A stretch of DNA of 63,766 nt, from NCBI GenBank assembly GCA_024398615.1, contig JAKSIU010000014.1, forward strand, positions 1 to 63,766, given 5' to 3'. Below the pieces are notes generated by a model. It searched no databases. It was not told where the DNA came from and was given only the letters and a program-made list of their open reading frames with translations. How positions within the stretch are numbered: position 1 is the stretch's first letter; each line of letters starts with the position of its first letter. This document shows, piece after piece, positions 1 through 63,766 of the stretch. The stretch comes from Bacteroidaceae bacterium. GTDB taxonomy: Bacteria > Bacteroidota > Bacteroidia > Bacteroidales > Bacteroidaceae. Position numbers and translations under genes: made by a program.

Positions 1-109
1 TCAGACATTGGCCAATTCTGGCCTTTCTTGACTTTATAAGAAAGTAAGTCAGGATAACTGCGATTAGAAATGCTATTGCGAGATATGTGGCCATGGACAT
101 GTGAGACAT
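1..109 (-). CDS. Small membrane protein, 5' part only (runs off the contig)
   Basis: An open frame starts with ATG at 109 and stays open for 36 codons to the window edge. It begins MSHMSMATYLAIAFLIAV and continues with a hydrophobic stretch (residues about 9-24) followed by basic residues (KSRKAR), which is the pattern of one membrane-spanning helix with a positive-inside end. It starts only 2 bp after the stop of the PLD-family gene on the same strand, so it may be the last member of that operon. The family cannot be recognised from 36 residues. Two further in-frame ATGs (codons 4 and 6) are possible starts. Confidence 0.45.
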   Translation of the reverse strand, partial: MSHMSMATYLAIAFLIAVILTYFLIKSRKARIGQCL

Positions 110-111
110 CG

Positions 112-2694
112 TTAATTCTGTGGTCTAATCGGCAGTATTCTGCCATCAGCCAACATATATGCATAATCTGGAGCGAACCATTTCCTCGTTTTATTCCAGT
201 CACAGAACATTGTACATGGCGTAGCGGTTTTTCCGTTCTCATTGAGTGAGAGTTTCACGTATCCAAATGGCTTTGTCCAAACACAGTCACCATTTTCGCT
301 GTGTAACAGTTTCATATTATTATCCGCATACCGCTGAATACAAGTAGCATCAAAAAAAGGCAGTTCCTGAATTGCCCGGTCCATTTGCTTTATCACATTT
401 GGAACAATTGAATAATCGTATCCCAATGCTTTGCCTATATTCTTAAGAGTCTGTTCCTTATGCCATTCAGCAATGCAAGAATAATCATTATTACCCTCAT
501 TGAGCCAGTCACAAACAGACATAACTGCCAGAGTAAGTTCAAAAGCGTTCCGTCTGTAACTGTTAACCTTTTCAGCCACCAACGATGAATCATTGTCATT
601 CAGTTCATTTTGAAAAATGAATGTGCTGAATGCATTCACAATCCGGAAAAGATACTCTGTTATTGTAGTTCTGTTTATTTGCGAAAAAGCAATCTTTAGC
701 AAGGGATAATATTCCCCAGGTTTGGCTTCAAGAGTATATCTGAAACTGAGAAGACGATGAATGAAAAACATTGCAGCCATATACCGCTTCAATTCATTCA
801 TCCGACTGATGGTTATTGCCTTATTATTCGGTCCTGAATGAGAGTGCAAATATGTCAGGTAAGCATCAAACATCTTTATTATCCGTTTGGTGACATCATC
901 TGCGCTCTTTGGTTTGAGGCCCTCTATTACAGAAGTACGCGGTCTGTTTTCCTTTCCGACAGATTTTCTGATATCCTCAGTCTCTTCATCATCAAAACCT
1001 TCATCTTCCTTTTCCTTTGACGAACGGGAGATATATGAAATCATACTGTCAAACAGCAGTGTGGAACGCATCGCTGACGCGCCGTTTTTTCGGGAGCGTA
1101 CATCACCTGTAATTCCAGTACCGTCATCATACAAATAGTCCTCCAACGAATCAAATACATATCCTTTTTCATTCGATTTATCCTTCTTTGTACTCTCAGA
1201 CGGTATAGATTTCAATTTCATGTTTCCCTCTGTATCGGAAAGGACCTGTTCTATAAACCTAAGAACCGAACCGCTTATGAATTGACCGGCCTCAATCTCA
1301 CGGCATCTGCGACGGTAATTTAAGCTCTCCGGTGATGGTTCATTCAGAATCATACTATATGAAGGAATAACGAACTGACGGTTTGATATTACGTTTCCGT
1401 CTGAATCCTGAACTTCGACATAAAGTGGATTGATTATCCCATTCAACAATCCGTTTAGGTTATTATTACCCTCTACTATCACTTCAATATGAGTACTGCT
1501 TGTCAGCCTGTCACCCGAAAAGAAAATGACTTTGGCATCCTTGATACATACAGGACTGTCAATCTTGATATTATAACGGCCATCATCGTATGAAGCTTCC
1601 TTTATCCATATTGAGGGCTTGATGTCTGAAGGCTTATCCTCTCTACTATTATTCTCTTTCAGTTCGGTTCTGTTGACGGGATCTGTCAGATTGAAACCAG
1701 TCTCTTCCAGATAATCCACAATGCTGGATTTATAGCCAACGCTTGCTTCATGATTGGCAGAAGGAACTCCTGGCAGGCCGAAAGCAGCTACAGAAGCATT
1801 GGAACTTCCGCATAGCACATAGTTGTAGTTCTTGCCTTTGAAAAAGATACATTTTGCGTGATAGTATTTCTGATATTTGCCTTCCGGACGTATACTGTCC
1901 CACTTGAACAGATTAACATAGTCAGGAATGTATTTTATCAAAGGTACTGCACCGAAATCATCCTCAATGATGACATTCATTCTTGCAGGATGGAACTGCT
2001 CATACAAAGTTTTTATCAGTTCAGCTCTACTGTCATAGAATGGAGACATCACTGTTATCTCCTCAATTTGGTCATCGGCTATCCAATCAACACATTGGGA
2101 AAAGATATTCGATCTCTCATTAGTAAACAGCCTGATGCTGCTGTATTCGTCAATTAGATGCTCGGCATCGTTTTGATGAAAATCAGTCTGCAGCAATTCA
2201 CAATTCTCCTCAACTGACTTTATTATGTTTTCAGCCTCATCACCAAGATTCCGATACAACGATTTCAAATATTGCCATACTTCTCGAACAAATGGATATG
2301 TCGGACTGGCTGGACTATCTGCCACGACAGGTGTCCAGACCTCCATATTTCTGCCATGTCCGCATATCGTCAGATTTCCTGAACCGATCAGAGCCATAAC
2401 ACTGTCCCTTCCAACATAGAACTGGATTTTTGGATGGAATGCTCCTTTCAGTTTATAACCATGCAGACTGAATTCCAGAGGTTTTCTGTTGGTGAACGCT
2501 TTTGAAAACTTCAGCAGCTGTTCTGACAGGCAGTCAGCATCCACAATTGCAGACACAAAGTTTATTCCCTTCTTTGATAATGTCTGCAACAGTTGGATAT
2601 TCCAATAATACAGGTTTATGGAATATGACGTCATCAGTACAGAATGATACTTGCCTGATGGGATATTCGAATATATGGGTTTCAGTTCTATCAT
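112..2694 (-). CDS. PLD-superfamily (HKD) nuclease-like protein, candidate defence operon
   Basis: An 860-aa protein with two phospholipase D-type half motifs. The first is HPK at residues 87-89 followed by GSGN at 104-107; the second is HAK at 279-281 followed by GSSN at 296-299. Paired HxK...GSxN motifs are the active site of PLD-family nucleases. The C-terminal ~500 residues are unrecognised. A longer frame reaches back to 2835, but I chose ATG 2694 because it overlaps the upstream gene's TGA as ATGA, which implies translational coupling, and because the extra residues look non-native. It is the fourth gene of the operon and resembles DISARM DrmC only in general domain type. The function is inferred: DNA cleavage or restriction of incoming DNA. 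Confidence 0.8.
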   Translation of the reverse strand: MIELKPIYSNIPSGKYHSVLMTSYSINLYYWNIQLLQTLSKKGINFVSAIVDADCLSEQLLKFSKAFTNRKPLEFSLHGYKLKGAFHPKIQFYVGRDSVMALIGSGNLTICGHGRNMEVWTPVVADSPASPTYPFVREVWQYLKSLYRNLGDEAENIIKSVEENCELLQTDFHQNDAEHLIDEYSSIRLFTNERSNIFSQCVDWIADDQIEEITVMSPFYDSRAELIKTLYEQFHPARMNVIIEDDFGAVPLIKYIPDYVNLFKWDSIRPEGKYQKYYHAKCIFFKGKNYNYVLCGSSNASVAAFGLPGVPSANHEASVGYKSSIVDYLEETGFNLTDPVNRTELKENNSREDKPSDIKPSIWIKEASYDDGRYNIKIDSPVCIKDAKVIFFSGDRLTSSTHIEVIVEGNNNLNGLLNGIINPLYVEVQDSDGNVISNRQFVIPSYSMILNEPSPESLNYRRRCREIEAGQFISGSVLRFIEQVLSDTEGNMKLKSIPSESTKKDKSNEKGYVFDSLEDYLYDDGTGITGDVRSRKNGASAMRSTLLFDSMISYISRSSKEKEDEGFDDEETEDIRKSVGKENRPRTSVIEGLKPKSADDVTKRIIKMFDAYLTYLHSHSGPNNKAITISRMNELKRYMAAMFFIHRLLSFRYTLEAKPGEYYPLLKIAFSQINRTTITEYLFRIVNAFSTFIFQNELNDNDSSLVAEKVNSYRRNAFELTLAVMSVCDWLNEGNNDYSCIAEWHKEQTLKNIGKALGYDYSIVPNVIKQMDRAIQELPFFDATCIQRYADNNMKLLHSENGDCVWTKPFGYVKLSLNENGKTATPCTMFCDWNKTRKWFAPDYAYMLADGRILPIRPQN

Positions 2695-4232
2695 TGGCCA
2701 AGAATATTGAAACCACGTTCTGTAACTCTGTAACAATTGCCTTCCGGTCCAATCCATTTCATGTCCTCCATATACTGCAGGGCATTCTGAAGCCTGGGAG
2801 AAGTTCTGATTGGAACAGGCCTTCTCAATTCCCATATCAGGCCGTCTTCAACCAGATAATTGTGAACAAGACCCTGACCTATGGTTGACTTTGAATATGA
2901 GCTTTTCAGATGATCATTGATGGCAAAGAATATGCAATTCTCAACATGATCCCAAGTACCAGCCATTTCTTCGCCTTTATCCAACTTTGGAAGCAATAGT
3001 GGAGCATATCCGGGATGAGTGATATCATAACCTTCACAAAGGCTGAATTCACATAGTTGTTCCGTCCAAACACTGATAATGCCATTCAGCTTGTGTAACA
3101 TATATGAAGCATTACAGACTAGAGCTCCGCAGTCATTCGTTTTATGGCCATCCAGAATCCTATGATACAGTTCATATATGTCATCCGTGTCGGAATAGTT
3201 CGGTTTATATTTGTCAAATTCCTGTTGTATAGCCTCCAATACATATTCCAAAGGCTGCGGTTCAGACGTTATTTTGTAAAGAATGACAAAATGAAACGCT
3301 TCATACGCCGTATGCGATAATTCATTCAGTTCATACAGAAACCATGACAACTCCTCAGAAGATACCTTCAACTGTTTTTCTAATGTATGAAGGAAATTGT
3401 ACTGAAGAAATGACAGCACCATGTCACGGCGTTCGGTTGAAGAGCCATCACCGTCAATGTATCTCATCATCAATTTGAGAGAATTGATTCTATGACAGAC
3501 ACTACCTTCACCCGTATCAATACGGTCCGGAGTACAGAATATTCTTTGATAGTCTTCAAGTTCAGCCTGACTGCCTACGACATGAATTGCCAAAGACCTG
3601 AGTTCATTCAATTGTTCTTTGGTGATGTTTCCGGAATATATGGCATTCCAGAAAAGATCTTCAGTCTGTTCCGTAAGACATGACTGATAACTCTCATACA
3701 GTTGGAATCCCTCCGGTGTGACACGATAAGTACAATGTTTTGCATCGGGTTGGAAAATCAGTCTGAGCTGAGTCAGTACGCCAATATAATACTGGCCAAA
3801 TATGCCATATTGGTTCTGCCAGTATATTTTGTTTTTGCCTTTATTCTCATAATCGGCGCCCTTAGCCAAATCAAGATCATCTGAAGTAATATTGTTCAAT
3901 GCATATGTGCTGCCACTCACACCGGTAACATCCGGGTAATGACAGGCCATTACGTAGGCCAACAGCAGTTCTCCTCTACGAACCAGTCTGATCTGCTCTG
4001 ATAAATCGTCCACTTTGGTTCTGTCTGCCAACTGCAATCGCTGAGCAATCAATGTAAGCAACCAACAGAAAAAGCCATTGTATCGTACCCTAGCAGTAAC
4101 GTTGGTGATACCTGTTACCATATTGGAATAGATTACAATGCTGCTGTTCTGAACTGCCAATGGATCACGGCCGCCTTTTGTAGTAGTTGCCGAGCCCCAA
4201 AATGGGAATGGAGTATCTGTAGGTTCAAACAT
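2691..4232 (-). CDS. Unrecognised 513-aa protein of the defence operon
   Basis: A 513-aa soluble-looking protein with no signal peptide or membrane segment. I do not recognise a family. The N-terminal third has a conserved-looking block (TGITNVTARVRYNGFFCWLL, near residues 40-60), the middle is helical and charged, and the last ~50 residues (around RRPVPIRTSPRL and VTERGF) could be a winged helix; that last point is inference only. It lies 124 bp downstream of the methyltransferase and ends in an ATGA overlap with the PLD gene, so the two products are probably made together, perhaps as complex partners. Candidate roles are target recognition or a structural subunit, as with the unassigned subunits of DISARM or BREX. 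Confidence 0.7.
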   Translation of the reverse strand: MFEPTDTPFPFWGSATTTKGGRDPLAVQNSSIVIYSNMVTGITNVTARVRYNGFFCWLLTLIAQRLQLADRTKVDDLSEQIRLVRRGELLLAYVMACHYPDVTGVSGSTYALNNITSDDLDLAKGADYENKGKNKIYWQNQYGIFGQYYIGVLTQLRLIFQPDAKHCTYRVTPEGFQLYESYQSCLTEQTEDLFWNAIYSGNITKEQLNELRSLAIHVVGSQAELEDYQRIFCTPDRIDTGEGSVCHRINSLKLMMRYIDGDGSSTERRDMVLSFLQYNFLHTLEKQLKVSSEELSWFLYELNELSHTAYEAFHFVILYKITSEPQPLEYVLEAIQQEFDKYKPNYSDTDDIYELYHRILDGHKTNDCGALVCNASYMLHKLNGIISVWTEQLCEFSLCEGYDITHPGYAPLLLPKLDKGEEMAGTWDHVENCIFFAINDHLKSSYSKSTIGQGLVHNYLVEDGLIWELRRPVPIRTSPRLQNALQYMEDMKWIGPEGNCYRVTERGFNILGQ

Positions 4233-4356
4233 GCTATGCTATTTGGCATAAAAAAGTGTCATCTTCCAAGGGAGTAATACATAATGCCGTTGATCGATCA
4301 ATTATTCGTCTCTATTACCTTCAACCAATCCTCAAAAAACATATCTAGAATTACAA

Positions 4357-7300
4357 TCAGTTGTGTCGGAAATTGTCATATTCCTCACGGGTGATTGGAG
4401 TCTCGGGGTCAATGACCAATACTTCATCGTAGGTCAAAGAATAGAGATGATAGACAATATTGTCAATCTCATTTTCAAGGTCAGAAGTATCCGCTTGCGG
4501 ATTAGTCTTTTTGGCTGATAGGATGCGGTCAACGAGAGATTCGATGGTTGCACGCATTTCCTTGTTTGCTACCACAATAGGCAAATTTACTATATTCTGA
4601 GCTAACCATCGTACTCCTGACTTGCCGAGTCTTGTACAATAGTATGTAGAATATGCATATTCTATTAGTTTAGAGTTTAATAACGCAATCAAATACTTAT
4701 CGTATTCTTGACTGTGTATATAGTATGCCGAATTATTCAACATATATATTCCATCTTCATCAAAAGCAAATGTACTTCCTTGCGAGAGTTCCTGGTATAT
4801 GATCTTTGTAAAACCAAGCTTTCCAAATTTTTCAATTCTTGCTCTCTGCATGCAATACCATTCATATCTTATACCAGTTTCAGTCTTGTCACGAGAGGAT
4901 AATTTAGCCTTGTATTTACAAATATGCTTGTAAACTGCAGGATATAATTCTTCAAATTTGCGTTCAGCCTCAGATGAAGCACCTTTTATATCTGAGTTAT
5001 CATTCAGAGGGAAATGAATAGGAATGTAAACCATCCATAATCCTCCCCATGAGTAATTGTATTTACTTATCTCGCGCCCCCTGAGCATAGGATGTATGAT
5101 TGATTTGGTCCTTTCCAATTCTTCTTCAGTTGAACAATTGTTTAACAAACCTTCTTTTTGCTCTTCGTTCAATACGTATGCTTCGTCAAAACCAGTTCCA
5201 ACACCTCTTGTCAAGACCAGATCCCAGTTACCCAAAGGCTTACCTTTTATTTCAATCTTGCGTTTGATACCAGTATCCTCTATGGGTATTATTGTCCAAG
5301 CATCTGATGAAACGAATGCAATTTCTGTACACTTACTATTGAAACTTGAATAAAGGTCATTAATACATTCTGGTTCACTTAGCCATGCACATTTGGTTTG
5401 TTCTATGTTCTCGTCGTTAGTTAACAATAAAATATTGACATCTACGGTAGCATTCTCAAATATCTTAGTTCCGGTAAAATCTAATAACAGTTTTGGATTG
5501 CATTTCTTTGCAAAAAAATTTCGAGTTGTTTTACCATAGCTTGCTCTCATCCATTTATTAGAAGTTATATAGCATAATACCCCCTTCTTTTTCAACAGAT
5601 TCATTCCATGTTCATAAAACAAGCAATAGATATCACCAGTCTTCTCAAAAGTAGCAAAATTGCAATCTTTATATAGATCACCAAGTTTCATATCATATTC
5701 CTTCCCTTTGCTATCAATTCCCTTCCTGTGTATATCTGTTTGTAACTGAATGTAGGGCGGATTGCCGATAACAATGTCAAAGCCAGGATTCTCACCTTCA
5801 AACACTTCGGTAAACATTATCCGCCAGTCGAAAAAGCGGATATCCGTCTGGGCTCGAACCGCCAGCGGCTTTGATGTGTCAGACAATTGCTTTCTCAATG
5901 ATGCTCCCAAATCCAAGACTTTCTGTTTGTCGGCAGGCAACTGTTCTTTCATATCCGCGAAAGACAGTTGTTTAGGGCTATCATCAGGGAACAAGGCCAA
6001 CTGTTCTGCATTCTTGTCATACCAGGTACGAATCTCATAGCCCAACTGCATAGATATCAAGGACAGTATTGAATCCTTAATCTCTATATCCAACTGATAC
6101 TTGGATTCACCATTAGCCGAATAGTATCTCTGCTTCAGGCCATACAGGCGGGCCTTTTCTCTCTTCATATCTTCAACACGAACATGCTGCTGGCTCTTGG
6201 TATCCAGATTAATGTATTCGCCATTGAAAGTGGTAATCAAAGAGTTGCCCTGCATAAATTTGTAATCGAGGTTGGGAAGCGGCTGCGGCTCCTGTTCATC
6301 GACAACAATGCTCAGCCAAAAACGCAAACGGGCTATATCAATGGCACCGCGTTCAATATCAACACCGTAAATGTTATTGTTGATTATTTCACGTTTTAAT
6401 GCTGCATAATCGCCTGTGAGTAATCTGCCTGAATTATCCTTAGCCCATGCATCAATAGAGACACGGCAGCGAACTAGTTCGTTAAGCAGTCCCATGGGAA
6501 ATGCACCTGAGCCGATAGCCGGATCACAAATATGCACCTTGCGCAAATCATTTCCAAAATCCTCTTTTGCCTGTTGCTTCATTCCAGGCACTTTGGTTTC
6601 GGGATCCTTAACCAGTCTACGAACTTCAGTTTCGACACTGTCACGTGTAAATGAACCGTTACGCTCCATAAAGCAGGTGGTCAGATATGCAATCAGGCTC
6701 TCGCGGCACATATATTGCACAATCTCTTTGGGCGTATAGTATGCACCCTTGTCCTTATTGTCCTCCAGCAGATTCTCGAAAATACGTCCAAGCATTTCCG
6801 GGTCAATACCCACCTCTGCATCATCGGGATCATTTTCATCAATAGTGAAGTTGTACTGATAGAAGAATTCAAATAGGTCTGCAAAATATTCGGCAGGGAA
6901 AGCCGATGCAGGTTCATCCAGCTCATCGCGTTCAAACAGTCCGCCATTCAGATATGGAATCCTAATTTCTGTATATCCAGGCACATTCAGATTAAACACA
7001 TCGTTCTCTCTTTGGACATTAAGAGCACCGGAAAACAACGGCTCTAGAACGGCATCAAGATAATTCTGTTTCTGTTCATCGCTGCTTGCCTCAAACAAAT
7101 GCTTCATAAACTGAGGGTCACCATCACCCCACTGGCCGCCGGCAGGAACGCCTAGCCATCCTTTTTTTTGCAGGAAATGCAGGAATACAATACGTCCCAA
7201 CAGTTTCTTCACATAGTCGCGGATTATTTTGTCCTCCCAGGCAGAAAACTCAGGACCAAAATATTCACGATTATCCTTATTGTCATACACGAACTGACAG

Positions 7301-7902
7301 AAGCGCTCATAATGGACCTTGTACTTGGCAAAAAACTCCTTACTTAGAGCTTCCACATCGAATGCCTTGATAATATCTTCCATCTCAAACTCCCCGCTGC
7401 CTGAAATCTTCTCGCCAAGTTTGAAAAAGTTTTCTGCCGCAGTTCTGCAAGACTGCCCTGGTCCCAGAAGGAATGTGTATCTCTTTGTATCGCTGGAATC
7501 TAACTGATTTGCCCCCTTATGGCAGAAAGTGAATCTCCAATCCCAGTGTTCGGTCGTCTGATAATGGAATATCATGAACGCTCCTGAATGTGACGATATT
7601 ATTCTTCTGACAAGTTGCTGTATGCCGACTCTGCTGTTGGTAAGCTGTCGTTTGGAACTAACAGTAATATCAAACAAATCCAGTTGAGAACTTTCGACAT
7701 AAAGGCTGCCAAGAACGAGAATATCCACAATTCCGGCATTATCGGCAGCGGTCTGGTCTTCCGGATGTTTATGCAGCCAATGGTAGTTGCCCGAGCTGTC
7801 ATAGTTTTCTTCTCCGAAAACGGGAAAAATCACATTCTCAAGAAATGCTGATGGACTCTCATACTTTTTCTGGAGAAACTCCTTCAGTGCAATCTTATCC
7901 AT
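4357..7902 (-). CDS. Eco57I/type IIG-like N6-adenine DNA methyltransferase with TaqI-like specificity domain
   Basis: An 1181-aa protein with the gamma-class amino-methyltransferase layout: motif X-like GAYYTP near residue 390, SAM-binding motif I DPAIGSGAF near 460, and catalytic motif IV NPPY near 712. The C-terminal ~350 residues, including the stretch around KLGFTKIIYQE and LNSKLIEYAY, fit a TaqI-like target-recognition domain. The N-terminal ~190 residues carry DITVSSKR but no nuclease motif I can be sure of, so cleavage activity is unproven. The length matches type IIG enzymes and BREX PglX-like proteins. It follows the PLD-SNF2 gene by 18 bp. The likely role is self-marking of the host genome by adenine methylation, with cleavage by the PLD proteins; this role is inferred. 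Confidence 0.85.
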   Translation of the reverse strand: MDKIALKEFLQKKYESPSAFLENVIFPVFGEENYDSSGNYHWLHKHPEDQTAADNAGIVDILVLGSLYVESSQLDLFDITVSSKRQLTNSRVGIQQLVRRIISSHSGAFMIFHYQTTEHWDWRFTFCHKGANQLDSSDTKRYTFLLGPGQSCRTAAENFFKLGEKISGSGEFEMEDIIKAFDVEALSKEFFAKYKVHYERFCQFVYDNKDNREYFGPEFSAWEDKIIRDYVKKLLGRIVFLHFLQKKGWLGVPAGGQWGDGDPQFMKHLFEASSDEQKQNYLDAVLEPLFSGALNVQRENDVFNLNVPGYTEIRIPYLNGGLFERDELDEPASAFPAEYFADLFEFFYQYNFTIDENDPDDAEVGIDPEMLGRIFENLLEDNKDKGAYYTPKEIVQYMCRESLIAYLTTCFMERNGSFTRDSVETEVRRLVKDPETKVPGMKQQAKEDFGNDLRKVHICDPAIGSGAFPMGLLNELVRCRVSIDAWAKDNSGRLLTGDYAALKREIINNNIYGVDIERGAIDIARLRFWLSIVVDEQEPQPLPNLDYKFMQGNSLITTFNGEYINLDTKSQQHVRVEDMKREKARLYGLKQRYYSANGESKYQLDIEIKDSILSLISMQLGYEIRTWYDKNAEQLALFPDDSPKQLSFADMKEQLPADKQKVLDLGASLRKQLSDTSKPLAVRAQTDIRFFDWRIMFTEVFEGENPGFDIVIGNPPYIQLQTDIHRKGIDSKGKEYDMKLGDLYKDCNFATFEKTGDIYCLFYEHGMNLLKKKGVLCYITSNKWMRASYGKTTRNFFAKKCNPKLLLDFTGTKIFENATVDVNILLLTNDENIEQTKCAWLSEPECINDLYSSFNSKCTEIAFVSSDAWTIIPIEDTGIKRKIEIKGKPLGNWDLVLTRGVGTGFDEAYVLNEEQKEGLLNNCSTEEELERTKSIIHPMLRGREISKYNYSWGGLWMVYIPIHFPLNDNSDIKGASSEAERKFEELYPAVYKHICKYKAKLSSRDKTETGIRYEWYCMQRARIEKFGKLGFTKIIYQELSQGSTFAFDEDGIYMLNNSAYYIHSQEYDKYLIALLNSKLIEYAYSTYYCTRLGKSGVRWLAQNIVNLPIVVANKEMRATIESLVDRILSAKKTNPQADTSDLENEIDNIVYHLYSLTYDEVLVIDPETPITREEYDNFRHN

Positions 7903-7920
7903 ATTTGTGTTATTTGTATT

Positions 7921-10900
7921 TTACTTGTTTATTCCTATGAATACCTGTGGCTTTCCTTGTCTCATTTCCACTTCTGCTACCATTTTAGCTATGCCATCAT
8001 TCAGGTAAGCATCGAATTCTTCTTGAGTAATTGGGAAAAGCGCATTCTTTTCGGCAACAGCCTGACCAATTTTAATGATACGTTTTATTATATCATTGTT
8101 GCCATAACGAACAAGTTTGTCAGCCGCAGATAGAAGCTTTCTGGATTCGGCAGACATTGTCTGATTATCCCTCAGTTCCTTGATGATGCCCTTTGCTTCA
8201 GTAGCCTTTTTGGAATTGCCTTTGCGGAACCTGGCATCTGCAAGTTCGGCAGTCACCACACGCTCAGCCTCCTTCTTCATGGCCCCCCAATTGTCTGGAA
8301 GGCCACATTTCTGTGCAGCCTGCATAGGTCTGACAGTCTCAAACATATCAAAGATGGATATAACCTTGCCCTCATCTTCATTTGGATTCACTTTTACAAA
8401 CATTCCGGCCATCTTGGGCGTGCGTACAAGGAAATATCCGTTTCCGTTGGCAGGCACTGCTGACATTTCTAGTTCTTCGTTCTGTGCCTCAATCTGAGCA
8501 TAGCGTTCAGGGTGAGACGCCTTATACTCTTTCAGTTCATAAACGTATTTTTCAAGTGGTGAGGCCTCGCCGTTCACTATTTCGTTGAGCTTGTAATGAG
8601 CAACCTCCTCATCTTCTGAGAATACCTTGCTGTCCTCACCGAATAGAGTATGGAACGACTGTAGTTTGGTATGTGCCTTTCTGACCAGATTGATTTCTGC
8701 GTCACCTTCGGCCGATGGCATGAAGTTAAATACATACACAAACTTTTCAGCACTACCAATTCGGTTCACGCGCCCGATACGCTGCATAAGTTTGGTGGAG
8801 TTCCAAGGAGTATCATAGTTCAATATGCAGTTTGCCCTATGTAGGTTAATACCTTCTGCAAGAACATCTGTTGTCACAATGATGTCATAATCGTTCTTCC
8901 ATTCGCCTTTATAATTCGCATCAAAATTTTCCCTGATTGTTTGCTCCTTATCATGGCGGTTGGCTGCTGTAATCATAAGGACTCTATATCCTTTGCTTTG
9001 TGCTGCATCAGAAATTGTTGTTGCTGTGTCAATAGCTTCGGTAAATATTACAAGTTTCTGCGGACGGTTTCTTTCCTTGTCAAACAATACATATCTGAGG
9101 CTTTCCTTGAATTCATCGAATTTCGGGTCTTCCGAATTAAGTGACCATTTGTCGTACAAGTCACAAACCAGTTTGTAGTCATGTCTCAGCAGATTAATAT
9201 AATCCGAATCGAAATCGTCCCTTGTATACTCTTTGTTCTCACCATCTTCGTTACGGCCATCTTCCGTTAATTTCAGAATTTTCTTTCTAATATCCTCTAC
9301 GCATTCATCGAATGAGACATTATGACCTCTCTTTTGTTTCTTTGCTTCTACATCAAGCTCTGTATTCACGTCAATAGCAGGACAGATGAATATGGTATTG
9401 TTTTCCCACATCCTAATCATGTTGTCCGTATATCGGCGCAGGTTGAGCAGAGACTGCTTAAATGCGGTAAAACTGCTTTCCAGTCTCTTGACAAGATTGA
9501 TTTGCATTATCTTGGCCAGCTGAAGGGCAAGTGTGTCAGTATCGCGATTACCACGACCGGCATACAGTTTCTTGTCATCAGGGTTGGTAAGAAACTGTAC
9601 AGCTCTGTACCTGTAATAGCAAAGATAATCCGAGTTATCAAACCTGAAATTTTCCTTTGGTGCTATCAGGCTCATCGTCTCATAAAACAGGTTTGCAAGT
9701 TTCGAACTCATCTTATATTTGAGTCCGATAGGACCGTTTATGTCAGGGAATGCTATTCCTTGACGTTCAATATCATTCTTATAGTACTCCTTGACATCGG
9801 TTCTGGTACGACGGACCATAATGTCAGAAAGTATACAGTCACGTATTCTGCCGGATAATTCCTTTAACTTTTCCTGGCGCTCAACTGGACTCATATCATC
9901 ACTGGCATACTCGTCTGCATCTTTGTCCGATTCTTTGCTAGTGATTAATTTTACATACTCTGCATTGATTTCCGTAAAGAAACTCTCTATGTTTCCACCG
10001 TTCGCTTTCTTGAGCGTGGATTCGTTATGATTACGTTCAAAAAGATAAATCTGATTTTTCAGATCATTGGGTCTGTTATTCTGAGGCGTTGCACTGAGAA
10101 GCCCAATGTAAGGATAGTTGCCTGTATCACAACCAATTTGCTCAATAAGTTCGTCGAGAGACCTATACATGCCATTATCGCTATTGCGGAACTTATGACT
10201 TTCATCAATAATGATCAGTCCGTAATTTTCAGTTTTGAGTTCTGTTTCAAAACTGCCGGAATCACTTTCATCATCAGCTGTGACTTCATCGTCAACCAGT
10301 TTCCCGATACTTCCTGTAGTGATATAATCAATACATGGACCAATAGGATCAACACAATCCTTATCGAATTCTTTAATTGTATCAATCCACGATGAACGAA
10401 TAGCAGGAGGGGTAACAATGAGCACTTTTCTCTCACGGCCATCTTCATCCGGGAAATTCAGGAAATGTTTAATAACTAACGTACCAACAATAGTTTTCCC
10501 AAGTCCTACGACATCGGCCAACATAAAACCGCCATGTTGTTTCATTGTGGAGAAGCACTGCTTTACGGCATCCATCTGATAATCGAAGCTATCGAAACGA
10601 CAAGGCAGATAGCTTTCAATCATGTCTCCAAATTTCTTATCCACAAGGTCACCAAACTTCGTCTGAAGGAGTTTTATGTAAAGCTCATATGGAGTAAGTG
10701 GCTTATTTGTAACCTCTGACGTCTCCGGTTCTGGTATTGTCACCTCTGGAGCCATCTTTGACTGAGTAATTTGTAGCAGGAACTCCTTTTCCCATGATTC
10801 AGAGTAATCCCATTTCTCGTTGAACCACATAAGGTGAGTCTTATCTTTCCTGAACTCTGGGTCAAGGGAGATTACATCACGAGCATTATCTTCAAGAGTA

Positions 10901-11484
10901 TTTAACTCCGCATTACCCTCCATGCCACGCTGGGTAAAGTTAGAACTGCCAATAATACCATATCCAACGGGACAGTCCTCTTCGTTGTCGTAACCTTTGA
11001 AAATAAAACATTTTGAGTGTAGGAATTGATCTTTCAATTCACCCTCAGGTTTATAAATGTGAATCTGAAACTTTTCATTGTCCTTGTCCTTGAGATTATC
11101 CACCAGCAGTTGGACAGTCTTGACGTATTGCTCCTGTGCGGCGAACTTATCCAGTTCCACACGCCATGCCTGTTCCTGTTTGTCGTAACGTCCCTTAGTG
11201 AAGCTCTCTGTATCTCCAGAGTAAAGGTATGGGTCCTTTCCTATTAACAGACGGAATTTGGCACCTTCGCGAGAAAGAAAACTGGCAAGTTCATCGTACA
11301 CAAGTGTTGTACCACGTAGATCCCAAAAGCCAGTAGCTATACAAACCTCAGTGATGTTTGTATCTTCCAGGCATTCTTTGAGAACCTCCGTCATATTATA
11401 ACCTTCAGGCGAGTTGTCAATAAGCGTTCTTCTAAGTTTCATATAAAGAGTAATTAGGCGTTTAATAATTGTATTTTCTTGCAA
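7921..11484 (-). CDS. PLD nuclease - SNF2-type helicase fusion
   Basis: An 1187-aa protein. Residues ~30-240 hold a PLD half-site (HSK at 156-158, GSSN at 179-182). Then comes a two-lobe superfamily-2 helicase of SNF2/RapA type: Walker A VVGLGKT at 325-331, Walker B variant DESH at 427-430, motif III LLSATP, and motif VI QRIGRVNR near residue 920. The C-terminal ~200 residues are charged and unassigned. One HKD half-site usually means dimerisation or pairing with another PLD protein, such as the fourth gene here. It is the first gene of the operon and is followed at 18 bp by the methyltransferase. ATG codons at residues 15 and 31 are alternative starts. The family is clear; the defence role is inferred from context. 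Confidence 0.85.
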   Translation of the reverse strand: MQENTIIKRLITLYMKLRRTLIDNSPEGYNMTEVLKECLEDTNITEVCIATGFWDLRGTTLVYDELASFLSREGAKFRLLIGKDPYLYSGDTESFTKGRYDKQEQAWRVELDKFAAQEQYVKTVQLLVDNLKDKDNEKFQIHIYKPEGELKDQFLHSKCFIFKGYDNEEDCPVGYGIIGSSNFTQRGMEGNAELNTLEDNARDVISLDPEFRKDKTHLMWFNEKWDYSESWEKEFLLQITQSKMAPEVTIPEPETSEVTNKPLTPYELYIKLLQTKFGDLVDKKFGDMIESYLPCRFDSFDYQMDAVKQCFSTMKQHGGFMLADVVGLGKTIVGTLVIKHFLNFPDEDGRERKVLIVTPPAIRSSWIDTIKEFDKDCVDPIGPCIDYITTGSIGKLVDDEVTADDESDSGSFETELKTENYGLIIIDESHKFRNSDNGMYRSLDELIEQIGCDTGNYPYIGLLSATPQNNRPNDLKNQIYLFERNHNESTLKKANGGNIESFFTEINAEYVKLITSKESDKDADEYASDDMSPVERQEKLKELSGRIRDCILSDIMVRRTRTDVKEYYKNDIERQGIAFPDINGPIGLKYKMSSKLANLFYETMSLIAPKENFRFDNSDYLCYYRYRAVQFLTNPDDKKLYAGRGNRDTDTLALQLAKIMQINLVKRLESSFTAFKQSLLNLRRYTDNMIRMWENNTIFICPAIDVNTELDVEAKKQKRGHNVSFDECVEDIRKKILKLTEDGRNEDGENKEYTRDDFDSDYINLLRHDYKLVCDLYDKWSLNSEDPKFDEFKESLRYVLFDKERNRPQKLVIFTEAIDTATTISDAAQSKGYRVLMITAANRHDKEQTIRENFDANYKGEWKNDYDIIVTTDVLAEGINLHRANCILNYDTPWNSTKLMQRIGRVNRIGSAEKFVYVFNFMPSAEGDAEINLVRKAHTKLQSFHTLFGEDSKVFSEDEEVAHYKLNEIVNGEASPLEKYVYELKEYKASHPERYAQIEAQNEELEMSAVPANGNGYFLVRTPKMAGMFVKVNPNEDEGKVISIFDMFETVRPMQAAQKCGLPDNWGAMKKEAERVVTAELADARFRKGNSKKATEAKGIIKELRDNQTMSAESRKLLSAADKLVRYGNNDIIKRIIKIGQAVAEKNALFPITQEEFDAYLNDGIAKMVAEVEMRQGKPQVFIGINK

Positions 11485-11642
11485 TCCAAACTATAAATTG
11501 GTTGATTTGGTTACATTGAAACACATAACCTTCAAAAATACTAATTATTCCTTATGCTATTATAGCAACAGTTCGTTAGTTTTATAAAAATCATACTGCG
11601 GCTCTGACGCCGTAGAACAAAAGTTCTTTGAAATCAGTGTTA
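11485..11642. other. AT-rich leader ahead of the defence operon
   Basis: A non-coding stretch upstream of the PLD-SNF2 start codon, so the operon promoter should lie here. I see AT-rich sequence and small inverted repeats (for example GAAC-AAAA-GTTC near 11608) but no confident -7/-33 pair. Confidence 0.3.
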
Positions 11643-11875
11643 TTAAATCTCATGTCCGCATGTTTTCCGGACATGGAAATAAATCGCTCCACCAATACGC
11701 ACGTCATCACGGAAGATGCTGACAAGATTAAAGCCAAGCTTCAGTACACCGTGACGAAGCTTTCCTTGGAGAAGTAGGCATCGGCAACAAGAAACTTGCA
11801 TACAGTTTATTAATTTCAGCAATAGCCTTGTCAAACTTGGCTAACTCTTCATTGATAAACTCTTCCTCATCCAAA
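11643..11875 (-). pseudogene. Transposase remnant (DDE, IS4-like)
   Basis: On the minus strand three reading frames in succession spell pieces of a DDE transposase: EEFINEELAKFDKAIAEINK in one frame, then KFLVADAYFSKESFV in a second (the VADAYFS block with the catalytic Asp), then HGVLKLGFNLVSIFRDDVR in a third. In intact relatives these blocks are continuous (VADAxFS...GFxLVSRFRDD). At least two frameshifts and a missing N-terminus show that the gene is dead. It sits between the defence operon promoter and a broken helicase, suggesting that insertion of an element contributed to loss of that gene. I saw no terminal inverted repeats. Confidence 0.6.
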
Positions 11876-11968
11876 TAACTGTTCTTTTCTTCTTTCTCAG
11901 TAATAACTGGATGGTTCTTTATCTTTCGGATTTCTAAGAAAAGAGGATAATATTTCCGGAATGACAGA

Positions 11969-12306
11969 TATAGGGTACAGAAAACATTTCGCCTTGCCCG
12001 AACCTGTTCCGGTAGTAAGAATGGTTGGTTCAGGTCTGTGACCTCCGTGAGTATGCAGGCGCTAAAATGATTTCAGCTGATGCCTATGCGATGCAAAATT
12101 TGGCTTGATTGCCAACGCAAAACGGTCAATCTCGCCCGGTGCAGCCTTGACAAAAGGAGTTTTCAATGAAATATACGGTCCTTTGCCCCCTAATACCGTA
12201 GTTTTGGTCGGGAAATTGATTTCCTTATCAAGCTGTAACTTAAACTCTTTCAATTTGTTACCTTTAAAGTTTACAAACTCAATATTCAGATTCTGCTGAA
12301 TAGTCT
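11969..12306 (-). pseudogene. Superfamily-2 helicase N-terminal remnant (DUF1998/DrmA-like type)
   Basis: A minus-strand frame reads EIDRFALAIKPNFASHRHQL, then an in-frame TAG at 12064-12062, then RPEPTILTTGTGSGKAKCFL. The second part is a Q-motif/Walker A block (P-loop at 12013-11993) of the type PTIxTTGTGSGKTECFLYPI found in large DEAD/DEAH helicases of the YprA/DrmA kind. The TAG replaces what is usually a Gln codon, GKT has become GKA, and the frame diverges after CFLYPIS, so only a fragment of the helicase survives. It is oriented like the intact operon just downstream, so it may once have been the operon's first gene. The family call is from memory of the motif, so moderate confidence. 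Confidence 0.55.
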
Positions 12307-12381
12307 ATCTTGCCACGATGATGGATTGCGGCATCAACCAGTGCGGTTTTTCACCGCAACTATTTTATAGGATGTTCCTGA

Positions 12382-12600
12382 CAAGCGGAGTCGCCGGCGG
12401 CTATTGACGGGACATTCACCATTTCTCCTGAATACTGGGCAGGATGGGGCCTGGCATACTATCAATGGAAATCCGGAAAGTCCTTTCGCTTCATTCACGA
12501 TCTTGACAAGTTCGCCGCCGTAGCTGACAGAATTATAGCGGAAAACGTCAATACGTCTACAAGGCCTCAAAACGCGAACAACACGAAATCATTTCACTGA
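12382..12600 (+). pseudogene. Remnant of a toxin-antitoxin-associated protein
   Basis: An open plus-strand stretch without a start codon reads SPEYWAGWGLAYYQWKSGKS and FRFIHDLDKF and ends with TGA. The EYWxGWALAYYQWxxxxSF block is typical of small proteins encoded beside DUF3791/DUF3990 toxin-antitoxin-like cassettes in Bacteroidales. The N-terminal two thirds and the partner genes are absent, so it is a dead fragment of an accessory cassette. The identification rests on the motif as I remember it. Confidence 0.5.
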
Positions 12601-12940
12601 AAAGTGATGCGGTTTGAATACAAATGACCACATTTGCATACAAGCCGCTCATCCCGACCACACCTCGGCTCGCACTCTGAAATCTTCGGATAAGCGATTT
12701 GTCAGTCAGTACCCCTGTAACTACCTAACTTTCAATAATTTCAAAGAGCGTTTATAAATTTTTACCGGACACTAATGTAAGTAGAACATAAAAGATGCCA
12801 AGGTATTTGGTCCATCTCCAGCAAACTGACAGCTGAAAGAACTGAAAGATTTTCCGGATCATGAACAGAAAAATCTACTATCCGTCAGGCATCCGATGTA
12901 ACGGACAACGCCATTCATGTTCGTTTACGGGTTACGGCCG
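12601..12940. other. Non-coding stretch within the remnant zone
   Basis: I see no gene here. The stretch at 12811-12856 (TCCATCTCCAG ... GATTTTCC) is an imperfect direct repeat of 13371-13415, on the far side of the HU-like pseudogene. Confidence 0.35.
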
Positions 12941-12943
12941 ATG

Positions 12944-12981
12944 CAAAAAAAGCAAGGCCCTATGGCGTTCCATAGGGTCTT
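12944..12981 (-). terminator. Rho-independent terminator of the HU-like pseudogene
   Basis: CCCTATGG-CGTT-CCATAGGG forms a perfect 8-bp stem (12958-12977), extendable to about 12 bp with one G-U pair. On the minus strand it is followed within 5 nt by seven T. It lies just past the HU-like remnant, which points to that former gene's own terminator. Confidence 0.8.
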
Positions 12982-13002
12982 GTTGGTTAATACTTGGCAG
13001 TC

Positions 13003-13173
13003 CCACACCACATTCACACCGGTGATGTTCTGGGCGCTGAAACGGTCGGCACGGGAGTACACGCAGCCGTGGCTGCTGATGTGGCGGGCGAACTTCCCGA
13101 CACGGCTCTTAGCCTGGTTGATTTCAAAGAGATTGCCGTTCACTGAACGCATAACGATGGAATAATTGATCAT
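13003..13173 (-). pseudogene. HU-like (IHF/HU family) DNA-binding protein, internally deleted remnant
   Basis: Starting at ATG 13173 the minus strand reads MINYSIVMRSVNG ... KFARHISSHGCVYSRAD and then jumps to RFSAQNITGVNVVW. These are the start, the KFAxHIxxHGCVYSRAD block and the NITGVNVVW block of the Bacteroidales 'HU-like DNA-binding, histone-like' proteins, which are usually ~130-170 aa. About 60 codons of the middle and the C-terminal tail are missing, so the DNA-binding arm is lost. A strong terminator lies right behind it. Intact paralogues are common beside mobile regions in this order. Confidence is good on family and that it is defective. Confidence 0.65.
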
Positions 13174-13500
13174 AGCAGTTGAAATGGATTTAATGCACTG
13201 CTTTGTTCTTCGGATGAGTTTCCAAACGGCATTCATCCGAATCACGCCACAAAGATACAGCCGCAATAAGCCGAAGTCAATGGTTGTCCCGGATTCCGTG
13301 CAGGGTACCCTCCGGACTCCCGTTCCGTGAGCGTTTGGCGGCAATCCGCTCACCGCGGGAAACGACAGTATCCATCTCCAGAAGGCTGTAATCTGTAAGA
13401 ACTGTAAGATTTTCGTTAGGTCTTGCGTGCCCAATCCTGCCTTGGAGTATCTGGAAGCGCGTTTTACGGATGTTCCAGCACTGGACCCGCTGACTTCACA
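13174..13500. other. Region upstream of the HU-like remnant
   Basis: No gene is supported. It holds the presumptive 5' region of the HU-like remnant and, at 13371-13415, the second copy of the imperfect 45-bp repeat found at 12811-12856. Confidence 0.35.
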
Positions 13501-13503
13501 ACC

Positions 13504-13596
13504 GGAAGAATTTGACGTTTCACCCTGAAATGCTTGACGTTTTCAACTGAAATTGCTTGACTCTTTTCCTGAAAAAATTGACTTTTTAGCCGGAAA
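13504..13596. repeat. Four imperfect ~22-bp direct repeats anchored on TTGAC
   Basis: TTGAC occurs at 13512, 13534, 13557 and 13578, spaced 22, 23 and 21 bp. Each copy is followed by a T-rich run and CTGAAA or a variant (CCGGAAA in the last). The ~22-bp period is about two helical turns, so one face of the DNA could present repeated protein contacts. It could also be a decayed minisatellite. No reading frame here is convincing. Confidence 0.5.
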
Positions 13597-13765
13597 GGCC
13601 ACAGTTTCATCTGAAAGATTTCAACCATTTCGGCAACAAAACAGAGCCATTCCAGCATAATTTTCACGGCATCGTGACAGAAAAGCCACATTTTGCCACT
13701 TTGGTTTCTGTGAAATGGTTCGCCGACCGTTGCCTTCACCAGCAGTCATGCTCCAGGCCGGAAGG

Positions 13766-14002
13766 CAGCATTCGGTGGAACGGAAACCGCCACCCAAAGG
13801 ACGGTGTGGCGGGGGATGTGCCGGGCCATCGTGGAGTGACCGGAAAAGCGTGAAAGAACGGAGGCCGGAAAGGGCCGCGGCTGTCTGAGCGGCAAAGCCG
13901 CGAGTTCCGCGGACCCAGCCGCAGAGACGCGCACGCCGGTCACGGAAAGTCGGCCCGTCACATCCCCACCTCACCGGCCGTGGCGGTTCCCGCTCCACCG
14001 CT
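13766..14002. repeat. GC-rich palindromic element, copy 1 (237 bp)
   Basis: Nearly identical to 15101-15338: by eye 7 substitutions and one 1-bp indel, same orientation. The element ends in imperfect inverted repeats (CGGTGGAACGGAAACCGCC against CGGTGGAGCGGGAACCGCC when the right end is reverse-complemented). Complementarity continues inward for tens of bases, with an inner hairpin built on CCGCGGCT/AGCCGCG. It is far richer in G+C than its surroundings. I saw no target-site duplication. It looks like a MITE-like or other structured mobile repeat. Confidence 0.8.
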
Positions 14003-14066
14003 AGAGGTGTGACGGCTTCAATGTATTTTTTGTGGTTTCGATATAATGACATTCCAATCCGCCAGC

Positions 14067-14074
14067 TATCTTTG
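14067..14074 (+). promoter_or_regulatory. Candidate -7 element of the Rpn gene
   Basis: TATCTTTG fits the Bacteroidetes -7 consensus TAnnTTTG and lies 43 bp ahead of the chosen ATG. No clear TTTG -33 box is visible at the expected distance. Confidence 0.4.
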
Positions 14075-14116
14075 TGCCAAAGAGAAATCAGTCTCTCTTT
14101 GTTCAAATCAGTACCT

Positions 14117-15085
14117 ATGAAAAGAAAATCTGAACATGACACACTGACATACGGCAAGTACGTGAACCTGATGAACGATGTCGCGTTCCAGTGGGTGTTC
14201 TGCCGCGAGGACAACAAGGACCTGCTCATAGCCCTGCTCAACGAGCTGATACCGGAACTTCGCATCGAGGATCTGGAGTTCTACCGGAACCGCCAGCAGT
14301 CATACGCCAAAAACCTGAAAGACAGCGTGTTCGATGTGTCGTGCATATTGTCCGACGGCACCCGAATCAATGTCGAGGTGCAGGTTCGTGCCCAGGACTG
14401 GTTCGCCGACCGCTGTCTGTACTATTCGACTTACTGCATCCAGGACCAGGTCAAGAAGGGCCAGGAGGACTACAGCCTGAAACCGGTGTACATAGTGTCG
14501 ATAATTGCCTTCACCCGCCAGCATGCCCCGGATTGGGACGGCAGCATCCTGTCCAGCTACTCGTTGCGTGAAGACCGCACGCACGAGCTGATGACTGACA
14601 ACCTGCATTTCGTGTTCGTTGAGCTGGCGCATTTCGACAAAAAGTGGGAAGATATTGACAATGACAAGGAAAGATTCTACTTTTGCATTCGCAGGCTGCA
14701 CGAGTTGGACGTCCTTCCGGATGGTTTTGCCGAAGGCATATGGGCCAAGCTGGCCCGTCAGAGCGAGCTTGCGGCAATGGAATCAAGTGTAAAGATAAAA
14801 TACATAAATGCTATGACAACCGATATAGACAGACGCGCCCAGATGAAATACGCCAAGCGCGTAGCCCGCGAAGAAGGCCTGGCTGAGGGACGTGCTGAGG
14901 GACGTGCAGAGGGACGTGCTGAGGGACGTGCTGAGGGACGTGCAGAGGGACGTGCTGAGGGACGTGCTGAAGGCGTTGAGCAGGGCAAACTGGAGACCGC
15001 ACGTAACTTGAAGGCCGAAAACATTCCTGCCGATGTCATTGCCAAATGTACTGGTCTGACCCTTGAGCAGGTAGAGAACCTGTAA
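14117..15085 (+). CDS. Rpn-family recombination-promoting nuclease / putative transposase (PD-(D/E)XK)
   Basis: A 322-aa protein of the Rpn/PD-(D/E)XK putative transposase family. The N-terminal ~240 residues contain the family's NDVAFQWVF block (residues 20-28) and the nuclease core VFDVSCILSDGTRINVEVQ, with catalytic-type Asp73 and Glu87-x-Gln89. The C-terminus has eight AEGR/AEGV repeats encoded by a 12-bp DNA tandem repeat, then a helical end. The open frame reaches back to 14009, but I chose ATG 14117 because the upstream residues are not family-like and a -7 box falls inside them. It is flanked on both sides by copies of a 237-bp palindromic element. Known family members nick or cut DNA and promote recA-independent recombination. 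Confidence 0.85.
   Translation: MKRKSEHDTLTYGKYVNLMNDVAFQWVFCREDNKDLLIALLNELIPELRIEDLEFYRNRQQSYAKNLKDSVFDVSCILSDGTRINVEVQVRAQDWFADRCLYYSTYCIQDQVKKGQEDYSLKPVYIVSIIAFTRQHAPDWDGSILSSYSLREDRTHELMTDNLHFVFVELAHFDKKWEDIDNDKERFYFCIRRLHELDVLPDGFAEGIWAKLARQSELAAMESSVKIKYINAMTTDIDRRAQMKYAKRVAREEGLAEGRAEGRAEGRAEGRAEGRAEGRAEGRAEGVEQGKLETARNLKAENIPADVIAKCTGLTLEQVENL
14882..14977 (+). repeat. Eight 12-bp tandem repeats encoding AEGR
   Basis: Seven units of GC(T/A)GAGGGACGT follow one another exactly, then a diverged eighth (AEGV). The unit is a multiple of 3, so slippage changes protein length by 4 residues without a frameshift. Confidence 0.9.
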
Positions 15086-15100
15086 GAACCCCACTTTTTA

Positions 15101-15338
15101 CAGCATTCGGTGGAACGGAAACCGCCACCAAAAGGCCGGTGTGGCAGGGAATGTGCCGGGCCATCGTGGAGTGACCGGAAAAGCGTGAAGGAACGGAGGC
15201 CGGAAAGGGCCGCGGCTGTCTGAGCGGCAAAGCCGCGAGTTCCGCGGACCCGGCCGCAGTGACGCGCACGCCGGTCACGGAAAGTCGGCCCGTCACATTC
15301 CCCACCTCACCGGCCGTGGCGGTTCCCGCTCCACCGCT
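15101..15338. repeat. GC-rich palindromic element, copy 2 (238 bp)
   Basis: Direct repeat of 13766-14002, beginning 15 bp after the Rpn stop codon and ending 15 bp before the 3' end of the lipoprotein gene. It has the same terminal inverted repeats and inner hairpin. Copy 2 keeps better pairing between its inner arms (left GGCCGGTGTGGCAGGGAATG, right arm GGCCGGTGAGGTGGGGAATG), so it may be the less decayed copy. Confidence 0.8.
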
Positions 15339-15353
15339 GAAAACGTGGTACTG

Positions 15354-15830
15354 TTATTCGTCAATATCGCCGAAAATCGATTCCAGCGACTTTTCCAGAT
15401 GCTCCAGCGACTGGTCAATCTTCTCCTCGTTGAACAGATCCTGAAGGAACGACTGCACGTTCTGACCGCTTTCCTCAAGGCTTGACGCGAAACCCTCAAT
15501 GTATTCGGGAAGCATTTTGCCGAACTGCTTGATAAGCGATGTGGACTGCTCCAGTCCGTTCTTGATGAGCAGAGCATGATAGCGTCCCATAGCACGGGCC
15601 GCCATTTCACGTTCCTGGTCACTGTATTCACTGTCATCACTGAGCATTTCGGCAACAAGCTTCTCATACTCGGCCTTGGATAGTTCCCAATCCTTTTCTG
15701 AATATTCCGGACTCTTGAGTTCAGCTTCATCGACAAAATGGTCAAGCTTGACGATAGCCGATGTGTTTGCGCATGATGCTATGGCGACTGCCGCAACAAC
15801 TGTAAGGAAAATTCTTGTAATTACTTTCAT
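15354..15830 (-). CDS. Small lipoprotein, DUF6565-like
   Basis: A 158-aa protein with a signal peptide ending in the lipobox AIASC (Cys20), so probably anchored in the periplasm or outer membrane. The mature part is acidic and helical (LDHFVDEAELKSPEYSEKDW and a long LEESGQNVQSFLQDLF stretch). The pattern of a 'FVxxVE...Y...DW' start resembles small Bacteroidales lipoproteins assigned to DUF6565, but I hold that loosely. No enzyme motif is visible. It lies 3 bp after the BASS-family transporter on the same strand and is probably co-transcribed with it and with GH115. Confidence 0.75.
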   Translation of the reverse strand: MKVITRIFLTVVAAVAIASCANTSAIVKLDHFVDEAELKSPEYSEKDWELSKAEYEKLVAEMLSDDSEYSDQEREMAARAMGRYHALLIKNGLEQSTSLIKQFGKMLPEYIEGFASSLEESGQNVQSFLQDLFNEEKIDQSLEHLEKSLESIFGDIDE

Positions 15831-15833
15831 ATT

Positions 15834-16781
15834 TTAGGGTTTTGGATTGTTATGCAGGTTATTGGCATGTGAATAGACCTTTGCGGCCAGAGCGCCGGAA
15901 ATGTTGTGCCAGACGCTGAAAACGGCTCCCGGTACAGGTGCCAGAGCCATTGATGCAAAATGGGTGGCGGCAAGGCTGCAGGCCAGTCCTGAGTTCTGCA
16001 TGCCTACCTCGATACTGACTGCCGTCATCTGCCTGACCGACATGTGGAGCAGCTTTCCAGCCAGCAGGCCAAGCATCAGCCCCAGAAGGTTGTGCAGTAT
16101 GACCACCACAATGACTGTCAGTCCGCAAATGTGGAGACTGCCGGAATTGGCTGCCACCACTGCCATTACAATGACAGTAATGATGATTGTCGAGAATGCC
16201 GGCAGATAGTCGGCCACAGCCTGCGAGAACCTTGGAAAGAATCTCTTTATGAGCAGTCCCAGGGCAATTGGCAGTATTATGACCTCGACTATTGACAGGA
16301 ACATGGCCCAGAAGCGGATAGGTATGTATGCGCCTGCAAGCAGTTTCACCAGCAATGGCGTGATGACCGGGGCCACAAGTGTCGATACCGATGTCATGCC
16401 AACGGACAATGCGACATCGCCCTTGGACAGGTAAGTGATTACGTTCGAGCTTGTTCCTCCGGGACAGCACCCTACCAGGATGACTCCCACCGCCAGTTCG
16501 GGCGGCAAGGAGAACAGTCTTACAAGCAGGACTGCCGCCAGCGGCATAATGGTGAACTGGCAAAGGAAACCAACCAGCACGTTGCGCGGATGCGTGAACA
16601 CACGCCCGAATTCCCTGACATCGAGCGTGAGTCCCATGCCGAACATCACGACACCCAGCAGCGGAGATACCCACTTTGTACTGATATGACTCATCGAGGC
16701 CGGCCACAGATATGCGACCGCTGCCCCGATGAGCACTATCACTGCAATGAACTTTGTAATTATACTACAAAGCCGTTTCAT
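15834..16781 (-). CDS. Bile acid:sodium symporter (BASS) family transporter
   Basis: A 315-aa membrane protein with about nine to ten hydrophobic segments and the family blocks LLGVVMFGMGLTL (near residue 40) and VGCCPGGTSSNVITYLSKGD (near residue 105). The GGTSSN sequence forms the Na+ binding region in this family. Substrates range from bile acids to pantoate and other organic anions and cannot be predicted here. I chose ATG 16781, which overlaps the GH115 stop as TGATG; a GTG one codon earlier is also possible. The coupling to GH115 hints at uptake of a product of glucuronoxylan metabolism, but that is speculative. Confidence 0.9.
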   Translation of the reverse strand: MKRLCSIITKFIAVIVLIGAAVAYLWPASMSHISTKWVSPLLGVVMFGMGLTLDVREFGRVFTHPRNVLVGFLCQFTIMPLAAVLLVRLFSLPPELAVGVILVGCCPGGTSSNVITYLSKGDVALSVGMTSVSTLVAPVITPLLVKLLAGAYIPIRFWAMFLSIVEVIILPIALGLLIKRFFPRFSQAVADYLPAFSTIIITVIVMAVVAANSGSLHICGLTVIVVVILHNLLGLMLGLLAGKLLHMSVRQMTAVSIEVGMQNSGLACSLAATHFASMALAPVPGAVFSVWHNISGALAAKVYSHANNLHNNPKP

Positions 16782-19327
16782 CACTTGCGGACTACGGGCG
16801 ATTCCTGACCGAACAGATACTGGGTCTTGTAACCGCCAAGATCAATCACGAACTTCTCGAAGACCGATGCCGGCTCGATTGGACGTATGGTCAGCGTGTG
16901 TTCGCCTGCCGACAGCTTGCCAAGATTGACCTTGGTCTCGACAACGCGCTTGGCTACTGTCGGATAGTATACCGAGTACTGGTTGGCGGGCTCTTCGTTC
17001 AGACGGCTGTTGAAGTTGACCTCCTGCTCCTGACCTCCGTCAACGCTTATCATGAAGCGGTGTCCCTCAAGACGTGCGAATGCCAGGGTTGACTTCTGGG
17101 CTATGAGAAGGGTTGCGGCATCGGCATCGGTGGTCGTGTTGAACCTGTAGCTGAGTGAAGCGCCTTCTGTCGATGCGGTATATGGGAACAGTGCGACTGC
17201 ACCGAGTGTGCGGCCCATGTAGGGGATGACCTCCCAGTCAGCATCGCCGGCCTTGTTGGAAGTGGCCTCGAAGTAGTGCGGAGCTTCCATGATTACGGTT
17301 CCGTCCTTTTCGGTGAACACGAATCCTCCCTTGACACTGTCGTTCTCGATACGGCTGGTACGGGGTGCCGTGTCGGCACGGAAATTGTCATTCCATGATG
17401 TATAGCCTATGTGCTTCTGGGTCATCATGCCGTTCCACTTGCCATTGGCCATGTCCTCGTTATATGCACGGTTCAGCTCCTGGTCACGTGCAAAGGTCTG
17501 CTGTACGCGGTCAGCCCAGTAGTTTGCTTCGGGATTGTTCTCTCTTGAAAGCTTCTGGTTCATGGCCTGTGCATAGTACATGTCATAAAGGTTGGCCATG
17601 GCCTGTGTCGGGAACAGGATGATCTGCCGGTATGCGTCCTTGTACTGGTCTTCAAGGCTCATGAACTGGCGTGTTGCCTCAAGTTCAAGGCGTGCCCAGT
17701 CATCGCATACGCGGCGGAATTCACCGCTTTCCAGATTGTATACGCGTGCGTCAAGCATTTCAGGAGTGATGCGGCCTGCATATTTGCTGTACAGGTTCAG
17801 AATACGGCAGGCTTCCTCTGCCTGATCCTGGCCGAATGTCTGTGCGCAGAATTCTTCAGTATGCTCAAGCAGTGTGGAGGCATTGTATTCCAGAGGATTC
17901 CATGCCATGTCAAGGAACAGCTGGATAGGATATTCCATTGGCTTGAGGTCACCGACATTGAGGACCCAGAGCTTGTCTACTCCATAGCGGTATGTGAGCT
18001 GCATCTGTTCCCACAGGTTCTGGATTGGAGTGATGTTGAGCCACTTGGAGTTGCGGGGAGCACCTACATAGTCAACGTGGTAGTACATGCCCCACCCGCC
18101 CTTGTGCAGGCGTTCCTGCTCGTTAGGCAGCTTGCGCACGTCACCCCAGTTGTCATCGCTTATGAGTATGATGACATCGTCAGGAACGCGCAGACCCTTG
18201 TTGTAGTAAAGCTGGACTTCCTTGTAGAGTGCCCATACCTGAGGACGCTCTTCGGGCTTCTTGCCGGTCACCTCCTTGATGATCTGACGCTGGTCGGCGA
18301 ACAGTCCTTCAAGCATCTTGATGTTGTCCTCGTCACTGCCTGCCAGTCCGGCATCGCCGTCACCGCGCATACCTATGGTAATGAGGTCTTCGTTGTTCTT
18401 TGAACGCTCAACACCTTCGCGGAAGAAACGCTGAAGTTCCTCCTTGTTCTTGGTGTAGTCCCAAATGCCACCGTATGCCTTGGGATTGCGTGCCCATTCC
18501 TGATGGTTGCGTGCCATTGGCTCGTGATGGCTGGTACCCATGATGACGCCCATGTCATCGGCGGTCTTCGAGTTCTCGGGATCATCGGCATAGAATGCCC
18601 AGTCCCACATGGCCGGCCACATGAAGTTGCCGCGCAGACGCAGGATGAGCTCAAAGCAGTCAGCATAGAACTCATGGCCGCCACGCTGTGTGCCGTAGTG
18701 GTTCTTGACCCAGGTGGTAAGGCACGGAGCCTCGTCATTCAGGAATATGCCACGGTAACGTACGGCAGGTTCGCCGGCTGTATATGTGCCGTTCTTGAGA
18801 TAGAGGTTCTGGAGCTTGGCAACAGGGACATCGGCCCAGAAATACCATGGGGAAACGCCCATCTGCTCTGACAGTTCGTAGATGCCGTAGATGGCGCCAC
18901 GGCGGTCACTTCCTGCAATGACCAGAGCCTTGTCAACGCCCTTCAACGGCTCATTGACCATGGTCATGATATACTTTTCTGTTTTGCCTTTCAGCTCTTT
19001 CTCATTGATTTTCTTTGACTTGACAATCTGCTTGATGTACTTGCTGTCAAGTGAGCCTACAATTACCAGACCGCCCTGGACGGGTTCGTTGACAATCTGT
19101 GCAGGAGTGCCTGTAACTGCTGCAAAGTCCTTCTGAAGGGACTTCAGTGCAATCTGGATTCCGATGTTGTCAGCCGGGTCAACGAGCAGCTGTACTGCCG
19201 GACGTCCGTTCTCAATCACAGCAAAACTGTCATCAGTCTTCTGCTGCAGTGCAATGCCCTTGTTGTCAATGGCGCCGGCGGCCAGTGTACACAAAGCAAG
19301 AGCGAGTGTCAGAATAGTTCTTCTCAT
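16781..19327 (-). CDS. GH115 family alpha-glucuronidase, secreted
   Basis: An 848-aa protein with a signal peptide (ALALCTLAAGA, cut near residue 19). Its blocks match glycoside hydrolase family 115: VIAGSDRRGAIYGIYELSEQ, SPWYFWADVPV, RYRGIFLNDEAP, NFMWPAMWDWAF and MGVIMGTSHHEPMARN. GH115 enzymes remove (4-O-methyl-)glucuronic acid from xylan side chains, including internal ones. The length is typical of the four-domain family. Cooperation is likely with the GH10 xylanase, the CE15 esterase and the two GH3 enzymes elsewhere in this window. The gene overlaps the following transporter and follows UPF0280 by 47 bp. Confidence 0.93.
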   Translation of the reverse strand: MRRTILTLALALCTLAAGAIDNKGIALQQKTDDSFAVIENGRPAVQLLVDPADNIGIQIALKSLQKDFAAVTGTPAQIVNEPVQGGLVIVGSLDSKYIKQIVKSKKINEKELKGKTEKYIMTMVNEPLKGVDKALVIAGSDRRGAIYGIYELSEQMGVSPWYFWADVPVAKLQNLYLKNGTYTAGEPAVRYRGIFLNDEAPCLTTWVKNHYGTQRGGHEFYADCFELILRLRGNFMWPAMWDWAFYADDPENSKTADDMGVIMGTSHHEPMARNHQEWARNPKAYGGIWDYTKNKEELQRFFREGVERSKNNEDLITIGMRGDGDAGLAGSDEDNIKMLEGLFADQRQIIKEVTGKKPEERPQVWALYKEVQLYYNKGLRVPDDVIILISDDNWGDVRKLPNEQERLHKGGWGMYYHVDYVGAPRNSKWLNITPIQNLWEQMQLTYRYGVDKLWVLNVGDLKPMEYPIQLFLDMAWNPLEYNASTLLEHTEEFCAQTFGQDQAEEACRILNLYSKYAGRITPEMLDARVYNLESGEFRRVCDDWARLELEATRQFMSLEDQYKDAYRQIILFPTQAMANLYDMYYAQAMNQKLSRENNPEANYWADRVQQTFARDQELNRAYNEDMANGKWNGMMTQKHIGYTSWNDNFRADTAPRTSRIENDSVKGGFVFTEKDGTVIMEAPHYFEATSNKAGDADWEVIPYMGRTLGAVALFPYTASTEGASLSYRFNTTTDADAATLLIAQKSTLAFARLEGHRFMISVDGGQEQEVNFNSRLNEEPANQYSVYYPTVAKRVVETKVNLGKLSAGEHTLTIRPIEPASVFEKFVIDLGGYKTQYLFGQESPVVRK

Positions 19328-19374
19328 ATTTGTAATAGGTTGATTTCTAAAGCGCTAAAGTAAGCATTACAAAG

Positions 19375-20130
19375 TCATTTTCCAAAAATGCGCAGCTCGA
19401 ATTCTCCACAGATTGCCATACGGTCGTCCTTTATGGCAAGTGCACCAAGGATATCGGGATTTTCAGAGCACATGTCAATGACAGTCTGAAGGTCATCGAC
19501 GGTCCTGATACGGTTGGCCATGGCAGTGGCGTAACTGTCGGCAAGAAGGACATCGCGGCACACCGTCATCATGGCATCGGCCTTTCCGAAACTGAGTGAC
19601 GGTCCTACCGTGCCGCTTGAGGTGCAGATTCCAAGCGGGAAACTGCCTGAAGGAATGTGGATACCCACCCTTTCCGAAAGTGGCGACTGTCCCGCAAAGA
19701 CCGATATGTCAAGGTCATGTGATACGCTGGCGTATATGTCGCCTCCGTTTTCGACTACTATGTCCGTGCATCCGAAACGCTGGCACAGGGCATCGGCGAC
19801 AATCCTGTCAAACGCTCCTGCCACTGCACTCATGGGACCGATGCCCGTACGGGCCGATGCCTGCGACATGAACTGGAAAATGAGAGGTGCATCGGGCCTG
19901 GGCTGATATGGAACCAGCGAGGTCCTGTATCCGGGGTCGGTTTCCAGATAGCGGTCCATCTGGGAACGCAGCTGGCGGACCATGTCCAGGGCATACTGCT
20001 GCATTGAAACGGAAAAGGAGCCGTTGTCGGTTCCTATCCATAAGTCGGTTTCCTTGTGTGACACGGTGAAACCGCTCAGCCCGCTGTCGGAAAACTGCGT
20101 GCGGTATGTCCTGTCCCTGTATTCTGTCAT
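19375..20130 (-). CDS. UPF0280 (ApbE-like) protein of the homocysteine gene set
   Basis: A 251-aa protein of the UPF0280/COG2122 family, distantly related to ApbE flavin transferases. Visible blocks are GPMSAVAGAFDRIVADAL, VVENGGDIY, GICTSSGTVGPSLSFGKADA and DSYATAMANRI. I start it at ATG 20130, which overlaps the upstream TGA as TGATG; the longer frame (to 20199) only adds residues lying inside the ferredoxin gene. COG2122 genes cluster with DUF39 and NIL-ferredoxin genes in methanogens and anaerobic bacteria and have been tied to sulfide assimilation into homocysteine. The exact biochemical role is not established as far as I know. Confidence 0.88.
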   Translation of the reverse strand: MTEYRDRTYRTQFSDSGLSGFTVSHKETDLWIGTDNGSFSVSMQQYALDMVRQLRSQMDRYLETDPGYRTSLVPYQPRPDAPLIFQFMSQASARTGIGPMSAVAGAFDRIVADALCQRFGCTDIVVENGGDIYASVSHDLDISVFAGQSPLSERVGIHIPSGSFPLGICTSSGTVGPSLSFGKADAMMTVCRDVLLADSYATAMANRIRTVDDLQTVIDMCSENPDILGALAIKDDRMAICGEFELRIFGK

Positions 20131-20540
20131 CAGACCGATACGTCCATTGAGAACAGGTGCAACGGGCAGGCTTTGAGACAAAGCTTGCAGGCGACGCACT
20201 TGTCAGGATTGAACTGCAGCTTCCAGTCCGGTGCCTTGATGGTCAAAGCTCCTGACAGACATGATGATGTGCAGGTGCCGCAATCGGTGCAGAGCTCGCT
20301 GTTCCATGAAATCTTGCTGCCAATGGCGCTGACTTCAATTCCACAGCTTTCAATATAGTCTATTGCAGCCTTGATCTCATTCTCGTTGGCCACAAGCTCA
20401 ACGACCATGCGTCCGCCCTGATCGGCTTTCACATTGGCTTTCAGAATATTGGGAACAACGTCAAACTTCTTGACTATGTCATATATGACCGGATTCTGTG
20501 CATTCTCGGCCGGAAAGTTCAGTACTATTCTCTTTTCCAT
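20130..20540 (-). CDS. NIL domain - 4Fe-4S ferredoxin
   Basis: A 136-aa protein. Residues 1-75 form a NIL domain (KRIVLNFP ... VANENEIKAAIDYIESCGI) and the rest carries two cluster motifs, CTDCGTCTSSC and CVACKLCLKAC. This matches the ferredoxin partner of the DUF39 protein in the methanogen homocysteine pathway (MA1821/MA1822 type), thought to help sulfur transfer or reduction. I chose ATG 20540, 4 bp after the DUF39 stop, over the longer frame from 20630, because the NIL domain begins there. Coupled by TGATG to the UPF0280 gene. Confidence 0.92.
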   Translation of the reverse strand: MEKRIVLNFPAENAQNPVIYDIVKKFDVVPNILKANVKADQGGRMVVELVANENEIKAAIDYIESCGIEVSAIGSKISWNSELCTDCGTCTSSCLSGALTIKAPDWKLQFNPDKCVACKLCLKACPLHLFSMDVSV

Positions 20541-20544
20541 AGCT

Positions 20545-21687
20545 TCAAAGATTTTCTTCAAGTGACTTGAGACTGCGGTTTGCCGGCATGGGACGTGTCG
20601 GAGCCGTAAGAAGGAACTCGCCACGTTCAATCCAACCCTTAAGTATGTCGGCTATCTCACGTGCACGGGCAAGGCTTGACAGCGGAGCGGTATGGATCTT
20701 GTGTCCGTTGAATTCAATCTCGCCACTGCGCAGGGCAGCATAGTTGGTGGTGCCTATAAGCTTGAAGTCGTCACCGTAATCTTCCAGATAGGTCTCGATC
20801 TGTTCGTTGCGTATGGAAACGCGTGCAGCCATATCCTCGTCAAGAATGGGAATAGGAACACCTATTCCTACATACATTGTGACACCGTACTTCTCGAAAT
20901 ATGCACCACGCAGATAACGGCTGTTCATTTCGCGCATCTCGCCTGCAACGGCTATGGTACGCGCTCCGCCCATGGGAACACCATATTCATTGATGGGCTT
21001 GGATGTATTGAACTGGGTTCCGTTATATGTGACATAGCCCTGGGCACCTGCAAGGAATATTCTGGTTCCAAGGCCGATGGTACGGCATTCGGGATCGTTG
21101 AGCAGCGGTGAGAGCTCACCGGCCGAACTGTATGACGCGTTCTTGAAGTGCGGAAGAAGGGTGCCCATGTAGGTATACCTTATACGGTCGCTGGAATTGA
21201 CGGCAACGTTGTAGTTCTGGTAGGCGTTACGGGGATTCCAAAGGATGGCGTCATTTATGGTGTCAAGCGAGATCCTTGTCCTGATGTGCGTTCTGGGATA
21301 GCAGTCAGTACCCTTGGCCCATGCTTCAAGGATGACCTCCTTTCCGTCAATGAGTTCCTGTATGACATGCGCTCCACCGTACTCGGGCCTCTGGACATTG
21401 CAGTCGGTCGCACCCACGAAAGTGTCGACTGCAGCCAGTCCTCCGCTTACGGGAACACCGTTAAGTTCAATGCGTTCCATACGTATGGGCGGTGTTGCAT
21501 GTCCGAAATTCAATACGGCTCCTGACGAGCACATGGCACCGAATGTGGCTGTTGTAACAACATCGACCTTGCTGAGAATCTCCTTTGGACTCATGGTACG
21601 GGCCATCTCGGACACCTGTTCGGCTGTCAGGACAACGGCCTTTCCCTTGCGGATCTTCTCGTTAATCTCTTCGTACGACTTTGTCAT
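20545..21687 (-). CDS. DUF39 homocysteine biosynthesis protein (aspartate-semialdehyde sulfurtransferase type)
   Basis: A 380-aa protein of the DUF39/COG1900 family. Blocks include TTATFGAMCSSGAVLNFGH (Cys53), GATDCNVQRPEYGGAHVIQE, GTDCYPR, LGTRIFLAGAQGYVTYNGTQ and VGIGVPIPILDEDMA. In Methanosarcina the homologue plus the NIL-ferredoxin makes homocysteine from aspartate semialdehyde and sulfide, with conserved Cys residues carrying the sulfur. It is the first gene of a tight three-gene operon here. It gives the cell a route to homocysteine that bypasses O-acyl-homoserine. A TAnnTTTG box is upstream. Confidence 0.93.
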   Translation of the reverse strand: MTKSYEEINEKIRKGKAVVLTAEQVSEMARTMSPKEILSKVDVVTTATFGAMCSSGAVLNFGHATPPIRMERIELNGVPVSGGLAAVDTFVGATDCNVQRPEYGGAHVIQELIDGKEVILEAWAKGTDCYPRTHIRTRISLDTINDAILWNPRNAYQNYNVAVNSSDRIRYTYMGTLLPHFKNASYSSAGELSPLLNDPECRTIGLGTRIFLAGAQGYVTYNGTQFNTSKPINEYGVPMGGARTIAVAGEMREMNSRYLRGAYFEKYGVTMYVGIGVPIPILDEDMAARVSIRNEQIETYLEDYGDDFKLIGTTNYAALRSGEIEFNGHKIHTAPLSSLARAREIADILKGWIERGEFLLTAPTRPMPANRSLKSLEENL

Positions 21688-21713
21688 GGAATAACAGTTT
21701 TTATTTCAATACG

Positions 21714-21721
21714 CAAAAATA
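21714..21721 (-). promoter_or_regulatory. Candidate promoter of the DUF39 operon
   Basis: On the minus strand TATTTTTG (-7 type) is preceded 17 bp upstream by TTTG (21742-21739), close to the Bacteroidetes TTTG-N19-TAnnTTTG arrangement. It lies 26 bp before the DUF39 start codon. Confidence 0.5.
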
Positions 21722-21763
21722 GCAATTTATGCTGATTGCAAATATCTGTAACAATGAATTTCG

Positions 21764-22387
21764 CTATTTGAAATCAAGAGCCAGCTGGCCGTCACCAAGA
21801 AGATTGAATGACATTCTGTGATATGGTGTGGTGCCATACATCCTGATGGCATCGCGATGGGCGGCCGTCGGGTATCCCTTGTTTTCGAGCCATCCGTACT
21901 GGGGATACTCAAGAGCGATACGGTTCATGAAATCGTCCCTGTATGTCTTGGCCAGGACCGATGCTGCCGCTATGGACATGTATGTCGCGTCACCCTTCAC
22001 GACAGTTGTATGCGGAATGTCGTGATACGGATAGAAACGGTTTCCGTCAACCAGAATGTGTTCAGGTCTGATTTTCAGGTCATCCAGAGCCTTGTGCATG
22101 GCAAGGATCGAAGCCTTGAGAATGTTGATCCGGTCAATCTCCTCATTGTCGACAATGCCCACTGCCCAGGCCAGCGCCTGCTCTTCAATGACGGGTCTCA
22201 AGGCATACCTCTGCTTTTCGGTAAGCTGCTTTGAATCGTTCAGCAAAGGGTTCCCGAAATCCGATGGCAGGATGACTGCAGCAGCGAAAACAGGGCCGGC
22301 CAGACAGCCGCGCCCTGCTTCATCGCAACCTGCCTCCACACGGCCATCGGCCATGAAGGGCAGCAGACGGTTCACTTTACGTTGCAT
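21764..22387 (-). CDS. rnhB: Ribonuclease HII
   Basis: A 207-aa RNase HII, which removes ribonucleotides and RNA primers from DNA. Catalytic motif CDEAGRG (Asp22-Glu23), VDGN with the third acidic residue, and the [21 protein letters not shown] block are present. Length is normal. The start is uncertain: ATG 22387 lies 16 bp inside the GH3 gene, while GTG 22375 makes a GTGA overlap with the GH3 stop and fits family N-termini that begin near LLPF. Either way it is translationally linked to the GH3 gene upstream. Confidence 0.95.
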
Positions 22388-24681
22388 GCTCCTGACAGTA
22401 CGACAGTCGAGGAATTGCTGCAGAGCTGGATCTCCACATTACCCGGTTCAAGTGTCCAGTCATGTGCATCCTCGTTCCAGTACTTGAGCTGTTCGACAGG
22501 AATCTCAAGTGTGACCTGAACGGATTCCCCACCCTTAAGGCTGATGCGCCTGAATGCCTTGAGTTCGCGCTCCGGCCAGTCGACTGTGGCGTCCAGACGG
22601 TGAACGTAAAGCTGTGGAACGTCATCGGCATCAACTGCGCTGGTGTTGGTGACAGTGAAGGTTGCCGTTATGTTCTCGCCATCGGAATACGATTCCTTTG
22701 AAAGGGTCAGGTCAGAATACTGGAAATCGGCATAGCTCAGTCCATATCCGAACGGATACATGACAGGAAGCTGCTTGGTCGTGAACCAGCGGTAGCCTAC
22801 CAGCATATCCTCAGTGTAGAGGGCCATGCTGCGGCCTGCGCGCGAACCGTCATTGATCTGATCCTTGTCGACTACAAGGTTTACAAAGATATCGTTGTCA
22901 ACCGGAGCATCGGTCTGCGGGAAGTTCTTCAGGGCATAGGCAGGAGAATCCTCGAGCTTGTAGGGATATGAGAACGGCAGACGTCCTGACGGAGATATTG
23001 TACCAAGAAGGATGTCGGCAAGTGCGTGTCCGCCTTCTGAACCGTTGAACCATGACTGGATGATTGCCGGAACAAGGGAATCGGTCTTCCTGAGGTCAAC
23101 CGGAGCACCTGCAACTGCAATGAATACGGTCTTGGGATTGGCATTGACAACGGCTTCGAGAACTTCTTCCTGACCGTATGGAAGCATGATGTCATGACGG
23201 TCACTGCCTTCGGTTTCCCACTGGCGGTTGGTTCCGCCGAAGAAGAAGACAATGTCAGCGTCCTTTGCGGCCTTGACAGCCTTGTCAATCATATCCTGCT
23301 TCTCCTTTTCCTGAGCCTTGCGTGCGGCTTCAAGTTCCTGGGGAGTCTGACGGCGGAAACCGAATCCGAATCCGCCCATGCCACCTCTCTGCTGCTGTGA
23401 AGTGTAGCCCTGTGCGTATTCGATCTCTACACCTTCGGGCAGACGGTCCATGAGGCCCTTGAGAGGGGTGATTTCATTCTTGGCCTTGACACCGGCACCC
23501 ACGCCTCCGTTACACATCTTGCGGTCGGCATTGTCACCGATCACGGCAACTTTCCTGATCTGTGAAGCGTTGACAGGCAGGACATTGCCCTCATTCTTGA
23601 GCAGGACCACCGATTTGGTTGCCACATCATATGAAATGGCAGCCTGTTCAGGCTTTGCAGTCATTTCGGCAGTCATCTTCTCTTCCGGTATCGGGTCGAT
23701 GAGCAGTCTGACACGCAGGATCTCGCGTACCCTTTCGTCTATGACCTGTTCCGATACGGCTCCGCTGGCAACTGAATCAATCAGAGTCTGGCCGTGGAAG
23801 TTCTGGGTAGGCATTTCAATGTTGAGTCCGGCCACAATGGATTCGACTGTGCTGTGCGTGCCGCCCCAGTCCGATATGACCATGCCCTTGAAGCCCCAGT
23901 CCTGACGGAGAATGGAGTTGAGAAGCTGGTAGTTCTCACCGCACCAGTAACCGTTGATCTTGTTGTAGGCCGACATCACACCGTATGCACCGCCTTCAAC
24001 GGCACCTGCCTCAAAGGGAGGAAGATAGATCTCTCTCATGGCACGTGGTGTCACGATCACATCCACACTGCCACGGTTGGTCTCCTGATTGTTAAGGGCG
24101 AAATGCTTCATGCAGGCGGCTACCCCATTGTCCTGAACACCGTGAACGTATCCAACGGTAATGCGTGATGAAAGATACGGGTCCTCGCTCAGATATTCGA
24201 AGGTACGTCCGCCTGTAGGAATGCGCTGTATGTTGATGGCCGGACCGAGTATCATGTCCTTGCCGCGCAGACGTGCCTCACGGGCCATGCCTGTACCGTA
24301 TTCGTATGCAAGTTCCTCGCTCCATGTTGCCGCAAGAGCCGATCCTGTGGGGAAGAATGTGGCAGAGTCGTTGCTCCATCCAAGCGGATTCCATGACTTG
24401 GGCTCCATCTCTTCACGGATTCCGAAGGGACCATCGGCATAATACATGTCGGCTATGCCCTGTGACGGAACACCTTCCGATGTGAACATGTTCTTGCCAT
24501 GAAGCATGGCGACCTTCTCTTCAAGACTCATCTTGGCAATGATGCCGTCAATGGTCTTCTCGTTCTTCAGAAGCGGGTTCTCACCCTGGAAACGGTCACG
24601 CTTGAGCGTTGTGTCTCCTCCCGAACATGCCATTGTCACAATTCCTGCAACGGTCAGCAGAATGGAATAATGTAATTTCAT
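22372..24681 (-). CDS. GH3 family beta-glycosidase, lipoprotein
   Basis: A 769-aa lipoprotein (signal peptide ending TMACSG). The GH3 N-terminal barrel has the substrate-binding [12 protein letters not shown] block and the nucleophile motif VISDWGG; the C-terminal sandwich and a fibronectin type III-like domain ([21 protein letters not shown]) follow. Near residues 425-460 it carries an unusual insert, [13 protein letters not shown], followed by a charged helix rich in EKEKQ. Exported GH3 enzymes of this type remove terminal glucose or xylose from oligosaccharides. It is followed by rnhB with overlap and preceded at 35 bp by the clostripain-like gene. Confidence 0.93.
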
Positions 24682-24716
24682 ATTGTCAGTTGGTGTTTGT
24701 AAATAAGTTCAATGAA

Positions 24717-25988
24717 TCAATAGCCTACAGCCTTTCCCCAAGCGGTATTCCGATGGTCGTCATTCAGGCCGGAATCCTCATCGTCTATTGTGGGGACATA
24801 TACGCTGAGTCCCGAGTGCTCACGGACAGTAATCTCATATCTCTCTCCTTCAAACAGATGCGGAGTGGCGGCCTCATACAGGATACAGCGTGCCAGCCTG
24901 TCCCGGAACTCGTTCATGAGAGTTCCATCATTACAGAACGCCGATGCCACACTTTCAAGATCATAGAAGACACTATGGGTAAAATGCACGTCTCCGGAGA
25001 CAAAATACATCTCTCCGAACCTGTCATAGCACTGGATGCCCTCAAGCTGCTCCTTGCCGACCGGTAATTCCGCACTGTCCATGATCCGTTTCATGCACGA
25101 TGCCAGGCCTTCAAGTTCGGAAGTGCGTACAAGTGATATCGTGGCCATTCTTGACCAGCCTGACTGACAGGAATAATATTCGTAGAAATCACGGCTGGCA
25201 TTCAGAAGTTCACCTTTTGCAAGATATTCCGTCATGGTACTGTACGGAAATCCACGACCCACGACTTCAGCCGATGACGATATGATATAACGGCATTTGT
25301 TCCTCAGTTCGTATGCGACCTCGACGCAGCCCATGTAGCATGCGTCGAATGCGATGAAATTGAAAGCCCCATCGGGAATAGCATCGGCCATATCGTCTAT
25401 CTCCATTGCGGCATAATCACTTCCTATCGTTTCAACTGCCACACAACGGGTGTCAGGCAGGAACGGGTCTCTACGTCCTTCGGGATGCCACATGACAACA
25501 TTCTGACAGTCTCTGCCGGGGGCATAGCCAAGGTTTTTGGCGACATAGTGAAGCTGGTCTGTCGGAATCCATCCCATGCCATGGGACCACATGAGAAGTC
25601 CGTATGAATGTGCCTTGTAATTCTGGAGAACGTAATCAATGAACATTGAAAGCGTCTGGCTGTCCGATGAATCCATGTTCTCATTATAAGTCTTGAGCGT
25701 ATCTGTCCTGCTGCCGTCCAGCATAAGCATGAACGATCGGCGGCCAGGCTTGTCGACAAATGCCACCACCTTGCTGTCGCAACCGGCTTTGGCAAGAGAA
25801 TGCTGCATGGACTTGAGATTGGAATCCACATACCCTGACAGATTGTTGTCACCCGCCATGTATACCAGAATCATCATGTCCGTCAAATCATCGTCAACTG
25901 GTTTATCCCAACAGGAGGCCAGTGTCAGACATGTCAGGATACAGCCCAGGGACAGATGGAATATGTTCTTCAGAAAACGTCTAATCAT
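24717..25988 (-). CDS. Clostripain-family (C11) cysteine peptidase, lipoprotein
   Basis: A 423-aa protein with a lipoprotein signal peptide (TCLTLASC). The C11 catalytic pair is visible: His in LLMWSHGMGW and Cys in FIAFDACYMGCVE. The MILVYMAGDNNLS block near the mature N-terminus is typical. C11 peptidases cut after Arg or Lys and are often self-activated. I chose ATG 25988, which overlaps the upstream stop by 8 bp; the frame extends to 26006 but that only adds residues before the signal peptide. It forms a secreted-protein run with the PepSY-like and beta-helix-like genes. Confidence 0.9.
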   Translation of the reverse strand: MIRRFLKNIFHLSLGCILTCLTLASCWDKPVDDDLTDMMILVYMAGDNNLSGYVDSNLKSMQHSLAKAGCDSKVVAFVDKPGRRSFMLMLDGSRTDTLKTYNENMDSSDSQTLSMFIDYVLQNYKAHSYGLLMWSHGMGWIPTDQLHYVAKNLGYAPGRDCQNVVMWHPEGRRDPFLPDTRCVAVETIGSDYAAMEIDDMADAIPDGAFNFIAFDACYMGCVEVAYELRNKCRYIISSSAEVVGRGFPYSTMTEYLAKGELLNASRDFYEYYSCQSGWSRMATISLVRTSELEGLASCMKRIMDSAELPVGKEQLEGIQCYDRFGEMYFVSGDVHFTHSVFYDLESVASAFCNDGTLMNEFRDRLARCILYEAATPHLFEGERYEITVREHSGLSVYVPTIDDEDSGLNDDHRNTAWGKAVGY

Positions 25989-26421
25989 TGTTGTAGTCAA
26001 TGTCAATCAGTCTCATTGCACTGTTGAAGCTCAGTTCAGTGCCATCATCAAGTTTCAGTTCAAACAGTTTGCCGTCATGTTCAATCTCCAGGACTGACCG
26101 GTCCGGAAAAGCGGAACGGATGCGTTCCTGTATCTTCTGTGGAATCAGGCAGTCGGGAACGCTTCTGCCGGTACAGACACATTCGGTAAACGATCCATCC
26201 TTGGAAAACTGGAGCTTGGTTCCATTGGCAAGACGCACTTCGTACTGGACCAGGCTGGCCCGCTTTTCCACCTTGCATTGTGTTATGCTGTCATTCGGAA
26301 ATGCCGTCTGAACAGTTTTAAGTGCCTTGGAAGGCAGTTGTGATGGGCTGATAGGTATGTTTTCAGCATGAAGATGAAAAGACACCATCATGACGGCCAG
26401 AAGAAATGCCAATCTTTTCAT
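25981..26421 (-). CDS. PepSY-like (DUF2874) secreted protein
   Basis: A 146-aa protein with a signal peptide (FLLAVMMVSFHLHA) and two tandem halves of PepSY-like type: LPSKALKTVQTAFPND ... YEVRLANGTKLQFSKDG and IPQKIQERIRSAFPD ... FELKLDDGTELSFN. Such periplasmic proteins are common in Bacteroidetes; no enzyme activity is known and they may inhibit proteases or bind ligands. I start at ATG 26421, 5 bp after the upstream stop, rather than at the GTG at 26430. Its neighbour downstream is a C11 protease, for which it could be an inhibitor or chaperone (inference). Confidence 0.82.
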   Translation of the reverse strand: MKRLAFLLAVMMVSFHLHAENIPISPSQLPSKALKTVQTAFPNDSITQCKVEKRASLVQYEVRLANGTKLQFSKDGSFTECVCTGRSVPDCLIPQKIQERIRSAFPDRSVLEIEHDGKLFELKLDDGTELSFNSAMRLIDIDYNND

Positions 26422-26426
26422 GGTAT

Positions 26427-27659
26427 TCACTTCAATGGTTTGAGCATGCCCTTTCCTCCGGTTGCATATTCCTTGCCGCCCAGATGGCTGTTGGCAGGGT
26501 CTGACGGGTCATAATAGATATCATACTGCCCCTTTATCTGCTTGAGTCCCTTTTCAAGACCTGCAGCAAAACTTATGGAACTTATGTATGACACACCGGT
26601 ATTCTGCCACTGGCCGGATTCCTCAAGCGTGACGGAGATTCTTGCCTGTCTGTTGTTGTCCGGGTTAATGGCCGATGCAAGTCCCGATGCCTCGCCGACC
26701 GTGAGGTCAAGGGAACCGATGCTGTCCATCATAATGTCACCCTGAAGTTTCTGCTTTCTGATGAGAAGGCTTGCGCTGCCGCCCTTGATGTGCATGAGAC
26801 GGTCATCGGACTGCGAAATCTTGCACTTTCTCACGAAAATGTCGACATTGTTGTCATTGACATCAAACAGCGGACCATCGGCAATCTTCAAAGTGCAGTC
26901 CTCGATTCTGATGTTTCCACGTTCCGATGACTTGCCGTCATAAATCAGGAATCCGCATGAACCGCCCTGTTCAAGTTCGCACTTGTCCAGTTCGATCTTT
27001 CCGCAGTCCCTTATGTAACCGATGGGCGATGAGACAGCACTCATCTTGCATTCTGTAGCATGAATCTGTCCCATGCTGCTGAACAGAGGCGATGCAAGAC
27101 CGGTCGTCTTGCCTATGACCCTGACAAATTCTACAGTACCGCCATTGCCGGTTGAAACGGCTGGACTCAGGTGTGACACACCGGTAAAGCTGTGGTCCTC
27201 GACATGTATCCCGGCTCCATCGACCGCATGGAAGCCGGACGACTGTTCCTTGGAAACACTAGTCTTGCCTTCGCTGACCTTGACAAGTGTCCCCTGTCCC
27301 TTTGCACTTACGCCGAACGACTTGTCCGTATGTGAATTGATCTCACATTTGAACAAGGTTGCCTGTGAAGCATCGGAAGCCAGAAAGACAGAGTTCGAGC
27401 AACTGTTCTCACGATCCGGGTCATTCGAGGAACCGGCAGTCTTGTTCATACGGACAGATGACATATACAGCTTGGCGCCTCCATAGACGTAAGTTACACA
27501 TTCATTTGTGGCTACAGACTCCAACGAGACATTGGAACGGTACTGGTCCTTCTCTTTGTTTCCATCCACCATGTAGGTGGCACGCATTCCTGCCTCCTGG
27601 GCATCGGCATGGAACGGGAAAGCCGCTACTGCAAGCAATAATACAGGCAAATGTTTCAT
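26427..27659 (-). CDS. Secreted right-handed beta-helix-like protein
   Basis: A 410-aa protein with a signal peptide (VLLLAVAAFPFHADA). The mature part has the spacing of a parallel beta-helix: short hydrophobic strands each closed by a polar turn (TLFKCEINSHTDKSFGVSAK, IELDKCELEQGGSCGFLIYD, IRIEDCTLKIADGPLFDVND). It lacks visible catalytic residues of pectate lyases, so its ligand or activity is unknown. The C-terminus (GGKEYATGGKGMLKPLK) is basic. I chose ATG 27659 because the signal peptide begins there. It is first in a run with the PepSY-like and clostripain genes and divergent from the M3 peptidase. Confidence 0.75.
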   Translation of the reverse strand: MKHLPVLLLAVAAFPFHADAQEAGMRATYMVDGNKEKDQYRSNVSLESVATNECVTYVYGGAKLYMSSVRMNKTAGSSNDPDRENSCSNSVFLASDASQATLFKCEINSHTDKSFGVSAKGQGTLVKVSEGKTSVSKEQSSGFHAVDGAGIHVEDHSFTGVSHLSPAVSTGNGGTVEFVRVIGKTTGLASPLFSSMGQIHATECKMSAVSSPIGYIRDCGKIELDKCELEQGGSCGFLIYDGKSSERGNIRIEDCTLKIADGPLFDVNDNNVDIFVRKCKISQSDDRLMHIKGGSASLLIRKQKLQGDIMMDSIGSLDLTVGEASGLASAINPDNNRQARISVTLEESGQWQNTGVSYISSISFAAGLEKGLKQIKGQYDIYYDPSDPANSHLGGKEYATGGKGMLKPLK

Positions 27660-27727
27660 ATTCGTATAAATAATGTGGTAAAGGTAGTATTTTTCCCTAA
27701 TTTCGCGCATCATAATTGACTGTAAAT

Positions 27728-29812
27728 ATGAAAAAAGAAATTATTGCGCTGGCAGGACTGGCGCTGATCTGTTCATGTAACATGGAAGAAAACGTTTTAC
27801 TAACTGAATCGCAGTTGCCATACGGAGCTCCACAGTTCGACAAAATCCGTACAAGCGACTACATGCCGGCATTCAAGAAGGCATTTGCCGACGGCAAGGC
27901 TGAAATTGATGCCATAGTCAACAACCCCGATGCTCCCACATTCGAGAACACCATTGAAGCCCTGGAATATTCAGGGAACGGATATGCCAAGGTGGCTGCA
28001 ATCTTCTACAATGTCAACGAAGCCAACACCAGCGACGAAATGCAGCAGATTGCCGAGGAGCTGGCACCGCTCGAGAACGAATACAGCACATACATCAACC
28101 AGAACGAAGCCCTGTTCGCACGCGTGAAGGCGGTCTACGACCAGCGCGGATCACTGTCGCTTGAACCCGACAGGATGAAGCTGCTCACCGATACATACAA
28201 GTCATTCCAGCGCAATGGTGCGGAACTGAACGCCGAAGACAAGAAGACTCTTTCAGAACTGGATGAGAAACTGTCTCTTCTTACCCTCCAGTTCCAGAAA
28301 AACGCATTGGCATCGACCAATGCCTTCACAATGAACATCACCGATTCCACACAGCTTTCAGGACTGCCGGGTTTCATCAGGGACATGGCAGCTGAAACAG
28401 CAAAGGAAAAAGGCATGGAAGGTTGGGCATTCGACCTCTCGGCACCCAGCTACGGCGGTTTCATGAAATACAGTGACCGGAGGGACCTCAGGGAAAAGAT
28501 GTACCGTGCATATAACCGCCGCGCATTCGAAGATGAATTCGACAACACGGAGACCATCAGGCAGATAGTGGATCTCCGCTATAAGAAGGCTGCACTTCTG
28601 GGCTACAGGGACTATGCTCAGTATCAGACTGAAAGACGCATGGTCGAGAGTCCTGAAAATGTCTGGAATTTCCTGTCACGTCTGGCCGATCCGGCACTTC
28701 CGGTCGCACTCGACGAAGTGGCTCAGCTCAAGGAATTTGCCGCCCGGAACGGATTTGAGGGAGAGGAACTGATGCCATGGGATTTCAGTTTCTGGGCTGA
28801 AAAGATGCGTGTTGCCAAGTATGACCTCAGCGACGAGGCGCTCAAGCCTTATTTCCGTCTTGAGAACTGCATAGATGCTATATTCAGTCTTGCCAACCGT
28901 CTGTACGGCATCAGTTTCAAGGAGATTGACGTTCCTGTATATCATCCCGATGTCAAGGTATACGATGTGTCTGACAAGGACGGAAGTCATCTGGCACTGT
29001 TCTATGCCGATTTCTTCCCCCGTGCCAGCAAGCGCAGCGGTGCATGGATGACATCATTCCAGGAGCAGAAGATCGAGAACGGAGTCGAGCAGCGCCCGTT
29101 CATCAGCCTGGTCACCAATTTCACCAAGCCTACTGCCGACACTCCGTCACTCATCACCCACGACGAATTCGTAACCATGCTGCACGAATTCGGACATTCA
29201 CTGCACGGAATGCTTGCAAAGGGACGCTATCCCGGCCAGACCGGTACCAATGTCGATCATGACTTTGTAGAACTGCCTTCGCAGATTATGGAAAACTGGG
29301 GTTATGAGAAGGAATACCTCCAGTCATTCGCAAAGCACTACCAGACCGCTGAAGCACTTCCGGACTCACTCATTGACCGCATCATAGCCGCCAAGAACTA
29401 TCTGTCGGCCTACTATCACATGCGCCAGCTCCAGTTCGGCAATATCGACATGGCATGGCACACGCTGACCGCCCTGCCCGACATGCCGGTAATCGAATTC
29501 GAGCAGCAGGCTGTCAAGCCGGTGCAGGTCATGCCGACAGTTGACGGTACACTCTCATCGACATCGTTCAACCATATCTTTGCAGGAGGCTACGCAGCCG
29601 GTTACTATTCCTACAAATGGGCCGAGGTACTTGCTGCCGATGCATTCTCGCTGTTCAGTGAGAAAGGCATTTTCGATGCCGGAACAGCAGCCAGCTTCCG
29701 TCACCTTCTCGAGCAGGGCGGTTCTGTGGAAGCAGCAAAGCTGTACCGGGATTTCCGCGGCCACAGCCCCGAACCCGAAGCCCTTCTCCGCCAGCTCGAC
29801 ATCATCGAGTAA
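27728..29812 (+). CDS. dcp: M3 family metallopeptidase (peptidyl-dipeptidase Dcp-like), lipoprotein
   Basis: A 694-aa M3 peptidase with a lipoprotein signal peptide (LALICSCN). The zinc motif HEFGH lies at residues 486-490 in VTMLHEFGHSLHGML, and the C-terminal SSTSFNHIFAGGYAAGYYSY block with substrate-binding His/Tyr is intact. Dcp-type enzymes release dipeptides from peptide C-termini. The frame opens at 27716, but ATG 27728 starts the signal peptide. Length is typical. It is a single-gene unit, divergent from the beta-helix gene and closed by a strong terminator. Confidence 0.95.
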   Translation: MKKEIIALAGLALICSCNMEENVLLTESQLPYGAPQFDKIRTSDYMPAFKKAFADGKAEIDAIVNNPDAPTFENTIEALEYSGNGYAKVAAIFYNVNEANTSDEMQQIAEELAPLENEYSTYINQNEALFARVKAVYDQRGSLSLEPDRMKLLTDTYKSFQRNGAELNAEDKKTLSELDEKLSLLTLQFQKNALASTNAFTMNITDSTQLSGLPGFIRDMAAETAKEKGMEGWAFDLSAPSYGGFMKYSDRRDLREKMYRAYNRRAFEDEFDNTETIRQIVDLRYKKAALLGYRDYAQYQTERRMVESPENVWNFLSRLADPALPVALDEVAQLKEFAARNGFEGEELMPWDFSFWAEKMRVAKYDLSDEALKPYFRLENCIDAIFSLANRLYGISFKEIDVPVYHPDVKVYDVSDKDGSHLALFYADFFPRASKRSGAWMTSFQEQKIENGVEQRPFISLVTNFTKPTADTPSLITHDEFVTMLHEFGHSLHGMLAKGRYPGQTGTNVDHDFVELPSQIMENWGYEKEYLQSFAKHYQTAEALPDSLIDRIIAAKNYLSAYYHMRQLQFGNIDMAWHTLTALPDMPVIEFEQQAVKPVQVMPTVDGTLSSTSFNHIFAGGYAAGYYSYKWAEVLAADAFSLFSEKGIFDAGTAASFRHLLEQGGSVEAAKLYRDFRGHSPEPEALLRQLDIIE

Positions 29813-29860
29813 TCCAATCAAGGGCCTCTGTCCAGGAATCAGCCCCCATCAGACAGCAAG

Positions 29861-29906
29861 CAATACCCCCGCCCAGAACCACATTCTGGCGGGGGTATTG
29901 TTTTAT
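29861..29906 (+). terminator. Terminator between convergent M3 peptidase and LRR genes
   Basis: CAATACCCCCGCC...GGCGGGGGTATTG is a stem of 13 bp or more (29861-29900) followed by TTTTAT on the plus strand. On the minus strand the T-run is weak, so it mainly serves the M3 peptidase gene. Confidence 0.85.
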
Positions 29907-29911
29907 ATTAC

Positions 29912-32218
29912 TCAAAAGACTTTCATCTCAATGTACTTGTGACCATTATGGATATAAATCTGATCTGTTGAACCGGAATTCAAGATTCGTCCATATATGT
30001 CATAATAGGTATTCGTTTTTTTATTGTCATCATAATAGACCGGAACATTTGTCGGGTCATACGAAACAATGTTTTTGAAATGCCACCATCCATCAGCAAC
30101 AGCATAGCTGCCTTCCGTTCCAGCCGGAACATGCAAAGTGGCCTTTTCCAAATCAATTTCATCGCCGTACGAACAAAAACCAAATCTGATTGGACCATTC
30201 CAAGGCGCGTAAAAATCGGTCAAACTTTTACAACCCGAAAACACCACGCTTGCAATGCTTTTCAATGAATATGGAAACACAATCTCTTTTAACGATGAGC
30301 AATTCTGAAACACATATTCATTAATCACTTCCAAACCCTCATTCAAAACGATTACCGATAAGCCACTGCAATTACAAAACGCTAATGAAGATATTGTTTT
30401 CAGTTTATCCGATGTTGTAAAGCATTCAAGTGACTTACATCCATTGAATGCCTGTGAACCGATAGAAGAAATGTATTCCGAAGAAATGTGTTTCAACGAT
30501 GTGCAATTATCAAAGGCATGGCTCATTACTGACACATCATTTGTGAAAACAATCGAATCATAATTGGTCCCATACATTGAATATTCGCCAAAAGTCTTGA
30601 ATGATTCAGGCAGATTCAATGTTCCCGTCAACCTTGTACAACCGTAAAATGAGTTGTTGTTGATTTTCTCAATGCTATCAGGCAACACGATGTCTGTAAG
30701 CCACGTCTTTCCGCTGAATTGTGATTTAGGAATTTCCGTATTGCTGATACCGGACAAATCCAAAGAATAAAGCATAGGAGTTTTGTCTGATTTCAAAATC
30801 TTCCAGTCATTTTCACCTAATTCGCCAGTAATTTTCAATTTACCGACTTTTGCCGGTGAAACCGATTTGCTGATTTCCGTATAAAGCGTTCCCGGCTGTT
30901 CTAAATTGACAGAAACATAATCCTCATCAACTTCCTGAATGATATTGGATTTCCAATAATCCGCATTTCTGAAATCCGAACCGCATCCATGAGGCACAAC
31001 AACAATAATATTCGAAGACCAGGTTTTTGTAACAGGTATTGGAGTTTTAAAATTTACAATGATTGTATCAAGATAACATTTTGAATAATAGGGAGGATAT
31101 CCAACATTATCAATTTCCTCAACATTTTCATTATAAACAAGTTTCTTTATTCCATAACATCCAGTAAGCGCATTACTATGTATAACTCGAATGCTATTTG
31201 GATATTCAAAAGACTGTAATGCGAAACAATCGTTAAATGCATATTCTTCTATTTCCTCTAATCCGGAAGGAAGAACTATGTTCTGCAAAGATTGACAATT
31301 ACAAAAAGTCTGTTTACAGATCTTTTGCATCGAACCATGATATACGACATTTATCAATGAATCACAGTTTTGAAATGCTGACATTCCTATATAATTGACA
31401 GAACCTGGAATCGAAATATCCTTCAAGCTTCGACAATTGTAAAATGCACGGGATTCTATTGTATCAACACTCTCTGATAAAACTATTGACCGAAGAGAAC
31501 GAATTTCCGAGAACGCATTATATCCAATATGTTTAACTCTGTCAGGAAAAACAATCTCCGAGATACTTGTACCGTAAAACGCATAATCACCAATTCTAGT
31601 TATTGTAGATGGCAATTGAATTTGCTTCAGATTCCTTGCATTGTAAAATAATTCATCACTTATTTCAGTAAGTCCTTCATGAATGGTCACGTGTATCAGA
31701 TCGCTAGTCAAAAATACATGTGAATTAATATGCCTGACACAACCTCCAATCTCTACACCCTTGACATTTTTAAAAACGTTATTATATTTACTGCCATTTA
31801 TTATTTCAATGTCGCGACCTATATAAACACTATCAAGATTATACGGGAATGTGTTATCATGATTTTGGTCAATTACGATTGGATTGTCGCTATCTTGTAT
31901 CACAACTTTTGTTAATGATGAATAATCAAAAACATCTCTACCAATTTGAGTAATTGATGATGGAATAGTAATTGATGACAATTTCAATCTCTGAAATGCA
32001 ACGATTCCTATAGACTTCACTGAATATTTCTTAGCATCAATATAAATGGAAGAAGGAATAACAATATCCTTAATTTCTGTGTCTGAAAGGCCAGATACTT
32101 CAACAGAATTATCCGATGTAATTGAATACAATAGCCCATTTACTTCGTATTGTTTGTCTGCATAGACGGAAAGGTTGAGCAGGAAAGCTGCAACAAACAG
32201 TAAAAAACTTTTTCTCAT
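29912..32218 (-). CDS. BspA-like leucine-rich-repeat surface protein
   Basis: A 768-aa protein with a signal peptide (LLFVAAFLLNLSVYA) and some 20 LRR_5/BspA-type repeats of ~23 residues in two blocks (examples: IPSSITQIGRDVFDYSSL, SIPGSVNYIGMSAFQNCDSL, IVLNEGLEVINEYVFQNCSS), split near residue 420-470 by a non-repeat linker. The C-terminal ~45 residues (YYDIYGRILNSGSTDQIYIH) resemble the short C-terminal module that many Prevotella/Bacteroides surface proteins carry, perhaps a type IX secretion-like signal. BspA proteins mediate adhesion to host proteins or other bacteria. Its upstream leader holds an intrinsic terminator. Confidence 0.85.
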   Translation of the reverse strand: MRKSFLLFVAAFLLNLSVYADKQYEVNGLLYSITSDNSVEVSGLSDTEIKDIVIPSSIYIDAKKYSVKSIGIVAFQRLKLSSITIPSSITQIGRDVFDYSSLTKVVIQDSDNPIVIDQNHDNTFPYNLDSVYIGRDIEIINGSKYNNVFKNVKGVEIGGCVRHINSHVFLTSDLIHVTIHEGLTEISDELFYNARNLKQIQLPSTITRIGDYAFYGTSISEIVFPDRVKHIGYNAFSEIRSLRSIVLSESVDTIESRAFYNCRSLKDISIPGSVNYIGMSAFQNCDSLINVVYHGSMQKICKQTFCNCQSLQNIVLPSGLEEIEEYAFNDCFALQSFEYPNSIRVIHSNALTGCYGIKKLVYNENVEEIDNVGYPPYYSKCYLDTIIVNFKTPIPVTKTWSSNIIVVVPHGCGSDFRNADYWKSNIIQEVDEDYVSVNLEQPGTLYTEISKSVSPAKVGKLKITGELGENDWKILKSDKTPMLYSLDLSGISNTEIPKSQFSGKTWLTDIVLPDSIEKINNNSFYGCTRLTGTLNLPESFKTFGEYSMYGTNYDSIVFTNDVSVMSHAFDNCTSLKHISSEYISSIGSQAFNGCKSLECFTTSDKLKTISSLAFCNCSGLSVIVLNEGLEVINEYVFQNCSSLKEIVFPYSLKSIASVVFSGCKSLTDFYAPWNGPIRFGFCSYGDEIDLEKATLHVPAGTEGSYAVADGWWHFKNIVSYDPTNVPVYYDDNKKTNTYYDIYGRILNSGSTDQIYIHNGHKYIEMKVF

Positions 32219-32265
32219 CGTTTCAGTTGTCGGTCACGGCTCCAGCGGCCTTAATAAAAAACAAG

Positions 32266-32301
32266 AAAAAGCGTGGAGCCTCCTAATCTGCCCGCTCCAC
32301 G
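32266..32301 (-). terminator. Terminator hairpin inside the leader of the LRR gene
   Basis: On the minus strand CGTGGAGC - 14-nt loop - GCTCCACG is followed directly by CTTTTTCTTG, a textbook intrinsic terminator. It lies only ~48 nt before the LRR start codon, so it either ends a small upstream transcript or acts as an attenuator. Confidence 0.7.
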
Positions 32302-32770
32302 ATGTGAGGCCTTCGCATGCCCGATTTGTCGAAGCGAACAGCAGAAAACCCCACGGAAATGATATGTAATGACACAATGTACACGCACAAGTACGCAAAG
32401 CAATTTGCCATACAATCACTCTATGAGGCATCACTGCCGTCATGTTTTGACAAATCTGGAAAGTTGCGAAGTTTCACATCGTCAAAGCAGGACGTTTAGT
32501 AACGCCTTTATCTTTTGCAATATTAGTAAATCTTCTTGTTATTGTATCCTTTCTGCAATTTGTTTTTTGCTTTGAATTACATAGTGTGTAGAATATTCAC
32601 AATCAACTTGTATTCAGACAGGCACCAAAATGGTTTCATCAGATGATGTCGCCAAAAATGGGTGTGCGGAAACCTTGCTACGGGGGGTCCTGACGTCACC
32701 CACATGGCAAAAAATGGGGGTTGGGTGTATGGAATGGGCTTAATGAGCGTTCTGTTTGCACCCATTTTTG

Positions 32771-32835
32771 GCAAACGCACGCAAAGCTCCAGCAAACGCA
32801 CGCAAAGTCCCCATAGTCTTCAAACGCATGCCACA
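32771..32835. repeat. Short direct repeats CAAACGCACGCAAAG
   Basis: GCAAACGCACGCAAAG occurs twice in a row with a 21-bp period and a third, diverged copy (CAAACGCATGCCACAAAG) follows. They adjoin the right arm of the 14-bp inverted repeat. Confidence 0.6.
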
Positions 32836-32967
32836 AAGAATTGAGCTGGACAAGAAAACGCGCCACAGATTCCAATCTGCAGCGCGTATAACCAATCAAA
32901 TGTTCTGTGACTAATAACTAAGACAAATGGGATGAAGGCCGATGCTTAGAAGCCGCTATTCCAATGC

Positions 32968-34017
32968 TTAGAAGCCGCCCATGCCGCCGCCAAAACCGCC
33001 TTGACCTCCAAAGCCGCCCTGGCCACCGCCGAAGTCACCTCCCATGCCGCCGCCGAAGCCTCCCATGCCACCGCGCATGCCGCCCATGCCGCCGCGCATC
33101 TGCCTTTCGGTCACCTCACAGCCTTCGGGAATTGTGAAGATTGATTCAGGAACCTCACATTCCTCGAGAGTCTTGACAGCCTGGCCCATTGTGCCCCAGT
33201 CCGATTCAGTCTCGCTCTTCATTGTGATGTTCTTGTAAATCCAAACGGTCTGGTCAGTAGCGTAGCCCTGATTGCTGATGCGCATTGAATACTTTGTGCA
33301 CATTACGCCGGCAACCTCTTCCTGGCCAAGGTTCTTGATCTTGTTCTTCTTGATGGTCTTGTCATCAAGACCGGTATAGTCGAAAGCAGGCTTGACCTGA
33401 CTTCCAACGCCAGCGCCCATGCCGCCCATCATTCCACCCATCATGCCGCCCATGCCACCGGCATTGCCACCTTGCCTGCGCTCCATCTGAGGCATTCTGG
33501 TTGCAGTGTTCTCAGCTTCATTGATTGTGACAGTTGCACCATCGACAATGATTGTACGGGTTGAACCGGCTTCGCCACGAGTCACGACGGATGCCATCTT
33601 GCGGCCGTAATCATCAAAGTATATCTTCGTCACAATCTGGCTGGGATCAAAGTTCATCATACGCTGACGTGCCTGAGCGCTGTCGCCACGGGCCATTCCT
33701 TGGCCACCACCCTGGAAATTTCCGCGCTGCTGACCGCCCTGAGGATTTCCTCCCTGGCCACGCATTCCGCCCATGCCTTGCATTCCGCCCATTCCTTGCA
33801 TTCCGCCCATGCCCTGCATTCCGCCGCCCATGCCGCGCATGCCGCCAAAGCCTCCCTGGCCACCGCCAAAGTTGCTCATGTTTTCATTTGACATGGTGAT
33901 GATACCTGACTTGATTCCGAACAGCGGTTCCTGTGGTTCGGTCTTGTCTTTCTTTGCCGCACCGGCACTTACGCATACGCTGGCCAGAATGGCAGCTGCA
34001 ACAAGAATCTTCTTCAT
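32968..34017 (-). CDS. Secreted Gly/Met-rich protein with DUF4412-like core
   Basis: A 349-aa protein with a signal peptide (ILASVCVSAGA). Three low-complexity segments rich in Gly, Met and Phe (residues ~50-110, ~185-200, ~310-349; for example GGMQGMGGMQGMGG) surround a folded core. The core has KIYFDDYGRKMASVVTRGE and KNLGQEEVAGVMCTKYSMRI ... VWIYKNITMKSE, the layout of DUF4412/GLPGLI-type periplasmic domains. The function is unknown; Met/Gly tails might bind metal (inference). It may be longer or shorter in other strains because the tail is encoded by tandem DNA repeats. Confidence 0.75.
   Translation of the reverse strand: MKKILVAAAILASVCVSAGAAKKDKTEPQEPLFGIKSGIITMSNENMSNFGGGQGGFGGMRGMGGGMQGMGGMQGMGGMQGMGGMRGQGGNPQGGQQRGNFQGGGQGMARGDSAQARQRMMNFDPSQIVTKIYFDDYGRKMASVVTRGEAGSTRTIIVDGATVTINEAENTATRMPQMERRQGGNAGGMGGMMGGMMGGMGAGVGSQVKPAFDYTGLDDKTIKKNKIKNLGQEEVAGVMCTKYSMRISNQGYATDQTVWIYKNITMKSETESDWGTMGQAVKTLEECEVPESIFTIPEGCEVTERQMRGGMGGMRGGMGGFGGGMGGDFGGGQGGFGGQGGFGGGMGGF
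33763..33816 (-). repeat. Three 18-bp tandem repeats encoding GMQGMG
   Basis: CATTCCGCCCATGCCTTG (plus-strand reading) is repeated three times with one or two changes per unit, inside the Gly/Met-rich gene. A fourth partial unit follows. Confidence 0.85.
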
Positions 34018-34069
34018 AATGTTAAGTAATTGGTTTATTGTTCAGTTGAAATAAGTTCCCATTTGTGGA

Positions 34070-35461
34070 TCAGCTCATGAATGCCTCGACATCATCAGGA
34101 AGGTACGGTATCATTTCCTTACCGAGGACACGACAACCGTCCTGTGTGATGAGAATGTCGTCTTCAATGCGTATTCCGCCGAAATCACGATACTGTTCAA
34201 TCCTGTCATAATTCAGGAATTCGCTGTACTTGTTTTCAGCCTTCCACTGGTCAATCAGTGCCGGAATGAAATAGATACCGGGTTCGTCGGTCATCACGAA
34301 ACCGGGCTGCAGACGGCGTCCGCAGCGCAGGCAGTTGGTACCGAACTGGGTTGACGGACGGACCTCATCGTCAAAGCCTACATATATCTGGCCAAGACCC
34401 TCCATGTCATGTACGTCCATACCCATCATGTGACCGAGACCGTGCTGCAGGAACATGGCATGTGCTCCAGCCTCAACGGCATCGTCAGTATTGCCCTTCA
34501 TAAGACCCAGATCCTTGAGACGGTCAGTCATGAGACGACAGACGTCAAGATGCATGTCCATCCACTTGAGTCCCGGACGGGCCTTCTCTATTGTCAGATC
34601 ATGGCAGGCGCAGACAATCGAATAGATATCCCTCTGACGGCTGGTGAACTTTCCCGTTACGGGCATGGTGCGCGTATTGTCGCTGCAGTAGTTGTTGACG
34701 GTTTCAGCACCGGCATCAACCAGAAGCAGACGACCCGGTTCAAGCGGTTTCAATGACGGATTGCCATGGAATATCTCACCGTGCATAGATACTATGCTGC
34801 GGAATGAGACCATGGCACCGTTTGACATCACAATGCCTTCCATAAGTCCTTCAATCGACTTTTCCGTAACGCCCGGCCGGCACGCCTTCATGGCCCCGGT
34901 ATGCATCAGGTAACCGATATGCATGGCACGCTCAATCTCGGCGATTTCAGCATCGGACTTGATGGAACGCATGTCCACGACTGCCTTGATGAGAGAGAGC
35001 GATGCAGCCGCACGCGTTTCCATAGGACTGATTCCCATGAGCTGGGATATGCGGATCATTGTGTCATGACGGTATGGAGGCAGGAAATGTACGGTTCTGC
35101 CTGACTTACGTGCCTTGTCAATCATGGCGTCAAGTTCTGAAAGCGGAGCGCTGTTCTCCACTCCCACCTCAGCGGCAAGATCCTTTATTGACGGTACGAA
35201 GCCTGTCCAGATGATATCTTCAATGTCGACATCGTCTCCGAGAAGCCATTCGCGGTTCCCATCAATGTCAATGATGCCGACCAGAGATTCCTGATTCTGT
35301 CCGAAATAATACAGGAAACTGCTGTCCTGACGGAATGTATAGCTGTTGGCCGGATAGTTGGCCGGAGCGTTGTTGTTGCCGAAAAGGACAATGATTCCAC
35401 TGCCGACCTTCTCACTCAGAATGCGGCGACGTTCGATATAAGTGTTTCTGTCAAAAAGCAT
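34070..35461 (-). CDS. pepP: Xaa-Pro aminopeptidase (M24B)
   Basis: A 463-aa cytosolic aminopeptidase P. The N-terminal domain carries the YFGQNQESLVGI block, and the pita-bread catalytic domain has metal ligands in LLVDAGAETVNNYCSDNTRT, HGLGHMMGMDVHD, TDEPGIYF and GGIRIEDDILIT. It removes N-terminal residues preceding proline and uses two Mn2+ or similar ions. Length is typical of the Bacteroidales enzyme. It follows feoAB with a 4-bp gap, so the two genes probably share a transcript. Confidence 0.95.
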   Translation of the reverse strand: MLFDRNTYIERRRILSEKVGSGIIVLFGNNNAPANYPANSYTFRQDSSFLYYFGQNQESLVGIIDIDGNREWLLGDDVDIEDIIWTGFVPSIKDLAAEVGVENSAPLSELDAMIDKARKSGRTVHFLPPYRHDTMIRISQLMGISPMETRAAASLSLIKAVVDMRSIKSDAEIAEIERAMHIGYLMHTGAMKACRPGVTEKSIEGLMEGIVMSNGAMVSFRSIVSMHGEIFHGNPSLKPLEPGRLLLVDAGAETVNNYCSDNTRTMPVTGKFTSRQRDIYSIVCACHDLTIEKARPGLKWMDMHLDVCRLMTDRLKDLGLMKGNTDDAVEAGAHAMFLQHGLGHMMGMDVHDMEGLGQIYVGFDDEVRPSTQFGTNCLRCGRRLQPGFVMTDEPGIYFIPALIDQWKAENKYSEFLNYDRIEQYRDFGGIRIEDDILITQDGCRVLGKEMIPYLPDDVEAFMS

Positions 35462-35465
35462 GATG

Positions 35466-37976
35466 TTATTTTTTTGTGGTGAAACGATTTCCTGGACATT
35501 TGCCGCTGCGTTTGCAGCCGCTGCATGAATGCAGGCTCAGATGTCTCTGGGGGAGAGCCTTATATGCCAGCATGATTATGATTCCGGCAAGCAGGACAAC
35601 GACAATGGCCGATACATAATCCATATGTCCTGTGCAGATTGAATAACCGATAAAAGCCACGACCCATGCCACATAGCACTGGAACACGATGACCCACAGG
35701 GCCCATCGGCCTCCAAGCTCACGTCTGATGGAGCTGATTGCCGCAACACATGGGGTATAAAGCAGGCAGAACAGAAGCATTGAAACGGCAGCAGCCGGGC
35801 TGAGAAGAGCGGGAACTCCAAGAACATCCATGGTTGCCACGACACTCTCCTTCCGCATGAATCCGCAGATCAGCGATGTCACCACACGCCAGTCGCCAAG
35901 TCCGATGGGACGGAACAGAGGTTCCAGACTTCCGGCAATCCATGCCATCATGCTGTCCTGACTGTCCTGCACTATCTGGAAACGGAAATCAAGGGTCTGC
36001 AGCAGCCAGATGACAATTGTCGCAAAGAAGATGACCGTAATGGCACCTTCAACGAAGTCACGCGTCTTGTCCCAGAGCAGATGTGCAACATTCCTGAGAC
36101 CGGGAAGACGGTAGTTCGGCATCTCCATGACAAAAGGCGCAGCCTGGGAATCGGGACGCAGCAGTTTAGCTACGATGGCAACAAGAACGCCTACCAGCAA
36201 GGAAAGCACATAAAGCGATGCCAGCACCAGTCCTCCATGTCCGGGAAACAGGAACGAAGCGAAGAAACCGTAGATTGGAATCTTGGCACTGCAGCTCATG
36301 AATGAAGTGAGCAGTATGGTCATGCGGCGGTCGCGGGCCGATGGAAGTGTGCCGGCGGCCATCACTGCCGGTACGCTGCAGCCGAATCCTATGAGAAGCG
36401 GCACTATGGAACGTCCGGAGAGTCCCAGCTTTCTGAGGCTCTTGTCCGTAACGAATGCTATTCTTGACATATACCCGCTGTCTTCTATGAGGCTCAGGAA
36501 GAAGAACAGCACCATGATGATTGGAACAAAACTGACAACGGTTCCCACGCCGCCGAAAAGGGCATCTCCGACAAGCGAGACAAGCAATGGGGTAACGCCA
36601 GCCTTTTCCATACCGCGCACGCACAGGCTGCCAAGCGAGTCTATCCACCCTGCAAGCATTTCCTGAAGCGGCGCACCTATCACGTCAATGGTCAGCCAGA
36701 GTACCAGACACATGATCAGGATGAAAATAGGAATGGCTGTCCATCGGCCCGTAAGGATACGGTCTATGCTTTTGCTGCGCAGATATTCACGGCTCTGGGT
36801 GGGTCTGATAACCGTCTGACGGCACAGACTGTCGGTGAATGTGAAGAACATGTCAGCGATTGCGGCATTCCGGTCAAGTCCCCTCTCCTCTTCCATCTGC
36901 ACGCAGATGTGTTCGACCATTTCCTTCTCATTGGCTGTGAGGTTCAGTGACTCCTCAATCTGCCTGTCCCCGCAGATAAGCTTCTCCGCAGCGAAACGGC
37001 AAGGGAGTCCGGCCTTTTCGGCATGGTCCTCGATCAGGTGCGAAATGCTGTGCAGACCGCGGTGAACGGCACCGCATCGGCCTTCCTTGCAGCAGAAGTC
37101 ATGGCGTGCAGGCGTTTCAGCATACGTTGCCACATGCATGGCATGGTCAATGAGTTCGCCAAGTCCTTCGCCCTTGGATGCTGAAATTGCAACAACCGGA
37201 ATTCCCAGAATCTTCTCCATCTCGTTGACACGGATGGAACCGCCGTTGCCGGTCAGTTCATCCATCATATTGACGGCAAGGACCATTGGGACTCCAAGTT
37301 CCATGAGCTGTGCCGTCAGGTAAAGATGGCGTTCTATGTTGGTCGCATCGACCACATTGATTATGCAGTGCGGATGATAATCCAGAAGGAAACTGACTGT
37401 CTCCGTCTCTTTGGCGGTGTATGGTGACAGGGAACAGATTCCGGGAAGGTCTGTGAGTATTGTCTCAGGAAAGCCCGATATGGGACAGTCCATCCTCTCT
37501 GTGGTCATTCCGGGAAAATTGCCTGTATGCTGTTTCGAACCGGTCAGACTGTTGAAGAGCGATGTCTTGCCGCTGTTCTCCTGTCCGACAATGGCAAATT
37601 TCAGCACTGTCCCCTTTGGAACTGGATTTTCATGAGTCGAGTCATGATATTTGCCTGTTTCGCCAAAGCCCGGATGAGAGTTGTGCTCATGCAGGGACAG
37701 CATGTAGCCGAAATCATCACGCCCCTTCTCGTTTTTGGCAGATGACTCACTGATTGGCTCAACCGTAATCTCCTGAGCCTCGGCAAGCCGCAGCGAAAGG
37801 ACGTATCCGCGTACCAGCAGTTCCATGGGATCGCCCATAGGAGCAAGCTGGAGAATTCTGACAACGGTTCCGGGAAGAATGCCCATGTCAAGCAGATGCT
37901 GGCGGAACGGGCCCTGCCCTCCAACCTTCAGCACCCTGGCGCTGTCACCGACTTTCAGTTCCCTTAACGTCATCAT
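35466..37976 (-). CDS. feoB: FeoA-FeoB fusion, ferrous iron transporter
   Basis: An 836-aa protein. Residues 1-75 are a FeoA-like SH3 domain (LRELKVGDSARVLKVGG), followed by a short linker and full FeoB: G domain with G1 GQENSGKTS, LTDLPGICSLSPYT (G3) and NMMD (G4), then membrane Gate domains with cysteine-containing LIGFGCSVPAVMA and CSAKIPIYGFFA. It takes up Fe2+ across the inner membrane. I chose ATG 37976 because the track back to 38027 runs through the terminator of the upstream gene. FeoA-FeoB fusions are usual in Bacteroidales. The C-terminus ends with a Cys/His-rich tail (HSCSGCKRSGKC). Confidence 0.95.
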   Translation of the reverse strand: MMTLRELKVGDSARVLKVGGQGPFRQHLLDMGILPGTVVRILQLAPMGDPMELLVRGYVLSLRLAEAQEITVEPISESSAKNEKGRDDFGYMLSLHEHNSHPGFGETGKYHDSTHENPVPKGTVLKFAIVGQENSGKTSLFNSLTGSKQHTGNFPGMTTERMDCPISGFPETILTDLPGICSLSPYTAKETETVSFLLDYHPHCIINVVDATNIERHLYLTAQLMELGVPMVLAVNMMDELTGNGGSIRVNEMEKILGIPVVAISASKGEGLGELIDHAMHVATYAETPARHDFCCKEGRCGAVHRGLHSISHLIEDHAEKAGLPCRFAAEKLICGDRQIEESLNLTANEKEMVEHICVQMEEERGLDRNAAIADMFFTFTDSLCRQTVIRPTQSREYLRSKSIDRILTGRWTAIPIFILIMCLVLWLTIDVIGAPLQEMLAGWIDSLGSLCVRGMEKAGVTPLLVSLVGDALFGGVGTVVSFVPIIMVLFFFLSLIEDSGYMSRIAFVTDKSLRKLGLSGRSIVPLLIGFGCSVPAVMAAGTLPSARDRRMTILLTSFMSCSAKIPIYGFFASFLFPGHGGLVLASLYVLSLLVGVLVAIVAKLLRPDSQAAPFVMEMPNYRLPGLRNVAHLLWDKTRDFVEGAITVIFFATIVIWLLQTLDFRFQIVQDSQDSMMAWIAGSLEPLFRPIGLGDWRVVTSLICGFMRKESVVATMDVLGVPALLSPAAAVSMLLFCLLYTPCVAAISSIRRELGGRWALWVIVFQCYVAWVVAFIGYSICTGHMDYVSAIVVVLLAGIIIMLAYKALPQRHLSLHSCSGCKRSGKCPGNRFTTKK

Positions 37977-37992
37977 ACCGCAAAGATAAATA

Positions 37993-38025
37993 AAAAAAGG
38001 GCCGTACATCAAAGCACGGCCCTTC
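37993..38025 (-). terminator. Terminator of the GMP synthetase subunit gene
   Basis: On the minus strand GAAGGGCCGTGC - loop - ACGGCCC is followed by TTTTTTTATT. It ends the upstream transcript 9 bp after its stop and shows that feoAB must start below 37990. Confidence 0.85.
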
Positions 38026-38033
38026 ATTTAGGA

Positions 38034-39017
38034 TTATTCCCACTCAATTGTTCCGGTTGGTTTCGGAGTCAGGTCATACAGGACTCTGTTGACACCTGGA
38101 ACTTCATTGACAATGCGGTTTGTAATGTGCTGCAGCAGTTCGAACGGGATGTTCTCAACGGTGGCGGTCATGGCGTCGCGGGTATTCACCGCACGGATGA
38201 TTACCGGCCATTCCCATGCGCGCTGGTTGTTCTTCACGCCAGTTGACTTGAAGTCCGGAATAAGAGTGAAATACTGCCATACCTTGCCTTCAAGACCGTT
38301 CTTTGCGAATTCCTCACGCAGAATGGCATCGGACTCACGCACTGCCTCAAGACGGTCACGTGTAATGGCTCCGGTGCAACGTACGCCAAGGCCGGGACCC
38401 GGGAACGGCTGACGGTAATTCATTGCGTCAGGCAGACCGAGTTCATGTCCTACCATGCGGACTTCATCCTTGAACAGGAACTTGATGGGTTCTACAAGTT
38501 CGAACTTCAGGTCTTCAGGAAGACCGCCCACATTGTGATGGGACTTGACGGGACCTGATTCCACAATATCCGGATAGATGGTTCCCTGAGCCAGGAACTT
38601 TACGCCCTGAAGCTTGCGGGCCTCCTCTTCAAATACGCGGATGAACTCGCCGCCAATGATCTTGCGCTTCTGTTCAGGGTCCGATACGCCTGCCAGCTTG
38701 TCAAGGAAACGGTCAGTAGCATCTACATAAACCAGATTGGCATTCATCTCGTCGCGGAACACGCGGATTACCTGTTCGGGTTCGCCCTTACGGAGAAGGC
38801 CGTGATTTACATGAACTGAAACCAGCTGCTTGCCTACAGCCTTGATGAGAAGTGCTGCAACGACTGACGAATCAACGCCTCCTGAAAGAGCCAGAAGAAC
38901 CTTGCCGTCACCGATCTGCTCACGCAGTGCTACAATCTGTTCATCAATGAATTTCTTGGCAAGTTCAGGAGTAGTGATGCGCTCCATGTTTGCCGGACGT
39001 ACGTTTCCTGTGATCAT
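38034..39017 (-). CDS. guaA: GMP synthetase, ATP-pyrophosphatase subunit (no glutaminase domain)
   Basis: A 327-aa protein matching only the C-terminal two domains of GuaA: PP-loop [17 protein letters not shown] near residue 43, the [13 protein letters not shown] block, [12 protein letters not shown], and the dimerisation domain ending KPTGTIEWE. It adenylates XMP and aminates it to GMP. The glutamine amidotransferase domain normally found in the first ~200 residues of bacterial GuaA is absent, so ammonia or a separate glutaminase subunit must supply nitrogen, as in archaea. The methionine at residue 11 is an alternative start. No glutaminase gene is nearby. A TAnnTTTG box lies upstream. Confidence 0.9.
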
Positions 39018-39046
39018 AGTGTGAAATGTGTTGTTTTTTATGGCCG

Positions 39047-39054
39047 CAAATTTA
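39047..39054 (-). promoter_or_regulatory. Candidate -7 element of guaA
   Basis: TAAATTTG on the minus strand, 30 bp before the guaA start, fits the Bacteroidetes -7 consensus. No clear -33 box. Confidence 0.4.
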
Positions 39055-39097
39055 CTAAAACAGCATGAAAAAAAGATTATCGGCTATTCAAAAAATG

Positions 39098-39544
39098 CTA
39101 AAATCTCAATGACTTTTCCAACAGTGCAAACGCCTGCTCCAGTTCGGTATCCGATGGTGCCTGAATGCTGATGACTGCCAGTCTGCCACGATGATGCTCC
39201 TGACACATTACCCTAATCTGGGACTCGTCATCACAATAGACCTGGAATCCGTATGCCTTGCGGTTGTTGAAGTTCCACTGGAGTATAGGATTGTAATCTT
39301 CAGGGTCATCGTCATCAAAACCGACCATCTCCACATAATTTGTGAGGGCCTGGTCCGGAGCTGTGGAATCCTGAGGCATCTCACCTTCAGAAACATCAAA
39401 TTCCACCTTGCGGTCGGGGCTCACTGCCCAGACATGACGTTCACTGGTCCCGAATGGACCTGTGATGTTCTCACATCCCTGTTTCCAGTCCTGAGGAAGT
39501 CGCAGGATCATACCTGCCTGTCTGTCCGAATTGCTCATGATCAA
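39098..39544 (-). CDS. Hypothetical protein, 148 aa
   Basis: A 148-aa soluble acidic protein with no signal peptide. The first half has LPQDWKQGCENITGPFGTSE, the middle has FDDDDPEDYNPILQWNFNNR, and the end (VISIQAPSDTELEQAFALLE) looks like a strand plus amphipathic helix, as in small proteins that mimic a single alpha/beta domain. I do not recognise the family. A second ATG (39538) may be the true start. It stands alone between guaA and the divergent adk gene. Confidence 0.65.
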   Translation of the reverse strand: MIMSNSDRQAGMILRLPQDWKQGCENITGPFGTSERHVWAVSPDRKVEFDVSEGEMPQDSTAPDQALTNYVEMVGFDDDDPEDYNPILQWNFNNRKAYGFQVYCDDESQIRVMCQEHHRGRLAVISIQAPSDTELEQAFALLEKSLRF

Positions 39545-39751
39545 TATGGTCTTTCATTGCAAAAATAGTGTTTTTTCATGTTTTTGCGCATTATTTGCGG
39601 TTTGCGTATCATGACTTGTTCTCATACGGACTATTTTCGTCTCCCAGAAAGCTGTTCGGGCTGCCTGGAGGCTCCCAACAAGTATGATAGCAGGATGCCT
39701 TTTGTCTGAGAAGATGAGAGGCATCCGCCTTTCATCATTTGAAAAAAACGC

Positions 39752-39759
39752 TATCTTTG
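39752..39759 (+). promoter_or_regulatory. Candidate -7 element of the adk-cupin gene
   Basis: TATCTTTG 35 bp ahead of the chosen ATG matches the Bacteroidetes -7 consensus TAnnTTTG. The longer reading frame from 39684 would start upstream of it, which supports the later start. Confidence 0.5.
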
Positions 39760-39794
39760 CAGACCAGAAACAACAACTTCATTTTTACAGGTCA

Positions 39795-40784
39795 ATGAAA
39801 TACTACATTCTGTTCGGCCCTCCCGGAGCCGGCAAAGGCACACAGGCTGGTGCCATTTCTGAAAAATACAACCTGAAACACATCAGTACCGGTGAACTTC
39901 TCAGAGCTGAAATCGCAGCTGGAAGCGAATTGGGCAAACAGGCAAAGGATCTCATTGCTGCCGGCAGTCTGGTTCCAGACAGCGTAGTTGAAGGCATGAT
40001 TGAGAACACCTTCAATACAACCAAGGACGTTGCCGGTTTCCTGCTGGACGGTTTTCCCCGCACTCTGGGACAGGCCCATGACCTTGACAATATGCTTGAA
40101 GCCCGTGGCGAGAAAGTCAATGCTGTAATTTCCATTATGATTTCCGATGAGACAATCAAATCACGTCTTGCACATCGCGCACAGATTGAAGGACGTGCCG
40201 ATGATGCCAATCCGGAAACCATCAACCACCGTATCGAGACCTACCACAAGCAGACAGAACCGCTTATAGAATACTACCGCAACTGCGGCAAATACAACGA
40301 GGTAGACGGTGAATGCGGAGACATTGAAGATGTCCGCAGGGAAATGTTCAACGTATTCCGCGGCATGGACAAGAAGTTTCTTGACCGACAGGTAGTAATA
40401 GACGAGGATCTGCTTGATAAGGTGCAGCGTATGGCACAGGATTCCCCAAGACTGAGAATGAACTACGACTTGAGGAACAGCGAGGAGGACCAGTCGCAGC
40501 GAATGCTGAACGTCATGCTTCCCGGAACCCACACGACAATCCACAAGCACAATCTGTCAAGCGAGACCATCATGCTTCTGCGTGGAAAGATGGACACCGT
40601 TTTCTACAATGAGAACGGAGTTGAGAAGCAGCGCATCCACATGGGCGGTGATACCGGAGTATTCGGCGTAAACATCCCCAAGGGACAGTGGCATACTTTC
40701 GAAGTGTTTGAACTGGCCATCATATTCATGGCACAGGACTGCGCATGGTCTCCCCTAACAAAGGAAAACATGCTCTCAAAGTAA
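39795..40784 (+). CDS. adk: Adenylate kinase fused to a WbuC-type cupin
   Basis: A 329-aa protein. Residues 1-190 are a short-lid adenylate kinase: P-loop GPPGAGKGTQ at 8-17, STGELLRAEI, LLDGFPRTLGQA, and a lid with RADDANPETINHRI. It interconverts AMP, ADP and ATP. After a short linker, residues ~195-329 form a cupin like WbuC, the small sugar-biosynthesis-associated cupin: FLDRQVVIDEDLLDKVQRMA, then the metal/ligand strands TIHKHNLSSETIMLLRGKMD and IPKGQWHTFEVFE. Normal Bacteroidales Adk is ~190 aa. The fusion is in one uninterrupted frame. The cupin's role here is unknown. The 3' end overlaps the convergent azlD by 9 bp. Confidence 0.92.
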   Translation: MKYYILFGPPGAGKGTQAGAISEKYNLKHISTGELLRAEIAAGSELGKQAKDLIAAGSLVPDSVVEGMIENTFNTTKDVAGFLLDGFPRTLGQAHDLDNMLEARGEKVNAVISIMISDETIKSRLAHRAQIEGRADDANPETINHRIETYHKQTEPLIEYYRNCGKYNEVDGECGDIEDVRREMFNVFRGMDKKFLDRQVVIDEDLLDKVQRMAQDSPRLRMNYDLRNSEEDQSQRMLNVMLPGTHTTIHKHNLSSETIMLLRGKMDTVFYNENGVEKQRIHMGGDTGVFGVNIPKGQWHTFEVFELAIIFMAQDCAWSPLTKENMLSK

Positions 40785-41078
40785 CTGCAGCAGGAAAACG
40801 CAGATACAGCAGATAAGCGAAACCGGGAGCAGGCCAAGACCTCTCCAGGCACAAACCACACCAATCGCCAGCGTCGTCAGACCGACCGCTGGCGATGTTG
40901 CTTCCATAATGGCAGGGAATGTCATGACAGACAGCGTTATGTATGGAACATAATGCAGGAAACTGCGTATGAACCGGTTTTCTATACGCTTGCGGATAAG
41001 CAGCACCGGAAGCACACGCACCAGATTGGTAGCCAGAGCCGTAACGGCTATATAAATGAAAAGGCTTCTCTCACTCAT
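40776..41078 (-). CDS. azlD: AzlD-type branched-chain amino acid exporter subunit
   Basis: A 100-aa protein with four hydrophobic segments and the family block RVLPVLLIRKRIENRFIRSF. AzlD pairs with AzlC to form a branched-chain amino acid exporter in the inner membrane. Its start overlaps the azlC stop by 8 bp, so the two are coupled. Confidence 0.9.
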   Translation of the reverse strand: MSERSLFIYIAVTALATNLVRVLPVLLIRKRIENRFIRSFLHYVPYITLSVMTFPAIMEATSPAVGLTTLAIGVVCAWRGLGLLPVSLICCICVFLLQLL

Positions 41079-41799
41079 GTTCTCCGGTTACTTTGCTGTC
41101 ATCGGTCTCGACTGAAGCAGGCAGAAGCCATGCGAACAGAGCCGAAACTCCAATAGTCAGTATCACAGTTCTTGTTCCGCTTTCAATATCCCTCACATAA
41201 GGCATGATTGAAAACAGCCAGCTCAGGACACATGCCACAGAAACGGCCACAATAAGTTTCCAATGTTTCTTTGCGGCCGAAACGACAATGGAAATGAACA
41301 TGCCGTACAGGGCAACGCCAAGCGCACTTACGACATTTGCAGGGAGAGAATTGCCGGCTGCAATGCCCGATGCCGTCCCTGCTGCCCACAATATACCTGA
41401 TACGGTCATGGCACCATACGTATAACGCGGATTGAGCAGACCGGGATAATTGATGGAAATGCCGAACACCTCGTCAGTCATGCAGCAGCCTACAAGAATC
41501 TTGGTAAACACCCCGGTATCAGGAGCCAGCTTCTGTGAAAGTGACGCGCTCATGAGCAGATACCTCAAGTTGACCACAACACACATTATTATCACGGCCA
41601 AGTACGATGCGTTATCTGCAAAAAGGCTGTATGCACCGTATTCTCCTGCCGATGCACGTGTAAGCAGACTGCTCATAAAGCCCGATGCCGGTCCCAGTCC
41701 CGCCTTTCTGGCAACTATACCCAAAGAAAAGGCTACGGCATAATACCCCATTGCAATGGGTATGCCGTCCCTTACTCCCTTAAGGAAAACCCTGTTCAT
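41071..41799 (-). CDS. azlC: AzlC family branched-chain amino acid exporter
   Basis: A 242-aa membrane protein with about 7 hydrophobic segments and the AzlC blocks GVRDGIPIAMGYYAVAFSLGI, LRYLLMSASLSQKL and CCMTDEVFGIS. With AzlD it exports branched-chain amino acids or related compounds. Its ATG (41799) overlaps the stop of the acyl-CoA synthetase gene as TGATG, and azlD follows by overlap, making a three-gene operon. Confidence 0.92.
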   Translation of the reverse strand: MNRVFLKGVRDGIPIAMGYYAVAFSLGIVARKAGLGPASGFMSSLLTRASAGEYGAYSLFADNASYLAVIIMCVVVNLRYLLMSASLSQKLAPDTGVFTKILVGCCMTDEVFGISINYPGLLNPRYTYGAMTVSGILWAAGTASGIAAGNSLPANVVSALGVALYGMFISIVVSAAKKHWKLIVAVSVACVLSWLFSIMPYVRDIESGTRTVILTIGVSALFAWLLPASVETDDSKVTGEHE

Positions 41800-43709
41800 C
41801 AGATTGATGCCATGTTCTTTTCGTTCAGAAGGTTCTTGCCTTCCGGAGTATAGGCATATTCAATGCGGTCGGCATAGAACTTCTCCACCTTGCCGCGAAC
41901 CACCTTCATGGTGCTGTTGACCAGACCGTCCTTTTCGGTAAACTGTTCCGGAAGGACAACGATTGCAGCCGGCAACCAGCGTTCCGGGAACTGGCCGAAA
42001 CGCGAACCGCCCTTGCGGTAACTGTCAACCTCTGACTGGATCTTTTCAAGCATGATCCGCTTTGCCTGGTCCGATTTCAGGTCAATGCCCTGCACCTGCT
42101 GTCTCGCATATTCGCCCAAAGCTTCCTTGTTTGGAACCACGAGTGCAATGGTATATGGATTCATATCATTGTGCAGCAGAGTGTTGTCAATGTATTTACT
42201 GCCATCGGTAAGTCCATCCTCAAAGCCTTCAGGTGAATACTTCTCACCATCAGGTGATATGAGAAGCGACTTGAATCGGCCTGTCACATAGAGGAAACGC
42301 GGATCCTCAACGCAGATGTAACCCATATCACCGGTATGCAGCCATCCGTCAATGATTGTGTTTGCCGTCGATTCGGGATTCTTCCAGTATCCACCCATGA
42401 CGTTCTCGCCACGTATTACGATTTCACCGCGTGTGCCATGGGGAACTTCCTTGCCGTCAGTATCGCAGATCTTGATGTCCATCGGCTTGACTGTACGCCC
42501 GGAAGAACCGAAACGGCAGCCGGAAGGAGAATTGGAGCAAATGATCGGAGTCGCTTCAGACAGTCCGTAACCTTGGAAAATAGGAATTCCTATTGCACAG
42601 AAATAGCGCTGCAGCTCTATATCAAGCAGTGCACCGCCACCGACGAACAGTTCCAATCGGCCGCCAAGCCCCTCACGGACGCTCTTGAATATGAGACGGT
42701 CAAACAATTTGACCATAGGCCAGCGCCAGAACTGCCAGCCGCCGCGATTGTAATACTCCTTATTATATGCAATGGCATTCTTCAGTGCAAAATTATAGAG
42801 CTTCTCGACCTTGGGCCCCTTTGCCTTGATGCCGGCCTCTATATTCTTCTTGAAATTTCTGGAAATGGCCGGAACGGAAAGCATGATATGCGGTCTGACT
42901 TCCTTTATTGCAACAGGCAGATTCCTGAGAGTCTGCATAGGAGTCTTTCCTACCGGAACCGTGGCAATGCTGCCTCCATGATACATCATTGTATAGAATC
43001 CGGCGACATGTGCGAAACAGTGGTCCAGCGGAAGCACAATAAGCATTGTCCAGTCTTCAGGAACGCCGATCACCGATGCCCCCTGCTCCACGTTTGCCGT
43101 GTAATTCCTGTGAGTGAGGATTATGCCCTTGGGATCGGCGGTCGTACCTGATGTATATGTGATGTTGGCCGGATCGTCAGGTCCGACTGATGCCATTCTT
43201 TCATTCAGAGCTGACGGATTATCCTTAAGGAACTGTTCGCCCATTTCCCTGATTCTGGAAATTGTGATTTCGTTTTCCTGCAAATCGTTTATTTCATCCA
43301 GAACAATCACTTTCTCAACCAGAGGACATGAAGGGACCGTCTTTCTGATTTTTGAAAGCTGCTGGGCCGATGCGACCACGAATCTGGCATCGGAATGTCT
43401 TATACGGAAGAGCAGGTCGTTGGTCTCCTCAAGCTTTATGGAAAGCGGCACATCCACACCTCCGGCGAACAGGATTCCAAGTTCTGTAAGAATCCACAGG
43501 TTGCGGCCCTCGGATATCAGAGAAACCCTTTCACCCTTTTCCAGACCCAATGCCATGAATCCGGCAGCAAGCAGACGGGACTGCTCAAAAGTATCCTTAT
43601 ATGTAGTCTCCTTCCAGGTATCACCTGTCTTTTCACGGAGAAATGTCTTGTTGGAAAATACGGAACAGTAATGCTCAACGTATTCTATGATTGTCGGTCT
43701 GGAGTTCAT
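41799..43709 (-). CDS. Long-chain acyl-CoA synthetase (AMP-binding)
   Basis: A 636-aa adenylate-forming enzyme. The P-loop-like NITYTSGTTADPKGIILTH, IFQGYGLSEATPII, GWLHTGDMGYI and GRFKSLLISPDGEKYSPE are the standard A3-A10 motifs. It activates fatty acids to acyl-CoA or acyl-AMP; chain-length preference cannot be told. I start it at ATG 43709 (MNSRPTIIEYVEHY) because family members begin there and the extra 13 residues are not conserved-looking. It is first of an operon with azlC and azlD, an unusual partner set. Confidence 0.92.
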   Translation of the reverse strand: MNSRPTIIEYVEHYCSVFSNKTFLREKTGDTWKETTYKDTFEQSRLLAAGFMALGLEKGERVSLISEGRNLWILTELGILFAGGVDVPLSIKLEETNDLLFRIRHSDARFVVASAQQLSKIRKTVPSCPLVEKVIVLDEINDLQENEITISRIREMGEQFLKDNPSALNERMASVGPDDPANITYTSGTTADPKGIILTHRNYTANVEQGASVIGVPEDWTMLIVLPLDHCFAHVAGFYTMMYHGGSIATVPVGKTPMQTLRNLPVAIKEVRPHIMLSVPAISRNFKKNIEAGIKAKGPKVEKLYNFALKNAIAYNKEYYNRGGWQFWRWPMVKLFDRLIFKSVREGLGGRLELFVGGGALLDIELQRYFCAIGIPIFQGYGLSEATPIICSNSPSGCRFGSSGRTVKPMDIKICDTDGKEVPHGTRGEIVIRGENVMGGYWKNPESTANTIIDGWLHTGDMGYICVEDPRFLYVTGRFKSLLISPDGEKYSPEGFEDGLTDGSKYIDNTLLHNDMNPYTIALVVPNKEALGEYARQQVQGIDLKSDQAKRIMLEKIQSEVDSYRKGGSRFGQFPERWLPAAIVVLPEQFTEKDGLVNSTMKVVRGKVEKFYADRIEYAYTPEGKNLLNEKNMASI

Positions 43710-43775
43710 TAAGACTGTATTTTGTATTCTGAGTGCAAATATACTCAATTAGAGACACATTTTGACAAATTGTGC

Positions 43776-43783
43776 TATCTTTG
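43776..43783 (+). promoter_or_regulatory. Candidate -7 element of the C1 aminopeptidase gene
   Basis: TATCTTTG 17 bp before ATG 43801. It favours 43801 over the frame's first ATG at 43762, which lies upstream of the box. Confidence 0.45.
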
Positions 43784-43800
43784 CAACATATAACAATTAT

Positions 43801-45018
43801 ATGGACATGAGGAATTATTTCTATCAGCTGGCCATTTGCGCCGCAGTACTTGTTCAGGTCCCGGCAATGGCTCAGGAACAGGAGAAAGAGAAGGAAGACA
43901 GCAATGAACCGGTCTTCACTGTCATTAAAGAGAACCCCATCACATCAGTCAAGAATCAGGCAAAGTCCGGAACATGCTGGAATTACTCCACACTTTCCTT
44001 CTTCGAATCAGAGATTCTCAAGAAAAGCGGAAAGACATACGACCTTTGCGAAATGTTCGTATGCAACAAGAACTATATGGACCGTGCTGTCACCAAGGTG
44101 CGCATGCATGGAGATGCCCAGTTCTCGGAAGGCGGTTCTGCATATGATGTCCTATACGTGCTCAAGACTTTCGGTATCTGCCCTGAAACGGCAATGCCTC
44201 TGCCCGGCACTCTTTATGGAGATACCCTGAATAACTTCAACCAACTGTTCCCGGTCATGTCAGCATACGTGGATGCAGTCTGGAAGACCACCCAGAAGAC
44301 TCTGAATCCCGCATGGAAGAACGGCCTGCAGGGTATCCTGGACGCATATCTTGGTCAGTGCCCGGAGGAATTCGAATACGAGGGAAAGAAATACACCCCG
44401 ATGTCATTTGCCCAGAGTCTGGGTCTGGATTGGGATGATTATGTAACCGTTACCTCTTATACGCACCACCCATTCTATACTCAATTTGCAGTCGAAGTAC
44501 AGGACAACTGGCGTCAGCCTGGTTCATGGAATCTTCCAATTGAAGATATCCAGCGCATCATTGACTACGCAATCGACAACGGTTACACTGTAGCATGGGG
44601 CGGTGACGTCAGCGAAGACGGTTTCACCCGTCAGGGCGTAGCTCTGCTGTATGACACCGAGAACACTGACCTTACAGGTTCAGACATGGCCCGCTGGCTC
44701 AAGATGACCCTTTCGGAAAAGACCAGTGAACTTAAGAACAAAGGCGTTAACATAAAGGAATCCGTTCCTTCTCAGGAACAGCGACAGAAGGAGTTCGATG
44801 ACTGGACTCTGACCGATGACCACGGAATGCTCATCTATGGCGTAGCCAAGGACCAGACCGGCCGCGAGTACTACATGGTCAAGAATTCCTGGGGTCCTAC
44901 CGGCAAGTATGACGGTGTATGGTACATGTCAAAGAATTTCATCGTAGCCAAGCTCATGGACTTCATGATCAACAAGAACGCCATTCCAAAGGACATCCGC
45001 AAGAAGCTTGGAATCTGA
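43801..45018 (+). CDS. C1-family aminopeptidase C / bleomycin hydrolase-like, secreted
   Basis: A 405-aa papain-fold protein with a signal peptide (AAVLVQVPAMA). The catalytic set is visible: Gln and Cys in KNQAKSGTCWNYS (Cys59), His in DDHGMLIYG and Asn in VKNSWGPTG. The sequence order and the C-terminal INKNAIPKDIRKKLGI match the bleomycin hydrolase/PepC branch (C1B), which act as aminopeptidases. Unlike cytosolic PepC it is exported. It is followed 33 bp later by a lipoprotein gene on the same strand. Confidence 0.92.
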   Translation: MDMRNYFYQLAICAAVLVQVPAMAQEQEKEKEDSNEPVFTVIKENPITSVKNQAKSGTCWNYSTLSFFESEILKKSGKTYDLCEMFVCNKNYMDRAVTKVRMHGDAQFSEGGSAYDVLYVLKTFGICPETAMPLPGTLYGDTLNNFNQLFPVMSAYVDAVWKTTQKTLNPAWKNGLQGILDAYLGQCPEEFEYEGKKYTPMSFAQSLGLDWDDYVTVTSYTHHPFYTQFAVEVQDNWRQPGSWNLPIEDIQRIIDYAIDNGYTVAWGGDVSEDGFTRQGVALLYDTENTDLTGSDMARWLKMTLSEKTSELKNKGVNIKESVPSQEQRQKEFDDWTLTDDHGMLIYGVAKDQTGREYYMVKNSWGPTGKYDGVWYMSKNFIVAKLMDFMINKNAIPKDIRKKLGI

Positions 45019-45051
45019 AAACGCAATCATTAACCTTTAATTACAACTATA

Positions 45052-45582
45052 ATGAAAAGTATCAAAAGTATGGGATTCAGCATGCTGCTGATCCTCTGTG
45101 CAGTTGCAGTGTTCGCATCATGCGGTTCAGGTGCTCCCAAGAAGCCAAAGGGAATCATCCTTGTTGAAGGTGACAACGCCACTCTTACAAATGACGGTGA
45201 CTATACCACAATTGAATTCCCCGACGAACTGACAGCCGAGGATGCAGAACGCTATGACACCGACCTCATGGGATATCTGCTTGCTTCAAACGGTCCTATC
45301 TCAACCGATGGCACCAACTGGGACGGTTTCGGCATTTACTACTATCAGCACAACTCACACCAGTGGCTGCATCAGGGCCAGTATGAGGATCCTGCCCAGG
45401 TCCGCGTAAGCAAGATCAAGAAGATCATCATTGCAAACCGTTACCAGCGTCTCAAGGACTTCAACACCAAGATGCCTCTTCTGGACGGTTCAAAGGAAAA
45501 GAAGAACGACGACGGATACCAGAATGAAATCCGTTTCGGCAACAACTACTATTACTTCATCGAGGTTGTAGTCCGCGACTGA
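45052..45582 (+). CDS. Lipoprotein of unknown function
   Basis: A 176-aa protein with a lipoprotein signal peptide (LCAVAVFASCGSG). The mature part is polar with many Asp and Tyr (TNDGDYTTIEFPDELTAEDA, FGIYYYQHNSHQWLHQGQYE). I do not recognise the family. It follows the C1 peptidase and ends in a terminator, so the two likely form one transcript; a role as partner of the peptidase is possible but only by location. Confidence 0.75.
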   Translation: MKSIKSMGFSMLLILCAVAVFASCGSGAPKKPKGIILVEGDNATLTNDGDYTTIEFPDELTAEDAERYDTDLMGYLLASNGPISTDGTNWDGFGIYYYQHNSHQWLHQGQYEDPAQVRVSKIKKIIIANRYQRLKDFNTKMPLLDGSKEKKNDDGYQNEIRFGNNYYYFIEVVVRD

Positions 45583-45601
45583 TTACTGAATCATCAATAC
45601 G

Positions 45602-45635
45602 AATGGCCGGTCTGGACAAGTCCGGCCATTTTAAT
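45602..45635 (+). terminator. Terminator after the lipoprotein gene
   Basis: AATGGCCGG - loop - CCGGCCATT (stem of 9 bp) followed by TTAAT. It separates the lipoprotein from the nitroreductase gene. Confidence 0.7.
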
Positions 45636-45647
45636 ACATCTCCCATT

Positions 45648-46160
45648 ATGGATTTTCTGAAATTGGCAACAGACCGGTATTCTGTTCGGGAGTTCTCCAA
45701 CAGGCCAGTCGAAGATGAGAAGCTTGAAATCATTCTGAAAGCTGCCCAAGTAGCTCCAACTGCAGTCAATTACCAACCACAGAAATTATATGTAGTCAAG
45801 AGTCCCGAAGCCATGGAAAGGCTCGTCAGCATCCGTCCTCTATTCGGAGCCCCGATGGCCATCATCGTATGCTATGACGACACCATTTCCTGGAAGAGTC
45901 CTCTTAATGCCGGTCATGACGGAGGTGAAGTTGATGCTGCCATAGTAACCACGCACATGATGCTGCAGGCATGGGAACTGGGCATCGGTTCCTGCTGGAT
46001 TGGAGCATTCCCGCCAGCAGCAGTGGCATCGGCATTCGGCCTTCCGGCAAACGAGCATCCTGTAGCAATTCTGCCATTGGGCTATCCCACTGACAACTGC
46101 AGGCCGTCCGACCGCCACCTCAAGTACAGGAATCTTGAGGATATCATCAGAATCATCTGA
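45648..46160 (+). CDS. Nitroreductase family protein
   Basis: A 170-aa FMN-dependent nitroreductase-like protein: the start DFLKLATDRYSVREFSNRPV, the AAQVAPTAVNYQPQKLYVV block, and the end LGIGSCWIGAF ... PLGYPTDN are typical. The shortness fits the small nitroreductases of anaerobes. The natural substrate is unknown. ATG 45648 is chosen because the terminator hairpin of the preceding gene ends at ~45635; the frame to 45603 would begin in that hairpin. Confidence 0.9.
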   Translation: MDFLKLATDRYSVREFSNRPVEDEKLEIILKAAQVAPTAVNYQPQKLYVVKSPEAMERLVSIRPLFGAPMAIIVCYDDTISWKSPLNAGHDGGEVDAAIVTTHMMLQAWELGIGSCWIGAFPPAAVASAFGLPANEHPVAILPLGYPTDNCRPSDRHLKYRNLEDIIRII

Positions 46161-46179
46161 TTATCATCATTGCACAATG

Positions 46180-47016
46180 TCAGTCCATGCGGTGCCGTTT
46201 TGTCACCGCAGCGTAACCGCATGTGCTGCACATGTTTTCAACGGCCTTATGCGCTGAAAACCCTTCAAATATGCGTCTTGCACGCCCGCTGTCCAGTATA
46301 TCTTCCAGACTCTGCACAAACAGGTTTCCCAATGCCATGTTCCCGTTATGATCAAGACAGCAGGGAACCACTGTACCATCGCTGAGAACGCCTATCTGGT
46401 TTCTCAAGGCATAGCAGAACATATCCGAACCATATTGTCCGCTGTCAGGGCTGTCAGGCCATGAGAACATGCTGTCATATTCAAGATAGAGATTTCCGGC
46501 AAGTCCGAATCCGTTTCTGTTATCCTGCCATGGTTTGGGGACATAATGTTCGATAATGTTGAGAATAGTGTCATTCTTCGTATCATATCCCCCACGGTTC
46601 CAGAGTCTGAGAACTACAATACAGCCTCTGTCTGCCGCTTTGAGCGAAAAATCCATCACACTCTCCATATACCGGCCGGGATTGTCACCGTCATTGCCCT
46701 CAAACGCATGAAGGGAAATGTTGATTTTATAAGGCAGACTGTCAAGCAGCTCTGTGTTCAACATGGTCCCATTCGTGGTAATCACCGGAATGAATCCCTT
46801 TTTGCGGGCCGATGCCACGAAATCCGGCAACTGGCTGTGCATACAAGGTTCGCCCATGAGGTGGAAATAAAGGAACTTCACCCTACCCTCAAGCTTGTCA
46901 GTAAGCTGTTCAAACTCACTGGACGTCAGTTCCCGCGGTTCCCTATCATGTCCGGGGCAGAAGACGCAATCCAGATTGCAGACATTGGTGATTTCAAGAT
47001 AACACCTGTTTATCAT
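46180..47016 (-). CDS. Radical SAM/SPASM domain protein
   Basis: A 278-aa protein with the radical SAM cluster motif CNLDCVFC near residue 12, GEPCMHSQLPDFVASARKKG and the glycine-rich ITTNGTML block, and a C-terminal SPASM-like Cys set (VVPCCLDHNGN, NMCSTCGYA) for auxiliary clusters. SPASM enzymes modify peptides or proteins or act as anaerobic sulfatase maturases; the substrate here is not evident. It follows the GH10 gene by 12 bp on the same strand and is convergent with the nitroreductase. Confidence 0.88.
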   Translation of the reverse strand: MINRCYLEITNVCNLDCVFCPGHDREPRELTSSEFEQLTDKLEGRVKFLYFHLMGEPCMHSQLPDFVASARKKGFIPVITTNGTMLNTELLDSLPYKINISLHAFEGNDGDNPGRYMESVMDFSLKAADRGCIVVLRLWNRGGYDTKNDTILNIIEHYVPKPWQDNRNGFGLAGNLYLEYDSMFSWPDSPDSGQYGSDMFCYALRNQIGVLSDGTVVPCCLDHNGNMALGNLFVQSLEDILDSGRARRIFEGFSAHKAVENMCSTCGYAAVTKRHRMD

Positions 47017-47028
47017 CGGCCTGTAGTG

Positions 47029-48156
47029 TCACTTGGGAATGGACAACACGGCATCAAATGCCGGTTTCGGTGAGAGGTCACGATTAAAGAGAAGCGGATA
47101 ATTCGTTCTGTTCGGAATCGGGTAACCGTTTTTCCATGACATACCGTCATGCAGTCCCCAAATGGTCACACGGTCAATCTTATCGCGACGTTCGTAGAAA
47201 ATCTGCATAAGTTCACGATAGCGGTCAGCAAGCTGACGCTCCACATCTTCAGGAAGGCCATGCTTGTACGGGTCCAGGAATACCTCGAATTCCTCCAACT
47301 GATACAGCGGGTCCTGAAGTGACTTGCCAATGACCTGCCCTTCCTTTGTAAGAGGCAGAACATCAACATCAAGCTCAGTAATCATTACCTTCACGCCGAG
47401 AGTCGAGAATGAATCAATTGCTGCCGTAATATATTCGTTCTTCGGAAAATTCAAGCCCCAGTGTGCCTGTATTCCTATACCGTCAATACGGATTCCGTTT
47501 TTCTGAAGCATACGGACCATACGCATTATTCCATCGCGTTTTGACGGTCGCCAGGCATTGAAATCATTGTAATACAGTTCAGCCTTGGGATCATATTGCG
47601 CTGCGAACTGGAATGCAAGACGCACAACTTCATCACCGTCGCCGTTGAAGGCGTTCACCCATGCCGTCTTACGGTATGAACCATCGTTGTCAATAATCTC
47701 ATTGACGACATCCCAAGCGTTGACTTTTCCACTGAAATGACCTGCCACCTTTTCTATATAACTGCGCATGGTCTCGACCATTTCATCATGTGTCCTGGCA
47801 CTGCCATCCGGATTCTGGAAAAAGAAATCAGGAGTCTGATTGTGCCATACAAGAGTGTGTCCCAGTGCCCATAGGCCATTGTCTGCGGCAAATTTCACAT
47901 ACTCGTCGGCAGCACGGAAATTCCATACGTCAGGTCTTGGATGCAACACCTCGGCCTTCATGTCATTTTCGGGAGAAATGGCATTGAACTGCTTCAGTAT
48001 CAGACCCTGAGACCTTGCATCCCTACCGCTGACAATCTGGGAGTTGACGGCACATCCCATTTTGAAAGCCCCGGAATATGCGTCTTTGAGAGATTCCTGT
48101 GAAAAGACTCCGCTGCAGACAATCAGGCTGCAGATAATGGTAAATACTCTCTTCAT
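47029..48156 (-). CDS. GH10 endo-1,4-beta-xylanase, secreted
   Basis: A 375-aa single-domain GH10 enzyme with a signal peptide (SLIVCSGVFS). The acid/base Glu153 lies in WDVVNE and the nucleophile Glu261 in MITELDVDV; GHTLVWHNQTPDFF and NDFNAW are family blocks. It cuts the beta-1,4-xylan backbone. It has no carbohydrate-binding module. Together with GH115, CE15 and the GH3 enzymes it points to glucuronoxylan use. It lies between tilS and the radical SAM gene, with 4- and 12-bp gaps, so it is co-transcribed with housekeeping tilS. Confidence 0.94.
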   Translation of the reverse strand: MKRVFTIICSLIVCSGVFSQESLKDAYSGAFKMGCAVNSQIVSGRDARSQGLILKQFNAISPENDMKAEVLHPRPDVWNFRAADEYVKFAADNGLWALGHTLVWHNQTPDFFFQNPDGSARTHDEMVETMRSYIEKVAGHFSGKVNAWDVVNEIIDNDGSYRKTAWVNAFNGDGDEVVRLAFQFAAQYDPKAELYYNDFNAWRPSKRDGIMRMVRMLQKNGIRIDGIGIQAHWGLNFPKNEYITAAIDSFSTLGVKVMITELDVDVLPLTKEGQVIGKSLQDPLYQLEEFEVFLDPYKHGLPEDVERQLADRYRELMQIFYERRDKIDRVTIWGLHDGMSWKNGYPIPNRTNYPLLFNRDLSPKPAFDAVLSIPK

Positions 48157-48160
48157 ATTC

Positions 48161-49495
48161 TTAATGATGTATCAATGTTATGACAAGTTGTCTTTGAGTC
48201 CGTTCCGATACCCTATACCTGTTGTCAGTCCTACGGCCGATTACCCACAGGATATCATCTTGCCCCGTCAGAACAAGTTGGGAACTTTTCTGGATAGGGT
48301 TGAACTTGAGATCTGTCATGAAATCGCTGAGAAGCCTGCGGCCTTTCATTCCAAAGGGATGGAAACTGTCGCCCTGACGTACTGCTCTAATGGTCAGATG
48401 GTTGCCGACAAGACCTGCATCAAGGGTAGCAACATTTGATGCACGTGATATGGGAGCATCGGCCGGTGCAAAGGAAAATATCATAGAGCTTCCATCAGGC
48501 AACTTGACCTCAAGTCCTTCAACTGGAGTCATTTCAAGAAAAAAATCATTGGTTACCGACGATTCATCTCTTAACAGCAGACTGTCACGATCCCTGAACA
48601 GGACCCATTTTCCTGCTGTATATCGGCTTCCCGGATCACCGTTCACGGCTGTCTCCAATATCTGTCCTATCTGTTTCTCGGAAAAGCCGAACGGAGAGAG
48701 AATCTCAAACAGAACGGTCCGGAAATTTGGACTGATGTGGCTTATGTCAATGTCATAGCCGTTCTCACACTTATGGCAGACCCTGTTCCTTTCATGTTCC
48801 ACCTGCTCAAGATACATGTCCAATGCCTGACTCAGATGGTCCGATGTACGATCAATGGCCTCGTCGACATTAGGATTGATCTGTCGCATTATGGGCAGCA
48901 ACTGAAGACGGATCTTATTCCTTGTATAGTCCGTTTCAAGGTTTGTGCTGTCAGTTACATACTGCTGACCTGATTCCTTGAGATATTCTTCAATTTCACC
49001 GCGTGATGCACAGAGCAGAGGACGTACAATGAATCCGTTTCTGGGTCTGATACCGCAAAGACCGCGTATCCCGGTCCCACGCATCAGATTCAAGAGGAGA
49101 GTTTCAACCGAATCATCGCGATGATGCGCTATACAGATTGCACTTGCGCCAGTCTGTTCACGTATACGCTCGAAGTCTGCATATCTCAATTCCCGTGCAG
49201 CCATCTCAATTGAAACATGGTGTTCACGGGCATAGGATGCCGTATCGTATGAACAGATTTCAAGTCCAATGCCCATATCCTTGCAAAGACCTGCCACGAA
49301 CTGCTCATCGCGGTCGCTTTCGCTGCCTCTCAGATGAAAATTGCAGTGAACTGCAAAGCACTGATAACCAATGTCATTCAGTATCTTCAGAAGAGCTGTG
49401 CTATCGGCACCGCCACTGACACCGACTATCACTTTGTCTCCCTGCTTCAGCAGATTCCCTTTTGCAATGAATTCCTGGACTATTTTCAGCAACAT
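48161..49495 (-). CDS. tilS: tRNA(Ile)-lysidine synthetase
   Basis: A 444-aa enzyme that converts the wobble C34 of tRNA-Ile2 to lysidine. The PP-loop VGVSGGADSTALL lies at residues 24-36, HCNFHLRGSESDRDE and ARELRYADFERIRE follow, and the C-terminal substrate-binding and TilS-C domains (GDSFHPFGMKGRRLLSDFMTDL) are complete. Length is normal for Bacteroidales. Confidence 0.95.
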   Translation of the reverse strand: MLLKIVQEFIAKGNLLKQGDKVIVGVSGGADSTALLKILNDIGYQCFAVHCNFHLRGSESDRDEQFVAGLCKDMGIGLEICSYDTASYAREHHVSIEMAARELRYADFERIREQTGASAICIAHHRDDSVETLLLNLMRGTGIRGLCGIRPRNGFIVRPLLCASRGEIEEYLKESGQQYVTDSTNLETDYTRNKIRLQLLPIMRQINPNVDEAIDRTSDHLSQALDMYLEQVEHERNRVCHKCENGYDIDISHISPNFRTVLFEILSPFGFSEKQIGQILETAVNGDPGSRYTAGKWVLFRDRDSLLLRDESSVTNDFFLEMTPVEGLEVKLPDGSSMIFSFAPADAPISRASNVATLDAGLVGNHLTIRAVRQGDSFHPFGMKGRRLLSDFMTDLKFNPIQKSSQLVLTGQDDILWVIGRRTDNRYRVSERTQRQLVITLIHH

Positions 49496-49527
49496 GGCCC
49501 AAAGTTAGTCATTTGAAAAGAAAAAAC

Positions 49528-49535
49528 TACTTTTG
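49528..49535 (+). promoter_or_regulatory. Candidate -7 element of the YqiA-like gene
   Basis: TACTTTTG, a TAnnTTTG match, 37 bp before the ATG, with ATTTG at 49511-49515 upstream but closer (12 bp) than the usual -33 spacing. Confidence 0.4.
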
Positions 49536-49571
49536 CAATATACTTAATAGGAAAGCATAATTCACAGAATC

Positions 49572-50150
49572 ATGAAAATTGTCTATTTCCACGGATTCGG
49601 TTCATCAGGTGCAAGCGGAACGGTTGAAAGTCTCAGACACCATCTCCCCGAACATGAAATCATAGCACCCGATATTCCTGTCGATCCACAACTGGCCCTG
49701 CCCTATCTGACTGGATTCGTCAGGGAACAGCAGCCCGATCTCATAATTGGAACTTCCATGGGCGGAATGTATGCACAGCAGATGTTCGGGTTCAAGAAGA
49801 TTCTGGTCAATCCCGCATTCAACATGTCAACCATGTCAAAGGTAATGAAGGCAGGCAAGCGATATCCCTTCCAGAACGGACGCAAGGACGGAGAAAAGGA
49901 TTTTCTGATTACCGGACAGATTGTCAAGAACTTCAACCAGATGGAACGGCAGCAGTTCAAGGGCATGACAGATTTTGACAAGGAGAACACATGGGGACTT
50001 TTCGGCACCAATGATACGACAGTCAACTGTTATGACCTGTTCAAAAAGCACTATCCCAACGCAAGGCGTTTCGAAGGTGAACACCGTCTCAACGACAAGT
50101 CTTTGAAAACAGCCGTCATTCCGCTGATCAGGGAGATTCTGTCAATATGA
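49572..50150 (+). CDS. YqiA/YcfP-like alpha/beta hydrolase
   Basis: A 192-aa esterase-like protein: oxyanion FHGFGSSG near residue 7, nucleophile elbow GTSMGG with Ser62, and a late His in GEHRLND. This layout and size match the YqiA/YcfP family of small esterases with unknown physiological substrates. It is a single-gene unit with its own -7 element and a terminator. Confidence 0.88.
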   Translation: MKIVYFHGFGSSGASGTVESLRHHLPEHEIIAPDIPVDPQLALPYLTGFVREQQPDLIIGTSMGGMYAQQMFGFKKILVNPAFNMSTMSKVMKAGKRYPFQNGRKDGEKDFLITGQIVKNFNQMERQQFKGMTDFDKENTWGLFGTNDTTVNCYDLFKKHYPNARRFEGEHRLNDKSLKTAVIPLIREILSI

Positions 50151-50157
50151 CGAATCG

Positions 50158-50183
50158 GGGCGGCCTGATCATCAAGCCGCCCC
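50158..50183. terminator. Stem-loop between the esterase and glnA (convergent)
   Basis: GGGCGGC - loop - GCCGCCC, a 7-8-bp GC stem, lies between two converging genes. The T-run after it is weak in both directions. Confidence 0.5.
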
Positions 50184-50210
50184 TAATATCAGTTTTCTTC
50201 TCAGACCGGA

Positions 50211-51719
50211 TTATCCACGGTCAATGTTGTCCTGAACCAGTTTCATCAGACCTTCGGCATCAAGTGACTGGCGAAGTGTACTGTCGTCAAATGCCGTGAG
50301 ATACTTTATCATATAGTCGACAATATTCTCGGAGAACACGCCCTTGGAAGTGTATATTTCACGATCCTTGGCCAGTTCCTGGGCAGCTTCGACACAGCAG
50401 CCGGGAAGCTGCTCGAGCGATTCCTGAACCTTACGGTTCTTCTCGTCATGGATGTTGACTCCAAGACCGACGAATGTCCTTTCTGCAACCTCCAGAGCAT
50501 CAGGCATTTCAAAACCGTGACGGGCAGCGCAGCAAAGAGCGGCCATAAGCAGATATGTATCGGCAAAGCCGTCAGATGCACGCCATTCGAAAGTCTGCTT
50601 GTCACTGAAGTCGCGGTTTCCGGCTATTTCCATGTCCTGAGGATTGCAGACCGATGCCATGTTCATTGGTTTCAGCCAGCCCAGTGGAACACGCACCAGA
50701 GCGCTGCGGTTGGAGAACGACCAGCAGAGTGATGTCGGTGCCTCCTGATGCGGAACCAGACGCATGAATGACAGCGGATGCGGATTGCCGAATGCCGGAA
50801 GGGATGTACCGGCATCCATGTATCCGGCAATGGCCTTACGGCATTCATCGGTCAGTTCTCCGCCACATGTCATGACAGACTTGCCGTCACGGGTGAACTT
50901 GCAGTGGACATGCATGCCTGAGCCGGCCTTTCCGACAGTGATTTTGGGAGCGAATGTCAACGAAACGCCATATTGGTATGCAAGCTGACGCATTGCCCAT
51001 TTTGCTATTACGAGCTGGTCTGCAGCGTCTTCAATGTCAGTAGGAAGGAACTCTATCTCATTCTGTTCGAATATCTTCCCGTCCTGAGTGAAATTACCCA
51101 CTTCTGAATGTCCGTACTTGATAAGACCGCCGCACTGGGCAATTATCTTCATGGCCTCAACACGGAAATCGGCGAACTTGCAGAAAGGAGCGCTCTCATG
51201 ATAACCTTTCTGATCAGGTGTAAGATACAGAGGGTCGGAATCGGAAATGACATAATACTCAAGTTCGCCCATTGCCTGCATTTCAAGACCGGTTGACTGC
51301 TTGAATGCATTGTGTGCCTTATGGAGAATGTACTGAGGACTGCTTTCGAACATGTTGCCCTCGCGATCAAAGAATGAACAGAGCAAATCTATTGACGGCA
51401 CTTCTGAGAACGGATTGACAAAAGCTGTCGAATAGCGCGGAAGCACATACAGATCACTCTTGCCGGCCTCGATGAAAGGAAACAGGCTTGAGCCATCAAC
51501 ACGCTCACCTGCTGACAGAATGTTTTCCAGATGATCCTGACTTCCGATAACGAAATTCAGGGTCTTCAGTTTGCCATCCCAACCACAATAGTGGAAATTG
51601 ACAAACCCGACTGCGTTCTCCTTGCAGTAACGCACAATGTCACTACAGGTAAATTCCTTTGCCGGTTTTCCCAGAAAACGCACCAGCAGATTCGGATTCA
51701 TTTCAATGTTTTTCTCCAT
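50211..51719 (-). CDS. glnA: Glutamine synthetase, type I
   Basis: A 502-aa GS of the ~500-residue class. The beta-grasp N-terminal part (FVNFHYCGWDGKLKTLNFVI) and catalytic blocks (MGELEYYVI, FLPTDIEDAADQL, GKAGSGMHVHCK, FSNRSALVRVP, FEWRASDG) are present. It makes glutamine from glutamate, ammonia and ATP. I see no obvious adenylylation-site loop. Bacteroidales usually also have the larger GSIII. It is divergently transcribed from the CE15 gene. Confidence 0.93.
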   Translation of the reverse strand: MEKNIEMNPNLLVRFLGKPAKEFTCSDIVRYCKENAVGFVNFHYCGWDGKLKTLNFVIGSQDHLENILSAGERVDGSSLFPFIEAGKSDLYVLPRYSTAFVNPFSEVPSIDLLCSFFDREGNMFESSPQYILHKAHNAFKQSTGLEMQAMGELEYYVISDSDPLYLTPDQKGYHESAPFCKFADFRVEAMKIIAQCGGLIKYGHSEVGNFTQDGKIFEQNEIEFLPTDIEDAADQLVIAKWAMRQLAYQYGVSLTFAPKITVGKAGSGMHVHCKFTRDGKSVMTCGGELTDECRKAIAGYMDAGTSLPAFGNPHPLSFMRLVPHQEAPTSLCWSFSNRSALVRVPLGWLKPMNMASVCNPQDMEIAGNRDFSDKQTFEWRASDGFADTYLLMAALCCAARHGFEMPDALEVAERTFVGLGVNIHDEKNRKVQESLEQLPGCCVEAAQELAKDREIYTSKGVFSENIVDYMIKYLTAFDDSTLRQSLDAEGLMKLVQDNIDRG

Positions 51720-51747
51720 ATATTATAAGGTGTTTGTCATTTGCGTG

Positions 51748-51755
51748 CAAAGATA
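51748..51755 (-). promoter_or_regulatory. Candidate -7 element of glnA
   Basis: TATCTTTG on the minus strand, 29 bp before the glnA start. It lies in the 110-bp region shared with the divergent CE15 gene. Confidence 0.45.
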
Positions 51756-51829
51756 TAAAAAACTCTTTTGTTTGGATGATTTGGACATTTGCAGTATGTT
51801 TGTAAAAGAGAAAAAAACATGAAATCAGT

Positions 51830-53191
51830 ATGAATAGAACGACGAAACTATTAATCGCAACTGCTTTCGGACTGGCATTAAGTCTGAATTCCAACGCACA
51901 GTTTTTCATGATGGGAGGCAACAGCGCATCACGCGACAGTCTGCGCCGTATTGCAGAAGCCGATTACAGCAATATGCTTGAACAGCTTGGCATAGAAGCC
52001 CCCCGCGAGGGTCGTCAGCCAAACAGCAAGGACGAATCAAAGCACCCGAACTACAACGAACTGACGGCAAACCCCTATCCGTTCTATCCCGATGCCCTAA
52101 CAACGCTTGACGGCAAGAAGGTGAAAAATGTGAAAATGTGGAATAAGGTACGCCGCCCGGAACTTGTCAGGCTGTTTGAAGACAATGTATACGGCCGCAT
52201 CCCTGACAATGTCCCCGGTGTCACATGGACAGTGACAAAAGAAGAGGAAAAGGATTTCAAGGGCACTCCTGTAGTGGTCCGATACCTTACCGGCATTGTC
52301 GACAACTCAATGTACCCGGCCATTACCGTTGAAATACAGGCCAACGTCGTATGGCCCAAAGGCAGCAAGAATGTTCCTGTCATAATGGAGTTCGGTTTTG
52401 GCGCCGGCGATCCCACTGCAAGCCGTGGCAATGCAGTTTCCTGGCAGCAGCAGGTTGTAGAACGCGGTTGGGCCGCCTGTTCAATCAACCCTTCATCAAT
52501 ACAGGCCGATGCCGGCTCCGGTCTGACCAACGGAATCATAGGACTCTGCAATAAGGGAGAATTCCGCAAGCCGACCGATTGGGGTTCACTTCGTGCCTGG
52601 GGCTGGGGTGTTTCCCGTCTGCTTGACTATTTTGAGAAATGTCCGGAATTCGATGCTACCAAGACTGCAATTGAGGGAGTTTCACGCTATGGCAAGGCCG
52701 CTCTGGTCGCAATGGCATTTGAACCCAGAATCGCAGCAGGTTTCATTGCCTCGTCAGGCAAGTGCGGTGCTGCAGGATGGAGACGTGACTGCGGTGAGAG
52801 CATCGGCAATATCGTATCAAGCGAAGAATACCACTGGGTATGCGGCAACCTTATCAAATATGGGGCAGATCCTCTTACCGAAGACGACCTTCCCGTTGAC
52901 CAGCATGAACTCATAGCACTCTGCGCCCCACGAGCCTGTTTCATTTCGACCGGAACATTTGAAGGGGACAAGTGGCAGGATGTGGTAGGTTCGTTCATTT
53001 CAGCCTATAAGGCAAGTCCCGTTTACGAACTGTTCGGTAAGCCAGGTCTTGGCACTGACCTGTTCCCCGGTGTCGATTTCGGACTCATGGATGGTCCGCT
53101 TGCCTATCGCCAGCACCACGGAGGCCATGAAGCAACTCCAAACTGGCCGTACTTCCTTGATTTCTTTGCAGCTCAGGTTGTAAACAAGTAA
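51830..53191 (+). CDS. CE15 glucuronoyl esterase-like protein, secreted
   Basis: A 453-aa protein with a signal peptide (TAFGLALSLNSNA). It has the CE15 fold markers: nucleophile EGVSRYGKAALV with Ser285, SSGKCGAAGWRR, and catalytic His433 in QHHGGHEATPNW. CE15 enzymes split the ester between lignin and the glucuronic acid side chains of xylan. The canonical acidic residue that precedes the SG..G motif in fungal enzymes is a Ser here, so another acid may complete the triad, as in some bacterial members. It is convergent with the propeller-AraC regulator. Confidence 0.9.
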   Translation: MNRTTKLLIATAFGLALSLNSNAQFFMMGGNSASRDSLRRIAEADYSNMLEQLGIEAPREGRQPNSKDESKHPNYNELTANPYPFYPDALTTLDGKKVKNVKMWNKVRRPELVRLFEDNVYGRIPDNVPGVTWTVTKEEEKDFKGTPVVVRYLTGIVDNSMYPAITVEIQANVVWPKGSKNVPVIMEFGFGAGDPTASRGNAVSWQQQVVERGWAACSINPSSIQADAGSGLTNGIIGLCNKGEFRKPTDWGSLRAWGWGVSRLLDYFEKCPEFDATKTAIEGVSRYGKAALVAMAFEPRIAAGFIASSGKCGAAGWRRDCGESIGNIVSSEEYHWVCGNLIKYGADPLTEDDLPVDQHELIALCAPRACFISTGTFEGDKWQDVVGSFISAYKASPVYELFGKPGLGTDLFPGVDFGLMDGPLAYRQHHGGHEATPNWPYFLDFFAAQVVNK

Positions 53192-53209
53192 CGGTTCTGA
53201 TTCACCGGA

Positions 53210-53277
53210 ACCATAAAAATAAAAATCCGCTTTGGAAAAAGTCGGCTTACCGGGACCGACAGACTCCAAAGCGGATT
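53210..53277. terminator. Large hairpin between CE15 and the regulator, likely bidirectional
   Basis: AATCCGCTTTGGA and TCCAAAGCGGATT form a 13-bp stem (53224-53277) with an inner GTCGG/CCGAC stem. On the minus strand it is followed by TTTTTATTTTTAT, so it ends transcripts coming from the regulator; on the plus strand the T-run is poor. Confidence 0.75.
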
Positions 53278-53410
53278 ACTTACAACTAAACACTTTACAG
53301 TCATTTTGATTAATGACCAGACATGAAACCACACCAATAAAGGTCTCTTGTCAGTTGCAAAGAAAGCCCAATTGCAGCACCATCGGAAAAAACAGAGTAT
53401 TACAATTGTT

Positions 53411-53447
53411 ACAAAATGTTGCCATGACAAAATGCGCAACATTTTGT
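53411..53447. promoter_or_regulatory. Perfect 12-bp inverted repeat after the regulator gene
   Basis: ACAAAATGTTGC - 13 bp - GCAACATTTTGT, 21 bp past the regulator stop codon. It is AT-rich, so it is a poor terminator, and may be a protein binding site or an mRNA 3'-end structure. Confidence 0.5.
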
Positions 53448-53467
53448 AAAAAAACACGATTCAAATA

Positions 53468-56305
53468 TTAAAATAGAGATTTCCCAACCGTATCATTTCC
53501 ACTTCTTTTAAGTTTCATGAACTGAGATGGAGTCATATTGTAGAAATGTTTGAAAGCAGTTGAGAAGGCAGAAACCGACTTGAAACCTGTAGCCTGACTT
53601 GTGCTTTGCACATCGCAGTTCTTTTCAACCAGAAGACGCGCTGCTTCCTTCAGACGAATATTCTTAAGAAAATCGACAGGAGACAGATTTGTAATTGATT
53701 TCAACTTGCGATAAAAATGAGCACGACTTATCCCGATCTTATCGGCCAGAAATTCCACATTCATTTCGCTGTTTGACATGTTCTCATTTATAATCCTCAT
53801 AACCCGCTGCATGAACTGATCATCGGGAGAATCGACATTAAGTTCGTCAACGCGCTTCATATTGCGCACCAGTTCCACTTCATGTTTCAGCTGCTCATTG
53901 GTTTTCATCGCTTCATCCTTCTGTCTTCGGCTATTATATGCCAGCAGAAGCGAAACAGCCACGACCAGCAGATAGCAACCGACAGCAGCATACGACACAT
54001 ACCATGGTCTGAACGCCTTGACATTCAGCGTAAACATTCCATCACATTCCTTTGATATTATGTCAATTGTGTGACGCCCCACCCCAATATTGCTGACGTT
54101 TACCGACTGCTGCTTTTCAAGCAGTTCAATCCAGTCGCCACCGTCAATTCTATATGAATAATGTATATAGTTCAGACATGCATTCATTGTTGTCAGCTCA
54201 AGGCCGAACGATCTTTCCCCATATGACAGACGTACCAGGTTCGATTCAGGGACCCACATGTTTTTAAAATGCGACGAACCGCCATTAATGGAATTTATCG
54301 GTTTCCCATTAAGCAGCAGATTCGCCACCCGGAGATCTCCCGGCAGACTGTTTCCAACTGCTTGTATGGGAATGTCATTGCCAATGAAATCAACGATACC
54401 ATTGGTATGTCCGAAGAAGAGACGTCCATCTGTAAATACGCTGGCTCTGGCTGAAATTTCATCGGCCGGCAATCCTTCAGCAACAGAATAGTTCGTGATT
54501 ATCCCGTTTTCTGCATCGATTCTTGAAATGCCCTTATCGGTTCCCACCCAGATAACGCCATCGGCATCCGTTTCCATAGTACCGACATGATTGTCAACAA
54601 GTCCCTCATTAACAGAATAGTGTACTTCCATTTCAAGAGTCGTACCTTCAATATCTATCACGAACAATCCATTTGAAGTACCGGCCAAAAGACAATCTGT
54701 CCCGGAGAGGACAACCTCAAAGACAGAAATTCCATCAAGTATTTTCCCAGCAGGTGACAACTCCCCGTTATCCATGACGAACGACTCAAGCCCATTCATT
54801 GTACCGACAAATATACGATCTTCACTGACAGCCAAACAGTTAAGATACATGTTGTCCAAAACTCCATTCTGATTATATGAACCTGCAGTATAACGTTTAA
54901 GGGATTTTTTGTCTGAAGAGGTGTCAAGGCAATAAAGGCCGCTGCCATATGTGGCAAACCATATCCTTGAGTATCTGTCCTTTACAATATCATTCACTGC
55001 TTTCATTTCCGTAGTTTTCTGACCGGAAACAGCCGACAGACTGACAATATCCTTTTTGGCCTCATCAAATAACAAAGCGCCGTCCGTAGGGGTACCAAGC
55101 CAGATACAGCCGTTACCGTCAGGCAATATTGACAGTACCGTCCGTGGCATCCCGTGAACATCATCACCGTCATAATGCACACCTCTTTTACCGGAAGCAT
55201 CGACCCAATATATGCCATAATGCGCCACACCTGTCCAAAAACCTCTTCCATGTCTGTTCGTGTCGGCTTTCATTGCGGTTACAGCATTCATTCCAAGCCC
55301 CGAAACCGACGACCATAATTCTTCCGAACCGCCACTGCTCACATAATTGCCTGGGATGACCTCCACACCTCTCCAACAGACCCCCAGCCAAAGGTTGCCG
55401 TAACAGTCGTACATGGCATCACGGACTGAAGATTCACTGAAATGGTATCTGGAGACGAAATAAGAGAGCCTCGAGGTTTTTGTCGTTTCCTCATCAAACA
55501 GCCTAACTCCATTTCCGTCAGTACAGAGGATAAGATTCCCGTCATTGCAGGCTTTGACAGCTGTCAGCTGATAGTCACCCCTGACGACCTGTTTTAATGA
55601 GCAGGACTGTTCTTCATATCTGAAAACGCCGCCTGAAACACTGCCGATATATACATATCCCGATTGGCTCTCTACAATATTGGTAACTGACGGTACATGT
55701 CCTACGCAGCGGCTTCCAAGGTATATGTCGCCATTAACATCACTGAGCCAAATACGTCCCTTACTATCAGAAAAAACATATTCTGTACCACGGGGAAGCT
55801 GGAACTGCAAGGATTCGTGAAATTCACCATCCACGAGATGATAGACTCCGTTTCCACGCGTACTCGCAACCAGCGAACCATCAGACAGCTCAATCATACA
55901 TACGGCAGGCACATGGGCAGTATCACCGTCCAATCTGATCATGGGTACATTCTCAAAACAGTCAAAATCATAGCTGTAGGTCTGTATCCCTGATTCAGTG
56001 GCTACAAAAACGACCCTGTCACTACTCTCAAATACAAAATGACACTGATCATTGGCCAGCGATTTTCTGTCCTCAACCATATGATGATACCCGTTGATTC
56101 TGAGACCATCAAACCTGTTAAGTCCGTTTTCTGTTGAAATCCACACATTCAGACGACTGTCCTGATAAAGTGCACTGATTCTTGTATTTGTAAGCCCCTT
56201 CTCAAGAGTATATGTTCTTGAAGTAATCGCCATTACCGGCACTTGGAACACGACCGATAGCATGAGCGAAAGGAAAAACCGTTTGAATTTTATATTCCGT
56301 ATCAT
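53468..56305 (-). CDS. Membrane one-component regulator: propeller sensor, Y_Y_Y, AraC HTH
   Basis: A 945-aa protein with a signal peptide (LMLSVVFQVPVMA) and a periplasmic sensor of Reg_prop repeats (ISALYQDSRLNVWISTENGL and many like it, residues ~30-650) ending in a Y_Y_Y domain. One membrane helix (YAAVGCYLLVVAVSLLLAY, near residue 785) and a short coiled segment follow, then an AraC-type double HTH (VEFLADKIGISRAHFYRKLK ... MTPSQFMKLK). Hybrid two-component systems of Bacteroides have a histidine kinase and receiver between membrane helix and HTH; both are absent here. Position beside CE15 suggests control of xylan-degradation genes. The ligand is probably an oligosaccharide (inference). 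Confidence 0.9.
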   Translation of the reverse strand: MIRNIKFKRFFLSLMLSVVFQVPVMAITSRTYTLEKGLTNTRISALYQDSRLNVWISTENGLNRFDGLRINGYHHMVEDRKSLANDQCHFVFESSDRVVFVATESGIQTYSYDFDCFENVPMIRLDGDTAHVPAVCMIELSDGSLVASTRGNGVYHLVDGEFHESLQFQLPRGTEYVFSDSKGRIWLSDVNGDIYLGSRCVGHVPSVTNIVESQSGYVYIGSVSGGVFRYEEQSCSLKQVVRGDYQLTAVKACNDGNLILCTDGNGVRLFDEETTKTSRLSYFVSRYHFSESSVRDAMYDCYGNLWLGVCWRGVEVIPGNYVSSGGSEELWSSVSGLGMNAVTAMKADTNRHGRGFWTGVAHYGIYWVDASGKRGVHYDGDDVHGMPRTVLSILPDGNGCIWLGTPTDGALLFDEAKKDIVSLSAVSGQKTTEMKAVNDIVKDRYSRIWFATYGSGLYCLDTSSDKKSLKRYTAGSYNQNGVLDNMYLNCLAVSEDRIFVGTMNGLESFVMDNGELSPAGKILDGISVFEVVLSGTDCLLAGTSNGLFVIDIEGTTLEMEVHYSVNEGLVDNHVGTMETDADGVIWVGTDKGISRIDAENGIITNYSVAEGLPADEISARASVFTDGRLFFGHTNGIVDFIGNDIPIQAVGNSLPGDLRVANLLLNGKPINSINGGSSHFKNMWVPESNLVRLSYGERSFGLELTTMNACLNYIHYSYRIDGGDWIELLEKQQSVNVSNIGVGRHTIDIISKECDGMFTLNVKAFRPWYVSYAAVGCYLLVVAVSLLLAYNSRRQKDEAMKTNEQLKHEVELVRNMKRVDELNVDSPDDQFMQRVMRIINENMSNSEMNVEFLADKIGISRAHFYRKLKSITNLSPVDFLKNIRLKEAARLLVEKNCDVQSTSQATGFKSVSAFSTAFKHFYNMTPSQFMKLKRSGNDTVGKSLF

Positions 56306-56487
56306 TTATGTTGCGTTTTTGTATCTTATTTGTTTATAATTTGTATCAAAATCCCCACAAAGTTAAAAACAAGAAATCATTATTGCCATTTTCAAAAGCA
56401 AAAAGAAATATTTATGAAGAAATAAAACGATATTTGCACGTCGTAATGGATAGACATTATTTTATAAAACCAATAAATCAACACAAA
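56306..56487. promoter_or_regulatory. Divergent intergenic region, regulator / OmpA-like lipoprotein
   Basis: AT-rich 182-bp region between two divergent start codons. Both promoters should be here. I see no confident TAnnTTTG pair on either strand. Confidence 0.35.
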
Positions 56488-57171
56488 ATGAAAAAGATCA
56501 TTGCTATCTGCCTTTCAGCAACTCTTGTATTCGCAAGTTGCTCATCATGGACAAAGACAACCAACGGAACACTCCTCGGCAGCGGTGCCGGTGCAGCTCT
56601 CGGTGCAGGAATCGGCCTCCTTATTGGAAATGACGCAGAAAGCGCAGCTATCGGTGCAGCTATCGGCGGCGCAGTAGGTGGTGGTGCAGGTGCAGTCATC
56701 GGCCACAAGATGGACAAGAAGGCTGAAGAACTCGCAGCTCTTGAAGCAGCTCAGATTGAGAAGATTACTGACGTTAACGGTCTTGAAGGCATCAAGGTTA
56801 CCTTCGACAGCGGAATTCTCTTCGGATTCAACAGTTCAAAACTCAACAGCGAATCAAAGAAGTCACTTGACAAGTTCGCAGAGACCATGGCTGACATGAC
56901 TGAGACTGACATTACAGTATACGGTCACACAGATAACGTCGGTACCGAAGAGGCAAACGTGAAGGTTTCAACAAAGCGTGCTGAAGAAGTTGCAGGTTAT
57001 CTGACAAAGGCCGGTATCGCCAAGGAACGTATCACTTCAAAGGGCATGTCATTCACCATGCCGGTTGCTGACAATGACACCGAAGAAGGCCGCGCACAGA
57101 ACCGTCGCGTTGAGATCTACATCACTGCCAACGAGAACATGATCAAGGAGGCTGAAGCAGCCCAGAATTGA
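56488..57171 (+). CDS. OmpA-family lipoprotein with glycine zipper
   Basis: A 227-aa protein with a lipoprotein signal peptide (CLSATLVFASCSS), a glycine-zipper region (GAGAALGAGIGLLIGNDAES ... AIGGAVGGGAGAVIGHK) that can insert in a membrane, and a C-terminal OmpA-like peptidoglycan-binding domain (VYGHTDNVGTEEANVKVSTK, RRVEIYI). The likely role is tying the outer membrane to the cell wall. I chose ATG 56488 because the signal peptide begins there; the frame to 56308 is not conserved-looking. A terminator follows. Confidence 0.92.
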   Translation: MKKIIAICLSATLVFASCSSWTKTTNGTLLGSGAGAALGAGIGLLIGNDAESAAIGAAIGGAVGGGAGAVIGHKMDKKAEELAALEAAQIEKITDVNGLEGIKVTFDSGILFGFNSSKLNSESKKSLDKFAETMADMTETDITVYGHTDNVGTEEANVKVSTKRAEEVAGYLTKAGIAKERITSKGMSFTMPVADNDTEEGRAQNRRVEIYITANENMIKEAEAAQN

Positions 57172-57194
57172 TCTTTCAATCATCTGTATTACAT

Positions 57195-57235
57195 AGTCCC
57201 GACATGCTTTCCATGCCGGGACTTGTTCTTATTTG
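57195..57235 (+). terminator. Terminator of the OmpA-like gene
   Basis: AGTCCCGACATG - loop - CATGCCGGGACT, then TTGTTCTTATTT. The 12-bp stem has one A-C mismatch. It lies 5 bp before the threonine aldolase start. Confidence 0.75.
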
Positions 57236-57239
57236 AATA

Positions 57240-58280
57240 ATGATACATTTTGACACTGACTACATGGAAGGTGTCCACCCTATGGTCATGCAGCGCCTTC
57301 TGGAAACGAATCTGGAACAGACCACAGGTTATGGGAGTGACGGATATTGCGAACACGCAAGGCAACTGATTCGCCATAGCTTGGGAGATGATTCCCTTGA
57401 TGTTCACTTCCTGGTTGGAGGCACACAGACCAACAGTACAGTAATCGATGCCATACTGTGTAGAAACGAAGCTGTGCTGTCAGCAGAGACCGGACACATC
57501 AACGTTCACGAGGCCGGAGCTGTCGAAGGGTGGGGTCACAAGATTATCACACTCCCTTCGCACAGTGGAAAAATCAGCGCTATCGAACTTAAATCATTGA
57601 TTGACAGCTTCTATTCCGATGACACGTACACACACATGGTTCCACCTGGCATGTTGTACATAAGTTACCCTACAGAATATGGAACCTTGTACTCAAAAAG
57701 CGAATTGGAGCAGATTCATTCAGTCTGCAAGGATGCTGGAATCCCGCTTTTCATAGATGGTGCACGTCTTGGATACGGTTTGACATCGGACTCATGCGAC
57801 ATCAGTATTGCCGAACTTCCGAAACTGTGTGATGTATTCTACATTGGCGGAACCAAAGTGGGTCTGCTGTTCGGCGAATGCGTCGTTGCCCGCAAGGGAC
57901 TTTTGAAGAATTTCTTTCCACAGACTGTAAAACGTCATGGGGCCCTTCTTGCTAAAGGACGTCTTCTTGGTGTTCAATTCGAGACTCTGTTCACTCCACA
58001 GGAAAACGGTCAGCCGCTCTATCTGGAAATTTCACGCCATGCGGTCAGTCTTGCAATGGAATTGAAGAAAGGATTCATCGAGCACGGCTACAGGCCATTC
58101 ATCGACTCCCCCACCAACCAGCAGTTCTTTGTCCTACCCAACAGCGTCATTGAGCATTTGCGTGAACATGCAAGTTTTGAAAACTGGGGAGCTCCGGGAA
58201 AGGAAGAATCCCAGGTCCGTTTCGTCACAAGCTGGGCCACACGCCCTGAAGATGTAAAAGAACTGTTGGATCTTCTATAA
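57240..58280 (+). CDS. ltaE: Low-specificity threonine aldolase
   Basis: A 346-aa PLP enzyme of the beta-eliminating lyase group: FDTDYMEGVHPMVMQRL, YGSDGYCEHA, GGTQTNSTVIDA, DGARLGYG and the cofactor lysine in IGGTKVGLLFG. Threonine aldolases cleave threonine and allo-threonine to glycine and acetaldehyde. The alternative, another PLP lyase of the same fold, cannot be excluded. Its start lies right after the preceding terminator, so a promoter inside or near that hairpin is needed. Length is normal. Confidence 0.87.
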   Translation: MIHFDTDYMEGVHPMVMQRLLETNLEQTTGYGSDGYCEHARQLIRHSLGDDSLDVHFLVGGTQTNSTVIDAILCRNEAVLSAETGHINVHEAGAVEGWGHKIITLPSHSGKISAIELKSLIDSFYSDDTYTHMVPPGMLYISYPTEYGTLYSKSELEQIHSVCKDAGIPLFIDGARLGYGLTSDSCDISIAELPKLCDVFYIGGTKVGLLFGECVVARKGLLKNFFPQTVKRHGALLAKGRLLGVQFETLFTPQENGQPLYLEISRHAVSLAMELKKGFIEHGYRPFIDSPTNQQFFVLPNSVIEHLREHASFENWGAPGKEESQVRFVTSWATRPEDVKELLDLL

Positions 58281-58316
58281 TATATTGGACGATAATGATT
58301 AATTTCGCTGAACCTT

Positions 58317-58895
58317 ATGAAAAGACTCATTCTTGATTCCATATTCGCCGGACTCATGATAGGATTCGGCTGCATAGTATATATCATTGTACCTGATCAT
58401 ACCATTGGCTCGTTCCTGTTCGGATTCGGCCTGCTGACCGTTGTCATTCAGCAGAAGAAGCTGTTTACCGGTATGGTAGGTTATGCCAATTCCTGGCTTC
58501 AGGTACGTGACCTTGCTGTCGCCATTGCAGGTAACCTGTTCGCCATCGGACTGTTATGTTGGGCATTTGCACGCTTTTCAGGACTTGCACTTGATACGGA
58601 GGCACTTGCTGACGCCAAATTCAGCGAGCCCTGGTATGCGGCACTTCTGCGCGCAATAGGATGCGGTGTGATGATGTTCCTTGCCGTTGACGGATGGCGC
58701 AAGACCAGCAAGGCCATTGCAGTTCTCATGCCTGTAATGATATTCATACTGTGCGGTTTTGACCACTGCATTGCCAACTACGGTTATATGGCAATGGCCG
58801 GACGTTTCTTCCACCCCAACCTGCTAATCTGGATTGCCGGCAATGCCATAGGTTCCCAACTAATGTCGCGCATTGGAGGACATCTTTCAAAATGA
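58317..58895 (+). CDS. Compact formate/nitrite transporter (FNT) family channel
   Basis: A 192-aa membrane protein with about six hydrophobic segments and FNT signatures: LDSIFAGLMIGFGCIVY at the start, QQKKLFTGMVGYAN, and FILCGFDHCIANYGYMAM, which carries the pore His. It is much shorter than FocA/NirC (~270-285 aa) because the termini and loops are reduced. Substrate may be formate, nitrite or hydrosulfide. It overlaps resB by 4 bp (ATGA). Confidence 0.87.
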   Translation: MKRLILDSIFAGLMIGFGCIVYIIVPDHTIGSFLFGFGLLTVVIQQKKLFTGMVGYANSWLQVRDLAVAIAGNLFAIGLLCWAFARFSGLALDTEALADAKFSEPWYAALLRAIGCGVMMFLAVDGWRKTSKAIAVLMPVMIFILCGFDHCIANYGYMAMAGRFFHPNLLIWIAGNAIGSQLMSRIGGHLSK

Positions 58896-59830
58896 CAGAA
58901 AAGCTCATATCGCGTCCCGGACTGATTACAGGCGTTTCCTTGACGCTTGCGGGACTGATATTACAGCTTCTGATAGGGCCTGTCAGATGGCAGGCTCTTG
59001 ATACTCCGGTCAATTTCATCCTGCTGGCCGCTTTTCCGGCAATACTGTTCACTACATACCGCATATTCGGAAACAGTTCTGCAGTAATGTGGTTGGGCAG
59101 CGCGCGTGCAGCATCGGCTTCCATAGCCTGGACTCTTGTCATGGTGCTCATAATGGGGCTGATACGCCAGCAACCTCTACCTATTGGCTTTGAAGACATG
59201 CCGGCATACCTGCATTTTCCAGGTCTGCACGACATGCGTACCAACTGGTCATTCGTGCTGATTTTCCTCTGGCTTCTCACAGCTTTGGGAATGGCGCTTA
59301 TCAGAGTCTGCATCCCTTTGAAAATCAAGCGCATAGCATTTCTTCTTAATCATCTTGGACTGTTTGTAGCCCTTCTTGCAGGAGCACTTGGCACTCCACA
59401 GAACAGACATTACCGCCTTACCCTCAAAGAAGGAGAATCTTCAAGTCAGATCATTGACCCTGTAGGACAACCACATGCCATTCCCTTCACCATAGAGCTT
59501 AAGGATTTTGATGTAACATTCTATGAATCCGATGATTATGACCGTTCAAATCAGATTCCGAAAAAGTTCGTTTCCACAGTCGGCATCAGTAAATCAGGCA
59601 AACGGGACGGTACTTACAGCATAAGTGTAAACCACCCCGCAAGAATAGGCCATTGGCGTGTATATCAGTATGGCTACGATACCGGTTCGGACCCGGAGCA
59701 TGCAGCATCGACATTTGAAATCGTCTGCAATCCCTGGCATGGACTGTTTCTAACAGGAATACTGATCATGTTTGCAGGAGCCATAGCCCTGTTCGTCCAA
59801 ACGTCAAAAAGAAAGGAGACTGCCGTATGA
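58892..59830 (+). CDS. ResB-like cytochrome c biogenesis protein
   Basis: A 312-aa membrane protein with four to five helices and a large periplasmic loop (residues ~170-275, including VGISKSGKRDGTYSISVNHP and GHWRVYQYGYD). The order matches ResB/Ccs1 of system II cytochrome c maturation, which with CcsA moves heme to apocytochromes. It overlaps ccsA by 4 bp (ATGA). No cytochrome gene (for example nrfA) is in the window. Confidence 0.9.
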   Translation: MTEKLISRPGLITGVSLTLAGLILQLLIGPVRWQALDTPVNFILLAAFPAILFTTYRIFGNSSAVMWLGSARAASASIAWTLVMVLIMGLIRQQPLPIGFEDMPAYLHFPGLHDMRTNWSFVLIFLWLLTALGMALIRVCIPLKIKRIAFLLNHLGLFVALLAGALGTPQNRHYRLTLKEGESSSQIIDPVGQPHAIPFTIELKDFDVTFYESDDYDRSNQIPKKFVSTVGISKSGKRDGTYSISVNHPARIGHWRVYQYGYDTGSDPEHAASTFEIVCNPWHGLFLTGILIMFAGAIALFVQTSKRKETAV

Positions 59831-60606
59831 ATATGGACTGGACAATGTTTCCCTGCTTTGCACTGCCGGCTCTGACAGCGTGGATTCTGGCGGCTGTAAT
59901 GTCTTTCAAGGGCAGACGCAGCTGGACCTTTGCCCTTGCCGCTGCCGGTCTGGCCATATTCTTCACTTTCATTCTATGTCTATGGATAAGCCTTGATCGT
60001 CCCCCACTCCGCACTATGGGTGAAACACGTCTGTGGTATTCATTCTTCATGCCATCAGTGGGAATTCTGGTATACTGGCGATGGCGTTACAAGTGGATAA
60101 TGAGTTTCAGTGCCCTGATGGCAGCCGTGTTCATTATGGTCAACCTGCTCAAACCGGAAATCCACGACCGTACGCTCATGCCGGCGCTTCAGAGTCCATG
60201 GTTCGCCCCTCATGTGATTGTCTATATGTTCGCATACGCCATGTTCGGTGCGGTCACTCTGATGGCCATCTGCCTGCTTGTCAGAAAACGTGCAGCAGAG
60301 AACAAGGAAATGCTCATATGCGACAATCTGGTCAGTACGGGTCTGTCTTTCCTGACCATCGGCATGCTTCTTGGAGCAATCTGGGCCAGTCAGGCCTGGG
60401 GCAGCTTTTGGTCATGGGACCCCAAAGAAACCTGGGCCTTCATTACATGGCTTGCATATTTTCTATATCTTCACATGCGCAGACACAGTTCAGGAACAAG
60501 AACCGCACTGTACATGCTGATTTTTGCATTCCTTTGCCTGCAGATTTGCTGGTGGGGCATCAACTGGCTCCCATCGGCTCAGGGCATGAGCATACACACA
60601 TATTGA
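59827..60606 (+). CDS. ccsA: CcsA/ResC-like heme lyase
   Basis: A 259-aa membrane protein with eight hydrophobic segments and the tryptophan-rich WWD heme-handling signature AWGSFWSWDPKETWAFITWL, with nearby conserved His (HVIVYMFAYAMFG). It is the partner of ResB for system II cytochrome c maturation. Genes fnt-resB-ccsA form one tightly overlapped operon. Confidence 0.93.
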   Translation: MNMDWTMFPCFALPALTAWILAAVMSFKGRRSWTFALAAAGLAIFFTFILCLWISLDRPPLRTMGETRLWYSFFMPSVGILVYWRWRYKWIMSFSALMAAVFIMVNLLKPEIHDRTLMPALQSPWFAPHVIVYMFAYAMFGAVTLMAICLLVRKRAAENKEMLICDNLVSTGLSFLTIGMLLGAIWASQAWGSFWSWDPKETWAFITWLAYFLYLHMRRHSSGTRTALYMLIFAFLCLQICWWGINWLPSAQGMSIHTY

Positions 60607-60641
60607 GAATTCACCAATAATAAACCTACAACTAATTAGCA

Positions 60642-62954
60642 ATGAGAAAGTTACTGACACTTGCCGGTCTGTCTGCGATAGCATTCACATCGGCCTTTGC
60701 ACAGCCAAAGCTGACAGCCGACAACATTGACCAGATTGTCAATGAGATGACACTTCAGGAGAAGGCGACACTTGCTGTCGGTATGGGTTGGTCCGGATCG
60801 GCACTCGTAGCCGGAGCAGCCGGAAACACCCAGCCAATTCCACGTCTGGGAATCACACAGGCAGTTCTGGCCGATGGCCCTGCAGGACTGCGCATTGATC
60901 CTACCCGCAGGGGTACAGACAAGACCTACTACTGCACCGGATTCCCTGTCGGAACAGTCATGGCCTGCACATGGAACGTTCCTCTGGTTGAAGAACTTAC
61001 CACAGCAATGGGCAACGAAGTTCTGGAATACGGAACTGACGTGCTGCTGGCTCCGGGCATGAACCTGCACCGCAACCCGCTGTGCGGACGCAACTTCGAG
61101 TATTTCTCTGAAGACCCGTTCCTGAGCGGCAAGATAAGTGCCGCCTACGTTCGTGGCGTACAGAGCAACGGAGTTGGAGTTTCAGTCAAACATTTTGCAT
61201 TCAACAATCAGGAAATCAACAGAATGGAGAACGATGCCCGTGTCGGTGTCCGTGCCGCACGTGAACTCTATCTGAAGAACTTCGAGATTGCGGTACGTGA
61301 AGCGCAGCCATGGACCATCATGTCTTCGTACAATAAGGTGAACGGCAGCTATACACAGCAGAATCACGACCTTCTGACCACAATTCTTCGCGACGAATGG
61401 GGTTTCAAGGGCATGGTAATGACCGACTGGGGTAACAAGGAAGGCACCGTCAAGGCAGTGCAGGCCGGCAACGACCTCATGGAACCGGGCAACGCCACTG
61501 AAACCCAGCGTATCATTGAAGCAGTCCAGAACGGCACTCTTGACGAAGCTGATCTTGACCGCAACGTACACCGCATTCTTGAAATGATTGTCAAGACCCC
61601 GCGCTTCAAGGGCTACAAGTATTCCGATGCACCCGACCTGAAGGCTCATGCCGAGCTTGTCCGCAAGGCTGCAGCCGAAGGTATGGTCCTGCTCAAGAAC
61701 GAATCCGATGCCCTCCCGTTCGCACAGGCCCCGAAAGTGGCTCTGTTCGGACTGAACGCATATAAGTCAATTGCAGGCGGAACAGGCTCAGGCAATGTCA
61801 ACAAGCCGTATATCCGCCATATCAACGAAGGTCTTCAGGAAGGCGGTTTCCAGCTTGACCAGACCATCTGCAATATCTACGCCACATACCGTGACTACCA
61901 GAACGCTGAAAACGCAGGAGCATCATTCCTGCGCGGAGCAGCATTCGGAGGTGATGGAGTGATGCCCGAAATGGCCATGCGCAGTGAAGTCATCAACGCC
62001 TCCGTCAACCGCAACGATGCCGCCATCATAGTCATTGGCCGCAACGCAGGTGAAGGCGATGACCGTCTGCTCGAAGACGATTTCGAACTGACCAAGAACG
62101 AACGCGACCTCATTGCCAACACCTGTCTGGCCTACCACAAGGCCGGCAAGAAGGTCATCGTAGTGCTTAACATTGGCGGTGTCATTGAAACCGCATCATG
62201 GAAGAGCCAGCCCGATGCAATCCTGCTTGCATGGACTCCAGGACAGGAAGTTGGCAACAGCGTATCGGACATCCTGCTGGGCAAATCCAACCCATCGGGC
62301 AAACTGTCAATGACATTCCCGCTCAACTACCTTGACATACCTTCATCATCCAACTTCCCCTACTACAAACCGCAGCAGCAGGCTTCACGTAACGGTTCAC
62401 GCGGAGGATTCGGCGGTTTCGGTGGAGCCAATGCCCAGCCGGCCAAGGTAAAGAATCAGGACTACACCGACTATGCCGAGGGTCTGATGGTCGGTTACCG
62501 CTACTTCAACACAAAGAACGTCGAAGTATCTTACCCGTTCGGATTCGGACTGAGCTACACCACCTTCCAGTACGGCAAGCCAAGTGTCAAGGTATCAGGC
62601 GATGGCAGCGTAACCGTATCCGTTTCAGTAAAGAACACGGGCAATGTTGCCGGAAAGGAAGCAGTTCAGGTCTATATATCGGCACCTGCCGGAGGTCTGG
62701 AGAAACCGGCTTGCGAACTCAAGAACTTTGCAAAGACAGGCATGCTTGAACCCGGTCAGTCACAGACTCTGACAATGAAGATAAGCGCATACGAACTGGC
62801 ATCATTCAATGACCAGACCAGCGCATGGGAGACAGCAGCCGGTCAATATACCGCACGTGTAGGCGCATCGGTCCAGGATATCCGCGGCACTGCCACATTC
62901 AAGGTAGGCAAGGCCCGTTCATGGAAGGTCACCCCTGCCCTTCTGCCGGAATAA
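60642..62954 (+). CDS. GH3 family beta-glycosidase, secreted
   Basis: A 770-aa GH3 enzyme with a signal peptide (LTLAGLSAIAFTSAFA). Family blocks: GRNFEYFSEDPFLSG, KHFAFNNQEINR, nucleophile MVMTDWGN, C-terminal AIIVIGRNAGEGDDR and a fibronectin III-like end. Between the catalytic domain and the FnIII part (residue ~585) there is an insert QQQASRNGSRGGFGGFGGAN, comparable to the Gly-rich insert of the other GH3 in this window. Likely a beta-glucosidase or xylosidase acting on oligosaccharides. A single-gene unit with a strong terminator. Confidence 0.93.
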   Translation: MRKLLTLAGLSAIAFTSAFAQPKLTADNIDQIVNEMTLQEKATLAVGMGWSGSALVAGAAGNTQPIPRLGITQAVLADGPAGLRIDPTRRGTDKTYYCTGFPVGTVMACTWNVPLVEELTTAMGNEVLEYGTDVLLAPGMNLHRNPLCGRNFEYFSEDPFLSGKISAAYVRGVQSNGVGVSVKHFAFNNQEINRMENDARVGVRAARELYLKNFEIAVREAQPWTIMSSYNKVNGSYTQQNHDLLTTILRDEWGFKGMVMTDWGNKEGTVKAVQAGNDLMEPGNATETQRIIEAVQNGTLDEADLDRNVHRILEMIVKTPRFKGYKYSDAPDLKAHAELVRKAAAEGMVLLKNESDALPFAQAPKVALFGLNAYKSIAGGTGSGNVNKPYIRHINEGLQEGGFQLDQTICNIYATYRDYQNAENAGASFLRGAAFGGDGVMPEMAMRSEVINASVNRNDAAIIVIGRNAGEGDDRLLEDDFELTKNERDLIANTCLAYHKAGKKVIVVLNIGGVIETASWKSQPDAILLAWTPGQEVGNSVSDILLGKSNPSGKLSMTFPLNYLDIPSSSNFPYYKPQQQASRNGSRGGFGGFGGANAQPAKVKNQDYTDYAEGLMVGYRYFNTKNVEVSYPFGFGLSYTTFQYGKPSVKVSGDGSVTVSVSVKNTGNVAGKEAVQVYISAPAGGLEKPACELKNFAKTGMLEPGQSQTLTMKISAYELASFNDQTSAWETAAGQYTARVGASVQDIRGTATFKVGKARSWKVTPALLPE

Positions 62955-62977
62955 ACTGACAACAGCATATCAATTGG

Positions 62978-63016
62978 CAGTTCCCCACCTGATCCGGTGG
63001 GGAGCTGTTTTTTTTT
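62978..63016 (+). terminator. Terminator of the second GH3 gene
   Basis: CAGTTCCCCACC - loop - GGTGGGGAGCTG with nine T following, a strong intrinsic terminator. Confidence 0.9.
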
Positions 63017-63054
63017 GACCAATGTAGCCATCATGGAAATCAGTGGCAGTCACT

Positions 63055-63766
63055 TCACCGTGTCCGCGGCTTGATCGTAGCGGCATATGCACTGTTGCAC
63101 AGGCCCAGGAAGGCTGAAACCAGGAACAGTGTCTCTATTCCCAAGACCTTCCATATCCATCCTCCAAGCAGAGCTATGAAGATGGTAATGAAGTGATTGA
63201 CCGAGATGCCGGTCGATATGGTGGCACGCATTTCTTCAGGACTGTCCGAAATGTCCTGCACGTATACGTTCGATGCCATTGATGCGAGGGAAATCACCGA
63301 ATCAAGAACGTAATTCACGCAGCATACGATCATTGCCGTGTGCATTGGGAACAGGTGGTGTGCAAAGCCATAGAAGAAACATACTATGACAAGAATAAGC
63401 GTATCACCTATCATGACCGGTTTGTAGCCTACACGGTCAATGAGTTTACCAACAAGCGGAGCAAGGATGAAACATGCAATTGCGGAAATGGCGAACAGCA
63501 GACTGACTGTGCCGGCATCGGCCCCATAGAAAAGAATCAGCACGTATGGTCCGAATGTGAAGAACACCTGTTTGCGGGCTCCGTAGAACACTTCGAGCAT
63601 GTAATACTTGGAGAATTTCCTGCGGAAGTAGAAACGGCTTCTGTTCGGGTCGGTCCTGCTTTGGCCGGACAGTTTCAGACTGACAAGCATTGCCAGAAGC
63701 ATGAATCCGGCCCATAGGTAGAGTATTCAGAACGAGACAATGAAAACCGCAGGGAAAAGCAACTTT
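63055..63766 (-). pseudogene. MFS transporter, 5' part beyond the contig, interrupted by an in-frame TGA
   Basis: The open part (63055-63702) encodes the C-terminal half of a major facilitator: six hydrophobic segments, including LVGKLIDRVGYKPVMIGDTL (a loop of MFS type) and ALLGGWIWKVLGIE. In the same frame further upstream the translation continues KLLFPAVFIVSF-stop-ILYLWAGFMLLAM, hydrophobic on both sides of the TGA at 63727-63729. So the gene is broken by a nonsense codon, or the contig edge has a base error. The substrate is unknown. Confidence 0.6.

Follow-up and report, generated by a model that had tools for sequence, protein, structure and literature searches.

Four long genes on the minus strand, at one end of a contig from a Bacteroidaceae bacterium (GCA_024398615.1, JAKSIU010000014.1), raise the question of whether they constitute a single defense system or several. 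The window analyzed is this whole contig of 63,766 nucleotides, from a genome estimated to be 81.7% complete. The initial annotation regarded the genes, named here A to D, as one operon coding either for a reduced relative of DISARM or for a separate restriction-like system. We favor, with a probability of about 0.65, an explanation in which two defense modules, A+B and C+D (CD), share one co-directional block. Within it, A+B would be a pair resembling restriction-modification (RM) systems, and CD an add-on defense nuclease expressed with its host operon.

Organization of the Locus

The layout first described is borne out: the four long open reading frames (ORFs) are separated by 18 bp between A and B and by 124 bp between B and C, and an ATGA overlap joins C to D. 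Their content also looks to be of the defense type proposed, with adenine methylase, SNF2 motor, and PLD nuclease domains. A (7921–11442, minus strand; 1,173 aa) joins a single N-terminal HKD (PLD) half-site to a SNF2/ResIII helicase and would be the motor-nuclease of the first module. Its longest ORF begins with TTG (7921–11484; 1,187 aa), but the internal ATG is the likelier start because the aligned homologs begin near it. B (4357–7902, minus strand; 1,181 aa) is a type IIG-like adenine methyltransferase with a TaqI_C-type specificity domain, the putative modification and recognition component of that module. The second module starts with C (2691–4232, minus strand; 513 aa), a winged-helix protein with a remote resemblance to DUF6361/ZacA, followed by D (112–2694, minus strand; 860 aa), a predicted nuclease with two HKD half-sites. 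The longest ORF of D ends at 2835, but homology supports a start at 2694, the ATG within the overlap with the stop of C. Because D ends 111 bp from the end of the contig, the sequence downstream of it lies outside the window.

The four-gene block was probably acquired horizontally. Its GC content (0.40–0.42) differs from that of the window from 14 kb on (0.495), and C is absent from the 20 same-genus genomes listed. Upstream of the block, no degraded RM remnant was found in 11485–14300 by tblastn (1e-3) against the ORFs of the surveyed loci.

A and B as a Putative RM Pair

Profile scans identify in A one PLD half-site and then a SNF2/ResIII/Helicase_C motor, and in B the Eco57I/N6_Mtase and TaqI_C domains; the SNF2 helicase and the adenine methylase with a specificity-type C-terminus that had been read from the sequence are both there. 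The residues of the HKD site of A (H156, K158, G179, S180, N182, and E193 in the 1,187-aa numbering) are identical in 24 of 24 aligned proteins, the one of the window included, and the motifs GSGA(F/Y)P and NPPY of B are found in 21 of 21. The nuclease-like region at the N-terminus of B has no conserved catalytic motif in the alignment.

We opened 23 neighborhoods of A (20 from the 28 other genomes in which A is found at 1e-60, and three from 19 plasmid records). B adjoins A or sits one gene off in all of them, and in all 23 both C and D are absent within four genes of A. The pair has attributes of an ATP-dependent RM system, namely adenine methylase motifs with a specificity domain, and a motor with a nuclease domain in the partner gene. 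It is probably a pair of that kind, in which the TaqI-like domain of B would recognize the site where B methylates adenines, and the SNF2 motor A, through its HKD nuclease of one half-site, would cleave unmodified DNA. The earlier proposal of a separate restriction-like system fits A+B and fails for the four genes as one unit.

C and D Co-Occur without A and B

The neighborhood survey of C, a check suggested in the initial annotation, places D next to it in 32 of 33 other loci (duplicates L002–L007, L093, L095–L098, and L102–L107 removed). C matches 15 plasmid records, nine of which were opened and two of which share coordinates with an opened one; the others are a Sphingobium record, with a D match beside the C match, and three records with 40-residue matches. 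The pairwise identities of C and D co-vary (rho 0.79, reached in 0 of 2,000 permutations; 22 loci, uncorrected for shared ancestry). A+B is absent from all 32 other pairs within the available sequence, which in five of them includes little upstream of C. Genome G046 has both A+B and C+D, on different contigs. The two pairs stand together only in the window, and their juxtaposition may be due to chance. A+B recurring without C+D (23/23) and C+D without A+B (32 other pairs) contradict a single four-gene system; the genes are not conserved together elsewhere, which the initial annotation itself had named as the outcome that would tell against it.

Domain scans of C give a sub-threshold winged-helix match only, and HTH_45 is found in 10 of 23 members of the family at E ≤ 1. 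D gives only sub-threshold PLD matches, and its half-sites are H86/K88/S104/N106/E117 and H278/K280/S296/N298/E315 (residue 1 being the one that follows the start Met). Two proteins do carry PLD half-sites, as first noted, with one in A and, by these matches and the conserved residues, two in D. Nine of the ten active-site residues checked are invariant across the 31 aligned D proteins (those of L009 and L101 left out), and the serine of the first site is a threonine in four. Judged from the alignments, the invariance of these residues and of those in the HKD site of A is more than chance. The predicted models are poor (pLDDT 68 for C and 59 for D); with this weak model as query, the fold of C has no match in PDB at E ≤ 0.001, and sequence profiles find no PDB relative of D (E ≤ 0.01) or C (E ≤ 1). 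The D of the window has no match in 50,697 phage records at E ≤ 0.001.

C is presumed to be a sensor or DNA-binding partner, and D is predicted to be a two-HKD PLD nuclease acting on invader DNA. C, with its winged helices, would sense or bind a feature of the invading DNA and license D, as a phosphodiesterase, to cut it.

Relation to Zac

The system named Zac in the PADLOC model library includes ZacA (DUF6361), ZacB (PLD), and ZacC (a SNF2-type helicase). Like Zac, CD has a sensor-like gene first and a PLD gene second, an N-terminal motif in C appears to match DUF6361, and D matches ZacB. However, C is about 100 aa longer than ZacA, D exceeds ZacB by about 200 aa or more, and identity is very low. 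All 22 D members match the ZacB model at E ≤ 0.01 (3.8e-8 for the window), and hhalign of D against ZacB gives E = 5.2e-16, with the D of the window reaching E = 0.05 only against our own ZacB profile. By these comparisons D is a remote homolog of ZacB. For C, the ZacA model matches 12 of 23 members at E ≤ 1, the window not among them, the DUF6361 Pfam model matches two of 23 (best 0.07), and hhalign against ZacA (P 81, E = 1.2e-5) covers 89 N-terminal columns only, which suggests a remote relationship through a weak link. The search against defense models proposed at the outset places the genes in part: A and B come closest to PADLOC C3a139 HKD+Snf2 and REase_MTase_IIG, D falls to ZacB, and the C of the window has no ZacA match at E = 1.

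The helicase ZacC is present in eight of eight opened Zac loci. No ortholog of it appears in any of 34 CD sources, 24 of which extend 3 kb or more beyond D (best 43 bits, versus at least 1,337 for true ZacC); since only 111 bp follow D in the window, a ZacC could still lie past it there. CD would then be a helicase-less cousin of this DUF6361-PLD-helicase system. No defense literature was found for DUF6361 or PADLOC Zac, and among the matches listed the uses of ZacA and ZacB are unrelated to defense.

Exchange of the CD Cassette

CD is exchanged as a cassette in both directions: one CD is found with several hosts and one host with several CDs. Five loci in which C is 86%–96% identical lie behind type I RM (two), type III RM (two), and a GIY-YIG gene only (one), and in eight of the ten pairs of these loci DNA homology begins within 11 bp of the ATG of C. 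Conversely, loci with 96.5% identical HsdR have D proteins at most 26.8% identical, and there DNA homology stops about 8–15 bp before C. In Myroides the cassette is found between hsdS and hsdR, in Polaromonas it follows Zorya II, and elsewhere it lies behind type III RM, TmtA/DrmD-type, and A+B operons. Homology mostly spans from the start codon of C to the stop of D, so that transcription would be provided by whatever defense operon receives the cassette. In the 124-bp gap between B and C there is no match to a Bacteroides-type promoter (three in the whole window versus 0.7 expected). A generic scan gives 41 matches (33.8 expected, sd 4.8), and a promoter-like match of 10 of 12 positions on the minus strand (4466–4438), within the end of B, means that C+D may have a promoter of its own.

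Among flanking genes, a dedicated GIY-YIG third gene was considered and rejected: GIY-YIG, T5orf172, or DUF4357 genes flank CD in L008, L010, L014, L025, and L029. In L009, L018, L022, and L026, by contrast, the small genes upstream match neither these genes nor each other (blastp, 1e-3); hence the GIY-YIG gene is not a core part. In L023, an unclassified UvrD-type helicase lies about 3 kb after D.

Alternative Explanations

CD might borrow the DNA-translocating motor of its neighbor in place of ZacC, with D cutting DNA unwound or stalled by HsdR, Res, A, ZorD, or a DrmD-type helicase. Consistent with this, Zac proper carries the helicase that the CD sources lack, SWI2_SNF2 domains number only about two per genome (100 matches, 51 genomes), and by our own tally 15 of 28 informative CD loci (L012, L016, L100, L101, and L108 lack the upstream sequence) lie within a co-directional, motor-bearing defense operon. 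This enrichment comes partly from shared defense islands, however, and near-identical CDs stand beside unrelated motors or beside none recognized. Ten of the 28 loci have no recognized motor system in the sequence seen, a class drawn from gene annotation and scanned ORFs and not from every ORF, so that such a partner is optional at most. We hold this reading to be possible but rather unlikely. The same doubt extends to its general form, in which CD, related to Zac but lacking a helicase of its own, would be a sensor-nuclease pair that serves as a universal plug-in effector with the DNA translocase of any host operon; if so, unrelated restriction systems would share one interchangeable second-strike module.

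Alternatively, CD could be a PrrC-like guard or abortive module that stays inactive until inhibition of the host RM, or DNA breakage by it, prompts it to kill the cell. Its position between hsdS and hsdR parallels those reported for PrrC and DarTG2 in type I RM (in the portions available of PMC12629846 and PMC12255303), and a SIR2 gene follows D in three loci. A single cassette would nevertheless have to detect type I, type III, and other complexes that are unrelated to one another, and copies without a recognized RM exist, which makes this improbable.

If A served as the helicase of C+D, the four genes would make up a new fused system, a Zac-like set with methylation. This would account for the co-direction and small gaps of the genes and for A, C, and D being of the same three kinds as in Zac (SNF2, DUF6361-like, and PLD). 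Yet as a candidate for the missing ZacC, A scores 14.8 bits against at least 1,337, the B-C gap is 124 bp, and the two pairs are together in none of the 23 opened A loci and none of the 32 other CD pairs; the survey largely refutes this idea, which we consider very improbable. A reduced DISARM relative, for which SNF2, methyltransferase, and PLD components are present, has next to no chance, since the scores for DrmD (141.2 of 610 bits, A) and DrmC (15.5 of 133 bits, D) are far under the cut-offs, DrmMI scores below type IIG families on B, and the four genes, which are all that can be seen up to the contig end, include neither a DrmA helicase nor a DrmB DUF1998 protein. Filing under DISARM, BREX, or Dpd was rejected, the matches being to helicase or methylase cores and far under cut-offs where cut-offs exist.

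In the two-module explanation, CD would act beside its host system as an extra layer of defense without needing a particular partner, presumably protecting against phages or plasmids independently of its neighbor. Defense genes are often nested in one another, and CD bears on why and how this comes about. With one cassette in different hosts, different cassettes in one host, and junctions at start and stop codons, CD is a natural experiment on this nesting, in which cooperation and promoter-riding become directly testable alternatives. With it comes a further nuclease pair, one only weakly covered by the PADLOC models. Among the matches listed, no title or start of an abstract names the C-D pair, and a 2024 preprint on embedded defense (10.1101/2024.01.29.577857) may list it.

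Comparison with Known Systems

A+B presumably resembles type I or type ISP-like ATP-dependent RM in uniting a motor, a nuclease, and a methylase with a specificity domain, the features it also shares with its nearest model matches, PADLOC C3a139 HKD+Snf2 and REase_MTase_IIG. It differs from type I and ISP-like RM in its split into two proteins, in the HKD nuclease placed on the motor, in the absence from the four genes of one for a separate S subunit, and in a methylase without a conserved nuclease motif. An N-terminal HKD nuclease on a helicase is also described, in the part available of PMC12839542, for Type-2 BREX-related systems, which are built around a DUF499 ATPase and DUF3780; a domain scan of the four genes, the last of them at the contig end, finds neither.

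For CD, Zac itself can sit between hsdS and hsdR. TgvAB (PMC11411939), DarTG2 (PMC12255303), and PrrC (PMC12629846) are reported, in what is available of these sources, as embedded in RM operons, of type I for the first two. Like them, CD amounts to a cargo of one or two genes carried within a type I RM operon. The proteins are other ones, set apart by their names and by the functions described there, and in contrast to these systems CD is also found behind type III RM, Zorya II, TmtA/DrmD-type, and A+B operons.

Two Separate Modules in One Gene Block

The initial annotation described its four genes correctly, as all lie on the minus strand at the expected places and encode the parts it listed. 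A (7921–11484 for the longest ORF) combines a SNF2/ResIII/Helicase_C motor with one HKD half-site, B (4357–7902) is an N6 methylase of Eco57I type that carries a TaqI_C specificity domain, C (2691–4232) has a sub-threshold winged-helix match, and D (112–2835 for the longest ORF) has sub-threshold PLD matches. Comparison with homologues places the likely start of A at the ATG at 11442 and that of D at the ATG at 2694, in an ATGA overlap with the stop of C. The intergenic gaps in the block are 18 and 124 bp, and its GC content is 0.40–0.42, versus 0.495 in the part of the window beyond 14 kb. The genome comprises 2.46 Mb in 72 contigs (estimated completeness 81.7%); the window makes up contig C6, which stops 111 bp beyond D. 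On the other side, no ORF reaches 200 aa over about 2 kb (11485–13600), which sets the defence block apart from the neighbouring genes; GC steps from 0.40 to about 0.5 at this edge, and the stretch has no match in the opened loci. The ORF at 14009–15085, with a repeated A-E-G-R tract at its end, may encode a PD-(D/E)XK (Rpn-type) transposon nuclease.

The four genes had been taken as one system, possibly a reduced DISARM relative. NCBIfam DISARM models score far under their cut-offs, and A+B and C+D recur apart. Among 395 genomes of the phylum, 29, counting that of the window, have A at E 1e-60. We opened its neighbourhood in 20 of the 28 others and at three plasmid loci. In all 23 (two truncated by contig ends, one with B as two ORFs) a B homologue adjoins A or is one gene off, and in none is C or D found within four genes of A. 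Nor is A+B seen in the available sequence around the 32 other CD pairs. One genome, G046, provides further evidence of separation, as it carries A+B and C+D on different contigs (C10 and C44).

The best PADLOC match of A is "C3a139 HKD+Snf2" (157.7 bits) and that of B is REase_MTase_IIG (463.8 bits), and we predict that they form a restriction-like pair. Because H156, K158, G179, S180, N182, and E193 are identical across 24 aligned A proteins, whereas 21 aligned B proteins retain the methylase motifs and have no conserved nuclease-type E-x-K in the N-terminal region, A is the likely nuclease. In three loci (L064, L073, and L080), partial, inverted B-like methylase/specificity copies lie beside a full-length B, and a master DNA invertase (Mpi family) is annotated in L080; the recognition domain of this system may be switched by inversion.

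Linkage and Distribution of C and D

Searches with C (one genome-contig scan, genome searches, plasmids, and viral contigs) gave 33 distinct opened loci beyond the window, with D adjoining C on the same strand in 32. In L020, the one exception, the match covers 79 residues inside a 1,081-aa ORF; in L101, D precedes C. Pairwise identities of C and D correlate over 22 loci (rho 0.79, reached by 0 of 2000 permutations, shared ancestry being ignored). D keeps H86, K88, N106, and E117, and H278, K280, S296, N298, and E315, in 31 of 31 aligned proteins (L009 and L101 left aside); position 104 is Ser except in four, which have Thr. In L009, D is broken (about 11533–11865) and its 5′ part is not intact, and in L112 an in-frame stop interrupts C (minus strand, 9808–11322). 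PADLOC gives a weak ZacB match for D and nothing for the window's C. HTH_45 is found in 10 of 23 C family members at E ≤ 1, and by eye the C-terminal part of the alignment is also winged-helix-like.

The pair is rare: it occurs in 5/394 other genomes of the phylum (excluding that of L020), 4/394 of the class, and 7/358 of the family, these sets overlapping and being searched at different thresholds. It was not found in 20 listed genomes of the same genus, and it is also present on alpha- and betaproteobacterial plasmids.

Exchange of the CD Cassette

The strongest result of the analysis is cassette exchange. In five loci (L009, L010, L014, L021, and L022) all 10 pairwise identities of C are 86.3–95.7%, and those of D are 84.3–94.4% in the six pairs measured, L009 with its broken D being excluded. 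The systems 5′ of these cassettes are type III (L009, L021), type I (L010), another type I (L022), and, in L014, a GIY-YIG gene alone, with no recognised system. Identity between the two type I sets is only 28–42%; for the type III methylases it is 34% across 119 residues. DNA homology (79.9–92.0%) sets in within 11 bp of the ATG of C and ends within 36 bp of the stop of D, each in 8 of 10 pairs. The exceptions are L010–L014 (which have in common the GIY-YIG gene and also 97 bp 3′ of D), L009–L021 (120 bp upstream), and L009–L022 (roughly 1.35 kb downstream). A further 2.5 kb (73%), starting about 0.9–1.4 kb past D, is common to L021 and L022, and hence their cassettes may lie at related sites.

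The converse is found among three type I loci. HsdR is 96.5% identical between L110 and L112 and 87.9% between L109 and L110, yet the identity of the L110 D to either of the other two D proteins does not exceed 26.8%, and DNA homology ends 1–25 bp ahead of the C ORF; L109 and L112 align from hsdR through D (73%). These comparisons of C, D, HsdR, and DNA homology thus show one cassette in different hosts and different cassettes in one host.

Genomic Neighbors of the Cassette

Including the window, 28 of the 33 CD pairs have enough upstream sequence, and by our tally 15 of these stand in a co-directional, operon-like run with a DNA motor. The systems are A+B (window), TmtA with a DrmD-type helicase (L008), type III RM (L009, L021), Zorya II (L024), a DrmD-type helicase (L029), and type I RM genes (L010, L013, L015, L018, L022, L027, L109, L110, L112; HsdR alone identified in L015, L018, and L110, and L112 assigned by its 96.5% identity to HsdR of L110). 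In L015, the upstream HsdR is separated from the pair by several genes, and D is followed by a DpdF-like helicase. Three pairs have a motor system nearby (L017, L019, L025), and ten have no recognised one (L011, L014, L023, L026, L028, L030, L094, L099, L111, L113). SWI2_SNF2 domains number about 2 per genome (100 matches, 51 genomes), so by our arithmetic roughly 1% of random points fall within 10 kb of one. These counts show association with defence islands, not by themselves cooperation.

Downstream of D, a C39-peptidase-like gene (a weak Pfam match in L008 and L009, by annotation in L022) and a SIR2 gene are present in L008 (14151–15513), L009 (14119–15487), and L022 (13136–14539); L021 has an ADP-ribosylglycohydrolase (14178–15020). 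These are possible NAD/ADP-ribose companions of the cassette.

Function and Relation to Known Systems

Members of the PLD superfamily have phosphodiesterase-type chemistry, carried out via HKD half-sites; by analogy, D is likely a phosphodiesterase with two half-sites in one chain. As the junction is at the start codon of C, the exchanged unit usually carries no upstream promoter, and it would be expressed along with the host operon. CD of the window may nevertheless have its own promoter, as the end of B contains a promoter-like match.

The best reading of these data is that CD is a predicted independent, add-on defence. A bolder, less probable one is that the cassettes share a dependence on translocating motors. 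Contact with a specific partner is unlikely, since near-identical cassettes stand behind unrelated systems or none that is recognised.

Embedded defences have precedents in PMC11411939, PMC12255303, and PMC12629846. C+D is an exchangeable, Zac-like cassette, apparently without a helicase. On a Haliscomenobacter plasmid (L087, 4513–17245), a type I RM system carries ZacABC between its hsdS and hsdR genes, and CD of Myroides (L027) occupies the same hsdS–hsdR slot.
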